Assembly: GCF_001619985.1 (NCBI RefSeq)
Contig: NW_017264193.1
Span: 439,726 to 503,725 of the forward strand
DNA: 64,000 nucleotides
Source of the DNA: Xylona heveae TC161
Taxonomy: Eukaryota > Ascomycota > Xylonomycetes > Xylonales > Xylonaceae
Reading direction: 5' to 3'
Of the stretch, positions 1 to 64,000 are shown piece after piece. The position numbers and the translations under genes were made by a program. Numbering within the stretch: position 1 is the stretch's first letter; each line of letters opens with the position of its first letter. The notes under the pieces are model-generated. The model was not told where the DNA came from. It did no database searches and saw only the letters and a list, made by a program, of their open reading frames with translations.

Positions 1-2370
1 CCGAAATGGACCTTGATACGTAAACTGTTCCATTGTGCATTCAAATTCTCCGTTGTATTTCTTATGTTGGCTGGTGGGGCCTCGGCGCTATATGGGACGG
101 CTGGTGTTTTAGTCTCATTTGATTTTCTCTCTTTCCTTTCTTGTTCTCTCATTTGAAGCATGCCATCAAACCGGTTGGTTCGATTGACAAGTATGCAACT
201 TTTCTTTGGATTTTCTCTTCATTGTACAGTCTCGTACGGTGTAGTATAGTCAGTGCCTGGTTTTAGGTGCGCATGATACCAGGTGGAATTCTGCTTTCAT
301 GTTATTTGGTCCAAAAAAGACCCTAACCATTTATTTGTTAAGTTTTACTTTTGCATTTATCCACCTCGTGACGGCATCTGACACTTGACTTGTTAAGCCC
401 GAAGAGAGTCATCATGGATTCATTAGTCGTTTTCTTTTTGCCATTGTTGGTGCACATGATAGCGTAAGCTACGAATCTCTCTTGTGGCTGCTGATTTACA
501 TTTTAACGATTGTAGTGATCTGCATTGAGGCGTGAAAGTTGCTGCGGCGTTGGGATGTTGATCCCCATTCTCTAGTGGTGTCTCTCAGGGATGTCACTTG
601 TAGTTGCTTGTCATCAGATGGCCCGAAGCACCGACACTAGAGGACGCCACGTGCTGGATGGGGATGAGACAGCCTCAACTGGCACAGCGGGGAAGACTGT
701 GTCCTTTACCCGTTTGATGCAATTTCTTAGCTAAGAGAATCTGCCATTCGACCCTGATACCGTGTCCCAAAGGCATTACGGAGGAAGGGAGTTTCCTCTT
801 TTCCCCGCATGTGTGCGGCGTGGGTTATGCGAGCTGCCTAGTAGGGCGCGATCAACGATTACTCCTAAATTACTCCGTACTTTGATTATTGTTTGTCATT
901 TCCCCCATCTAACCTCGACTGCAGATGATGAGCTTTGTGGCGCTTAAGCTGTCTCTTTGATTCCCCGGACTGGACATTGCCATTCTGGGGGAATTGTCCG
1001 ATGGCCCGATTTTCAAATTAGATTGCACCTCTCCTATTACCCAGTCGTTACCGAGGGCAGGCTTCGTTTAAAGATACCAAATCTTGCTGACGATACAGGA
1101 GACCGTGGAGAGGTTTTTGAGGCGGTTTATCGTGGAGGAATGCGATTGCGTAATATGTGCACGTAACGTACAGTGCTGTTGATCCAGTATCCTGTCCTTT
1201 ATCACCAGCAACAGGCATTGATCATTTCTATTTGGTTACAGTGTAGGGGCATGGAAGCGACGACGATAAGCATGATGAGGTACTGCGACCACAGCAGTAA
1301 CGAGTCATGGTTCTCAGAGTAATTAAGAATTTCTACAACTAGATTGCTTTTTTCTCTTTGGGTAGCGAATCATAAAGTTGCTGAATCGATCAAAAAGCAT
1401 CTTGGCGGATATACCGACGAATGACAGACGGAGACCGTCAGCAGGGGCTCAAATGGATCGGCTGCAACCCCTCGAGGTAACCAACCTCCATCTCCATATT
1501 AACATTTAGTCCAATCATGACAAGTCTAAAGAAATGACCGTTGTTGAAGATACTCTTCTCCTCTAGATTGACATGGCTTTTTATCTCGTGGTTCCTTTCA
1601 TTTCTCAAATCATGTTCCCCCCGGTCAAATGAGATATAGTGGGTAAATCTCGTCATTCGCGGGGATTGAGTTCTATTTGTTTAGTTCTTAGTTCCGCCAT
1701 TTATCAGACTCGGCATCTCCTTATCCCCGATCCACCCAACTCGCACACACACACACACGCGCTAAGTCCCGCAATCATCCCAGCCTGCCTCACTTACGAC
1801 CCAGACAACCTCCGAACCTCGTGGAATCACTCGTTGTATTATTATTATTATACGAATCGACATTTGACATTGTTGATCAGGAAAGGGATTGACTTTGACA
1901 TTACCGCTCCTCTTTTATCTGCGTGACTAATCCTCTCTTCTCCGTCGACGAGGCTCACTTAGTAGTGCGTCTTTGAGAGCACTGCCGGGCATTGCGCGGC
2001 TGGAGTCGGTATATACGACTGCCTAATTGCGCCTCTTGCAACATCGATCAATATCATTTCTATTCGGAGGCCATTGATTCCCTCATTTCCCCAAGACTCT
2101 CAATACTTCCATATAACCAGAGACGAGCTCGAGATCCTGTCTGTGGTCTGTGCTCGTCCAAGCGCCTCGCCGTGACGTCTTGCTAGCACTTCGTCCACCG
2201 ATGCGGCATCCGATTGAAACGCCGTTGAATCCCATTTCCCTGCCGATATACCATCGCCGAGAGGCGTGGAGGCGCTGAGGCCTCAGGCCCTTTCCCCCCC
2301 TCTCTCATATCCTACGACACCCTTCTTTTCTATCGCTCTCGCTCGAGATATATTCAGTCCGTAGCCCGCC
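1..2370. other. Upstream region of creB, no gene supported
   Basis: I find no coding sequence I can support here; the open frames are short and have no family features. It probably holds the creB promoter and 5' leader, perhaps also the tail of a gene left of the window. Visible are a short CA run near 1743-1757, a TAT run near 1836-1852 and the palindromic 9-mer TACTCCGTA at 871-879. Confidence 0.6.
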
Positions 2371-5254
2371 ATGTCGTCCTTTTTTGGCCGATTCAAGTCC
2401 AGCGCGGTGCGTCGAATCCCCCAATTGCTACTGATTCCCCCCCGAATATTCTGGGTGAAAGACGAATGAAATGGCCTCAACCCTCAACGCTACGGGAGCA
2501 TTTGATTTCAACAATGAACGTGGAGCTGACATGCGATGGTGTACTAGGGAGGCACCAGCCCCAATATTGGCAGTTCGCCGATGAAGAGGGACCCCAATGC
2601 CCCGCAACTGACTCCGCTCGAGAAACTGCTCGTTGACGCTGGCCCCGTCCGGAGCGATGGAAGTGACAAATTCTTTGGCATGGAGAACGTAAGTGGACTG
2701 TTATTTCGGAGACTGCGCTGCCCCCCGATCATGACTGACAATTTTATTCGTGGATATAGTTTGGAAATACTTGGTATGGAAACGATAATTGCGCCAACCC
2801 CGATATTATCTTGGCCAGTTCTGATGAATGCTGACTCTCCGCAGCTACTGTAATTCAATCCTGCAATGTCTCTACTTCTCCGTGCCCTTCCGCGAACAGG
2901 TCATGAATTACCCTCAAATCTCGCCGAATCGCACACCGGACGCTTCGTCCGAAATCCTACCACAATTCGACACCAACGGAACAAGCCCAATAAATATCCC
3001 GAATGCGCCCACATCCCTCGCTCGAGGAGCCCCCTCAGTAGGGCCCCCTTCCGTGTCGTCGCCGACCACCGTATCCTTTCGCAAACCCATGTCTGCGCCA
3101 GCTGGACCTGGCGGGCAGCAACCTCTCCGACCCGAGGACGTCAAGGATTCACCCGAGTACAAGAAGAAGCAGGCGATGCTTACCGGACCAATCTTGGCCA
3201 TGGAGCACGCCAACGCGGCCACGTACGGCATGACGGAATCATTATTCACCTCGCTCAAGGACATTTTTGAGGCCGTCCGCGCCCATTCGTCCCGAATCGG
3301 CGTCGTTAGTCCGCAACGGTTTCTCGAGGTCTTGCGTAATCAGAACGAAATGTTTCGGTCCTCGATGCACCAAGATGCCCACGAATTCCTGAACCTCTTA
3401 CTGAATGAAGTCGTCTCGGATGTGGAAGCGAATGCGAAAAGGGTTCAAGAGGAGACGGAACGAAAAGCCGTGGAAGCTGGCAGTCCTGTCCCGGATATGC
3501 TAGAGTCTTTCATGACCCCCACTATCTCGCATGGACTGCCGAACCCGACCCGATGGGTACATGAGCTTTTTGAGGGGACGCTTACCTCCGAGACGAAATG
3601 CTTGACCTGTGAAAACGTGTCGCAGCGCGACGAGCCGTTTCTCGATCTGTCTGTGGATCTAGAGCAGCATTCATCGGTCACATCGTGTCTGCGAAAATTC
3701 TCAGAAGAGGAAATGCTGTGCGAACGCAACAAGTTTCACTGTGACAACTGCGGCGGGCTACAAGAGGCAGAAAAGCGTATGAAGATAAAGCGATTGCCGC
3801 GGATTCTAGCGCTCCACCTGAAGCGCTTCAAATATACCGAGGATCTGCAACGATTGCAGAAGTTATTTCACCGAGTCGTATATCCTTTCCACCTCCGCCT
3901 TTTCAATACAACCGATGATGCAGAGGACCCGGACCGCCTTTACGAACTATACGCAGTCGTGGTGCACATTGGCGGTGGCCCTTACCATGGTCACTACATT
4001 TCCATTGTCAAGACGCAAGATCGTGGCTGGCTGCTCTTTGACGACGAGATGGTGGAGCCCGTCGACAAGAGCTACGTTCAAAACTTTTTCGGTGACAAGC
4101 CCGGTCAAGCATGCGCCTATGTCCTGTTCTATCAAGAAACAACGCTAGAGGCGGTACAGCGCGAGCAAGAATTGGAAGGGCTTGCCCAAGCACAGGCCAC
4201 AACGCAGGCGGCATTGACTGAACAATTACTCGCCGGCCGATCCAATGGCGATCTTCCCAACGGCTTACAGCACGCTCTGACGACAGGCGGTGCTCCGGAC
4301 CCTGAGCATGAAGACTTTGCGAGACTACACCACGCGACCACGGCACCAACAGAGTCTCCACATGCCGGGGTCATTGAGCCCAAGGCCCACCCAGGAGTAG
4401 ATGGCACCCCTCTCTCCCCAGGAGGCCTCTCAGCTGCGCTCGGCAGTTCGCTTAGCCCGACGAGCCAAGTAAGCGCAAGCTTCCCTCCGCGGGTTGGCCC
4501 GGGCGTAACGACTGCGGCCCCCGTGCAATCGAAAAAGGAGCGTGCGCGGGAGGAGAAGGAACGCAAGGCAGCTGAGAAGGAGCGGGAAAAGCAAGAAAAG
4601 CAACGAATCAAAGAGGAAGCACTTCGCCGAAAGGAAAACGAAAAGCGTCAGCAGGAAGACATCAAGGCTGCGATTGCTGCAAGCAAGTTGTCGCACAAGG
4701 CCGAAGAAGATCAGCGCGTCTCACGGGATAATGCTGCTCCTGCAGGCGAAAACAAGGAGAATGGGGCCGCGCCCGCGCCAGCACCGAGTAACCTAGGCGG
4801 AATGAGTGGTAGCCTTGACCGCTTACGCCATGGCAGCAGAAGTTTCCGAAGTCGGTCGAAATTTTGGGGCAGTGGAGGAGGCAGTGGCAGCGGTGTTAGT
4901 AGCCTTGTCAGAGACCGAGACGATGCCAAACAGCCCGTCATTCATGAGGGCATGCCCATGGAGACGGATACGGCTCCGCCCGTGACCAGTCCACTGCCAC
5001 CGTCGTCGGTCGGTGAACCGCCAGTTTCTGTTACTGATTTTGCTGGTTCCGCTGTTCCTGCCCCTGCCGCCGCCGCCGCCGCCGCCGCCGCCACCGCAGC
5101 GGCTACTGATCGTCCTACGCAACGAGCTGAAGCAAGGACCTCGACGACAACACAGCCCCCGCCTCTGTCACAGCCCTCTACGCCTGAGAAGCCCGAACGA
5201 CATCGCTCGCATCGGTTCAGTCTGCGAAAGAGAACGTCCAATATCTTGCAATAG
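2371..5254 (+). CDS. creB: Ubiquitin C-terminal hydrolase CreB (carbon catabolite repression deubiquitinase)
   Basis: A USP-family deubiquitinase of 866 aa. In Aspergillus, CreB works with the WD40 protein CreC and counters the CreD/HulA ubiquitination arm in carbon catabolite repression. Exons are 2371-2406, 2548-2688, 2760-2773 and 2845-5254; the joined frame has no stop. The Cys box reads [13 protein letters not shown] with catalytic Cys64, whose codon is split TG|C by the third intron; the third exon is only 14 nt. A CxxC...CxxC zinc-binding insert follows (CLTCENV, then CDNCGG) and the His box [11 protein letters not shown] places the catalytic His near 447. The C-terminal third is low-complexity: a Lys/Glu-rich coiled coil, then a (GCC)n-encoded poly-Ala near nucleotides 5065-5100. 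The first exon encodes [12 protein letters not shown] and is chosen because it splices in frame to the conserved LTPLEKLL segment. Family assignment is secure; CreB orthology rests on the N-terminus and length. Confidence 0.93.
2760..2773 (+). other. 14-nt microexon of creB
   Basis: This exon lies between introns 2689-2759 and 2774-2844. It encodes Phe-Gly-Asn-Thr plus the first two bases of the catalytic cysteine codon. Skipping it would remove the Cys-box start and shift the frame. Confidence 0.9.
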
Positions 5255-6122
5255 TTGCAGAGAAAGTTATTTTATATTCATCTACGGGTGTATTTCGTCG
5301 GCGTACGAGTGTGTTTGATGTAAATGGGCTCAATCTACGCATCATTGTCAGACTATTATCAAAAGCATTTGTTTTGACCTATTCAATCGCCTTTTCTTTT
5401 TTTTTTCCCCTTGGAAAATGAACATGAATGCTTGGAAGACGGGAGCTCTTGATATTTTTGTTTCCAAGGATTTTGACCCATTTTCTTAGACTTTCTTCGC
5501 TCACATTTGCTCTTCCATTTGGAGACGCATTTTTTTGTCATGATGACGGGCATATAGGAAGCATTTTTACCTCATTTACTGCTTTTCACTTTGTGTTTCA
5601 TCCCTGGCTCTACCTCGCCTTCAATCCAATTCTTCGTTTGTCTCCAGTTCCCTTTTAGTTTTCCGTTATTGTCCATACGATCCGATGCTACAGTTTAACA
5701 AAGTTTGAGAATCATGTCAGAGGGCATTTTATACCACGGTGGCTTTTGTCTTTTGTCTTTTTGGCTTTTTGTATGTACTATTCATCCTGCTCTCTGTCTA
5801 CTCATCTTTATCTCAACCTTTTTCAATCCACTCTTATGCCAATTCATCATCTACTATTCTTCTGTTCATAGTTGATGTCGTTCCGTGTGCCGTTCCACTT
5901 TGGTCGCTGTTCACGTTATATACTCGGCGCCACGTCCGTTCCTGCTATTTTGTCGTACTTTATTCCATTTGTCTAGTTCCCTTATTTCTCCATTCTAGTC
6001 TCGTCACGATGGACTGGACCCATCACCATTAAAGTTGGTGGAGTGATGGACTGAGATCAGAGAGGTCAAATTTATCTGTACTATACGTCAACCGTCTAAT
6101 AACGTTCTCCGGTCAATATAGT
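5255..6122. other. Intergenic region between convergent creB and desaturase genes
   Basis: T-rich DNA between two convergent stop codons, most likely carrying both 3' UTRs. The open frames within it are T-rich and hydrophobic by composition only. I see no gene. Confidence 0.6.
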
Positions 6123-7987
6123 TTACAACATCAAGTCCTTGTCCTGTGACCGCGCTTGTTTCCAAATCTCCACCTCACACCCACCGCGCAAAACACCGAC
6201 TCGCATCGTCGCCAACAAATTATGCGCAGCGTTCGAATGGTTATACACACCGCCATTGAATATGGCCGTTGCGTCTTTTCCAACCGCCGACCCGATCAGC
6301 GCTTTACCGCCAGGATGATCGTTGATGAAGTCTGTCACGTCATGAATCACACCTGCCACCGCTACCAGCTTTCTCCCTTCTTTTTCTCCTCCCCTTTCTC
6401 CCCTTCCTCCCCGTTGTCCACCACCACTCCCCGCTTCATTTTCCACTCCTCTTCCCACACTCACCCCGCCACCCCTCGCCTCATCCACAAACTCATCCCA
6501 CTCCACAACCGGCAACTCGTGCAACGGGATTCCCCAATCCAGGCGCTCCCTCTCCCTATCCAGCCTCTTCTGCAACTGCTGCACGCGGCCCTTCTCAATC
6601 TCATTCCTCCTAAACTCCTTGAGCCCCGCCGCCAGCCCCAGCTGCTTCCAGGTCCAGATACACCACTTTGTCGGATCATACTGCCACCAGGCCACCGTGT
6701 TCCTGTAATCCGAGGGAAACTCATGATGGAAATTATGATACCCTTCCCCGAGCGTCAGCAGCGCCGTCACCATCGAATCCCGCGGCGAATTACGGTCGTC
6801 AAACGGCTGCTCGCCCAGCCAGTGCGCCAGCGAATTCACACAGAACGTTGCCTGCTGCACGACAAACCCCCGTAGCAGCCCCGCGTAGACTAAACCCCCC
6901 CACCAGTCGCCCCAGCCAATCCCGCAGACTAGTGCAGGGAAAAGAAGGGCCATGAATAAGACGCATTTGAGATAGTGCATGTGCTGGAAAACGACGACGG
7001 GGTCGGCGTTCAGGTCGGAGATGTCGGTGCGTCCGACCCGCAAAGGGTGCTGTTTCATGATGATCCACCCCAAGTGGGAATATAAAAGGCCCTTGGACAC
7101 GGAGTAGGGGTCCCGAGAGGTGTCGGTGTAGCGGTGGTGAGAGCGGTGTTTGGTGGACCACCACCTGATAGACCCCTGGATGGCGCCCGAACCGACGGAC
7201 GCGAGGTAGATTTTGAGGGGGAGGGAGGCGCGGTAGGAGGTGTGCGCCCAGAGGCGGTGGTAGCCTGTGAAGTTGACCGTTGGTTAGTTTTTGTGGTTCT
7301 AGTTATGTGTCCGATGAGAATCCTTTTTCTTTTTTTTTTTTCTTTTTTGGGGTGCAATTGGGTTTGAATAGGTTGAACCGGGGTTCTTTTTTTGATATTC
7401 AGTCGACTCCCACCTCTTGGAGATCAAAAGACTTGGACTTGGATATCAATGATTATTGTCCATGGTCCATGGTCCATAATCCGTGGTCCAATGCCAATGG
7501 TCCAATGAAACCAATTGTGCACTGGGCACAGGGCACTGAAAACTGTGGACTGTGGACTGTGGAAAATGGAACGTTGATAGTGGAATATGGAGTATGAATA
7601 TTGAACATGGAACATGCAACAGGATCGTGCATGTGGATGTGGATGTGGATTATGCATACTCCGTATGAAATGAAGAAAATACGTACCAGCAGTTATACCA
7701 AGCCCCGTATGGAAATAATACACCACCGCAAAAACCGCCGTGTACAGCCGCAACGGCACGTAGCACGCCCCGATGCAGCCCAGCAGCGGGAGCGACAGGA
7801 CAAAGGTGCTGCTCAGCCAGTTGACGTGTTTGTACCAATTGGTCCATGTGATGGGATACTCGGTGATGTGTTTTTTGGGAGTTTTGCCATGCTGTTGTTG
7901 TTTTCGGAGAGGGATGTAGTCTCTGGTGCCGTCGTCGATTTCCTTGTTTGCGGAATCGATGCCGCGGCGAGCCTTGACCTGAGCCAT
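6123..7987 (-). CDS. OLE1: Stearoyl-CoA (acyl-CoA) delta-9 desaturase with C-terminal cytochrome b5 domain
   Basis: An ER-membrane enzyme that puts the first cis double bond into palmitoyl- and stearoyl-CoA, using the fused cytochrome b5 as electron donor. Coding exons are 7987-7687 and 7264-6123 (480 aa). The three diiron histidine boxes are present: HRLWAH at 103-108, HRSHH at 140-144 and HNFHH at 277-281. Hydrophobic pairs lie near residues 55-95 and 200-240. The cytochrome b5 haem motif HPGG is at 417-420. Between the domains, residues about 364-398 form a Gly/Arg/Glu-rich linker longer and more repetitive than I recall for fungal homologues. The intron (7686-7265, 422 nt) is unusually long for this window and splits the glycine just before the first His box; it is full of short imperfect repeats. 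Aspergilli carry two such desaturases (SdeA/SdeB); I cannot say which this is. Confidence 0.93.
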
Positions 7988-9680
7988 TGTTGTTGATGTG
8001 ATAAAACAATGAAAGGAGCCAATGACTCTGAGTGTCGTTGCGTCGTCGAGAAAGTCGAGTCCTTGTTGAAACTTGAGATTTGACTATATATTGAATATTC
8101 AATTGAAAGAGAACGATAATGGTTAAGACTTGAGTCCTGAGTCCTGACAGTTTAGGATATAGTAGTATAGTTATTCAATGGTTATATCCAGCCCAGATCT
8201 GGGTCCGGATACGTGTTAAGAGATTCAGGGTTACAGGGCTTGATCAACCACGTCACATAGGGTTTGACAGTAAGGGTCTAACAGTTTTACCGCTTGCCAC
8301 TGTTGCCAATGTTGCCACTGGTCCACTGCAGTGCTGCCTGCTAGAATTTGTTGAACATATTTAGATGGACGCTGTGGACGCTGTGGACGCTTTCTTCTCA
8401 ACAACTTACTATATACGTTGGGCCGAGTCCAGAGTCCAGGCTTAATAGACAAGTAGTTTGAAAAACGTCATGACTGCAAGGTCCAGCATGTTACAGCTGA
8501 CATCTTGCAGGCTGATTCGTTGAAGAATCTAACCTGTCGAGCTGTCAGTTTCACGCAATTGAGGACCGTCTCAGACTCACTCCTATTTGTTACTATGTGG
8601 GGTTTATGGGTTCTTATTCCATTTTTCTCGTCTTTTTCACTTTATATTTTAAAATCTAAGGTTTTGCTTCTAGCATGAACGGTGCACTTATGTCCTTCGG
8701 ATAATCAATTATACGCGGTAATATGAATATCACTGACCAGTGACGAGTGACGATATACGCAAAGTTATGCACCTTACGCTTGCATGTTATAAGTTCCTAG
8801 TTGCCCAACACTCTCATTCTTTTGCGTAGCAAGAATTTCAAACTTCAGTATCAAGACTTTCGAATTGCAGGTACAGGTATGTAGACCATTTCGTAGGAGC
8901 TTCTGTTTTTCTACAGCCTCCGGAGCGCTGTCCAAGTGTAGCACTGCACTCTGTAAAGTAAAAGCAACAAATGAAAAAGAAAAGAAAAAAAGTCTTTTGA
9001 CAAAATCTGTTGGGATGTTTCAAACGATACAAGACTCGTAATAATACCCACAAAAAAACATAAAGTGTATTGCTTCCGTTCGTGCGAGAGCCCAACAAGT
9101 CTACGAAGCTTTTGGAAGCAAAGAGTCCTCGGTCCAAGACTCAAAAAAACTGCTGCCTGGTGCACCGGCGTGGACCCGACCCCCCCGACCCCTGGAATAA
9201 CCCTGTAATAGTTAAATGATTTATCCGAAGAAGCGCTTTTCGGCATAATTGTAAGCCCCGGCCTCCGACCTGCCGATGTCAGGAACGAGGGAACAACGAA
9301 GCGCGCTATTTGGAGCGAGGAGCCAGTACAGGGGATCCGATAGCCGAACCGTCACAGATGCGCGGAACGAGGGAACAACTGCCGGTGTGGACTACGAGTA
9401 TGAAGAGCACTGGAAGCTGGCTGGTAGGATCGACAAGGCTTGCATGATGGAGCTAGCTATAGCAAGAAGGTAAATGCGAACCAATAACATGGCATAACTT
9501 CCTGTAAACTTGTAATCAATGTAAAAATGGCCGTACATTGAATAATTTGCTTGATACATCTACTTAACAGCTATAATACTATGAGTAATTTTGGTTCGTA
9601 TGAGATGTTGGCTATATTGCTAATTTTCATGTCTATATGATTCGCACATTGTATTTTGATATGATCTTAAAGCACATGAC
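7988..9680. other. Desaturase upstream region and intergenic DNA
   Basis: It should contain the desaturase promoter. A 16-bp direct repeat beginning GGAACGAGGG lies at 9282-9297 and 9364-9379. A 111-codon minus-strand open frame at 8911-9246 has no recognisable features and is not called. Confidence 0.55.
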
Positions 9681-11750
9681 TCATAGACCGTTAATACCGC
9701 CAGTGACGCCATCAATGCCGGTCTTGTCCGCGAGACGTTTCTTCACCTCAGGAACGAGATTGCCGCCAGTGACGCCATCAATGCCGGTCTTGTCCGCGAG
9801 ACGTTTCTTCACCTCAGGAACGAGATTGGCGAGATCGACGACGATGCCGTCCTTTTCGGGGTGGCCTTCGGGCAGGCCTAGCTCCTTGATCTTGCACTTG
9901 CCTTGAGCTTGTTCGTCTTCGCCGAGAATCACGGCAAATGGGACACCGCCAATCTCAGCAGACTTGAATTGTTGGGGAAGCTTAGGCTTGACCTTGTATG
10001 CTAGTTCGGCCTGTATATTTCACAATGTGTTAGCGGGATGTAGCTTCTAGGTTGAGAGGTGAATGGGAAGCTGATGGGGAGAGAGGAGTAAAGATGAAGA
10101 GGAGACATGAATAGTACCTTGATACCGGCATCCCAAAGAGTCTTTGCGATAGACATGCGCTCCTTCAACAAACCGGTGAAGCCCTTGCCACCAAACGCCA
10201 TAACAAAGACGTCAATCTCGTTAAGTCGGACCGAGGCAGCAGTCTTTTGCGCCTCCATTCTTGCCTTGGTAATCGAGAAGATACGCTCAATACCAAACGA
10301 GATACCCACACAAGGGATCTGAGCTTTGCCAGAGAACATGCCGACCAGGTTGTCGTACCGACCGCCGGCGGCGACACTGCCGACGCCAACATTGGGGTCG
10401 GCGGAGCGGTCGTCGTCCTCGCCTTGAGGCTTGCCGCTGCTCTTCTTGGCCGCCTTGGTGGCCTTTTGTGCCTCGGCGGCTTGAGGTGCGGATCCCTCCG
10501 TGATGACCTCGTAGATCAGACCAGTGTAGTAGTCCAAACCACGGGCAAGGCTGAGGTCAAATGAAATCTGACCAAGCACGCCGTACGCCTCGAGGTACTC
10601 GAAGAGAAGCTCCATGTCCTCGAGACCCTTTTTGGCAGACTCGTTGCCACTCAGGATCGCATCTTCCTTCAGCGCGGCAAGCAGTTCTCCTTTGCCTTTC
10701 CGGACAACGTATTCTCCAATCTTGTCGGCAACGGCGCCGTCAAGGCCCTTTTCTTCTGTCATTTCGCGGCGGACTTCGGCCCAGGGGGACTGCGAGAAGA
10801 AACAAACCGTGTCAGCAAGTAAAATTGCGAACAGAAAGCCCAGAACCTAAAGAGATGACAATATCCTTACCTTGTCGAGCTTGTCAACTGCACTGCTGAT
10901 CGTTCGAATCTTTTCCTCGGGCACACCGCAAACGGAGAAGATGCCGTCTAGGATTTTCCGGTGGTTGAGCTTAATCGTGTACTTGCCGTCCCAGCCAAGA
11001 CCTTCAAACACCTCGTATAATATCCGGAGAATCTCTGCGTCGGGAAGCATAGCGTCGTATGTGCCGGCAATGTCAAAATCGCATTGGTAAAACTCCCGCA
11101 TCCGTCCCTTGGTCATGGCCGGCTGGTCTCGACGGTAGACCTTGGCGATGTGGTACCGCTTGATATTCTGCACAGACGGGTTCATGGCGAGCCAACGGGC
11201 AAAGGGAACAGTCAGATCGTAGCGCAGTGAACAGATTTCGCCGCCCTGGTCGGCCAGATCATAAATGAGCTTGCTGTCTTCACCATACTTGCCGGCAAGA
11301 ATTTCTCGAAGTTCGAAAACTGGGCTGTTTCAAGTCAGCTCGTTGAACATTGTGTATATTCAGCCGCATTTGAAAATAGCTCTTACGTATCTAATGTGAC
11401 AGCACCGTGGCGCTTAAAAACGTCTGTGATGCTCGAGAATATCCGCTCGCGAATGACCATGTCCTTGCCCTCCCCTATCGTCAATCAGCAAAAACATATC
11501 ATTTAAAAAGTAAAAAAGTGATAGCGTCTGTTTCTGACACTGCTCCAGAGCGCGTACAGTCTTTGGTCCCCTTAGGGGTCTTGAGCTGGAAGGAAACCTT
11601 GTCTTTGCCCATTTCTTCTTCTTGTAAACGTCTGGTGGTTATTGAAAGATTGCGGCAGCGTCCCGCCTGACTCACGATAGTCAGGCAGTTGAAGCGAGTT
11701 GTGCGGACTGGTGGTGCAGACCAAGTACGGAAGAGACGTGCAAAAAGCAT
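9681..11750 (-). CDS. HTS1: Histidyl-tRNA synthetase, likely dual cytosolic/mitochondrial
   Basis: A class II aminoacyl-tRNA synthetase charging tRNA-His. Exons are 11750-11558, 11474-11387, 11324-10871, 10789-10118 and 10010-9681 (578 aa). Family landmarks include [48 protein letters not shown] and [11 protein letters not shown], followed by the anticodon-binding domain ([12 protein letters not shown]). Two in-frame ATGs fit one gene serving two compartments: from 11750 the product starts with an Arg-rich, acid-poor presequence typical of mitochondrial import; from 11612 it starts MGKDKVSF, the usual cytosolic form. The C-terminus carries a perfect 22-residue tandem duplication (9697-9828). 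It is divergent from vps33 across about 440 bp. Confidence 0.95.
9697..9828 (-). repeat. Perfect 66-bp in-frame tandem duplication at the end of HisRS
   Basis: The units 9697-9762 and 9763-9828 are identical base for base. Each encodes 22 residues beginning [14 protein letters not shown] in the C-terminal anticodon-binding domain, so the reading frame is preserved. Complete identity suggests a recent event or an assembly artefact. Confidence 0.95.
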
Positions 11751-12193
11751 GCACGAGATCTCACCCAGGAAAAAAAACACTTGCGACTGGTTCTGAGCAA
11801 GACGATTACTTGACAGGCCAAGCGCTTCTAGAAAATTGTGGGATACTGGGGAATTTCTTTCGGTATCATCAAAAGTTAGCTACTTCACATGGATATTGGC
11901 GTTGAAAATTACAGATGTCCATAGAGACCTTTAGCGTGAGGGGTCTACGGTAGTCCAAACAATGCACAATGACATCGGACTAGCGAAGCTTATTTCTACC
12001 TCTTCATCTCTTTGCCGACCTTTTCATTCTCTTTCCCACAGTTGAGACGCGTTGAACAGCTTTCTTGTGCATGCCTCACCATTGATTCTGGAGGTGCCTT
12101 GAATGATAATTGATCTCTGTACTCGAGTGCAGCTTCGACTTTGATTTTTTTACGTACTTAACATTGCTTCTGACCCTGCAATTGAGTCCAGCG
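11751..12193. promoter_or_regulatory. Shared upstream region of HTS1 and vps33
   Basis: Divergent genes start on both sides, so this 443-bp stretch should hold both promoters and 5' leaders. I see no convincing TATA box and no further gene. Confidence 0.5.
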
Positions 12194-14674
12194 ATGGCTC
12201 CAATTGCAGGTGTCAATGTCACTGACATCCAGGAAAAAGCTCGCAAAGATTTGCTCAACCTCCTTGAGGGTGTACGTGCTTTCTGGATGCATCTTCTCTC
12301 TTCACTTCCGGCATACTGAACGACTGTATAGGTTCGAGGAAAGAAGAACCTTGTGCTGGAGAAAGACCTGGCCGGACCTATTGGTGTCTTTGTCAAATTT
12401 TCGACACTCCAAGACTACGGCGTGGATCGGGTTTTCTTCCTTGAGAATGACAATGTGGATTCATCGCAGCGGAATGTCATCTTCTTGACTCGGGGTGAAC
12501 ATACTAAGAGTGTCCAGGCTGTTGCCGGTACGTGGATCTTCATAGCTCTCCGGCGTTCCGCAAACTCAGCTACTGGCCATACATTTCCCCGTTTCCCCTT
12601 TTCATTCTCTACAATGTTTCGACGCTATGGCTCATATCAGTGATGCACTTTTATGGTCGACCGGCGCCATATATGGGATTATCAGTAAATCGCGTAGATT
12701 TTAAACCTACACTACTGTGATTTGTCATAATCCCTAAATCGAAAAGAACTTTATACTCAAAAGTCTTAGCACTGTCTCATTATGGTCTTCCTTGTCACCC
12801 GTGGAAAGACACCATCAGTGCGTGCTGACATTGCTTCTATTTAAGAGCAGATTAAGCGCCTGCAACGAACTACTCAAATAGATCACGATTTTCACATATT
12901 CTTGCTCCCTAGACGTACTCTTGTTTGCAACCAAGTGCTCGAAGATGCTGGTGTGCTCGGCGATGTCTCTACAGCTGAATTTCCCCTGTATTTTATTCCG
13001 TTGGAAACCGACCTGCTTTCTCTGGAGTTGCCGGACTCTTTTGGTGATTTATACCTGGTGCGTAATCCATGGAAGGAAGCTGGTGGGCTTCGATATATGA
13101 AAGATGTAGCTTCTAAAGCTTTTGCATAGCGCGGTGACCCAACCTGCATTTTCATGGCCGCTCGCTCCCTTATGCTCATACAGCAGCAACATGGCCTCTT
13201 TCCTAGAATTTTAGGTAAAGGAGACAATTCTCGCCGCCTCGCAGATCTCTTGATTCGAATGCGATCCGAAGTGGCGGCTGGAGAAGACATAAAAAGCGCA
13301 GCCTCTACGGTTGGTCTAACGCCAAGTTCCTCCATCGAAAGTCTCATTGTCATTGATCGCGAGGTTGACTTTGCGACTCCTCTGCTCACCCAATTGACAT
13401 ACGAAGGTCTATTGGATGAACTCTACAGTGTCCAGGACAATCAGGCAGAAGTCGATACTTCGATTGTGGGAGCGGCCAATCCATCACAGCCGAACCAGGG
13501 CTCTTCACGAAGTGCTGCAACCCAGAAGGGAATGAAACGAAAGATTCAGCTAGATTCTTCCGACAAACTGTACTCGCAGCTCCGGGATTCCAATTTTGCC
13601 ATTGTCGGAAGCTTGCTGAACAGAGTGGCTCGCCGGCTAGAGAGCGACTACGAAAGTCGTCATGTGGCTAGAACTACCTCGGAGCTTCGAGAGTTTGTGA
13701 ACAAGCTCCCCGGATTTCAAGCTGAACAGCAAAGTTTAAAGATTCATACTGGATTAGCCGAGGACATTATGAAATATACTCGATCGGACGTCTTTAGCCG
13801 CCTTCTGGAGGTCCAACAAAATATTGCGGCTGGCGCAGATCCCTCGACGCAGCACGAAAGTATCGAAGAATTGATAGCCCGTGATGTTCCTCTGGCTCAT
13901 ATTCTTCGACTCCTTTGCCTTGAGTCGTGTATCTGTGGGGGTGTGAGACCAAAGGATCTAGAGAACTTTAAGCGCCAAATACTGCACGGATACGGCTTTC
14001 AGCATATTCTGACCCTCGATACGTTGGAAAAGCTTCAGTTGCTCCAGTCGCGTTCTTCAGCAAATGCTTTGTTGATCCCGACCACAGCAAGTGCCGGCTC
14101 TGCAGGGTCAAAGACAAACTACAATTCTCTCAGAAAGAGCCTACGTCTCATCGTCGACGAGGTCAACGAACAAGATCCAAACGACATCTCTTATGTCTAC
14201 AGCGGATATGCTCCTCTCAGTGTGCGACTTGTGCAATGTCTTCTGCAAAAGCAGTATCTTCTTTCCCTTACTAAGGGCGGTTCTACGGCCAGCTCTACCA
14301 CTGCTCAGGGTGCCTCTCAAGGATGGCGAGGATTCGAAGATGCTTTGAAAAGCATTAGAGGCGCAACAGTTGATGAGATTCAAAGAGGCGAGGAGAAGGC
14401 GGTTCGAGCAAGACAAATCCTTAATGGGCAAAATGAGCGCAAGACTGTTGTGGTCTTCTTTTTGGGAGGAATCAGCTTTGCAGAAATTGCTGCCCTAAGA
14501 TACATTGCCAAACAGGAAGAAGGTAAGCAATGATTTTCATTTCTCATCGGAGATATAGCAGACTGACCGCGTTGCGCAGCCCGGAGACAAATTATTATCT
14601 GCACAACATCAATTATTAGTGGTAACCGTATGATGGATGCCGCTACCGAGAGAGCAAGCTTTAAAAAGGTGTAA
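12194..14674 (+). CDS. VPS33: Vps33-type Sec1/Munc18 protein of HOPS/CORVET
   Basis: An SM-family protein that binds vacuolar and endosomal SNAREs as the core of the class C Vps complexes, needed for late-endosome and vacuole fusion (DigA in A. nidulans). Exons are 12194-12271, 12332-12527, 12846-13057, 13130-14522 and 14580-14674 (657 aa). The signature DREVDFATPLLTQLTYEGLLDE, shared with other Vps33 proteins, lies near residue 245, followed by a Ser/Gln-rich loop. The C-terminal VVFFLGGISFAEIAALR and IICTTSIISGN segments are also typical of the SM fold. Intron 2 (12528-12845, 318 nt) is long for the gene and contains a stretch resembling part of the preceding exon. The start is supported by the MAPIAGVNVTDI N-terminus. 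Confidence 0.93.
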
Positions 14675-15414
14675 CATTGGGAAGGTCAATGACCAGAGAT
14701 ATCGCTAGTGGCATGCATTTGTTCTTCTCATTATTTCCTGTCATCATGTTACCTTTAGCGCAGATATCACATGGACGCGGCCGTTCAGCATAAGCATTAA
14801 TCCACATTATACCCAATGTCAGATATTTAAATTTCAGCTAAATACTTGGTACAGCATCCGCATTTCGAGTTCATTCGGGACTTTGCTATTCTAGTTTCCC
14901 ATAACAAAGTGAGCGCGTACTCTTGGCTATTTGTTGGTCGGCTTAGTCTTGCCCACACTATCAAAAGTCCATGATTCTGGAAATGGAATAGTCGGCGTAT
15001 TGATCGAAACCGCATTGAACTCCTACTTCGGCTACAAGCCATGTGGCAGGTCGTAGCCGGGGCCATTTGTTTATTTTGCTCTCCTTGTGAAGTCTAGTGA
15101 GTGGTGTCGAACGTGTTCATTACAAAACCTTTTGTTTACATCTGCTGCTGTTCACCTTCTTTTCCTTGCACGCTCAGACGGGGAACACTTGAACTAGCTG
15201 CTATGCCGCCTCACTGACGTCCTCTGTATTTCCAACTTGTCGGACAAACACTCTTTTCCTTTATTTTATTTCCCCCGCTGAGAATCTTGCATCACGACTT
15301 CCCAAGTCGCCATGTTTTGATCCAACTTCCAACCACTCTTTGTTCCCTTCCCCATCAAACGGAAAGCCACAACCAATACGGTTTCCTGCTTGGGTTGTTC
15401 TATTTCATCAAAAG
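14675..15414. other. Intergenic region
   Basis: Between vps33 and the next plus-strand gene; presumably the vps33 3' UTR and the next promoter. A minus-strand 79-codon open frame at 14827-15066 shows nothing recognisable. Confidence 0.55.
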
Positions 15415-16825
15415 ATGGAGGACCCTTTCGTCTCCAGAGACTTAAACCTGGCAACGCTGCCAAGCAAGTTGAAGTTTGCGCCCTTAGGCAGACGAATTGC
15501 TGTCTCAAACCTGGTGCAGGCTTCATTCCCAGGAAACCAACAAAGTCCAAAATCATTTCAGCAATGGAAAACCGTGCTCGTCACCATCAAGGAGCTTCTC
15601 TTGAATCGAAAATTCAGGGAATGCTTTACTCGGTGCCTCAATCTTTTGCAATCGGTCCGGGATCAACAATCTGTAAGTTCGCGTCATTCTGGGCCGGGAA
15701 GTTGAGCTTTCAAATCAAAACAACAACAAAACCAGTGAATTGCTTTTCGCTAACACTCCATGTCTCCAGTCCTACATTCACCCAATTCAGGAGAGTGCTT
15801 TAAACTACTACGCCGCGCTCTGCTGTGAGCTGCTCGCTCGACCTTTACACATTCTGTCCGCCGACCGCCTTCGCCGTCTCGAGTCTGCTAGAGAGCATTA
15901 CCTCAAAGCTTCAGATATACTTCCCGGTCTGGATGCCGAGGACACTTGCTGTTCTTCCTCTGCAACCTTTTCTTCTCCCAAGAAGCTTCTGCGCTCAATT
16001 GACACCAACGTCGCCAACTTCTCGAAAAGTCGCAACGGTGTAGACTTTCCAGCGTCTTCCCCTCGCCGGTTGCACTCAGACTCTGTAGCTTCTTCTGTTG
16101 CAAGCTTCTCTTCGTTGGACGCTATTTTCAACTCTCCGCCATTCAAAGGAGCTTCGTCCGCGTCAGCCCATTTTTCTCCTTTGCCATTTAAACCACAGGT
16201 GCACCATTACACTTACAATGACGGCCATAACAAGGAAAACAGCATGCCTAGCTTCGACAAAGATAGCTACGAAGAGGAGGATGACAGCGACACCGACGTT
16301 CATGATCCATTTGGTGGTCTAAAACCTTCACCACTTTCCATTCGCAAAGTCGACAATCAAAACAACAATCATAGTCATACTTGCAATCGCAACCCGTTGG
16401 TCCCCTCACCGCTGCGTCCCAAGTTGAAACCTATCCTTCAACCAACCAAGGAGCACTCCAAACGTGCATCTGTATCTTCTCTAGGTCCAGCCCCTTCTCC
16501 GCCCAAACGCGCCTCGGTCACGTTCACCGAAGAGAGCACCGCCTGGCTCCGCATGCGTTCTCGCCACCGATTCAACTCGCATCTTACTTCTTTTGCAGAA
16601 ATGCTGCATCGCCATATTGATGCCGTTGAGGAACTTGTGGAAGCGACGACCAAGGCGCAAGCCATTCATCGCGAGACTCAAGCGCGTTGTCGAATTTATA
16701 GTGAGTCGAAGAAGACAGATAAGGAATCGAGGATTGCGCGCTTGAGAGCTGTGGGATGGCAGCGCCCTAGATTCGATGCGGAGAGATACCAGCGGCTCTG
16801 TCAGGCTGTTTTGGAAGAGCTTTGA
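15415..16825 (+). CDS. Uncharacterised conserved-looking fungal protein
   Basis: I do not recognise a named family. Exons are 15415-15672 and 15770-16825, giving 437 aa. Residues about 45-135 are predicted helical (WKTVLVTIKELLLNRKF, LNYYAALCCELLARPL) and could form a small TPR- or MIT-like bundle. Residues about 140-320 are Ser/Pro-rich and look disordered, with an acidic patch (EEEDDSDTD) and a KEN tripeptide near residue 241 that could be an APC/C degron. The last 100 residues are helical again (FNSHLTSFAEMLHRHI, AVEELVEATTKAQAI) and basic. The ATG is chosen for the clean MEDPFVSRDLNLATLP start and the intron that follows. The two structured ends flanking a variable middle suggest a real regulatory or scaffold protein. 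Function unknown. Confidence 0.8.
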
Positions 16826-18245
16826 TGCTATTATCGCAGGGTGTCCGGTGTGCGAGAGAAAGGGGAGGACATTTTCTCTTTCTCTCTATTTCCGTCTCTT
16901 TCCTCCAACTTCTTTTTCTGCTTTCTCCAATACTTTTTTCTAATCTATTTCCGTGGTGCCTTGTCTCTAGGTCTTTTCACCGGCTTTTCTTTTTCTTTCT
17001 TCTTTTTCTTTTCTTTTTCTTTCTGTTCATTGTTTTGAGACTTTCTTGTTTCTTGCGGCTCGCCATTATCCGTCTCTGGTTTCAGTTTTGTCATGCCTCT
17101 ACTCCTTTCCTTGTTTTTCTTGTTTTGTAAGCATGCTTTTGCCACTCTTTTTAACCGTTTTGCGTTTGGAATTTCCTTTCGATTTTGAGCGTGGAGAATG
17201 GAGATTGTTGTTCCTTGGGACGGAAGTTGACACTTTTTTGTAGCAGCTCTCTTGGGAGGAGAATTTGATGTCTCAGCGCGCTCTTCGGTTTTGCTGAGAA
17301 TTACCTAGGATTGCCGAACTGGGAATATTTGATTGGCAAATCGGCAGATCAAAGCATCATGGAAATAGTCATGTCTTTTGAACTGTTGGTTTTGGCGTTT
17401 AGGATGCTGCTCATATTTGTAACGCACTAACGTGCATGAGGCATGTCTTCTGATATTATCAATCAGTTTTTACTCAGATATTAATCTTAATAATACAATT
17501 TACAAATAATTATACTATAGTCCTGGCGTTGAGTGACCCGAAACCAAAACAAAACTCTGGCAATGCGGTCCGGGTTTAGGCGACTTTTCTTGCAGATATG
17601 CACAAGGCATGCCACAACCAGTGTTTGGGTTGTCTTTGGACTCTCGCTAGTTTTCACTTTCTGTGCTCGTTGGCTCCTACATCAATCATGTCTACTATGG
17701 TCTATCAACGCAGGGACTTTCACGTTAAAACAATCACTGATTGGATCAGCAGCATACAGGTTATGAGGGAATTAAAAAATTAATTGGTTCGCTAAATGTC
17801 TTATGATTCACAATAGTCATGAGTATCTGGTTGAAAACAAATCCTGAACGCCTAATGAACCCAGGATCCCAGTCCCAATGGCAACATGTTTCCGAATGGC
17901 ATGTGCTTAGATCCTGCAACTCCACTAAATCCATTGTCTTAACGCCTTTGTTATCCTATGCATGGATAATTCATGCCACTTGCAATCTTGACTTTTCTTC
18001 ACAATTCCATACGCTGCTGAACCAGAGACTAACTAGTTGAGTAGTTGACGAGTCCTGCTCACAGGAGACAGCGAGTGTGTCAGACTGCAAAATGAATTAT
18101 CTTGTCAGCGTTATTTTCACCATTTGTCTCAATATTGCATGTCTTTTTTTGCAGTTGAGCTCCAGTATAGGGCAAGGTATTTACATACCATATGGTTCAG
18201 CCAAGCACGTCTTATGAAGAGAAAGATCAAAACAAACTGGCTGCT
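16826..18245. other. Intergenic region with a long pyrimidine-rich tract
   Basis: From about 16855 to 17135 the plus strand is strongly T/C-rich, probably the 3' UTR of the preceding gene. From about 17440 to 17525 it is A/T-rich. Open frames at 17533-18040 have no features of a protein. This begins the gene-poor accessory island. Confidence 0.6.
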
Positions 18246-18524
18246 CTAAGCAGCTGCAGCCTGCTCAGCGACCATGATGTTGGCTTTATCCGGATCAGCT
18301 ACAACGAGCATGATCCAGTCCTCAGTGGCCGTGACACTGTAGTCATAGGCTGCTGCACGAATTGTGAGGCTGAGCCACGAGTTGATGAGGTACTCGGGGA
18401 TTTCTTCACCATTCTGGCCGAAATTGGTTTTGAGGATATTCCATTTGGCCAGAACCCAATCGGTGTGACGGTTGGTCCAGCCCTTGGGCACGGACACGCT
18501 GGTGGTGGGTGTAGCAATAGGCAT
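18246..18524 (-). CDS. Small Pro-x-x-Trp family protein A (92 aa)
   Basis: An unrecognised 92-aa protein, single coding exon. It begins MPIATPTTSVSVPKGWTNRH and lacks a signal peptide or membrane segment. The segment P-K-G-W-T-x-x-x-T-x-x-V-L matches the start of a module found in the four other small genes of this island. The rest is helical with further tryptophans (INSWLSLTI, EDWIMLVV) and an Ala-rich end. A TATA-like box lies on the minus strand at 18961-18970, about 440 nt upstream. The leader could be spliced (donor GTGAGT near 18691, acceptor CACGCAG near 18580). Function unknown; it is the most diverged member and its membership is an inference. Confidence 0.6.
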   Translation of the reverse strand: MPIATPTTSVSVPKGWTNRHTDWVLAKWNILKTNFGQNGEEIPEYLINSWLSLTIRAAAYDYSVTATEDWIMLVVADPDKANIMVAEQAAAA

Positions 18525-20195
18525 TTTTGTGCGTTATTTGTGTCTGTTGCTTGTGAGTATTTGTTCTGTTTCATGAGCTGCGTGAGGAGGAGAGGAAGAG
18601 AGAAGGAAAAAGAAGTGCAGAATGTGAAGCCTGAGATAGAGACCTGGAGGACTGGCTTTCGGAATAGAGAAAAACTGAGAGGAATTACTCACGAGTAACA
18701 AAGAGGTTTCTGGAAGGTTTCTTGAGAGAAGAGCAAGACTTTCGTGTGGCAGACAGAACCTGAAGCCCGTGGAAGAGCGTTGGAGTGTTGGGGATGTAGA
18801 GGGGAGGTACGCAGGTTAAAGGTAAGGTATGGAGTCTGAAGCTAAGGATGTCTGATGTTTGGTGTATGATGTCCAATGTTGGAGTATGTATCGTGAAGAT
18901 AAAAGGAAGACGAAGAAGAGAGGATGAGAGTGGAAGAAAAGTACAACGGGCAAAGAAGGGTTTATATATACCTGTTCTGTTCGAAGCCTGCATTCAGAAG
19001 GAAAGTGAAGAAGGCGAAGTAATTGAAGTAACTGAAAATCGTGGCCACGAGACGGCGCGGTTCACCAGAAGTGGGAAGTGAGGTTACCAATGCCACGAGA
19101 GGAATTGGTGAAGGAGGTGAGCACGAAGTGTATGGGAATTGCAAGCCGCAATTTTGCAAGTGACGGTGTAGGTAAGATAAGGTAATTCTTTTTATTCCCC
19201 TTCTTCATTTGCTGCGCAGTTCTTAGATCCCTACGTGTCCCACGGAGTCAGAGACTCGATGAATTCAAGTCTCAGGAGTCAAGATTCCAAACCCCTCGAC
19301 TCTTTCCCATTGGCATTTTCCCATATCCCGTTTTGTAGTCGTATTTGTTGCTTGCTGTTTTGTCAATCGCCAATTAACTGGAGAGTTGATGATTGATCGT
19401 TGGCCCTTACCGTTGTGTCATGTTCATCTGTTTCTATTCATAATTTTTCTTCTTTTTGTACTACGTGGTACAGGATACAGATAATCCCGAAGACGAGGAA
19501 TGATGGAATATCTTCTGGCCATCTTTTCACGAAAAGTGAAGGGTGAGTGGATATCGAAAGCTTGTATGCCGTTACGTCAAGGTCGGTTGGACGGGAGTGA
19601 ATACGGTCTGTGGTGTCAGTGTCAAGTGAGATTAGGGTTTACTGGGTGCTAAGCGTGGCTGCGTAGGGGTCTGGGGTGACAGCTAATAATCTGGGATTCA
19701 AATGGTCCCGGGAAGAGGAGTCGAGTTGTTTACGGAGGATGGTAACATGTCTGGTACGGAGGTATGCTAAAGAAGTATTTGACTGGAAGAGCTGGAAAGT
19801 CAGACGGGTACGTAAACTTGATCTGATCTGGGTTTTGTTATGACGTACTGACTCTGACAGCAGGACGGCAGCTACATATAAGACTTTTTGACACGCATGA
19901 TAAGGAAGTGCTGATTGGATTCTCTGAATAAAATTATGCTAGGGTTTTTTTGGATACCTATCATGACGCCTCGAGTACGCGGTATGTCATTGAAGTCTTC
20001 GAAGCATTTGACCCTCCTTTCCCACTTCTACCATTATCAGATTACTCCAGATCTATGTGAAATATTACTACCCCATTGCATTGCGACTCTTTCTCCAGTC
20101 TCTTCCTCTATCAAGTCCTTATTCCAGCCCAATAAACTTTAATTTGCCCCATATTCCACCACAAAAAACTCCGTGCTTTGCATACCTTCGCAAAG
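18525..20195. other. Intergenic DNA in the accessory island
   Basis: The first part holds the leader and TATA-like promoter of the 92-aa gene. The rest, about 19000-20195, has no supported gene and no obvious repeat. Confidence 0.55.
18961..18970 (-). promoter_or_regulatory. TATA-like box upstream of small protein A
   Basis: On the minus strand it reads TATATATAAA. Similar boxes lie upstream of the other small family genes. Confidence 0.45.
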
Positions 20196-20495
20196 TTATC
20201 CCAAATTCTGAGCTTCCATCTTCTCCTTTTGCTCCCGGATCAAAAATTCAATATATCCCTCAATCTCCGCTGGCCCTCCGAATCCCAAGCTGCTGAGAAA
20301 GGCCGCCTTTTGCTTGACCCAATCTACATAATTGTTCTGGCAGGCAAACGTTCGAGTGCACAAGATTCGCGGCGTCACACACTCGCAGATTCTTAGGCCC
20401 ATGTATTCGTCAATCACAGACCGGGAGAGAGCTTGCGTCCAGTTGAGTGGGGCGCCTTCAAAACGACCAATACTGTGGAAAGATGAGTTGGGCAT
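20196..20495 (-). CDS. Small Pro-x-x-Trp family protein B (99 aa)
   Basis: An unrecognised 99-aa protein, single exon, starting MPNSSFHSIGRF. It has the module start A-P-L-N-W-T-x-x-L-S-x-x-V-I near residues 15-27. A Cys-x-Cys stretch (RICECVTP) follows, then YVDWVKQKA. It ends in IEGYIEFLIREQK. The YxxWVxxKA and IEGYI(D/E)F(I/L)I motifs are also in protein C, so B and C are the closest pair by eye. There is no signal peptide or membrane span. A TATA-like box at 20571-20580 (minus strand) sits about 80 nt before the ATG, a normal spacing, which supports this as a real transcribed gene. Function unknown. Confidence 0.65.
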   Translation of the reverse strand: MPNSSFHSIGRFEGAPLNWTQALSRSVIDEYMGLRICECVTPRILCTRTFACQNNYVDWVKQKAAFLSSLGFGGPAEIEGYIEFLIREQKEKMEAQNLG

Positions 20496-22052
20496 TGTGA
20501 CTCGTGTACGCGGGTTTTTGTGTCCTAGATGATTCGTATTAGCTGCACTTCTGGTTAGAGATTTTTATTTCCTTTATATAGAGAGGGAGGAGACTTGATG
20601 TGGAGAACGAAACGTAGACCGGTCTGAGAAAATCTTTTTGTTTGTGTGGTTGGATGTCAAAGATAACGCGCCGTGGAAGATGAAATAACAAGAATATTGA
20701 GGGTTTGAGAAATATTGTGGAAGATCGAGTTGGATCCGAATCTGAAGAACAAGTATTCCAAAGCTGTTCCATGTCGTATGTTGGACTGTTTTATATAACT
20801 TTTAGAACTCAGTGATTCTGTATTCCGCATTCAATTTACCTGATATCTTCTGTTGTCATTTTGGGGAAGAGTAAAGGCAGGCATGAATACTGAAAGTAAT
20901 CTCTGCAAGTTAATAAGTAGTTATAATTTGCAAACTCTAACATTCAAATATTTGGTGCATATATCGAGTTTCTCAGCATCATTGTGAAAGAAACTAAAGT
21001 CCATGAAAAGAGTTAACAGACACATGGACTGAAGGAGATGACCCTAATTTATATACATGAGTGACGAAGAGTAGACCTGTTAATGTAATATTCAATATAT
21101 CATCAATATGAAACGTGAATATATTAGGCAGCATCTAAATGACCTCGTGGGCTTATGGCTCTGACTAATGGACCCGCATCGCAGTATTCTGTAGATATTT
21201 GGGACCTCGGAGGCTCGGATCCTTGGGCCTCGAAGAGTGGAAGTCATAAAATAGATTGTCTCTTTGCATTTTCGTCTTTCTATTTCTCTCTTGTAAAGCC
21301 GTAAGCCTGTGAGCCTTGACTCAGAAATCAGAGTTCGAAGATGTAGCTTACCAAGTGCGTAAAAGCAATGATATGTAGTAGATTGATATGTAGCATACTG
21401 TAGGCAAAGGGTGCGCTTGGAATAAGGCTTCTTGCTATTTTTGAAAGTTTCTTGTTATCTTTTACAAATTGAGAGTTACCTTGAAAGTGTTTGTTTCGAT
21501 ATGCTTGCTGCTATGCAAGCTCTAGCGCCGCCGGGGGTGTATGCTACATGTTGTATGCTTCTACATAAAGTTTCGGGTAGGGCTTAGCTGAAGTCGCTCA
21601 CTAAGCATCCGGCCCTTTCGCTAAGACCGGCCCAAAACCTACCTGAGGTAATCAGGGGTACGGTCTATCGGTTGTCGTCAAGGGTGGTAACAGTCACCAG
21701 AAGAAAGTCCTGTTATGTAAAACGGGCTAAGGATCAGAATTGTTAACGCAATCGCTTTAATTTCTCCTCCTCTGCATAAATGCTATCTCAGCTCTATAAT
21801 TAATCCACCGCATAATATTCCCAATATTAAAAATCGAAAAAAGAAAACCCCTTTGCGTCAAAAGACGACCACAAATAAGCTGAGATGCGATTTCCAAAAC
21901 TTCCTCCTTCCTCCTTTGTCAAAAACTTCCCAAGCTTCTAAAATAGCCGTTTCAAATGCTCAGCAGGATCAGCCACAAACCCACCGCGGCGCATAGCCGC
22001 ACTGCTGCATTGAAATAAGCCATTGAAGCTTTTCTTGGAAGACTTTCACGGT
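20496..22052. other. Intergenic DNA in the accessory island
   Basis: It contains the promoter of small protein B (TATA-like boxes at 20571-20580 and 20791-20797, minus strand). The remainder is A/T-rich without a supported gene. Confidence 0.55.
20571..20580 (-). promoter_or_regulatory. TATA-like box of small protein B
   Basis: Reads TATATAAAGG on the minus strand, about 80 nt upstream of the ATG at 20495. Confidence 0.55.
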
Positions 22053-22370
22053 TCACCATCCGCTGAGCTGGCGACCAATCTCCCGCTTGATGATAAAGTC
22101 GATATAGCCTTCAATGGCGTACTTGTTGGAATCCGGGGTGCGCAGGTCCCAATTGTCCCTCCACATTTCCTCAGCCTTGTTTCGAACCCACGCATGGTAC
22201 TGTTGAAGGCAGTGGTTGTTTCCATTACAGTTTTTCATGATGTGGTCGGGGCAGATACAAGTAACGTATTGGCCAACGCCGAAGAAGGAATTCAGAACTA
22301 GGGTGCTGAGGTAAAGACTCCAACCCTTGGGCTCGGGGGCTGGATTCACGTGGCCAAAAGGACCAGACAT
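22053..22370 (-). CDS. Small Pro-x-x-Trp family protein C (105 aa)
   Basis: An unrecognised 105-aa protein in one exon. It starts MSGPFGHVNPAPEPKGWS; the ATG at 22370 is preferred (A at -3) over an in-frame ATG at 22439 with a poor context. Module features are P-K-G-W-S-x-x-L-S-x-x-V-L, a Cys-x-Cys-Pro stretch (CICPDHIM), a later Cys, then YHAWVRNKA and the end AIEGYIDFIIKRE. Cys-x-Cys, YxxWVxxKA and IEGYI motifs align with protein B in the same order, so the two look like diverged duplicates. A TATA-like element is at 22675-22682 (minus strand). No signal peptide. Function unknown. Confidence 0.65.
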   Translation of the reverse strand: MSGPFGHVNPAPEPKGWSLYLSTLVLNSFFGVGQYVTCICPDHIMKNCNGNNHCLQQYHAWVRNKAEEMWRDNWDLRTPDSNKYAIEGYIDFIIKREIGRQLSGW

Positions 22371-23171
22371 TTTGTGGTTTTTTGTAAGTAGATTTCTGCT
22401 GAGTTCGTTCCCGGAGGAGGATGTTAGAGGCAACAACATGGGAGGGTACAGTGGCTAAAGTTGAAGGGCATGTTTGGTGCAATGGTGCAGTGGTGCACTT
22501 ACTTGAACAGAAGATCAGAATAGCTTTCTCGGGAGCAAGAATTTTTGTCAAGGTACGTTCGGAACTTGGTCTGGAAACGAAACAGAAGAAGGATGCTGCG
22601 AACGCTATTTAACTGACTTGTCACGATCTATGAGACAGGAAAGGGAGAAGGAAAAACGCTGCAGCTTCGCTGCGTTATATAGACTGCATTTGCACAATGA
22701 ATCACAGAATTTCTGAACACTTGGGACATTAACAGTACTGCACTTCTGCACTGGCAGTCTGGTGATATATATGACTGCGTGGACTGCTTGAAGGCAGATC
22801 CTCATTCAATGTCATGCATCAATGTGAAGGTCAACACAAACCATGGATATTACAGTAAAATCAAGGTTCCGGTGGCAGTCAAACAGACACGTTAGAGCAA
22901 GATTCACGACATACACGGTCACGCTCCAAATTTCTTCAACTTCAGCCAATATAATGTAAACACATATCACCAACATGTTTTGCGGAAGAGATATAGATTC
23001 AATTCATCTACCTATAATTAGCCATTAAATGAATGATGCTTGACTCACCGATCATCATCTTCATTGATAGCATCCTCCTCTCGATTTCCCTAAACCTGCT
23101 ACAATTGTTTGCGTTGATCTCAGATCTCGACGACAAATGAAATTCCGCTTCCTAATGGCAACAAGTCAGCT
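22371..23171. other. Intergenic DNA in the accessory island
   Basis: Holds the leader and TATA-like element of protein C and the 3' flank of protein D. No gene seen. Confidence 0.55.
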
Positions 23172-23621
23172 TCAATCCAAATGTCTAAATCTTGGCTCAT
23201 GATTATCCGCGCCCCAGCCCAGTATCTTGACCTGGTTAATCCAAAAGTCATCAGCGAGGATATGCTGCTGGGCGTACAAAATGCGAATAATATCCTTATT
23301 CACGCGTTCTTTTGCATCGTGGACAAATACCGCCAAGGTAGCATCATGGCACCATCCCTTGGGGGGGTATGTCTCGAATTCTTCACGGATACGGCTATAT
23401 TCGGTGTTTTCGGGATTCTCGGTATCAAGGTAAATGCGCTCCCATGTGGCAGCGAATCCGACCTTGATGACGTGCTGGATCCAAAAGGAATCAGCCTTGA
23501 TACGGTGGTTCTTGTCTAGATGCTCAATTAGCGTCTTCTCGGAGAGGAAGTTGGCGTCACCTTCTAGCACAAGCATAGTCGCTTTGTGCGACCAGTTCTG
23601 AGGAGGGTATGTCTTGATCAT
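23172..23621 (-). CDS. Small Pro-x-x-Trp family protein D (149 aa, two modules)
   Basis: An unrecognised 149-aa protein in one exon that is visibly an internal duplication. Module 1 starts TYPPQNWSHKATMLV near residue 4 and reaches ADSFWIQHVIKVG; module 2 starts TYPPKGWCHDATLAV near residue 84 and reaches ADDFWINQVKILG. Each module is about 50 residues long and they share YPPxxWxHxATxxV, then DA, then AD-x-FWI-x-x-V. This gives the clearest view of the family motif: Pro-x-x-Trp, Ala-Thr, and a closing Asp-x-(Phe)-Trp-Ile. There is no signal peptide or membrane span and few cysteines. A TATA-like box is at 23758-23766, about 140 nt upstream. Function unknown. Confidence 0.7.
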   Translation of the reverse strand: MIKTYPPQNWSHKATMLVLEGDANFLSEKTLIEHLDKNHRIKADSFWIQHVIKVGFAATWERIYLDTENPENTEYSRIREEFETYPPKGWCHDATLAVFVHDAKERVNKDIIRILYAQQHILADDFWINQVKILGWGADNHEPRFRHLD

Positions 23622-25327
23622 GTTTTCTGTTGGTAATTGTTGATGATATATGGATAGCGTATTAAAGTGAGGTGTAAGTATTGTGATCGAAGCTGTGTTG
23701 TAGAATTGCTTGGGAAGCTTGGTGGAGAGGGAAACATTCTCTGGGTTAAGACCGCGAAATATATAGAGATTTGAGACGAGTTGTAAATGGCTTTGTTCGA
23801 TAGTTGTGTTGGTAGTTTCTTTGAGCGGTGGACATGAAATAACAAAAGATTTTGTTACGTGAACAAAGCGACTCTAGAGATGAACAAGGAGATACAGTCC
23901 ACAAAACAACGATGAAAGGCGAACGAACAAAGAATGAAGCGGAGCCAATACCCGATAATGGTCTTGAAAGAGTTTTCCTTTCGAGCGGATTTTGAAAGGG
24001 AACTTGCTGCTTTGATAGAGAAACAATGCATTGTAGTTAGGCAGTCAAAGTGTACAGCCGTGGATTCTTGTTGCTTCAAGTATTGTTATACTTTGTACGG
24101 ATATTTTCGAAGGTATTTTTAAATGCTCTATTTTATATGTAATTACCTGATGAGCTTGAGACAATTACACTCAGTAGGCCAGCGGGAGGTTGAAGCTAAA
24201 GACAAACGAGGTTCCACGAGTCTATCAGGCTACAGTCTGGTCTTGATATTACAGCCTCATCCTCCAGTCAAAAGTGGAAAATAGAGACGGGAAAAGGGAA
24301 AATAAAATTTCAAATCATCAAGGATATTGGATAAAAACTTGACATGTTTCATAGGCGATCTCCGTACTCTGTGACGCAAAACGTAGTTCAACGCGGGTAG
24401 CTGCCTTAAGCAGATTTACATATCAGAGTATCAATAAATCCCGGGAATCCGCGGTAACACCAATAACCGTTTTGTGAAGCCTTATTCTCGGATGTCAGTG
24501 TCACAATCATGAATTTTGGGTTACAAAAATATTTGACTCCACGGGTTGAAGGAGCTGCGGCTTGAAAGGAATGAGCCAAAAAAAGAAACAGAAATAACGG
24601 CAATTCCTCTTCACTAGTTTAGCAAGTTGATCAATTGCGCTTTTGTGAGCTGCAGTAGTTGAAAGCTGTCTCGAGTTTCTGATATTGCTGCCATGCGTCA
24701 GCTGTGGTCTGCTCTTGCTGCCTCGGCGTTGATATGTCCAGTCCCTCGAGAAACGTTCATTTCTCAATAGTCAAACGCTGATTCTAAGTTTCTCATATTA
24801 GAACATGACAACAGATGCAGTGTCCTTCTCCCACCTTCTTGATGGCTCATTTTTGTAGTTCTCAGTCTTTGTGAGTGTTTCAGACAACAGCTCAGCTGGT
24901 TGAATGGATTTGGATAAGTCATCACAGGATTTACTATCCCGACTGCATCACTGCGTCAGTCTTCAGAAGGGAGCAAAGTCTCTGCGGTGAACATGGCCAT
25001 TGCCTTTGACTTTTGGAATCAAGGTAACCATTTTACTTTTTTTATTTTGCATATATATTTGGATCCTCAAAGTCGCTTTACTCATCCAGTTTTCTCAGTC
25101 GCTCTGACATTCGGTTTATCATCTTTCTGTTTGGCAAAGGCGGAGTGCTGCTTTGCACTTGTCCCTTTGAAAGCCTAAATCGAAACGTCCTGGCTGCAAA
25201 TTGAAAGACCCAGTTTTTCACCGAGGGTGCTTACTGCAGGTGCTATTACCCTGTAAGCCGTTTATCTTTCCTCTGTCAGTTTCTCAGCACGCTCATATAA
25301 ACAGGCTCTATTGGATTTTTCAGGACC
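23622..25327. other. Intergenic DNA between divergent family genes D and E
   Basis: Contains the promoters of both genes: TATA-like boxes at 23758-23766 (minus) and at 25051-25058 and 25295-25300 (plus). Open frames at 24406-24767 and 24987-25178 show no family motif and are not called. Confidence 0.55.
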
Positions 25328-25852
25328 ATGCCGAATCGTTCACTATCTTCCACCCCTCCAACCTACTGGATGGCTTCTTCTACACGCCCTCCAAACACAT
25401 GCTGTTCTCTTCCTTCGTCTCCGGATCAAGGTCCATCCTGTATTGAAGTTCGGCCAAACGATTGGACGCCCGCCTTGACGCAATTTGTCCTGCGGTGCCT
25501 TGCGGAGCGAAAGCTTTCCATATCGGACACTACCACCGCGGTTGCATACGAAAAAGGGTTCAGTACACACGACGTATGGATCCAGACGATCAAGTTCTTT
25601 GGCAGAAGCGTCGACACGTGGGACGATGAGACAACCGTGTGTTCGAGAAACATCTATATTGTTTCGGAGCATTGGTCACAGGATTTCGTCAAGTATGTAT
25701 ATGACCAGCTGGCCAGCGGCGAGGATATGCAAGCTATCGAGTACTGGGTCATTGGTTGGTCAAATTTTCACTTGACAAAGAATGATATGTGGTTTCTGGG
25801 TGTAATTAGAACTCAAGGCCTCCGGGCGCTGAACTCAGTGACATGGATATGA
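25328..25852 (+). CDS. Small Pro-x-x-Trp family protein E (174 aa, two modules)
   Basis: An unrecognised 174-aa protein, single exon, with a Ser/Pro/Thr-rich first 40 residues. Module 1 starts RPNDWTPALTQFVLRCL and closes with HDVWIQTIKFFG; module 2 starts SEHWSQDFVKYVYDQL and closes with NDMWFLGVIRTQG. The order (Trp-Ser/Thr, hydrophobic helix, Asp-x-Trp-Ile/Phe-x-x-x-Ile, Gly) matches protein D, so E also looks like a two-module member, although it lies on the opposite strand. Its start MPN-x-S resembles protein B. No signal peptide. The ATG has ACC in front, a good fungal context. Function unknown. Confidence 0.65.
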   Translation: MPNRSLSSTPPTYWMASSTRPPNTCCSLPSSPDQGPSCIEVRPNDWTPALTQFVLRCLAERKLSISDTTTAVAYEKGFSTHDVWIQTIKFFGRSVDTWDDETTVCSRNIYIVSEHWSQDFVKYVYDQLASGEDMQAIEYWVIGWSNFHLTKNDMWFLGVIRTQGLRALNSVTWI

Positions 25853-26244
25853 TAAAAGGGAAAGGTCGGAGAGGCCAAAGGCGTTTGCGGCATTGTGGCC
25901 CGATATTACTTTTCCATCAATCATATCTGGTAACTTATGGGCACATCATGGAAAATGAGATGGAAAGCAAATACACGACTTTCATCAGCTAAGTCGGTTT
26001 CGGAAGAAAATAGAACAGTACGTTGAATACAATGCAGCATTTTAATCAACATAATAAATGAACAGGTAGTATTAGCAACTTAATAATCAACAAAGGGGAA
26101 AGCTGTAATTTGGTATCATAATAATAACCCGACCTCGCAGCCGCGAGTTACAGGCTCAAAATGGTAAAAGAGCAAAGACCAAGTCTAAAAAAAGAAAATT
26201 TAAAAGTCGCATATGTACCTTGTCCGCAGAGTATAATTGGGTGT
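25853..26244. other. Intergenic region between convergent genes
   Basis: A/T-rich 3' flank shared by small protein E and cmkA. Nothing else seen. Confidence 0.6.
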
Positions 26245-27954
<1,710 letters not shown>

Positions 27955-29221
27955 GGTGTCAATGCTGGGTGTCTCAAGAAGAGACGTTCGATCTCTCTTG
28001 GAAAGGGTTTATTGCTTGTCTCGGGGAAAATGCGACTGCGCGGTAGACAGGAGTGGAGAGTGAACGGAGAGTGGGTAGTTATAAAGCAGAAATAAAGAGT
28101 TGCAAATTGACCAGACGGAAAGGTAAGGCAGTGTCAGGCTGAATTATTTTGGGGCTGAGAAGATTGGTTGGCGGCTGCGAATGAAGTAGTGGTGGTGGGT
28201 AGTCAAGAGCGGCAGAGGGCACGGTGGGGTCCCAGCTCGAAGTCGATGCACCAGGCGTGTTTCAATAGTAATAAGGCTCGATCAAAGTTTCAGGGGCCAA
28301 CGGATACTGTACTGGCTACTCCGTAGAGGAGCTAAAATTAAACAGCCTACGATGCAAACATTAATGACACCTTAAATCTCCTACTATTAATTAGGTGGAT
28401 TTGGGGGATGGGTCTAGGGGACTCTGCTTTAAATTATTTGTTTGGTTGACTGCAGAGAACAATCGTACAGCGATACAAAAAAGTTTCCCCTCGTCCCTTC
28501 GACCCGCGTGCGTTGTCTCTCCGCCCTGGAAGGTGCCTAGGTGGGGGGCGATGCGTGTCGGTCCCAACTGTATCTGGTTAACCGAGATAAGGGATCCAGC
28601 TAGGGACCCTGGCCGTCACCATGCTAGACCGAAAAGGAGTTTGGAGAGAATAAGGGGAAGAGGAGGCGCAGTTTTGCCTGCATAAGTATAATAATCTACT
28701 CTGTAGCGGTGATTGTTCAATTTACTAAAGTTTCAAGATGATTTTTGCCTTACGCTTGTTCTTTCGCTCGTTAGTTGTTGGTTCTCGATACATCTATTTT
28801 TAGCAATTGCGGAAGTTTGAAAGTAACTTGGAGCTCGTTTCAGGAAAAGGAAAGAGGTGGAACCTGAACGCGCACGCCCTCGCTTCTTCTTTGACCCCGT
28901 CAATCGCTCCTTCCATTTCTGAAAGCCGGACAGCCCCCCTTTCAATCTTATCAGATCAATCAACCCCAGCTTTCAAGCAGGTTTGCTCTCCCGCCTCAAG
29001 AGACGTCATCGTAGCCTCACTTCCTTGTTTCCCCACATATGGCATTTTACCTGGAGCTTTTGTTCCAAAGTATAAATACTTTTTAGTCCTCTTGAATCCT
29101 TTTCCGTAGCTATACCATTTTCTTGGTCTCATACCTCTTATCCTCAAATATCACCATTCTTGCGTCCTATTATATTCAAGTTAGGGTTAGTTACCATCAA
29201 AAAGCGAAAGCACAAAGAATC
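27955..29221. promoter_or_regulatory. Divergent upstream region of cmkA and a small membrane protein gene
   Basis: About 1.27 kb between two divergent starts, holding both promoters. The 9-mer TACTCCGTA is at 28317-28325. Open frames here have no recognisable features. Confidence 0.5.
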
Positions 29222-29611
29222 ATGGCCGACAAGACCGTCACCACCTCAATCGTAGTCGCAGTCATCGCGGTCATTATCGCTGTAGCCTACTTCAGTGGTG
29301 CTGCGGACCCTCTGATTAAGCGACTTATGAAGTTTTATTTTAAGGGCAAGGCCAAAGCTGAGGAAAAGGCTCTCGAAACTATGGGCGAAAACAAGGCCTC
29401 CTACTTTGTCAAGGGTAAATCATTACTATTGATAACAGTGTAAAAGTCCAAAGATTGACATTGAATAGGAAACATCAAAGACGCGAAGATAACTGACGAT
29501 AAGAATGTCAATGAGTTGCAAGGTGGGATTGCTGAAGGAGTCGGCGGTGGAGTCAACAATCCCTTGGGAAAGAACCTCGGTGAAGGGCTTGACAAGGTCG
29601 TTCGAGGTTAA
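29222..29611 (+). CDS. Small single-span membrane protein (111 aa), unknown
   Basis: I do not recognise a family. Exons are 29222-29414 and 29469-29611, joined in phase 1. Residues about 7-27 form one strong membrane segment (TSIVVAVIAVIIAVAYF) close to the N-terminus. A basic stretch follows (KRLMKFYFKGKAKAEEKA), so the short N-terminus probably faces away from the cytosol (positive-inside rule) or the protein is a signal-anchored type. The rest is hydrophilic and Gly/Asn-rich (EGVGGGVNNPLGKNLG), probably flexible. Small anchored proteins of this kind occur in ER or mitochondrial outer membranes; the location is a guess. A good AUG context (AATCATGG) and a clean short intron support it as a real gene. 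Confidence 0.7.
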
Positions 29612-30438
29612 TGAATATTTTACTTGGCATCATCTTCATCTTCTTCTTCACCATGAAGCAAATCTGATCGGAAAAGCAATGCAAGCGGAAATGTCATAAT
29701 GTCCCAGTATGGAGCACAACATCATTTGGGTTCGCTTAGGAATTACGAGACTAAGAGCAATATTTTGATTGTCTCACTGATTTTCTTTTATGTCCTGTAG
29801 GAAAGAAAAATAACATGTTTCTCGATGACCTTGTAGCATTTTCAAAATTTCAAACTTGAGCTTCAAAGTGAAATCCAACACGATTACTCAGAGCAAAGAA
29901 CACGTCTGCCAGCACTTGGCTGGGAAAAGACGTGCAACAGGGTTCTGGCTCTACGGATTCCAGCCATTTGTGGCTGTGCACGAGGCTGTGCACGAGGCTG
30001 ATGCCGAGTTTGCCATTGATGCTTGCGGAGATTGCCGCTGGGCCCTCCGTGATCGTCACCGAAGACCCAGGACGAAATCGAATTAATTCAGACCACTTTT
30101 GAACAGAGACGAGACAGATGGACTGATTTGCTCACTCGTCTGAGAGTTTGTTGCCTTGAGCTTTCAACATATAAGTTTGGATTTTCGTTTTGGGATCAGG
30201 TCGCAGGCTCAACGTTAACCTTACCCCACGGCGGTCATAGCGTCCATCTTGTCTTAATTCCGCCAAAATTGTGATATAGCCTTCCTGCGCTCCGCCATTC
30301 TGACTTTGACTCCGTCCAATATTGACCTCTGATTCATTAGCATCTTTCTTATTTCCTCTAGTTCCTCTGGTCATTTGCTCACGATACTTTTGTTGGTGCT
30401 CACGCGGGTTCCACGTTGGGGGAATACAATTAAACATT
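29612..30438. other. Intergenic region
   Basis: Overlapping open frames on both strands (29850-30086; 30132-30476 minus) are weak and contain no known motif. A 12-bp tandem pair (GTGCACGAGGCT) lies near 29975-29998. Confidence 0.45.
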
Positions 30439-31254
30439 ATGTTCGCCTCAAAGCGCCTAGGAAAGGTAAGATACATTACACAGACTGAGCGGGGTTGTGG
30501 GGGAGTTACAATTTGTTACCTTGCTCGAATTTCAATTCAATATTTTCAACTGCGGCCTGCAGTAATTAAATACACGGCTGGCTGACTTGCGTCTTAATAC
30601 AGGAACTAGCAAAGGTAATCATCACAGATTATTTTCAGCCCTAACGCCCGCAAACCCATATTTTGATTATTTCCGCCGAAAATGCTGCGCAATATCCATT
30701 AGAACTACAAACGAAATAACCGCTAACGTCTCATTGTGTTTAGATCCACGACAAGTTACCTCCAGGCATCAGCGTTGCCAAAGCCGAGGACCTACAAGAA
30801 TGGCAAATGGACATTAAGGTCCTTGATGACAACCCATTATACCGCGACGAAACATACCGTTTGACTTTTCATTTCAGCAGTAAATACCCCATAGGTCCGT
30901 CTTACTCTTTTATTGCGCCTTGTCCTCTTTTTCACGCGTGCTTTTCCTGCTCCGACGTATAATCCAGCTGCTGATCTTTGTGCAGAACCACCAGAAGTCA
31001 CTTTTAATCGGACAGGAGGGTTCAAAGTTCCGATTCACCCACATATTTACTCCAATGGCTTCATCTGCCTTGACCTCCTTGGCAAGCAGGGCTGGAGTCC
31101 TGTCCAAAATGTTGAAAGCGTATGCATGAGCATCCAAAGCATGCTGACGGGTAACACCAAGAACGAAAGACCCCCGGATGACGAAGAGTTCTCCTCAAGA
31201 AATACCAAGCGACCGCGAGACGTCAATTTTTACTACCATGATAACGACGTCTGA
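30439..31254 (+). CDS. UBE2W-like ubiquitin-conjugating enzyme E2
   Basis: An E2 of the UBE2W/Ubc16 type, a group known for attaching ubiquitin to protein N-termini. The 152-aa product comes from exons 30439-30465, 30603-30614 (12 nt), 30744-30894 and 30986-31254. Family features are KRLGKELAK at the first helix (assembled only with the microexon), the PPGISV turn, FSSKYPIEPPEVTF, and HPHIYSNGFICLDLL with catalytic Cys91; the C-terminus NFYYHDNDV matches the Tyr/Trp-Tyr-His-Asp-Asp end of UBE2W. The HPN motif of most E2s is replaced by HPHIYSNG, as in UBE2W. The third intron uses a GTCCGT donor. Target and partner E3 cannot be read from sequence. Confidence 0.9.
30603..30614 (+). other. 12-nt microexon of the E2 gene
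   Basis: Encodes Glu-Leu-Ala-Lys between a TACAG acceptor and a GTAATC donor. It completes the conserved first helix of the E2 fold. Confidence 0.8.
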
Positions 31255-31919
31255 CATACCAGGTCTTGCTTCATCGGCCAGGACTGACGCCCCAAAATAT
31301 CACTGATTCGCCCTTATCGCAATTTCCAATCAGCGTGGGCGGAAACCCATTATTCATGGCAGCTAGACGGATCATGACCGCGCACCAACAATCACTGCCA
31401 TCATGAAAACTGATCTCTCAGACTGATTCGTGATGCCTTTTCTGCATAGGGAAGATGATACCACACATTTAATGTCTTCTTGGATCACATCATCTCCATC
31501 TGTTCCAGTTGATTATGCTGCTCTGCGTACATTTTTGAATCATCACAAGGCGTGCTTTCAGCGGGAGCACAACTCAGATACCTCGCATTCTTGGGGAGTC
31601 AAGCTTGACGAGCTTGACGAGACCAGTTTATAGTGTATAGACGCATTGCATCTTTGCTCGTGTTATATTTTCACGCAAGGAGACTATTGTATCCAAACGA
31701 AGAAAGTTCATAATTATTATACTTCATGTCTTCTCTATCGTCTCCAACTTCCCAATTTCCTTTCCATACAGCTACAGTATATGAAGTCACGATCAGGATC
31801 AACCATTCTTGAATATTCTCTCTCTATTTTCCATCAAAATGCTATCTATGAATTCAGACACCAAGTCCCTAATCCCCCCAAGTACAAGATAAAAAAAAAA
31901 AAAAAAAAAAACCATAGCC
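31255..31919. other. Intergenic region between convergent E2 and tel2 genes
   Basis: Shared 3' flank. An A-run of about 20 bases lies near 31891-31910. Open frames at 31430-31633 and 31646-32044 are not supported as genes. Confidence 0.55.
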
Positions 31920-34900
31920 CTAAAAGTCAACCATCTCACCCATCAACAACCGCTGATACCGCTCCACTACTTCCCTCGTTCGGAGGAGCACGCTCGCCGC
32001 CAACATTCTCACTTTATCCCCTTCTTCATCCCCGCCCCTCGTAACCTCGAATACATGCTCGGCCCATTCCTGCGTCTCGAGCAACTCGCGGGACTGTTCC
32101 TCCGCGAGGCGACGCGCATTTGATTCCGACTCGGCATTGATGTCAAGCAGGGTAAGGAACGCAAACAGTAGAGATTCCAGCACTGCGATACTACCCGCGG
32201 ACGAGTCGAGCGGGTCTTCTGACAATGATGGTGATGGTGATGGTGATGCTGATGCTGAGGAGATCAAGAGAGACTTTGACCTTAAGCTGAGCAATAAGTC
32301 CCAGAACTCAGACGTCATTTGGGGAAGTGCGGGATTTGACGGGCCCGAGGCGTGCAGGATGAGGGCAAGAGTTTTGAGAAAGTACGGCAAGAGGAGCGGG
32401 GAGAGGTAGATGTTGTTGCTGTTGCTGTTGCTGATGTTGCTGCTGCCGCGACCACCACCACGACCAACACCACCACCAACACCGGAGAGAAAAGAAAGAG
32501 AAGTAGAGGAGGAATAAGCATTCAGCTGCGCCCACCAGAGTCCCGTCAAAGGCAAGAAGAACCCCGCTGCAACAATCTTGGCGAGTTCGTTCGCGACGGG
32601 CTTGCCGCGGCGTTTCTCGACCTGCATGCGTGATGAAAAAGTGCGGACTTTGAGCGCGTTAGGTCTCGAGAGGGAATCCGCGGCCGTGGCGGCCATGGGT
32701 TGGATCATGGATTGTTGGAGGCGGTCGGTGAGAGCGTTGACGGGGGAGGATGTGGAAGAAGAGGAGTACAGAGAATGCAGCTTGTGGGGGAGATATTTTG
32801 ATGGAAAAGGCGCGTCAGATGGATTGGGGGGACTCGTATGGTGTGACTGAGAATGGGATTGAGAATGAGGAGGATGAGGAGGAGGGGCATTAAGATTGAC
32901 GTCGAGGGATTGGGTAAGTTGGGCGTCTTCGGATTTATACCCAGCGATTTCTCTGGCGCCCATGCCGAGGGTGGTGAGGATCGAGATTCGTTGGCCGATA
33001 GAGTAGTCTCCCTGGAAGAATGTCCGGCTGAACCATTGGCCCATTTGGAGAGGCTGGGAAACGAGCAGCGCAATCATGGCTTGCAGACGCCATTCTTGGA
33101 AGTGGTCGATGCTGAATTTGTCGCTGAGGCCGATGAGCAAGGAGGCGAGTTCTTCGCAGTGCTCGGAGAGCTCGGTCCCGAATCCGGCTTTGCGTCGAAT
33201 CAGCGCCGAGGCGGAGGATAAGGAGATGCGTTGGCGGTCGTAGTTGTCAACGTCGCGGAGACCGGAGATCAGGTCGCGTATGTAGACGGGTGCAGAGGGC
33301 TTCTTGCGCGTCACGAGCGTAGGGTCGTCGTCCGAGTCTTCGGCGTCGGAGTCGGGTTTGGCGTATGGTATTAGGTCGTCATCTTCGTCATCATCTTCAT
33401 CTTCAGGTTCAGAAGAGGAGGAGGAGTCGAGGACTTCGATTATGCCTGGACTTTTCTTTGGTTCTGGTTTCGACGCAGGAGCTTTTCGAGAGGGTTTGGG
33501 GGGCTTTGGTTTCTCGTCTGAAGCCGGCTTAGAGTCTTCGGGACGAGCAGTTGTAGTGGCGCTGGTGATAAAGTTCGGTGCAGAAGATGTGACAAGAGGG
33601 TGAAGAGTGGATTTGAGATCGTCAAGAGTCCCGATTTTGTCGTCAACATGGACAAGGTTCTTATACCATTTCGCTTCATCGGTCTCAAGCTCCTCTGTTC
33701 CGAATTTCATTTGCTTGTCGGGCTTGTCGACAAGTTCGGAAATAGATACTCCAACTACCATTCCTAGAAAACGTGCTCGAAGCGAGGAGGCGGCCAAGCG
33801 GTTGGATATGCTGTTTATGTGGATGCTGGATCGGGCCATGGTAAATAGATGCATTGGATTTGAGCGGTGTATATAACCAGCCACAAGAAGAACCACTTGG
33901 GCGAGAGCTGCAAGGGAAGTTAAGTCTTGTGCACGTTGGATTGCCTGGGAGCTGAGAGGGCTTACCATCTTGATAGAGGGTAGGTGTGTGCTTTATGTAA
34001 AGCTTGTCACCGAATTGTTGCATCGACTTGTCGAGCAACGTTTGCATAGCGTCTACAATTCGTCAGGAGATGTAGATAAGAACAACAAATGAGAAGAGCA
34101 TACCCTCGTCAGAGGACAAGGCAGATATCAAGACCCTCCGGATGCCAACCGGTTCACCCGCTCCACCGCCAGCAAGACCAATTAGATAACCAATGACATC
34201 CTCGCAAAGATGGGAGTTTCCAGCGATGATTTCTGTAATGAGTGCAGCACAACCGGAAATTGATTTTTTACTACCTTCTTGCCCTGAAGTTGATATGGAA
34301 TTTTGGGCTGAATGCGGTATTGATCGTGAAATTATTCGGCAGAGAGTGTAGAGAATATTCCGCTGCTGATGCTGAGGTAAATGGGATATCAGAGTCTGGA
34401 ATCTGGGTGATGAAGATTTCTCATCTTTCGACAAAAGGCCAGGACACAGTTGCAGAAGGAGGTCCTCTATTTCCACATGTCAGTAACTGCTAGAACATGT
34501 CTACAAGCCCACAAAGTTCTATTACCTGTAAAGCCGAGACTTAGGGATTTGCCAAGAAGGCCTGATAATGACCTCCATCCTTCCACATCATCTAAGGCAA
34601 GATTTTCTGCCATGTTTCTAATATTCCAGCCCAGCCACTGAGCGTATTTACTTCCACTGCAGATCCAACGAGCTGGAGTCGGCTCTTGCTCAGACTTTCT
34701 AATAATGTCTTCGGCCTCTGCGGCAGTTGACACAAGCCTGCTTGTGGCCACGACAGAAACATGCTCTCTCCATAAAACAGATTTTTGGGCGGATCCTTTC
34801 CCTACTGTATTGACATTGGTCCATATGTCCAATGTTAAAGACTCGTCTCCCAACAAATGCATCAGCACTGCCAGCAGATTAGAGAGGCGCTGCGGTACAT

Positions 34901-35330
34901 CGCGTCTGTCCGCTTTTTGCCCTTCTGTTTTTGAGGCAGTAATCAGTAATCTCAATTGAGCGCATATTGCTCCTAGAGCTGATATGCTTCGCAGGCATCT
35001 TAGTAATGCATCACGCTGCCGGTGCAAATCCTGCTCTAGTAAAGGCCAGAAGTCGGGTATGATCGATGCCACGAGCACATTGATAAGTTGCGAGCTCAAC
35101 GCTGTTGGTGCTTTGATGTTGAAACCGTCTCCGTGGCTTGATTTTGGATCGAGAAATGTCAAAACTTGCGTCAATGCGCTTTGACTTGGTTGGGATCTGA
35201 GCAGTTCAAGAGCTTCCTGAGCCGAGGAGACAGATTGTGAAACTTCAGTGCGTGGGCTTTCCTTGGCCTCATCTGCTTCGATTTCTGATATTTTCAACGT
35301 CGTCTGCACCGGCATTAAAAGGTCCTCCAT
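31920..35330 (-). CDS. TEL2: Telomere length regulation protein Tel2/TELO2
   Basis: The core of the Tel2-Tti1-Tti2 (TTT) complex, an Hsp90 cochaperone assembly that stabilises PIKK kinases such as TOR, ATM and ATR. Exons are 35330-34526, 34466-34104, 34052-33966 and 33907-31920, giving 1080 aa, near the usual size. The N-terminal two-thirds are helical-repeat in character (ALSSQLINVLVASIIPDFWPLL, LSNLLAVLMHLLGDESL). The conserved C-terminal Tel2 region includes DLIPYAKPDSDAEDSDDDPT and YIRDLISGLRDVDNYDRQ, followed by ELSEHCEELASLLIGL. An acidic, Ser-rich linker precedes it (SSSSEPEDEDDDEDD), the type CK2 phosphorylates in other Tel2 proteins for R2TP docking. A Gly/Asn/Ser-rich loop is near nucleotide 32430. 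It is divergent from uba3 across only 213 bp. Confidence 0.9.
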
Positions 35331-35543
35331 GATTAAATATTGGCCTGTATCTATATATGGCCATTCTTTGATAATGTCAATGTTGCTGCATTGTCTTGTG
35401 ACGGCTTGCCGCGCTAAAAATCCAATGTTCGCGGTTGATAGCGCTTAGCGATAGCTATCGCGCCTAAGCTTCAGCGTCATAGCTCACTTGGTCTCGTACA
35501 ACTCCGCCGGCTTCGTCTTCGTTTTCCAATAAAGCACGACAAA
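35331..35543. promoter_or_regulatory. 213-bp bidirectional promoter of tel2 and uba3
   Basis: The two start codons face away from each other with just 213 bp between them, so the promoter must be shared. Near 35443-35468 there is an imperfect inverted repeat around TAGCGATAGCTATCGC. Confidence 0.6.
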
Positions 35544-37238
35544 ATGTCAGAAATGAATGGTGTTACGACTAGCCGGCAGAGATGGTGCGGTGTCCTTGGG
35601 CTATTCAGAGTTTCATTCACATAGCTAAGGCTCTTTAGGAAGTATCTCGACCGCGTCCTTTCGCGGCCCGGACCATTTACAGACGAGGACTGGGTACCGG
35701 GCGAGGAAGTGATCAGCTTTCTAGAAAGCGCCAAAGTTTTGTAAGCCGCTAAATATGTCTGATTATTTAAGATTATGCTAATTTTATTGGCTAGAGTAAT
35801 GTCCGTTTCTCTAGATTTCACAATGGACTTGGCTGATACAATGCAGCGGTGCCGGTGGATTGGGTTGCGAAATCTTGAAGAACCTAGCTCTTTCAGGTTT
35901 CAAGGATATACATGTGATTGACATGGGTAGGTCTATATTTTCCCATCTCATGGACTGAATTTATTCTGACATTGTCAGACACAATCGACGTTTCGAACCT
36001 CAACCGGCAATTTCTCTTTCGGCAATCCGACGTGGGCAAGCCAAAGGCAGAAGTTGCAGCTCGCTTTGTTGAACGCCGTGTAAAGGGTGTCAAGATCACT
36101 CCGTATTGCGGACGTATTCAAGACAAAGATGAGGATTACTATATGCAGTTCAACATGATCATCTGTGGACTGGATAGCATAGAAGCACGTCGGTGGATAA
36201 ATGCTATGCTAGTTGGCATGGTTGATATGGAGAACCCAGAAAGCATGAAGCCACTGATCGACGGTGGAACAGAAGGTCTGTATGAGACAAGGCAAATATT
36301 GCGCATAAAAAACAGACGGCAACTGATCTTTTCCAGGCTTTAAGGGCCAAGCGCGAGTCATTTTACCCACTATGACTTCCTGCTTTGAGTGTCAATTAGA
36401 TATGCATGCACCACGAGCAGCTGTGCCCTTGTGCACGCTTGCAACTATTCCGCGACAGCCTCAGCACTGCATTGAATGGGCGCATATTATCGCGTGGGAG
36501 GAAGAGCGCAAAGGTAAAACCCCGTGTCCTTGGTTATATTTCGTGAGTTTCCTAACTTTGCTTTAGGTGACATACTTGATAATGATGATCCCGAACATAT
36601 CACATGGCTGTATCAAAAGGCTCTCGCAAGAGCAAAGGAGTTCAACATTAGCGGTGTGACTTATTCCCTAACACAAGGAGTTGTCAAGAACATAATTCCT
36701 GCCATTGCATCTACAAATGCCATTATAGCGGCCAGCTGCTGCAATGAGGCCTTCAAGATTGCCACCAATACCAATCCTTACTTGGGTGTGCCTGAAACTG
36801 CAAATTACATGATGTATAGCGGAGACGACAGCATCTATACATACACTTTCGAACACCAGCGAAAGGAGGACTGTCCAGTGTGTGGAAATCTCGCGAAGGA
36901 TCTTGAGATTAATGCCCGTTGGACGTTGCAGGAGTTCATCGACAGCCTTGCTGAACGAGCAGAGGCGTAAGTTTTGTTCCTCTTCTTATTCGATCCTTGT
37001 TCAAGATATATATTTGCTGACGCGTCTTACAATGACGTCTAGTCAGCTCAAGAAGCCTACTCTTCGGACGGAAAAATCCTCTCTGTATTATCAGTCGCCA
37101 CCTGCACTTGAGGAAGCCACGCGGCCCAATCTTAGAAAGAAACTGTTTGATCTTGTGAGCGATGGCGAGGAGATTGCTGTTTCAGATCCTGCTTTCCAGA
37201 TAGACTTTAAATTCCGGCTTCTCTTCCGAGACAAATAG
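35544..37238 (+). CDS. UBA3: NEDD8-activating enzyme E1 catalytic subunit Uba3
   Basis: Adenylates NEDD8/Rub1 with Ula1/APPBP1 and passes it to Ubc12 for cullin neddylation. Exons are 35544-35584, 35639-35740, 35795-35800 (6 nt), 35847-35926, 35979-36275, 36337-36513, 36567-36966 and 37043-37238, giving 432 aa. The ATP-binding VIGAGGLG is at 49-56 and is completed only by the 6-nt exon. [17 protein letters not shown] and KAEVAA follow, and the thioester Cys208 sits in [19 protein letters not shown]. Zinc cysteines are CFEC and CPVCG. The C-terminal ubiquitin-fold that recruits Ubc12 is present (KKPTLRTEK to the end). The first exon join is supported because it creates RWKYLDRVL, the conserved start. 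Neighbouring creB and the E2 also belong to ubiquitin-like pathways, but the linkage may be chance. Confidence 0.95.
35795..35800 (+). other. 6-nt microexon of uba3
   Basis: The six bases AGTAAT lie between a 54-nt intron (35741-35794, branch-like GCTAAT, acceptor CTAG) and a 46-nt intron (35801-35846, donor GTCCGT, branch-like GCTGAT, acceptor GCAG). They finish the Leu48 codon, give Val49, and start Ile50. Without them VLVIGAGG is lost; the frame would stay open because 6 is a multiple of 3. Confidence 0.85.
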
Positions 37239-37550
37239 AGGTACACGTTTTAGGCGCCTAAAAATCTGCATTTACATCTTATCAAATGAATGGATTCGGC
37301 TGCTGTATGATCAAAAGAGGACAGCGGATTCTCGTATGAGCAAGCAGGGTCGCACTGGGAAATAAGATTGAAATTGGCGCTACGAACGGGATGGTTGTAT
37401 TATCTTTTCGCATTGTTGAAAAAGGAGGTCTCGTATTGCAAGCTAAGGCCAGTTGCTTCTGCTTATCCATGTCATACTTCGAAATAGCAAAACAGTAGAT
37501 TCCATCTTGAGCCAGAATGCCCCTTCTTTTCTATTCTTTTTCTGGGTCAT
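37239..37550. other. Intergenic region between convergent genes
   Basis: 3' flanks of uba3 and the small zinc-finger candidate. Nothing else seen. Confidence 0.55.
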
Positions 37551-38205
37551 TTATGCTCGTGGCGAATATTCTGAATTGGCCGCGCCATCGATCAAGAAGG
37601 CGTCCGCTTCAGTGGTGGAGTTGGCGTCGACAATTTCGGTATCTAAATCAGTTGCCGGTTCTGTGTGTGCTTGTCCATCAACGGATGCCATTTGAGTTTC
37701 ATTCGATGCCAGTGTCCTTTCACAAAATCTATTCTCCCAACAACCCGATTTCCTCTTTGCTCCACCTTTTACTTTTCGCTCTGAGCATGAATGACACCGG
37801 TAATTTGGATCAGTATCCCAGGGTCTGTTTAGAAACCAGTCAGCGCCCAATAAAGTTGTAAACTAGTTTCGAACCAGATTAGGTATAGCTTACTTTTACC
37901 GAGGCGATTCATCTTCTGCGAATACCGGCGGCATTCTAGTACACTTAGCAAAACTCCTTCAACTCATCAGAGAAGCTTATAAACACATACATCTGGGGTC
38001 TTCCTGCAGAACCGGGAAGCAGTTTTAGATCGGGAGAGTTTCTTAGATGCAATTTAACATGTTTTCTCATCGCCCCTGCTGAAGACCACTTTCTTTCAGC
38101 AGCTTCCCCCGTACAATAGCCACAGTATCTTTCACAGGGATGGATAGAGAAAGACCCAGTAGAGGGCCACGGAGTATGATTATGATCAGGATCGGAACAG
38201 GGCAT
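37551..38205 (-). CDS. Putative small zinc-finger protein (174 aa)
   Basis: A gene model I built by splicing: exons 38205-37991, 37935-37900 and 37824-37551, joined in frame over introns of 55 and 75 nt with GTATGT and GTAAAA donors. The first exon holds a C2H2-like finger, CGYC...HVKLH, near residues 30-55, preceded by an additional HPCERYC. The last exon has YRCHSCSERK and then GCWENRFCER, a second cluster of four cysteines. The C-terminus is acidic and Thr/Ala-rich. It may be a nucleic-acid-binding or zinc-stabilised regulator. I do not recognise a family. The middle exon is the least certain part, because other acceptors close by are possible but break the frame of exon 3. Confidence 0.5.
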
Positions 38206-38810
38206 AATGAATTCGAATCAACGATTGATTGACTGACTTGGAGGACTCCCTCTTCTCCATGGATTGACTGATGCCCCAGATACGTAGGAATAGGTACGTA
38301 GGTACATTGGAATCTTTTCTCGCGACGCGCTTTCGTGACCAATTACCTGATTGGGCAAAGTCGTGATGCCGGTGACGAGAGGTGGAGTCATAGTGTTCGC
38401 CAATTAGAGGCTAGCGTGCAATTGAGCAAAGCACGGACCAGGCGCACTTTGAACTTTTACGTTTGACCGCCAAACCCAGTCGCTGCTGTACTCTTCTCCT
38501 CCCACTCTAGAGAGATCTTTCTCACCTTTATCCGCCACGACGTCTTTTCGTCTCTTCTGTCATCCGCATACTGCAGCATCTGGCATCTGCAGTTGCAAGC
38601 ACTACATGCTTAATCACGGCGGCATTTCCTATTTATTCTACACAAGTTAGACTGCTGTCTTGCCGCTTGGCGCTACAGCGTTGTGGAAAGTTCTTTCGCT
38701 ACTCTGTGACCGTAGAGGCCAGAGCTGGAATATCGATCATTATCCCCCACCGATACCCTGGTTTCGCCGATACCTAGGGCTGAATTATCCATGATAGCAT
38801 ATTTGGCTTC
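38206..38810. promoter_or_regulatory. Divergent upstream region of the zinc-finger candidate and rrn3
   Basis: About 600 bp shared upstream DNA. A 16-codon upstream ORF of rrn3 lies at its right end (38791-38838). Confidence 0.5.
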
Positions 38811-38838
38811 ATGGTCTCCATCACCCCCTCTGCACTAA
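38791..38838 (+). promoter_or_regulatory. uORF overlapping the rrn3 start codon
   Basis: ATG at 38791 opens 15 codons (MIAYLASWSPSPPLH) and stops at 38838, in a different frame from, and past, the rrn3 ATG at 38811. If the transcript begins upstream, this should lower rrn3 translation. Confidence 0.45.
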
Positions 38839-40930
38839 GGCCTTTGGCCACTGTGCCTCCGCCTGTTGCAAAGATTGTCCCTCCGCGACCCGGGCTCGCT
38901 GGGAAGATTCGAAAACGAGATGAGACGGAAGACATGGATTTGAATGGCGAATTTGCTGCCCCTAACCCGATAAAGCGATCCAAGGTCGCATTCGATCCGG
39001 ATGTTGAAGTTCGGGTTCTGGGGGCTGAATGGGAAAAGGGCCTTGAGCTGGTCCGTGAGGAAGTTCGTCGGGCGCTAGAGCGTCATGCAGTGGGCGACTC
39101 TTCGGAATATGATCGAGTCAAGGAGATATTCACCACCGCCAGGTTATCCGCGGGAGATGATGCACCGTCGCCAACGACTGTGAAGAATTATACAATTGCT
39201 CTCCTAGGCAACGTTTCACATCTGAACAGAACTTGTTCCGGTTTGGTGCATGCAGCCTTGGGCTGCGACTGGTTAGGACGAGACGAGTCGTATTTGGCAA
39301 TCTACGTTCGTTTTCTGGGCAATCTGGCATCGGCACACGGCAGCTATGTTCGGCCAATCCTGGCTATGCTTGTTGATTCTCTTGGTCATGGTAGGTCCCA
39401 TGTCGAGCCAAGCTTTGATGACCCAGACTAATTGTCGTTCCTCCAGTCTCGCCCAGATCTGGTTCCCTGCCTGGTTATCCTGTCGTGCGAAAGCCTCAGC
39501 TCTACACACGGGCTCACATGGTGCTGAAGTACTTACTTCGGCTTATTCCCTCGGCCAGTGGTGCTCTGTCTCCGATCCTGTCTGCTGCCTTCCCTCATTC
39601 CTCCGACTCCAAGGTCGCTCATGTCAACTATGTACGAAATTTGCTCAGACTCATCGGCTACACCCCAGAACTACAGTCAGAGGTTCTTGCTCTGATCACT
39701 GAGCGACTTGTCAAAATTGACGTGCAAGTTCAGGTCGACATGCAGGATCTCGAGGAAGACATCGAAGAAGGCCTAGTTGATGATGTCGTCGCTCGGCGTG
39801 AGCGTGGTCTCCTCGAGGAGGAGGAGGATGACGAGGACGACTCTGAGGATGAGGACGACGCCAGCTCTGTCTCTAGCGAAGAGAGCCTGACAGACGAAGA
39901 GCAGCGCATCAAGGATCTCAAGGAGAATGTCGAGAAGATGGACTCCATTCTGGACATGCTCTTCTCATATTACACTCCATTTTTCTCCGGCGCACCCGAG
40001 GATAGCGATGAGACCTTTGGACTCCTCTTGAATCACTTCACGACCATCATTCTGCCCACCTATCGATCCAGGCATACTCAATTCTTACTTTTCAACTTTG
40101 CGCAGTCTTCGCCACTTCTCATTGACCAATTTGCGGGCGTCTGTATGCACTTGATCTTTGACAAAGGCCGGCCCGCGGTCTTCAAACAATCCGCCGCAGC
40201 CTACCTGGCGAGCTTTATCGCCAGAGGCGCCTATGTGTCTCCGCAGGTGGTACGGGACGTCTTTGACATACTCGGTGCCCACCTGGACTCTTTCCGTATC
40301 GAATATGAAGGCAGCTGTCGCGGCCCTGACCTTCGACGGTACGGCACCTTTTATGCCATGGTCCAGTCACTACTCTACATCTTCTGTTTCCGATGGAGGG
40401 ACCTTGTCGCCAATGCGGACGATTATGTCGACGATGATGACTTTGTCGACTTTGAAGGACGTGACATTATCTGGGCACCTGGCGTCAAGGAGGTCTTTGC
40501 TCGCGCCGTTTACTCGAAGTTTAACCCGCTTAAGGTCTGCTCGCCTCCGATTGTCAACGAATTCGCTCGCATCGCCAACCACTTGCGATTCATGTATGTA
40601 TTCTCCTTGTTGGAGACCAACAAACGCATCATGCTGGCCAACCACGCGGACTCTTCGGCATCTGGAGCTTCGTACAATCAGCCTACACGCGAAACCGCGC
40701 TGTCGGCAAGACGGGATGACAGCCACCACCAGCTGGACGCCTATTTTCCATTTGACCCGTACAACCTGCCCCGCAGCAAGCGTTGGGTAGTTGACAATTA
40801 CATTGAATGGCAAGGTGTGCCCGGTCTTGACGATGGGCTGGACGACTGCGATTCTGAAAGCGAGGAAGAAGTGGACGAAGAAGAAGTTGAGGAGCATGAC
40901 ACTCAAACAGACTCTGCGAGCGAGTACTAG
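38811..40930 (+). CDS. RRN3: RNA polymerase I initiation factor Rrn3
   Basis: Rrn3/TIF-IA bridges RNA polymerase I and the core factor at rDNA promoters and is the growth-regulated step of rRNA synthesis. Exons are 38811-39390 and 39447-40930 (687 aa). After a basic N-terminus the protein is HEAT-like. Typical segments are VKNYTIALLGNVSHLNR, SYLAIYVRFLGNLASAH, TRAHMVLKYLLRLIP, VNYVRNLLRLIGYTPE and ARGAYVSPQVVRDVFDIL, then FCFRWRDL near the C-terminus. The very acidic loop (EEEEDDEDDSEDEDD, near residue 340) and the acidic C-terminus are also seen in yeast Rrn3. With AC40 only 3 kb away, two Pol I genes lie close together. Confidence 0.93.
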
Positions 40931-41547
40931 CTGTTTTTGTGTACAATGCTCTCGATGTTTTAAAATTTTTTTTCTCTCTTCCAGCTGGATATCCTGGATT
41001 GAATTTCTACTGTGCTGCTTTCTAGCGAGGCGTTGGTGTTCTTTTTCGACCTGGTGTTTGGGTCTCTTTTGCTTATTCGCTTCTCACACCTTCTCATGCT
41101 CAGTCAGGATAAAGTTGCTCTGCATTGCATCTTTCTGGCTAGGACGGCATAGCATGGCGTTGAATGTTTTCATACTGCATGGCACCCTTAAAAGTTGCTA
41201 CAGCACGAAGGAAAAAGTTTGCCTGGTGTTTGGAAAGGCAAAAGAAAAGTTTAATGTTTCTGTCACATGAGCTCGCTCCTTTGCCTTGCTCTAATTGTCA
41301 CGGCTTTTTGTTTACCCATTGCTTTCATCTACATCGATCTACGTACTCTTCTGGATTTAAGAACTCTACTTCTCGGGTAGATAATCGACCATATAATTGA
41401 TTAACTTATTTTCAATATCTTAGTTCCATTGCTTGTTTCCTTGTTCAAGATCTCGTCTCATCATTCATCACACAGCCGTCAAAAGTCCACCCCAATATTT
41501 AAAACGCCATTCAACGAACACATCCACACATACACAACCTTTTACCA
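40931..41547. other. Intergenic region between convergent genes
   Basis: T/C-rich 3' flanks of rrn3 and the repeat-protein gene. No gene supported. Confidence 0.6.
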
Positions 41548-42315
41548 TTACCCATCCGTCAACCCCAACGGGTTCCTCGCCGTCTGCAACCTCCCTCCCG
41601 TCCTATTTCTCCTCCGCGTATTCTCCAAGCCCAGCGGATTCCGCGCCGTCTGACTTCTCGCCCCCCTCGCCTTCGTCGCATCCCGCACCCAGTTCCCCGC
41701 ATCTTTGCCCTGATCTCCCCACCCACGCATCGTATCCGACACTCCCGTGCCAATATATTTCCCACTCCTCGTTACTCTGCCGCTCATATACGTCCCTCCC
41801 CTCGTCACACTATCGCCCGCGCTCTTCCCGCCCTCCGTCACCCGATTCCCCGCCCTCACGCCCCCCCTCGTCACGCTCTTCCCCGCTGATTCACCTTGCC
41901 GCGTCACCCCGCCGCCCACGCTCTGTCCACTGCTCCGGATCCGCTTGTCCGCCGCCTGCGCCCCCTCAATGATCTTCCGCCCCGTCGCCTCGCTGCTCCG
42001 TGTGATCCCTGTCCCTGCCGCGCTCGATGACTCCGTGATCGAACCCCCCGCGGCCCGCCCCCGTCGACTTATACCCTGTCCTGCCCCCGCAGATGACCCG
42101 CTGATGGACTGCCCGAAGGACTTCGCCGCCCCGCTGACGGATTCTCCGTACGATGCCGCCCCGGAGTTGATCGACCGGTCCCACCGGTTCCCTTGCCGCG
42201 TGATCGATGTCCCGATCGTGTCCATGATGCTGCCCCCTGCGTCGCCCGCGGCGGCGGCCATGTCGGATGCGGCGCGGTATAAAGCGGCCGCGATGGGGTT
42301 TTGGGAGTCGGACAT
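41548..42315 (-). CDS. 11-residue tandem-repeat protein (255 aa), unknown
   Basis: A single-exon gene encoding a Gly/Ser/Arg/Thr-rich protein. Residues 36-200 consist of 15 uninterrupted repeats of exactly 11 residues, such as KSVTRGGVRAG, NRVTEGGKSAG and GSITESSSAAG; consensus x-(G/S)-(I/V)-(T/S)-x-x-G-x-x-A-G. The N-terminus is Ala-rich (IAAALYRAASDMAAAA). The C-terminus is basic and carries two copies of QTARNPLGL about 26 residues apart. Eleven-residue periodicity is known from group 3 LEA proteins, synucleins and perilipins, where it makes 3-11 amphipathic helices on membranes or lipid droplets, but the glycine content here is higher. Function unknown; stress protection or lipid-surface binding are guesses. 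The coding DNA is more GC-rich than its surroundings. Confidence 0.75.
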   Translation of the reverse strand: MSDSQNPIAAALYRAASDMAAAAGDAGGSIMDTIGTSITRQGNRWDRSINSGAASYGESVSGAAKSFGQSISGSSAGAGQGISRRGRAAGGSITESSSAAGTGITRSSEATGRKIIEGAQAADKRIRSSGQSVGGGVTRQGESAGKSVTRGGVRAGNRVTEGGKSAGDSVTRGGTYMSGRVTRSGKYIGTGVSDTMRGWGDQGKDAGNWVRDATKARGARSQTARNPLGLENTRRRNRTGGRLQTARNPLGLTDG

Positions 42316-43338
42316 TTGGTTTTTTTTTGTTGTTTGGGGGTGTTGTTGTTTTTGGGCGGCTTTCTTTCCTTGGCTTGCGTTATATTATTGTAGTTGTTAT
42401 TGGCGGGTTTTGTGACTCGTTTGGTTTTGTGTCGTTATTCAACTTATTTCTTTTCTTTTTCCGTTCCTTTTCTGGCTTGCGTTATCTGTGCGTCTTATGC
42501 AAACTGAACTTGGATTTAGATTCTTGAATATTGAAGATTGGTGGTGATTTATTGATTCATCTGACGGCGTAATATATTCCAGTTGCCAAGTCGATTGTTG
42601 ACTCGATAGCTGCGTGGCGTCATGAGATGGAGCCACAATTATTATACTCCAAGATGGGCAAATGGATCGATGAACTCGATGGCATTGAATGCGCACGGTG
42701 AGAGAGAGAAAGATGGAAAATACTGTATTTCTTATGGCATAGGAATATATTATATACCTTACCTGCCTTACGTAGGGGCTGGAGAAAGCTTGTTTTGTGT
42801 GGGTTTTGGATGTCGCACGAGCTAGTCCCCGCGTGGGCATGGCAGTGACGTATAGCTAGTGTGGTCTCGACTCTCGACAAATGGATGCCCGGGCGTGCAT
42901 TTCATAGAGGGATCACGACTGCGAGAGAAACATAGGGACTTCAGCATGTGGATTTGTTGTTTGTTTCGTCGTAATTTTTTCTATTTGCATTTTCACTACA
43001 ATATTTTTCTCAAAAAAAAAAAAAAAACAAAAACAAAAAAAAAACAAATCAAATTAACTCAAATTTTCTCATATTACTTAAATAATGTAAAGATTCGATT
43101 GAATATTTTAATATTTATCCCTGCAGAACTATTTAGTATATACAATACATGTATACACCTGTTGTGATAACAGAGATCAATGATAAATAGATCCTTCGTA
43201 AAGGAAATTGTAAAGAAGAATATGAAAAGAACTACTTTTTCTCTAAGTCCAACCCCCAATCAACAAAACGCCGGGAAAAATGCTCAGGTAAAAAAATGAA
43301 AAGAAACAAGCAGGGCTTAAGTGTAGGATCCTCACTGC
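42316..43338. other. Intergenic region
   Basis: Promoter side of the repeat-protein gene and 3' side of the AC40 gene. Poly-A-rich tract at 43012-43048. Open frames at 42439-42880 and 42859-43259 are not supported. Confidence 0.55.
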
Positions 43339-44673
43339 TCAGCGCATCATGCTGGCAAGACTCCGCTTCATCCGCTGGCACTTGACCTTCAACACCTTAA
43401 CGCTCTCAATGAACAGCTCATCACTGTCATACTGGCCCGTGCTTTCAACATGGAAAATAAAATGGTCCCGAACCCGTCCAAGCTTGACCTTGTCCTTGAA
43501 CTCGTCATGTCGGAGACACTCTCGGCTGACCGTATCCTTGTATGGGTTCACCACGACTGCCTTCTTCTCGCCTACGTGACCCTCGTAGCCGGAGCCCACC
43601 CGCGAGGCCTCCTCTTCAGTGACGTCTTCGAGCGCAATGACGCCCTTGGGGAAGCATGTCTGGAACTTGACTGCGTCGTCCCCAAGAATGGGCCGCATAA
43701 TCTTAATGTCGGGAAAAAGTCGATACGAGGCCGTAGCTACCGGTGAGAATTTGGCGTGATCGGCGCCAATACCCTTGATGCAGTGCATTTCAAGGTCAAT
43801 TTCCTGGCCAGGACGCAGCTTGGCAAGGAGAATGTTAGGGTGGAACGAGCGGATGGCGCCTTCGGGAGAGGAAAAGTAATCACGCTGACGGCCGGCGGGG
43901 TGGAAGGTAAGTTGGTGAGCGTAGACTTCAATTATAATTAGTTAAATGTTGCCCTTGAAATTTGCCCGATCGTCGAGGAAAAAAGAATAGGTACGACATA
44001 CCGTGAGCATTGTGGAATAGCTTGGTTGGATCCGTCTCGCCCCTGGCGGCGGCCGGATTGCGCGAGCATGCAACTTGCAGCTTCATCACGACGGTATTGT
44101 AATCGCTTGGCTCGGAACCCTCGGGGTCTTCCTCGGTAGGTTTCTTGAACCATTTGAGCCAGTTGAGACCAGCCTTATCGCCGGTCAAAGGGACGAGTCC
44201 GAGACGGTGCGCCAGCACCTCATCCTGGATAATGGAGGTGTTGTTGTGAATGAAGACATATTCAATGGCGAGAGAGGGAACCTCGGAAATGAGAATACGG
44301 CGAAAGGCATTGGCAATGGCGGCATCGACCCCGATGAGGGAGAAGCTGGCGTCGTATTGATCGTTGTGGTGGAATTCAACACGGAGGTTCTGCAAAGTGT
44401 GAGCAACGTATCGCGGAACAGTTGAATTACTTCTATTTCCCCGCAAGAGACAATGCACGTACATTCCGGAATTTCTCTAAGCTCCAAGAGTGATCTTCTC
44501 CGGGATAATGGCCAGGAAAATCGGTAGACTGAACATGGGTGACGGTTTCAAGATTGATGCCGACGTTCTAGGGGGAAAGTTAGCATGCATTGGCCTTTGA
44601 ATTTGATAAATAAGCCTGCAAATCGCACCTTTCGGCGATCAAGATCAGCCTCTGATAGAGCAGGAACCGGCAT
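43339..44673 (-). CDS. RPC40: RNA polymerase I and III subunit AC40 (RPAC1)
   Basis: The alpha-like subunit that pairs with AC19 to seed assembly of both Pol I and Pol III. Exons are 44673-44629, 44567-44463, 44389-44002 and 43925-43339, giving 374 aa. Alpha-family landmarks include [43 protein letters not shown] and VPLTGD. Then [18 protein letters not shown] is completed across the third intron, and [36 protein letters not shown] is followed by the C-terminal [18 protein letters not shown]. Length matches the family. It is divergent from the complex I gene across about 490 bp and next but one to rrn3. Confidence 0.95.
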
Positions 44674-45160
44674 GGCGGGCAGTTGTGACTATTGTAGAAT
44701 GTTTGATTTCGCCGATAATTGATAAATAATTTTTGCCCAAAGAGAATCGGATGCTGCACGGATTTTGCTTAGTCATTGGATCAGTCGTTGCATAAATCAG
44801 ATTCATAAAACCTATGCACTGAACTAGCACCGAATGGGCATCAAAGCGCACTAAATGCACTAAACAGACTAAAGCTTACTCATCAGTCACTAATTCACCC
44901 GCAAATGCGGAGAGCGGGAGTGGCAGCCAATCAAAATGCAGTAAATACAAGTGACGGGCACCCCAAACCCCAGACTTGTCTCCCCATCGTCTTTGATATC
45001 AGGCTGGACCGAAGTGTCAGTGTCATCGAAGGAGCTACACATAGGCCAATTCGATATCTTAATTGCCACAGTATTACTTTGTGCATTCAATCACGAATTT
45101 GCAATCCAATGCTCTATTGTTGAATTCCTGACCTATAGCAGCATCAACAACCAGAGCGCA
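44674..45160. promoter_or_regulatory. Divergent upstream region of RPC40 and the 49-kDa complex I gene
   Basis: About 490 bp containing both promoters and leaders. No further gene. Confidence 0.5.
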
Positions 45161-46693
45161 ATGGCCAACCTCGCGGCCCGGTTAGCCGGGCGGAGCTCTA
45201 GGTGCTTGTGTGCCCGTCCAAGCATTTCTCTTTCACGATCGAAACGCGCACCACAATTTTCATGCCCGACGATACGCAGCATTTCTACTACCGCACTTCG
45301 TCATGCGGAGGCTTTCTACGAAGGAACCAAACTTATCCCTGTAGACTCAGATTTTCGGCACCCCACTGATCCCGATGATCCTCAATATCTCAACGTCGCT
45401 CCTGACGATGGCTCAAACCCTGAGAACCGCAAGATCAGACACTACACGGTTAATTTTGGCCCACAACATCCAGCTGCGCACGGTGTACTGCGTTTGATTC
45501 TCGAACTCAATGGCGAGGAAATTGTCCGAGCCGACCCGCATGTGGGATTGCTGCACCGTGGCACCGAGAAGCTCATTGAATACAAAACATACATGCAGGC
45601 ATTGCCGTACTTTGACCGATTGGATTATGTCTCGATGATGACAAACGAGCAATGCTTCTCTCTGGCCGTGGAGAAACTGCTGAATATTGAAATTCCCGAG
45701 CGAGCGAAATGGATTCGAACGCTGTTTGGCGAGATCACCCGCGTCCTCAATCACCTCATGTCTGTCCTCTCGCATGCTATGGACGTTGGTGCATTGACTC
45801 CTTTTCTGTGGGGTTTCGAAGAACGAGAAAAGCTTATGGTACCTTTCCCTACCCTTCATTACAATTGTTTTCCCCTTCTCTCACGATCTTTTCCCCAGTC
45901 TCCATATCGAGTAAGGAATACTAAGTTCAATCAGGAATTTTACGAACGAGTGTCTGGTGCTCGTCTGCACGCCGCATACGTCCGTCCTGGCGGCGTATTC
46001 AAAGATCTCCCTGTCGGACTGCTAGACGACATATACCAATGGGCAACACAGTTTGGTGACCGCATTGACGAAACCGAGGAACTTCTGACCGACAATCGTA
46101 TTTGGAAAGGTCGTACGCAGGGGATAGGCGTTGTCTCTGCTGCTGACGCGCTCAACTACTCCTTCACTGGTGTGATGCTCCGCGGCTCTGGAGTGCCTTG
46201 GGACATTCGGAAGTCCTCACCCTATGATGCGTACGACCAAGTAGAATTTGACGTTCCCGTGGGCGTCAATGGCGATTGCTACGACCGGTACTTGTGCCGG
46301 ATGGAGGAGTTTCGACAATCCCTACGCATTATCCACCAGTGTCTGAACAAAATGCCTCCCGGACCGGTCAAATATGAAGATTACAAAATTTCTCCGCCCC
46401 CTCGCGCGGCAATGAAGGAAAATATGGAGGCTCTTATTCATCATTTCTTGCTTTTTACAAAGGGCTATGCTGTTCCTCCTGGAGAAACCTATTCTGCCAT
46501 TGAGGCGCCAAAGGGCGAGATGGGCGTATTTCTCGTTAGCGATGGCTCAGAGAGACCATACAGGTGCAAGATTCGTGCACCGGGCTTTGCACACCTGGGA
46601 TGCTTTGACCAAGTTTCGCGAGGTCATTTGCTTGCTGATGCCGTGGCGATCATTGGCACAATGGACTTGGTTTTCGGCGAGGTGGATCGTTGA
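45161..46693 (+). CDS. nuo-49: NADH:ubiquinone oxidoreductase 49-kDa subunit (NDUFS2), mitochondrial precursor
   Basis: A nuclear-encoded subunit of the Q module of complex I, forming part of the quinone site. Exons are 45161-45838 and 45935-46693 (478 aa). The first about 45 residues are rich in Arg/Ser with no acids, a mitochondrial targeting sequence. Landmarks: [15 protein letters not shown] with the quinone-site His, [60 protein letters not shown], and the C-terminal [12 protein letters not shown]. The ATG at 45161 is used because upstream in-frame codons do not resemble the family. The intron is 96 nt, a multiple of three, without an in-frame stop, so an unspliced message would code for 32 extra residues between Met226 and Glu227. 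Confidence 0.95.
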
Positions 46694-48014
46694 TAAGATC
46701 AATGAATGTTTGGCTCCCCTTTTTACTCCTGCACACATAATGGAAAGCTGAGCTTCATAACGGTAGATATTTGTGCTGGAGAAGTGAGATTTCTTTTGAG
46801 TTTCAGTTTGTTAGTTCAGCCAGTCATGTTGCGCACGACTTAGACATGTACCTCAATTTTTATCTATGTAGCTAGCATGGCATGATTTCTTTATTCAGGA
46901 CCACTCTAACGATAAGATTATTCGTCACTGCATCTCTTTTCTTCAGTATGTCGTGCTCTATGTTTATAAAATATGTAGGTTTTGGTGCTGAAAGAGACTC
47001 CATTGGCTAGCATTGTAGTTTGGAAGAGACTATCAAAGGAACTAGATTGTGGAGTATAACTATCCGCTGTCTTGAGGCGTAATTTATCAAAGCCATCATG
47101 ACAAAATATCGTGCAGGAGCATCGTCCCATCAAAGGATTTGCTAATTGCGACCAGTCGACAATAATGTACAGTTTTTGGATAGCATCCCTGCCAAAGATC
47201 AAATAAATTTGATTCTCGATACTTCTCCTCCTAGTCTGCGATCATATTGTTGTCCTATCAGCTCCCACCTGAAGACTCTCGGTTTGCTGCATTCTTCTCT
47301 GTGAGCGTCTGCACTCGCCTCGACATGTTTCTCTCGTTTCAGCTCTCCCCTCCCGGGTGATCGACGGCGGGACAGGAAACGGTGGGGCAAAGCTTCCCCT
47401 CGGCTAGCACCAACTCTGATTAGCGCCTCGGTTAAATGTTACTGCAGGGTCTGCAGAGTCCAGAGGTCGACAAGCTGATCAGAAAGGCATAAAGATCACC
47501 AACAACCCGCCGCTGATAAATATTCATTAACCTATATATCGACGACGACATATTCGACTGACTTCAGAATTATTTTAATCTTTTTATGATTTGCTTCGAG
47601 ATGCATACCGGCGTCGTCTCCCCTTAATACCCCTATAATGTGGGTGCCGCGGTTTGGGGACAGGTGTAGCCTTCGCAGAATGACGGGATAGTCCATATCT
47701 CTGGAGCTTCAAAAATACATCCACGACTCACTCGGCGCCTCAGCAACGTGCACAAAGAGCCCCACAAACGAGGGAATACTGCCCGTTGAACTGTTGACTG
47801 TAAGCTTGACTCTGTTTTGAATCTGCCATCTCTATCTGCTTCGCCATCAGCAACAGTCAAATCTCAATTCCCTCCCCGTTGTGATAATCGACTTGCCTCG
47901 AGTGAGCTCGACTCCTGCATTTGGCTGTTTGCAGATAGCTCTCTTGATTTTCATCCCCCCATTCCTCATTGTTTTGTCCTTCTTGTAAAGTTGTGGCTCC
48001 TGGAGCTAACAAAG
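46694..48014. other. Intergenic region upstream of the Ste20-type kinase
   Basis: No gene supported. An in-frame ATG at 47817 would extend the kinase by 66 residues, but the sequence is low in family features. Confidence 0.5.
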
Positions 48015-51000
48015 ATGCCTACTCCAGAGCGAGCGTTCCGGCCGAGTCCTAAGAGCTCGCAGCGCTCTTCAAATCGAAAAGAAGTTACTGAAACCCTCGT
48101 CGACGGAGCTAAGGTCTCCTCCCCCTCTTCGTCGGATCGAAAGTCTTCGAATCGAAAGAAATCCTTTTTTTCTCGTGCCCGGCTTCCCTCGAGTTTTAAT
48201 CTGTCAAGAATCAGTCAAAGATCCTATGCCGAGCAGCTCAGTCCTACTCCAGTGCCGAAAAGACAGCGCGCTAGATCATATTTTGGTCCACGTCCGCCGT
48301 CTCCATTTCCATTCAGAGGGCGCGGAAACTCCTTTGGAAATCCAGCTGGGGAGGCGTCCGCCATGTCGAGTGCTAGACACCTAGATCCGCGTGCCACCAC
48401 AGGCCCCAAGGCCCAGCTCGTGCGAGAGGCGCAGGATTTGCAAAAAGCTGTAGCTGAAAAGGCTCTCAACAGTGGAACTGCCCCTCCGCCATATCAATTT
48501 GTTGAACTGATCGGTAAAGGGTCGTTTGGGCGCGTCTTTAAGGGGTAAGTATTGTAAAAGCGCCTGCAGTGGGATTCTGCCGTCTCCACAGTGTATGGCG
48601 TAAGAGCTCGTACTGACGTTTCACTTAGAAAGCATAACACGTCTAGCGATGTCGTGGCCATCAAAATTATCGACGTTGATTCCACCGACTACAAGACCAG
48701 CGCTAAACTCCGAGATGAAACTATCAAAGATTTCATGAACGAGACGTCGGTCCTGCTACAGCTCAAGAACAGCAAGGCCAAGAATATCAATAAGATTGTG
48801 GATGCTTTCTGTGTCCACTCCCAGCTCTGGATTGTGAGCGAATACTGTCCTGGTGGAAGCTTGTCGACCTTGGTAAGATGATCATGCATTGGAGACTTAT
48901 CCCACAAAGCCAAATAGCGCGGAGGAGCTAACTCTAGATCCTAGTTGAAAGCAACCAATCGCCCTGGATTGGAAGAAAAGTTTATTATTCCAATTGCTCG
49001 TGAACTGGCGGAAGCCTTGAAGTGCGTTCATGATGCTGGAATTATTCATCGAGATGTTAAAGGTAGAGATTCACCGTTTGGTCCTGTGTAAATCAATCAT
49101 ACTATTTGAAGCCTGACTGACATGGCATTGTGTAGCTGCAAACATCCTTGTTTCAGAGGATGGCCGTCTTCAATTATGTGACTTTGGTATCTCTGCTGTT
49201 GTTCAGAGCAAGCTTGAGAAGCGATCAACTATTATTGGTACACCTAATTGGATGCCTCCAGAAATGTTAAACGGTGAACCAGCTGTTCGCGCTGGATACG
49301 GTAATGAGGTGAGTGTGAGAGGTGAAAGTGGTGAATTGATCATTCAGTGAACTAAAAGTAAATGTGACAGGTCGACTGCTGGGCCTATGGTTGCACCATT
49401 TACGAAATAGCGTCGGGTCATCCCCCAAACCACGGAGTTCGCCACCCTGATGAGCTGGGTAAATTGCTTCAGAAAGCTCCTCGTCTCGAAGGCGGTAATT
49501 ATACTCAGGGTCTGCGTGATTTTGTAGCGTTCTGTCTCGAAGAACGTCCAAAGGATCGTCCGTCTATGGACAATATCTTGAAACATTATTACGTCTTCAA
49601 CACTCAAAAACGTTACCCCACCAATATCCTCAAGCAACTCATTGAAAATTACTACGTCTGGGAGCAGTCAGGTGGTCTACGCCAGTCACTCTTCGCACCC
49701 AGCGGAGCTGCCGCACTGAATTTCCCGGAATCACTCAACGACGAAGAAGACGGATGGAATTTCAGTACTACTGCTGAATTCAACCAGCGGTTTGCAGACA
49801 TGGACCAATCCGAGGAACAGGAATTTACATCACCCCTTCAGGAGCCTGAGCCCGTTCTCCAAAAGCCCAAGACTCGTCGGGAGATGGCATCGGATAAAAA
49901 CTTCAAGCATCAGAATGAGCAACGCGTGGCTCGTGGCGAAGCTGCCATGATGAGACTATTTGACGAGAAGGCGGCTCCTTATGAGTACGTTGTCCGAGAC
50001 GAGCTTGACGATCTGGGCCCTCAGCCTGTCTCAGATTTGCCCTTCCGCAACCACCCGACCGATTTCTCCTCCATTCAGGAATCTCAGATTGACCTGGGCG
50101 GCTTCAATTCCGACAGTGCTGGACTCGGTGATATCAACCTTGACCTGGCCAATGTTCCGACCCTTAAAGCAAACCCGGCCAACCGTTTCCTCAAAGACTT
50201 GGACAATGAGGAGGAAGAGGACGAGTACGCCTATCTCCGTGATGACCAACCCCGGCGTGCCACCCGAGAGTGGAAGTTCCCCACCACTCTCCCCGAGGAG
50301 AATCTCAACCGACGCACCCAAGACTGGAAATTTCCAATGATGATGCAACCACCCCTTTCTGACATGGGACCCGGTGATGCTGTTGCAGGGACCGACTCGA
50401 TGGGTGACGGTCTTCCTCTTCGTCCTCGCCTCATTCATACCGCTACGGAGCCGGTTGGGATGGGTAGTGATATTAGCTTCATGCACCCGGGCCCAGCTGT
50501 CTCGCGCCCTGAATCGCCGGTTCGTCGGTCGCTCATTGATCTCGACTTGGCTGAAGTCCCACGTCCCTCAACTTCCAGCTCAGCCGCGGACTCTGCATCC
50601 ACCACTCTTGGCGACCCATTCCATCTTGAGAACAAGTTCGCTTCACTTGATGGAGGTGACATGGCTTCGTCTGAGCCATTCCCAGAGCCTTTCGATACCG
50701 CCCTGCTCGAGCAAGGCGGCCCGGCCCCCGATGTTGAAATTGACACTGAAGCCACCATGGTTTCTGGTTCGGGCTTGGGCGTTGGTCTCTCTTCTACTCC
50801 CGCCTCACACGCTTTCGAGACCCCTCACCGCTCGCGTCAGCCTAGCATTTCGAGTGAGGAGTCCGTATCTAGCACTGGCTCGGGTACACTCCGCAAATAC
50901 GGCACCCGCAAGGTTGGCACCATGATGGGCGAGCACCCATTCTTTGAGGGAGGAGAAGAACCGGCAAGCCAGCGCCCAACAAACGGCGATATTAACCAGG

Positions 51001-51611
51001 ATGACTCCAACCCTACCGATCCTACTGTCTGGGATAACTTTGAACCAAATGACAACCCCGCTGAACTTCATCCGGGATATTGTCTCCGTCCTCCCACTCG
51101 CATTGGCGATCCAGACTTTCCATTGTCTGAAGGCTTGAAGAGCATTCCCACAAACGGGATACGCGCCGCCGGTCCAGCCACGAGTGTTTTGCCTATGACT
51201 GGATCTGCTGGAAGCTCGTTCAATACCGACGTTGCAACCTCGGCCAGCGGAGGCGGAGTCGCATCTTCTGCGTCTTCGATGGCAGGCAGTGGCTTCCTTG
51301 GTCAATCGTTTGGCAGCAATGAAAGTGCCGATGAGACTGCGGACGACGAAGGCGAGGGTCTCGAAGACGTCATCTACGGCCCGAATGGCGAGCGATTTGT
51401 TTTCCCGGTCGTCGCTCCACCATCTATGGAAGCTCTCCTTGAAGGGGCCAGCAACGAACAAGTCGCCACGGAGTTGACTCGCCTTTTAACCGATTTCCGT
51501 GCTGGACTGAGCATCACTCGAGAGCTCATCCAAGCCCATGCTGCACAGCGAGAGGCTAAGAAGCGTGGAAATGGTGGAGGTGAAGATGGACCAGGTGGAA
51601 TTGCCGAGTAA
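48015..51611 (+). CDS. Ste20/GCK-family Ser/Thr protein kinase
   Basis: A large protein kinase (1101 aa) from exons 48015-48544, 48629-48872, 48945-49062, 49136-49308 and 49371-51611. The N-terminal about 160 residues are Ser/Pro/Arg-rich. The kinase domain has the Gly loop GKGSFGRV at 167-174, Lys189 (VAIKII), catalytic Asp295 in HRDVKAAN, DFG at 313-315, and GTPNWMPPE at 332-340; a Pro in place of Ala in the APE region is a variant of the usual GTPxWMAPE. After the kinase a conserved block (RYPTNILKQLIENYYVWEQ) precedes about 650 mostly disordered residues with repeated REWKFP/QDWKFP motifs and acidic patches; the end has a helical stretch (EQVATELTRLLTDFRAG). It could belong to a filamentous-fungal Ste20 group near Sid1/Nak1, but I cannot place the subfamily by eye. 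Confidence 0.88.
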
Positions 51612-52282
51612 CGCGTCGGTCTCGAACTATGGGGACGATAATGACGATATGGAATGAGAGAATTAGGAGATGGCGATGATGACGACGATGCCGGAGGTGG
51701 GTGATGGTGGAACGTGGAACGTATGAAGAGCAGACTTTTGTCGCGCATCATTGGAGTATGGCGATTTTTCTTTCGGGGAAACCCCACTTCCCTTCATTTC
51801 CTTTGATTTGCGTATTTTTTTCAACAGTTATTCGCAGCTCTGAACGGCGCGGCAGGATAAGGCGCAGGCTTGCTATGTTATTCAATCGAGCTTCTTGATG
51901 AGCATTAGTTATATGCATGGCTGGAAGCGTGATGGAGCAATACGGCGCGATTTTGGGCACGGTCTCAACTTTTTCCTTTTTCGTCGTCATACTCGTCTTT
52001 TTCTCTTTTCTTTTTTTTTCTTCCATTGCGTTTTACTCGTCCTCCCCTGAGGGAGTTTAATTTTCTTTATTCGATGTTCTACGTCGATACGCGCCATCAA
52101 ACGATGATGGCGTCGGATTTACTAGCCTCTGCGATTGTTGTGCCATATGCATGCATGTATTTCATCTACATTTGATGATACCTCGCTGAGAATAACTTGA
52201 TACTAGATCAATGAAAGTTTATTAAATCATGATGACTTTTGACAATAAAAGCCATTCCTCTAGAAAAAGAATTAAACAGGAT
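51612..52282. other. Intergenic region between convergent genes
   Basis: 3' flanks of the Ste20-type kinase and the kinase-like gene. A T/C-rich tract lies near 51965-52025. No gene supported. Confidence 0.6.
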
Positions 52283-53233
52283 TCATCTTTGGTATGCCTT
52301 GACCCACCGGGCAGTTGAAAATGAAACAAAGGGCACAAGAGTTAGAAAGAGCATGTAATGCACAGGACGCGGGATCCGGAAGATTACAGAATGGAGAGCT
52401 GTATGTAACATTTGGTACACTTTTGCCAACGCTGCGAACCCAGACTTTGCTCGAGCATTTGGACGCAAAGACTCTCCTTGCCCGCCAATTGAGTCCAGCA
52501 CATCCACCGCAGATGCAAACGCACCTTGCCAGCAGCCATTGATCGTACGGCCAATGAGCAGGCCCTCCGTGCAGGGAAACTGTTTCTGTCGAAATCGCAC
52601 CTCAATCTCGTCGTCTGACAAACCTACAAATGGCTTGTGATTGGTGACAAGCTCATATAGCGCCGATCCTAGTGCGAAGAGATCTGTTCCAACAGTGCTA
52701 ATCTCCAGCGGATCCCGCGGAAGGAAATGCGTGGAAGATTCAAGCGACATGGAGCGCACGCCTGGCAATCCCAGCCCCGCATCTCCATCATGGCCGCACC
52801 CATTGAAGTCGCACAGTCGAGCATTCAACTGCTCGTCTACGAGCCACTGGTCAAGCCTGATATCTGCGTGGCGGACACCCTTGGAATGGATAAATGCGAT
52901 GCTGTCAATCATTTGGTACGCCCAATGCTCCAAACGCGCGTCAGAGATGTCATGGGCATGCATTGCCCTGTAGTCTCGGAGGTTGCCCTTGGGGTAGTAT
53001 CGCAGCTCGATATATTCCTTTGATGGCGCTACAAAGAGACATTCGGCCACGTGTGGATGCGTGCCGAGCATGAGATATACGTTGGCTTCTCGCTCCATGG
53101 CGCTGATATTGTCCTTTGTGACGGCTGCGTCGTCGTCGAGGATTCGGTACTTCTTACATACTCGGTCGCCTGTGCGTGTTGTAATGGCGCCCATGCCAAT
53201 CATTAGGAGTTGGGGTTTTGTTGTATTATCCAT
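52283..53233 (-). CDS. Divergent protein-kinase-like protein
   Basis: A single-exon 316-aa protein with a reduced kinase fold, of a kind expanded in filamentous fungi. It has no Gly-rich loop. Visible are VCKKYRI (Lys near 27), EREANVYLMLGTHPHV (alpha-C Glu), the catalytic-loop variant VRHADIRLDQWLVD and LCDFNGCG where DFG is expected; a later segment, TDLFALGSALYELVT, matches kinase subdomain IX. The Asp of the HRD motif is kept, but the following Asn is Gln and DFG is DFN, so activity is doubtful. The last 40 residues include a hydrophobic run (HYMLFLTLVPFVSF), which could anchor the protein in a membrane. Possible GTGCGT...AAG intron near 52520-52470, not used because the unspliced frame fits the family end. 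Role unknown. Confidence 0.7.
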   Translation of the reverse strand: MDNTTKPQLLMIGMGAITTRTGDRVCKKYRILDDDAAVTKDNISAMEREANVYLMLGTHPHVAECLFVAPSKEYIELRYYPKGNLRDYRAMHAHDISDARLEHWAYQMIDSIAFIHSKGVRHADIRLDQWLVDEQLNARLCDFNGCGHDGDAGLGLPGVRSMSLESSTHFLPRDPLEISTVGTDLFALGSALYELVTNHKPFVGLSDDEIEVRFRQKQFPCTEGLLIGRTINGCWQGAFASAVDVLDSIGGQGESLRPNARAKSGFAALAKVYQMLHTALHSVIFRIPRPVHYMLFLTLVPFVSFSTARWVKAYQR

Positions 53234-54009
53234 TTTTTATACCATGCGTGCTGGAAAAAATCCAGTGTATTTTCCAAGCAATATGATGGTGACAGTTTCT
53301 TAATGCTCTCAAGAGATTGTTAAAGGCCCTGGTGCTCGGGAAATCGATCAATCCCCAAATTGTTTGTAATACAAGTTGTGACAGAAACACGAAAAATCCC
53401 AGGGCGGGAAAGCTGCCCTGACCTCCTTTATATACCCGCAGGAGAGGGTTTTCGCTTCTGGCGGCACGGTCCGTTTCGCGCAGGCTATATTTTAATACCT
53501 TTTGTTGAGGCCTGACGCCCTCGAACCCCTTAAAACCCACGACTCACGAGTCATGAGATGTCAATCTAATTTTAATACAGAAGCTGATGACGGATCAATG
53601 CTCAGAGGACGTAGTATTATCAATACAATACGATATGATGCATTTAGAATTCCGGCTTGTCAACTTTTCTACAATATAGGAATATAATTCTTGTTTACAA
53701 ATTTAAATATTAATCCGAAAGTCTCGAAAGTAACCCGGGGCTCGATTGTTGGCTGTTAAATACAAAAGCAGTACTAAAAAGCACAGGGCATGAAGCAAAT
53801 GTGCAATCATGGATGCAGCTATGTTGAATAGCACCCGATATTCCAACCTATCAGTAGCTGTCCGTCAATGGTTTCGAATCCCTTCCAGGGTTCTACCCTG
53901 GCTATCTTCCACGTTTACACACCGTAAGATCGAAGCGGTTTAGGTACTTGGGGCAGCTGTCGGTGCAGAAAGTGTTAACTCAATCTGAATGTTCAATGTT
54001 ATTATTCAA
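53234..54009. other. Intergenic DNA
   Basis: Promoter side of the kinase-like gene, then A/T-rich DNA (about 53560-53720). No gene seen. Confidence 0.55.
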
Positions 54010-54240
54010 TCACCCACTGTTGGAGCTCGCGTTGGTCGCTGGTGGAGCATGTGCATGTCCTGGATGAGGCCCGCCTCTCTTGGACGAGCCTGCAACGATG
54101 TATTTGTAGTTCGCGCAGGATTCGACACCTGAGGAAGGTTTGGAAGTGCATTCTTCGACGATCCGGTCAACTTTATCGCATTTTCCGATCATGCAACCAC
54201 CGCCTTGATAAATGATGCGGGTTTCGTAAACCTGACACAT
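54010..54240 (-). CDS. Small Cys-containing protein (76 aa), hypothetical
   Basis: A 76-aa open frame starting MCQVYETRIIYQGGGCMIGK, with five cysteines in the first 43 residues, a conspicuous feature of a loose class of short fungal proteins that begin MCx and use a few spaced cysteines. No signal peptide. The tail is Gly/Pro/His/Ala-rich and looks disordered. The spacing C2, C16, C21, C31, C42 could fit zinc or disulphide binding. It stands alone between two regions with no genes. I cannot name a function; it could also be a chance open frame. Confidence 0.4.
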   Translation of the reverse strand: MCQVYETRIIYQGGGCMIGKCDKVDRIVEECTSKPSSGVESCANYKYIVAGSSKRGGPHPGHAHAPPATNASSNSG

Positions 54241-55678
54241 GTTTGAAAGTTCAAGAAGAAAAGGCTAACAGGTTCATTGACAACGGCAGAAAGGTTGAGA
54301 AGGGATATCTGTGCGGAGAGGAAATCCAGAAAGAGCAAAAAAGAGAGGAACCATCGGCTTCATTAAATAGAGAAAATTTTGGACATGATTTCCACGGGCG
54401 CAGCTCAAGGGTTGTCACTCCTGAACAGCCATCAAGAGACAATCGCTGCAATCTCTATACAGGCTCTCATCTACCCCTCATGTGGCAACCAATCGAACAA
54501 AAGTCATAAATATAACATGTGCTCCTTCCTGTTTGACTTTCATGCACAAAGTATGAGATTTGCTGCTCCGGGTATGATCCTATGATATGTCCAAGCCTTG
54601 TGACACAACATGGCAGAGATATCACCGATTGAAGCATATTTGGATTCAGTCTCGCAGCCTCGCCGCCTCGCAGGTCCCATCCTTGCAGATTTTGTTGAAT
54701 CCTTGTAGATAGGCCATTTTCGTTAGATATACTATGCCAGCAATTTCTTTTTCGCAAGAGTACTTCTTAAGTCTCTAAGACTAGACTTTGCCAGTCCAAA
54801 AACAAATATAGGCACCGAGGGGCATATGCTTTCATTCGATTTCTATTTATTATTCTTGTTGTGCAGTTTCTATTGTCCATTACTAGCTCCCGTGAAGCAT
54901 TTACAGCCATGTAATAAACATAAAGTCTCCAATTTGGATGAAAAAACGCCCTTTGGCATGGATATTAAATATTTGACAAAATAGTTTAACGACCCAACGT
55001 AAGAAGTTGCAGTGGGTTCTTCATTAGAAGGACATTTCTGCTTTTTATGGGCAATTCATATACATGGCATAAAGATACTCAAGTGGGAGGACAATATAGG
55101 ATTCCTTGCATGGCATTGATTAGGTATCTAGGCGCCTACATAAAGAAGCAAGTACAAAGGATGTACCATGGATGACGTTGAAAAGCTACTTGCAGAGAGA
55201 AAAAGGAAAAATTAGAAAAAAAGGAGAAAAAAAGGAGAAACACCCTGGACACGTAGAGACTTGATGAGTTGAGCGATCAGACCATGCATGCCACACAAAA
55301 ATGAGGCAACAAGCCACCGTTGATGCCTTGAACACACTCACCCCTGCATGCTGCAAACCTGAAATAATTCATGATTATTCTTGAACCACTAGCCATAGAC
55401 ATTACGTGCTCGGCGGGCACCTTTCCCCTGAACCCGCCTAGATAAGCGATAAGCGACAGGTGCCCTTCGCGGGCACGCGGGCACCTATTTTTGACGTCCA
55501 TTGGCCGGTAGCGCCGGTTGGATTGCGGAGGAGACGGGTCTACCAGTCCCTCTGAGTTGTGGTGCTACGCCACTACCACTCATCATTAAAACCCCTTTGG
55601 TGCCTTTATCGTCATCATTACTTACTACGTAATATGCGTACACTAATCATCTTTCAAGCAAATTAGGCAAATTCAACA
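54241..55678. other. Intergenic DNA
   Basis: No supported gene. Two GATAAG motifs (55441-55446 and 55448-55453), like an AreA-type GATA site pair, lie about 230 bp upstream of the following gene. A GC-rich patch is at 55380-55560. Confidence 0.55.
55441..55453 (+). promoter_or_regulatory. Paired GATA-factor sites (GATAAGCGATAAG)
   Basis: Two HGATAR-like sites in direct orientation 7 bp apart. In Aspergillus such pairs are bound by AreA or other GATA factors. Whether they act on the helical-repeat gene at 55679 is an inference. Confidence 0.35.
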
Positions 55679-56956
55679 ATGACCTGCCTGTGCAGTAAGT
55701 TGCGCTCTTGTTCGTACGACACCATCACACCGGATGAAGTACGCATTTTATCCATTCATCTAATACAAGTTTACTGACTTGAACAGTGCACACTTCTCAA
55801 TGAGACTTATCGGATCGCCCCCTCATTATTTCGCAAAGATACCCGGCAAGAACGACTCGAAATATTGAGCAAAAGTTATCCAGACACAGAATTCGAATTC
55901 TTTTGGAAGAATGTGCGTCAGCCGCAGGAATATTTGAAGGAACAGCTGGCCAAGGACAATTTATTATCTTGTCCCCAAACTGATACCATTGTCCACGTCT
56001 ATCTTGCTATTACCTCACTTGAGCCAAATCTTGTCATACGCCAAATCATGAAACGAATCTACTGTCTGGCCCTTTCAAGGAAATATCCGATACGTACGTC
56101 TCATACTGCTAGTGTCTCCCGGATCCTGCAACTTCCAGGCAATTTGGATCCCAAGAGCGTCAGTAATAAATTTAAGAAATTGGTGTGTTATGGTCGCCGT
56201 TGGGAATGGATCGTCCGGAAATTTGCTGGCGAGACGGGAATGTTATGTTTACTTGGAAAAAATTGGGTTGTTCTCAACCAATTGCAGCTCCTTAGGGGTA
56301 AGATATTTCGCTACCAAGGACATTTTCAAGCTGCTTTGGTACAATTCAAGCAACTTTTTCAGGAGGTCGAGAACCATGGGGACCTCTATTTCGACATTCG
56401 CCGTGAGCTTTTTTGCAACTTGGCGGATGCCCTCTGCGAGTCCGACAAAGGAGAAGAAGCCGAGAGAATCTTGACTGGCGAACTTGCGCGTCCTTATGAT
56501 GGGTATAGCTCACGAGACGTCTCGGAGTTAAAGTTGTCCCTGGTCGAAGCTCTGCTACAACAAGGACAGGGACGGCTTGCTGAAGCCCAGAATATTCTTG
56601 ATGGACATCCTTGGGGAAAGCTTCCACGAGCGGCGCAGCTCCGTCTACTTACTCTCCAAGCACGGATTCACCACTCACAGGCACAATATGCCGAGGCGAA
56701 AGCAAAATGGTCTGAAGCTCTTGACTATGTTCAGAAATTCCCTCTTGGCCATGGGCACGCATCCAGGGCAATCCTGTCTTCGCTTGCGGATTCTTTACTT
56801 AACATGGGCGACTTGGAATTTGGTAAATTAAGTATAGAGCAAGGCAAGGTGATGGCTACCGAGGGTGGCTGTCGATTTTGGATTGCGGGGCTGGGGAGTT
56901 ACTGGCTTGATTGGGTGAAGACACGAGGAGCTGAACATGCTCTTCGCTCAAAGTAG
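55679..56956 (+). CDS. Helical-repeat (TPR-like) protein, unknown
   Basis: A 409-aa protein from exons 55679-55738 and 55787-56956, joined over a 48-nt intron. The first exon gives MTCLCSKLRSCSYDTITPDE. From about residue 190 on there are repeating helix pairs with TPR spacing (LRGKIFRYQGHFQAALVQFKQL, CNLADALCESDKGEEAERIL, LSLVEALLQQGQGRLAEAQNIL, LTLQARIHHSQAQYAEAKAKW, LSSLADSLLNMGDLEFGKL); the residues Gly, Ala and Ala recur where TPRs need small side chains. The N-terminal 180 residues are basic and without known motif. TPRs bind protein partners. In fungi such tails also occur on NLR-like proteins, but there is no NTPase domain here. Function unknown. Confidence 0.7.
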
Positions 56957-58132
56957 GGCGATTTTCCATTGTGGAGAAGAGAGCCAAGAGTTGCTTCGCT
57001 TCTTTCACCTGCTTCTTCGTACCCTTCATCTTAATCTCAACGCGACCAGAGGTATCGACTGCATCTCTGGCGCCAGGAATGTCAATCTGAGATTCTGAGC
57101 ACCAGTATTCACGTGGAGTTTGTCTGGTTTCGTTTTAAATAGACATGTCTAAAGTATACTTAGGTATAAATAGGCAAAATATTTTTATTTTTCGCGCATG
57201 TTTTCCTGACTTTTTCAATCGATTACAATTTGGAATTGTTGCTCAAGAATCAAGATTAATAAATATTTCATTTTCTGTTTACTCTACTTGTCTCAGAATC
57301 TAGAAACTCCGATTAAAACGTGTCTAAACTAGTTATTGGTTCTTTAGACTTTTGAGCTAAATCTAGTTAATGATTAGCAGTAGTTTTAAACGTTCAAGTC
57401 CTGAAACAGAGTAATATTTTTTTCCCTACTTTTTTTCAAAGATATATATATTTCATAATTTGGCTGTTAATAATATCAATCAAAAGGCATTGAAAGAAAT
57501 AGTAATGAAAGAAAAAAAGTATCTCACCTGGCCCAATTGGTCGAGACGAAAATTGAAGTCGCGGGCAAGTGGACCTGCCGTCGTATATGGGAGGTCGGCA
57601 CAGCCCCGTTAACCGCGGGTTCCCGGTGGGGTTTTAGGGTATGATTAGAGCTAATGCAACGCGGCAAGCCCACCACTTGACCCCGCAGGAGCGGAGATTT
57701 TAATTATACGCACCAACGGAACACAAAACGATTGGCGCTTGGGCGGCAACCCACGCCCTAGAGCAAAGGGGTTCCTTGCTTAAAGAAACCACCACCCCCG
57801 TTCATGAACCCTGGCCGACAAAGGAAACCCATGAGAGAGGTATCTATGACCAATCGCAGCATGGTACCTTAGTTATATTATCTGCTTCGAGGTTACGGGG
57901 CTTACGTGGCAACAATATGTCCCGGCACAAGGAAAGAGCACAGCTGGAATGGACTGTCAACCGCACGATCAGCTTATGAAAGGGGACGGGTGATACCAAA
58001 GGCATTGGCTGGAAAAAAGATGTACATTGGTTCGACGACATTTACAGAGGTGCTAGTCACTTGATTTAAAAAAGTTGAATCACTCTTGCCAGTTCAAGGG
58101 AATCTACCATTTCAACTCAATTGCATCGGACA
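56957..58132. other. Intergenic DNA, partly A/T-rich
   Basis: About 57140-57520 is A/T-rich; 57570-57800 is GC-richer with several CGG triplets. It includes the promoter of the MFS exporter. No gene supported. Confidence 0.55.
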
Positions 58133-60501
58133 ATGTCGCAAACATCATGTCCAAAGGACGTGGAATCAACACAGCACAATGCAAAAGAAGAAGAAACCGC
58201 TGGAGGTGAAGTGACGGAATCAAAGCCACAGTACATCTCGGGCATCAAGCTCTGGCTGGTCGTTGCTTCAGTTACTCTCATAGCATTTCTGATGCTTCTT
58301 GATATGTCCATCATTGTCACTGTAAGATGATTTCTGGGCCTGTCAGCACCCAGTATGGGGGAGAATATTGACGGAAATCCATAGGCCATTCCGCGAATCA
58401 CCAGTGATTTCCACTCCCTCGCTGACGTAGGATGGTATGGCAGTGCCTATCCTCTGGCAAAGTACGTCTTCTCAGGCCTTTTCCAGCTCGGCGTTCCCCT
58501 CCATGAACCAGACCAGCTAACGCTGTCATTAGCTGTGCCCTTCAGCCATTGGCTGGTAAATTGTATACGCACTCGATTTTGAAGTACACCTTCCTTGCAT
58601 TTTTATGCATTTTCGAGCTTGGTTCGCTCCTGTGTGGCGCCGCACAATCCTCAAAGATGTTGATAGTCGGACGCGCCGTTGCTGGACTGGGAGGCTCTGG
58701 CCTCACCAACGGTGCCATCACGATTCTCTCAGCGGCGGCTCCCAAAAGCCAGCAACCACGTAAGCGACCCAGATTTCTGATTGCAACATGATGCGCTGAC
58801 GAAGCACAAAGTCTTGATAGGAGTGATGATGGGCTGTAAGTCAATCAGAAGACATCAAGTTGTATTCCCAGCGCCCTGTCCACTTATCTGACAATGTTTT
58901 TAGTTGGCCAGATTGCCATTGTTTGCGGGCCCCTGCTTGGAGGTGCTTTCACTCAACATGCAACTTGGCGATGGTGTACGTAGACCTTTTGCACACTCGC
59001 GCCCTTTTATTTTTTGCTTTTCCCCCTGTCTGGCTATCAACTTTTGGCCACTAAACTACTGCCGCCCACGTACTCACACCCCATTCAGGTTTCTATATCA
59101 ACCTCCCCATCGGTGCTGCTGCAGCCATCCTTCTGCTCGTCATCAGCATACCTGACCGACTGACGTCCTCGGTTGATCAAACTTCGCCCAACGAAACAAA
59201 GAACACCGCCAGAACCATACTTCCCAAGCTCGACCTCATAGGGTTTGTGATATTCGCAGCCTTCGCAGTCATGATCTCTCTGGCACTCGAATGGGGTGGA
59301 TCATACTATAGCTGGCGAAGCTCCGTCATCATCGGTCTTTTTTGCGGTGGAGGGGTTGCCCTAATTGCATTCGCCGCATGGGAGCGTCATGTTGGCGACT
59401 CCGTGGCCATGATTCCCTACTCGGTGGCGTGTAAACGAGAAGTCTGGTGCTCTTGTGTCTTTCTCGGCTTCTTTTCCGGCTCATTGCTCATCTTCTCCTA
59501 TTACCTACCAATTTACTTTCAAGCCGTCAAAGACGTTTCTCCCACCCTCAGTGGTGTGTATATGTTGCCTGGAATTTTGGGACAGATACTTATGGCGATT
59601 ACATCCGGAGTAGCAAGTACGCTTACAATTTACCCACCCTTCCAAAACACACAACGCACAAACTAATCTTCCGGGTTCATTTCTTTTGTGCCTCTCTTCC
59701 ACCCCTCAACCCCCCCTCCCCCGGAATTTAATGTCATTAGGTCTTTTTGGTCACAGACTCACATCATCTGCTAACATCTACGTCAATCCCAACAGTCGGG
59801 AAAACAGGATACTACGTCCCCTGGGCATTAGCCAGCGCCATATTTGTCTCTATAGCAGCAGGGCTAATATCCACCTTCCACGTCTATACGTCTACAGTGA
59901 AATGGGTAATGTATCAATTCATCGGAGGGTTTGGCCGTGGCTGCGGGATGCAATCAGTAAGCTTTTATTACTCCCGATCTTTCCTCTCCTTCCCCCTCTC
60001 CATGCGAAATTTCAAATTTCTTTCTTTTTTTTTTTCCCTTTTTTTTCTTTTTCTTTTTCTTTCCTTTTCTTTTTCTTTCCCCCTCCTCTCTTTTCCCCGA
60101 AAAAGGCCATACGCTGACATCAGTCTCTCCATACCCACCAGCCAATCATCGCCATCCAAAACTCTCTTCCCCCGGAGCAGAGCGCTCTCGGAATTTCCCT
60201 CGCCGTTTTTGGACAGACTTTTGGAGGCTCGCTGTTCCTTGCCTTTGCCAAGATTGTCTTCAATGACGGCCTCCTCTCCGGCCTGCGCAAATATGCTTCG
60301 ACTGTCAACGTGCCAGCCGTAATTGCCGCGGGTGTGACCGGATTCAGACAGGCCGTGGCTCCTGAGCAGATTACAGGCGTTTTGCGCGCCTACAGTTTAG
60401 GTGTTGATCGGACATTTTATCTGGCTGTGGGAGCTTCGGTGGCCACGTTTGTGTTTGCGTTGGGAATGGGATGGAAAAAGATTAATAAAAGCGGAGAATG
60501 A
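58133..60501 (+). CDS. MFS drug:H+ antiporter (DHA2 family, 14-TM exporter)
   Basis: A plasma-membrane proton-coupled exporter of the DHA2 type that includes HC-toxin and aflatoxin efflux pumps. Exons are 58133-58321, 58385-58461, 58533-58759, 58812-58835 (24 nt), 58904-58975, 59089-59616, 59796-59956 and 60142-60501 (545 aa). After a hydrophilic N-terminus, TM1 holds [15 protein letters not shown], followed by [42 protein letters not shown] and antiporter motif C ([16 protein letters not shown]). The central loop is short and charged; the second half includes [24 protein letters not shown] and [15 protein letters not shown], as in other DHA2 pumps. The seventh intron (185 nt) has a T/C tract of about 90 bases. 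No biosynthetic genes are adjacent, so the substrate is unknown. It converges with the DUF2235-GTPase gene. Confidence 0.92.
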
Positions 60502-60851
60502 GGTTGTCTGTATATCTGGTCTACCGTCTTTGGCCTTTACTGGGATGCCGGGATGATATTGAGGTGAAGCTACCAACTTCTGTGCTGCTGTGCTGCTGCA
60601 AGCCTCCGCATGGATCATGATTGTTTCTCGGATTTTTCAATTCAAGAATTGGTAAGACTAAGTCAAACGTAATTGAAGATGTCATTTAATTGGTAAGGCT
60701 GAGTAAGGAGGCATTAAAGACATCATTAAATTGGTCAAGCAATGAACATCCGAAAAGGGCTGTGAAAAAAATCAAATCAAATCAAATAAGAAAAAATTAA
60801 TAAAAAATAACATGAGATAACATAACAAAAAAAAAAAACAGTACAAAACCA
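60502..60851. other. Intergenic region between convergent genes
   Basis: 3' flanks of the exporter and the DUF2235-GTPase gene; A-rich. A short imperfect direct repeat (AATTGGTAAG) occurs at 60650 and 60689. Confidence 0.6.
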
Positions 60852-63800
60852 TCAAGCACCCAGCTGGTCTTTCTTCACCTCTACCAAAATATCCTTGGCG
60901 TCATCAATGAGAGTATCGGTACTAGCCAAGTCCGACTCACTTGCATTATCAGACTCGTCGAACCTCTCCGCCGAGGGGACAGGGATATCATCGACCACTT
61001 TATTCTTATACTCTTCAATAATATTTTCGAACCCTTCCCGGACTTTATCCGTCCTGTAACACGCGACCAGATTACGGCGGGGCACGAGTTTTTTAATCTT
61101 CCTATGGACCTCTCCCACGACGGGTCGATACGCACGGGCAGCGACTCTCAGATCAGACGCAAGCGGCTGGCCAATGTTCTTGGCGGAGGCGTCGCGAAAG
61201 GACTTTGCCAGGATGAGAATCAGATCGGCCGCGAGCATGAGCAGGAGGCGGGCAGTGGCAGGGACCACGAGGGGGATGTTGAGCGCGCTGGAGGCAAGGA
61301 AGACGGGCATGCCGCCCAGAAGCACAGAGGCGCCGACGCCGACGAGCGCAATGCCCTCGGACAGAACGACAATCATGTTGTTGGTCAGGTCGTCCCAGAC
61401 GTTGATCTTGACAATCTGCAGCGCGGTCTCGCCGGAGAGGAAGGGCAGGCCGAAACACGCAATGATGGTCCGGCAGACGTCGACGGCGGAGCTGGCGCGC
61501 GTGGTGGTGGGCAGGATGGGGATGCCGGCGACGGCGGTCGCGCCGCGGAGGGAGCGCTTGTAGGTGCGCATGACTTCGCCAATGGCGAGGTCCATTTTCA
61601 GCTCGATCCGCGAGACTTGTGCCCGGATGTAGAGGATGCGGACTTTCTCCGAGGAGAAGCAGCGGGAGGTGGTGTCTGTGAGGTTTTTGATGGAGTCTTC
61701 GTCGTCTTTTTATGTTGTTTGTTTGTTAGCTAGGATAATTTTGCAGTGCAGTGCTAGCTGTATAACGTTTATTGTCTTTTTGGGGTCCCCATGGGGTTGT
61801 GAATGGTTCGCCATATCATGGGAGCCCGTTTGACGAGAAAGAGACAACATAAGCTCACCTCGGGAAATTGGTACACAAGCGTCGAGTCGACCGTTATGCA
61901 CGGCCAGCATTTCTGCCCTGATCAAGGTCACGCGCTCCCGCACTTGATCTTCGGCATATCGATCGCAGTCTTCCATGACTACTGGCTGACGGTTTCTTGT
62001 TAGTAGTGTACGGCGCTCATAGAATTTGGCGCCGAAGAATTCATCCATCTTCGTCACCACCACAATGATGGGCACTTCCTGCGCATACTCGGAGACGGCT
62101 TTGAAGAGCTCCAGTGTTGCGTTTTGCTTGGTTCGTGGACTTGGCATGTCGATGCAAAACCTATGTTGGGTTAGATTTTACCGTCTCCCCATCGCACTGG
62201 CTTGGAAGGGGATGGATGATGTTTTTGAAGCTTACCATATAACGTGAAGCCGATCGTCAATTTCAGCGGTAGTGGACTTCTCCTTCAAGAAATTCTGCAC
62301 AACGCTAATTTCTCCAGTCGCGCCAGCCTCAAACCCTCCAGAGTCGTGTACAATCAGGTCAGGTCGATCGTCGTATCTGATCTCCTTCCTGATATCGTGT
62401 ATACCCCTCTCCCGCGATGATTCCCCCGTCTACATATGCAATTAGCTTTGTTCAATGACCTTGGAGTGCGTCAGTAGGCTTACAAGCGGAACTCCAAAGA
62501 CCTTGTTGATCAACGTTGACTTGCCGACTCCAGTATTACCACATACCAGGACGCGGATTGCTCCAAGGTGATCAAATTCCGGAGTCGGCTGATCATTCCA
62601 AAAACCAGTGTTGAGAATATTACTCTTTGTACCCATCACCTGTTTCCTGCAGTGCTCGATACTGTTATGCAGCTTCAAGTCCTTGGTATCAAGGCTGATA
62701 TTTATTGACTCATCCATAAGGAGGAACACCGAGGGATGAATAACGGTACCCTGGGGAACTGCCGTATGTTTCAGCAATTATTAGATACAATGACTGGAAT
62801 CTGGTATACTTACAAAAGCTCCATCCATTCAAGCTGCCTTCACTGTTGACCACTTTGCGTCTCTCCTTCGGCCACAATGTGGCGTGATGTCTGTTGAGCT
62901 TTATACTGTAGCGACCCTCGTATCGCTCGAGGCCATGGACCCGACGAATGTCCTGCATCTTGATCTCCAAGCCATTCTCCATCCTGCAGGTCCACATGTC
63001 CGCTCCTTTGCCCTGCTCCTCCGTGACTGGAAACACGAGTCGTAGTGGATTGTCGATACTGGCTCTTCCTCCAAATGTGCCATGAAATGACAAGGCTAAA
63101 CCAAGGGATTGGCTCTCGAGCAACATCCATTGCAGCGGGTACAGAGATAGGCCAGCCTTCGCGGCAGACCCACCCATGTCGATATGAGCACCGGCGAACC
63201 AGGCTTGCACAATGCTTCGCTCACCAAGTCTATTTCTAAGATCTGGATAGATGTATTCCGGTGTCATCGCCTTTCTATCCTCATGGAGCGCCAAAGCATG
63301 GCGTAGATGCAAGATGGAGTCGTTAAAGGAAATGTCGAAAAGGAATCGATCATTTACTGCTTTGACAGTATCGAAGGCGCCAATGAACTTGATCTTTGGT
63401 GGTTTTCGAGTAGTAGCAGAGAAATACGAATGTATCTGTTCTGTCAGCACCAGGACATGAGATGCCGAATCAAGCATCGAGCGAAAAGTACCTGACCAGG
63501 TCCAAGCTTGCTCTGCTTCTGAAATGTGGCGTACACTTTTAGGGCTGTTTTGTAGTCTTCTGCGAATTGCGGGGTGCCGGCCGAAGAGATTGCTCGCAGG
63601 TAATGCAGTAATCCTGCCACTGCTCGCACAACAAAGGCACCACGACTGAAGCCGAAGAGCCAAACCTCATCTTCAGAGCTTAGCCTGCAGCATGTTTCGT
63701 ATATCTTTTTAATCTGCTGCAAGTATCCTTCGCCGAATACCCCTGACATTATCCTTTCCATGGAATGTGTATCATCAGCTGAGCCAATACCAGGCTCGTA

Positions 63801-63983
63801 CATTGGCTGCTGAAAAAAGCCGTCCTGGGAACATGTGCCAGACTTGGAACTGTCATGAATGCTCACATAGATTTGATAGACATTGGTAAGGGTGCTGCCG
63901 GCATGACTAGCTCCATCCGGACCGCACCAAGTGCCATCGACGCAGTAGATGAGCCTTTTTGGTGGATTTTGCACGACACTCAT
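60852..63983 (-). CDS. DUF2235 alpha/beta-hydrolase fused to a P-loop GTPase with hydrophobic C-terminus
   Basis: A 912-aa multidomain protein. Exons are 63983-63492, 63435-62814, 62758-62484, 62429-62236, 62160-61859 and 61705-60852; all joins keep frame. Residues 1-390 are a DUF2235 hydrolase, related to the bacterial Tle1 phospholipase group: CVDGTW at 14-19, nucleophile Ser113 in GFSRG, FDTV with Asp186, and AGAH with His248. Residues about 435-640 are a GTPase: P-loop GNTGVGKS at 445-452, G3-like DSGG at 492-495, G4 TKMD at 564-567 and the ending ACVPIS as possible G5. The GTPase has the HDSGGFEAG...RLHVIWFC signature of a fungal G-domain family. Residues about 740-796 are hydrophobic, probably two membrane segments, followed by a charged tail. 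It is presumably a membrane-associated, GTP-controlled lipid or ester hydrolase, perhaps for defence or incompatibility; this is inference. Confidence 0.85.
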
Positions 63984-64000
63984 TTTTGGTGCATGCGGAA

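Follow-up and report, generated by a model that had tools for sequence, protein, structure and literature searches.

The window, a 64 kb stretch of contig C1 (439726-503725) from a 24.28 Mb genome of 17 contigs, contains an island of five small ORFs, which lie at the place and have the lengths (92, 99, 105, 149 and 174 aa) that a preliminary description had reported for them. Distributed across these ORFs, between about 16.8 and 26.2 kb of the window, are seven tryptophan-anchored modules (Table 1). The island is bounded by an ORF ending at 16825 and by a reverse-strand protein kinase ORF with its 3' end at 26245, and its GC content is slightly below that of its flanks. When ATG ORFs of at least 60 aa are listed for 16.8-26.2 kb, the longer ones overlap genes A-E on the opposite strand or in another frame, and those clear of genes A-E do not exceed 102 aa (16825-17130, 101 aa; 18685-18993, 102 aa). 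Neither a RIP signature nor a tRNA was found in the island, and no long high-identity copy joining two island genes was seen among 20 of the 22 direct repeat families. We take the window to be fungal from its neighbouring genes, which include RRN3, Sec1, a TRI12-type pump domain and a complex I 49 kDa exon, the best PDB chains for the latter being presumably fungal.

Elsewhere in the window there are two exact 66-base tandem copies (9697-9828) beside a histidyl-tRNA synthetase ORF; the unit being a multiple of three, this is possibly an in-frame duplication of 22 residues. Further along lie a long ORF (55778-56956) with weak TPR matches under the cut-offs and no other domain named, and an ORF (62710-63666) that matches the catalytic domain of Tle1-like phospholipases (PF09994) at E 2.7e-21.

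Table 1. Position and makeup of the genes and modules; positions are those of the window except for gene F
Feature	Position	Strand	Description
Gene A	18246-18524	-	92 aa; one module, PKGWT...EDWI, W-W distance 54
Gene B	20196-20495	-	99 aa; Cys-bearing subfamily, PLNWT...VDWV
Gene C	22053-22370	-	105 aa with the inner ATG as start, 128 aa with the outer; Cys-bearing subfamily, PKGWS...HAWV
Gene D	23172-23621	-	149 aa; modules D1 and D2
Module D1 (gene D)	23370-23621	-	PQNWS...SFWI
Module D2 (gene D)	23172-23369	-	PKGWC...DFWI
Gene E	25328-25852	+	174 aa; modules E1 and E2
Module E1 (gene E)	25442-25645	+	PNDWT...DVWI
Module E2 (gene E)	25646-25852	+	SEHWS...DMWF; weakest module
Gene F	L011 1504-1806, contig C5 (L011 starts at 1008020)		Sixth member, outside the island

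A clustered two-tryptophan motif

The modules had been described as opening with P-x-x-W-[STC] and, in most cases, closing with a second Trp. The opening is present in six of the seven, E2 having SEHWS without the Pro, while the closing Trp is present in all seven and, additionally, in gene F. The setting of the closing Trp is variable (EDWI, VDWV, HAWV, SFWI, DFWI, DVWI, DMWF), and the distance between the two tryptophans is 37-44 residues in seven of the eight modules, F included, and 54 in A. A fuller pattern, W-[STCG]-x3-[TS]-x2-V-[LIFY] followed by the closing Trp, is complete in seven of the eight; the exception, E2, has Val at +5 but retains the Val at +8 and the Trp at +39.

Among 3793 ORFs from 264 kb there are 74 sites with P-x-x-W-[STCG], seven of which are the modules with the Pro (F included). 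Val at W+8, which was not among the features initially listed, is present in all seven of these modules versus 3 of the 67 other sites; a Trp followed by I, V or F 33-58 residues past the first Trp, a feature that was listed, is present in all seven versus 1 of the 67. The corresponding hypergeometric p-values (7e-8 for the Val at +8 and 4e-9 for the closing Trp) overstate independence, because the modules are mutually related.

At the DNA level, a pattern for PKGW[S/T/C], which also admits some R or W in the last position, occurs 22 times genome-wide against 23 in a reversed control; however, three of the 22 (A, C and D2) are packed into 4.9 kb of a single strand, with a scan-corrected probability of about 2e-4. 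The other 19, read by eye, are not module-like; one of them, L054, carries Trp at both +33 and +35 without the Val at +8. A longer pattern that also takes in S/T at +5 and Val at +8 occurs at 80 sites against 68 in the control, and five of the 80 (A, B, D1, D2 and E1) are in 7 kb of the island. Both DNA patterns were chosen after the modules had been seen, and the longer one misses members with other codons (C, E2 and F). We consider that these counts establish the motif and its clustering as real features of the sequence.

Two firm groups and their probable connection

The whole genome was searched with each protein of the family as query. This recovered gene F on contig C5, with B at E 1.4e-8 and with C at E 0.004; in the reverse direction, F retrieves B at E 2.3e-8 and C at E 0.006. 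When B, C and F are aligned, 16 columns are invariant, three of them Cys; shuffle z-scores (1000 shuffles) are 12.3 for B-C, 23.1 for B-F and 11.0 for C-F, and this similarity establishes the three as one family. Likewise, D1 and D2 align with a z of 16.1 (1000 shuffles), which marks gene D as an internal duplication of related modules. The shared module and the duplication that had been proposed for the island are supported; confinement of the family to the island, as originally envisaged, is not, since F is located on another contig. The search for homologues by profile, also suggested at that stage, is borne out inside this genome alone, by gene F. Gene F adjoins an ORF resembling ETF-beta, which we take to be the electron transfer flavoprotein beta subunit; it is basic (pI 9.5), unlike the acidic to neutral island members (pI 4.6-6.9 for A-E), and shows a weak Pfam lead to Phage_int_SAM_4 (E 0.05).

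The links of A, D and E to these groups are weaker. Queried genome-wide, D and E retrieve only themselves, and A retrieves itself and one chance match (E 0.47, on contig C4) without the module pattern; no search yields a significant E-value for A, D or E against B/C/F, or for A and E against D. One might envisage that two or three small families without common origin (B/C/F; D, perhaps with E; and A) are adjacent and share a Trp motif by chance. The pairwise comparisons lean this way: under BLOSUM62 the cross-group z-scores (1000 shuffles) range from -0.6 to 3.3, C-D1 excepted (4.5; 3.1 with BLOSUM45). The higher ones are D2-E1 (3.3; 5.1 with BLOSUM45), A-F (3.1; 3.6 with BLOSUM45), A-E1 (2.9) and D1-E1 (2.5; 3.4 with BLOSUM45), the remaining cross-group pairs being below 3; even E1-E2 reaches only 0.5.

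Profiles built without the tested protein and scored against 2000 shuffles (18 held-out tests) give p 0.0005-0.0085 in 14 cases and p 0.07-0.45 in four. Wherever B, C and F were all used for training (nine tests), the held-out A, D or E is reached at p 0.0005-0.0085, with gene A at p=0.0005 against the BCF profile; the D1D2E1 profile finds A, B, C and F at p 0.0025-0.0055, and the D1D2 profile finds E at p=0.001 while alone missing A, B, C and F (p 0.07-0.45). Ranked among the 3793 ORFs from 264 kb, A is 7th with the BCF profile (E 1.2, below the three training members and three unrelated ORFs) and E 18th; the D1D2 profile places E 3rd; the D1D2E1 profile places A 4th, F 7th and C 11th; the ABCF profile places E 5th and D 7th; and the E1E2 profile does no better than 12th for D and 16th for F. 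Across these ORFs all held-out E-values are 0.8 or more, which also speaks for separate families. Against them stand the recurrence of the Val at +8, the S/T at +5 and the closing Trp at the same positions across the groups, the clustering of the motif, the 14 held-out tests that pass and the ranks of E and D with the ABCF profile. On balance, we regard separate origins as rather unlikely; A, D and E are likely to belong with B/C/F in one family.

Candidates for additional members were sought at the longer-pattern DNA sites outside the island, 61 of 75 being fetched and read and 14 left out. A Trp between +33 and +58 is present in only three of those read. L085 has a profile score of about zero bits, and L064 has no Trp with I, V or F after it. 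The best outsider is L071 (C1:1968566-1968966, reverse strand), which combines a P-x-x-W motif and Val at +8 with several Cys and a Trp at +42. The BCF profile gives it 9.3 bits, at p 0.002 when compared with shuffles and p 0.006 when these retain the motif; p is 0.001-0.041 under two other profiles and 0.09-0.28 under D1D2E1. It is a possible member, left uncounted because another frame on the same strand reads, by eye, like a membrane protein and the genome search with it finds only L071 itself. The C12 pair was also set aside: it shares no single open frame with a module and by eye looks antisense to another gene. Two further sites, L077 (C2:3102482-3102882, about 23 kb from the end of C2) and L078 (C17:5645-6045, on a contig of 13 kb), have near-identical translated stretches, which suggests a shared repeat near contig ends.

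Coding potential and divergence

By a codon score referenced to 15 long ORFs hand-picked within the same window, the reading frame of the ORF is the best of six in all five island ORFs; the score is clear for A (0.23), D (0.17) and C (0.15) and weak for B (0.06) and E (0.02). All six genes, F included, have an A at -3 ahead of the ATG. Open frames of about 95 codons turn up often in DNA of this kind, and some antisense ORFs here are as long as these genes or longer; these facts would fit a reading in which some of the ORFs, gene A above all, are not genes. However, gene A has the best coding score of the five, carries the A at -3 and matches the B/C/F profile as noted above, and accordingly we give such a reading very little weight.

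When codons of the pairs B/C, B/F, C/F and D1/D2 are aligned, the first and second positions agree at 0.45-0.65, though these alignments were guided by protein and so favour positions 1 and 2, whereas identity at the third position is near random (0.19-0.35). By their third positions, the copies are widely separated, either in age or in rate of change. The fast divergence that had been proposed finds no backing here, given the near-random third positions and the lack of a RIP signal in the island; with third positions in this state, old and fast divergence look alike.

Predicted fold, possible relatives and role

AlphaFold2 yields helical models of modest quality for B (pLDDT 77.2) and D1 (75.3), each resting on three sequences. 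The D1 model, one of five (the other four having pLDDT 44-59), is a three-helix bundle. For both B and D1 the first Trp is placed before helix 1 and the second within a later helix, and the order of helices is similar, as far as two modest models compared without superposition can be read. The module may hence be a small helical unit, with P-x-x-W-[ST]-x3-[TS]-x2-V-[LIFY] leading into helix 1, wherein the two tryptophans would probably pack a three-helix, helix-turn-helix-like core; a Cys-bearing loop seems to replace the middle helix in B, C and F.

No named family was found for the modules, in agreement with the initial assessment. Searches of Pfam, NCBIfam, PHROGs, PDB and IMG/VR recovered no convincing relative, nor did a search of 5.8 billion proteins, a set of uncertain fungal coverage; the family may be undescribed. 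Literature listings and the openings of abstracts mention no 'PxxW motif' in fungal proteins. The modules recall, by eye, the Clr5 domain (PF14420), with a W-helix-helix-aromatic order of similar length. They also recall Myb/SANT and other trihelix domains, with a Trp opening helix 1, hydrophobic residues at +8/+9 and a second Trp at about +39, to which the bundle predicted for D1 and the tandem modules of D and E may be added. Pfam gives no Clr5 or Myb/SANT match to the modules. Against the genome's one Clr5 match, p is 0.05-0.94 for the eight modules and 0.046-0.83 for four module profiles, so that membership in Clr5 finds no sequence support.

Could the modules nevertheless be very diverged Myb/SANT-type trihelix domains, which would bind DNA or histone tails? 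Their first Trp, the small residue after it, the hydrophobic pair and the second Trp keep the Myb spacing. However, neither Pfam nor the genome's own Myb repeats lend support: a profile from 12 of the genome's 21 listed Myb matches gives p 0.10-1.0 against the eight modules, and in the reverse test 4 of 36 comparisons are below 0.05 (lowest 0.016), about the level of chance. Moreover, B/C/F differ from Myb/SANT in an extra helix and a Cys loop, and the proteins are mostly acidic. We thus judge Myb/SANT ancestry improbable.

The number of Cys (B 4, C 4, F 3, E 5), three of which are invariant across B/C/F, and the small size of the proteins bring to mind effector-like or cysteine-rich small proteins, secreted unconventionally and acting outside the cell. 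However, A has no Cys and D only one, and no member has a hydrophobic N-terminus when read by eye, in line with the earlier statement that signal peptides are absent; an extracellular role accordingly appears remote.

The reading we prefer, at a probability of about one half, is that genes A-F are protein-coding and constitute one lineage-restricted family of small intracellular, helical and probably protein-binding proteins. The intracellular location is suggested by the lack of a hydrophobic N-terminus, and binding of protein rather than DNA by the acidic to neutral character of A-E, F excepted. Tandem duplication would have given rise to the island, internal doubling of the module to D and E, and a single dispersal to F on contig C5. 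The proteins may act, for example, as small regulatory adaptors, and intracellular binding seems their most likely role, which we state with low confidence. The self/non-self or stress function once suggested for the locus gains no support, no evidence bearing on either having been found.

Lineage-restricted tandem families of small orphan proteins occur frequently in fungi. The present genes resemble these in being small, clustered, with one dispersed copy and without named relatives, and differ in having their own two-Trp module. Such clusters being frequent in fungi, this one alone opens no long-standing question. More tentatively, and as a possibility we rate clearly below the general reading above, this may be a not-yet-described family, whose two-tryptophan trihelix module, of no detectable ancestry, grew, within a single fungal lineage, into a small cluster of regulatory genes with single-module, double-module and Cys-loop forms. 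If so, it would represent a compact orphan family whose members, although in the same genome, are now barely recognisable as relatives, and would be useful for understanding how small taxon-restricted proteins arise and keep their fold.
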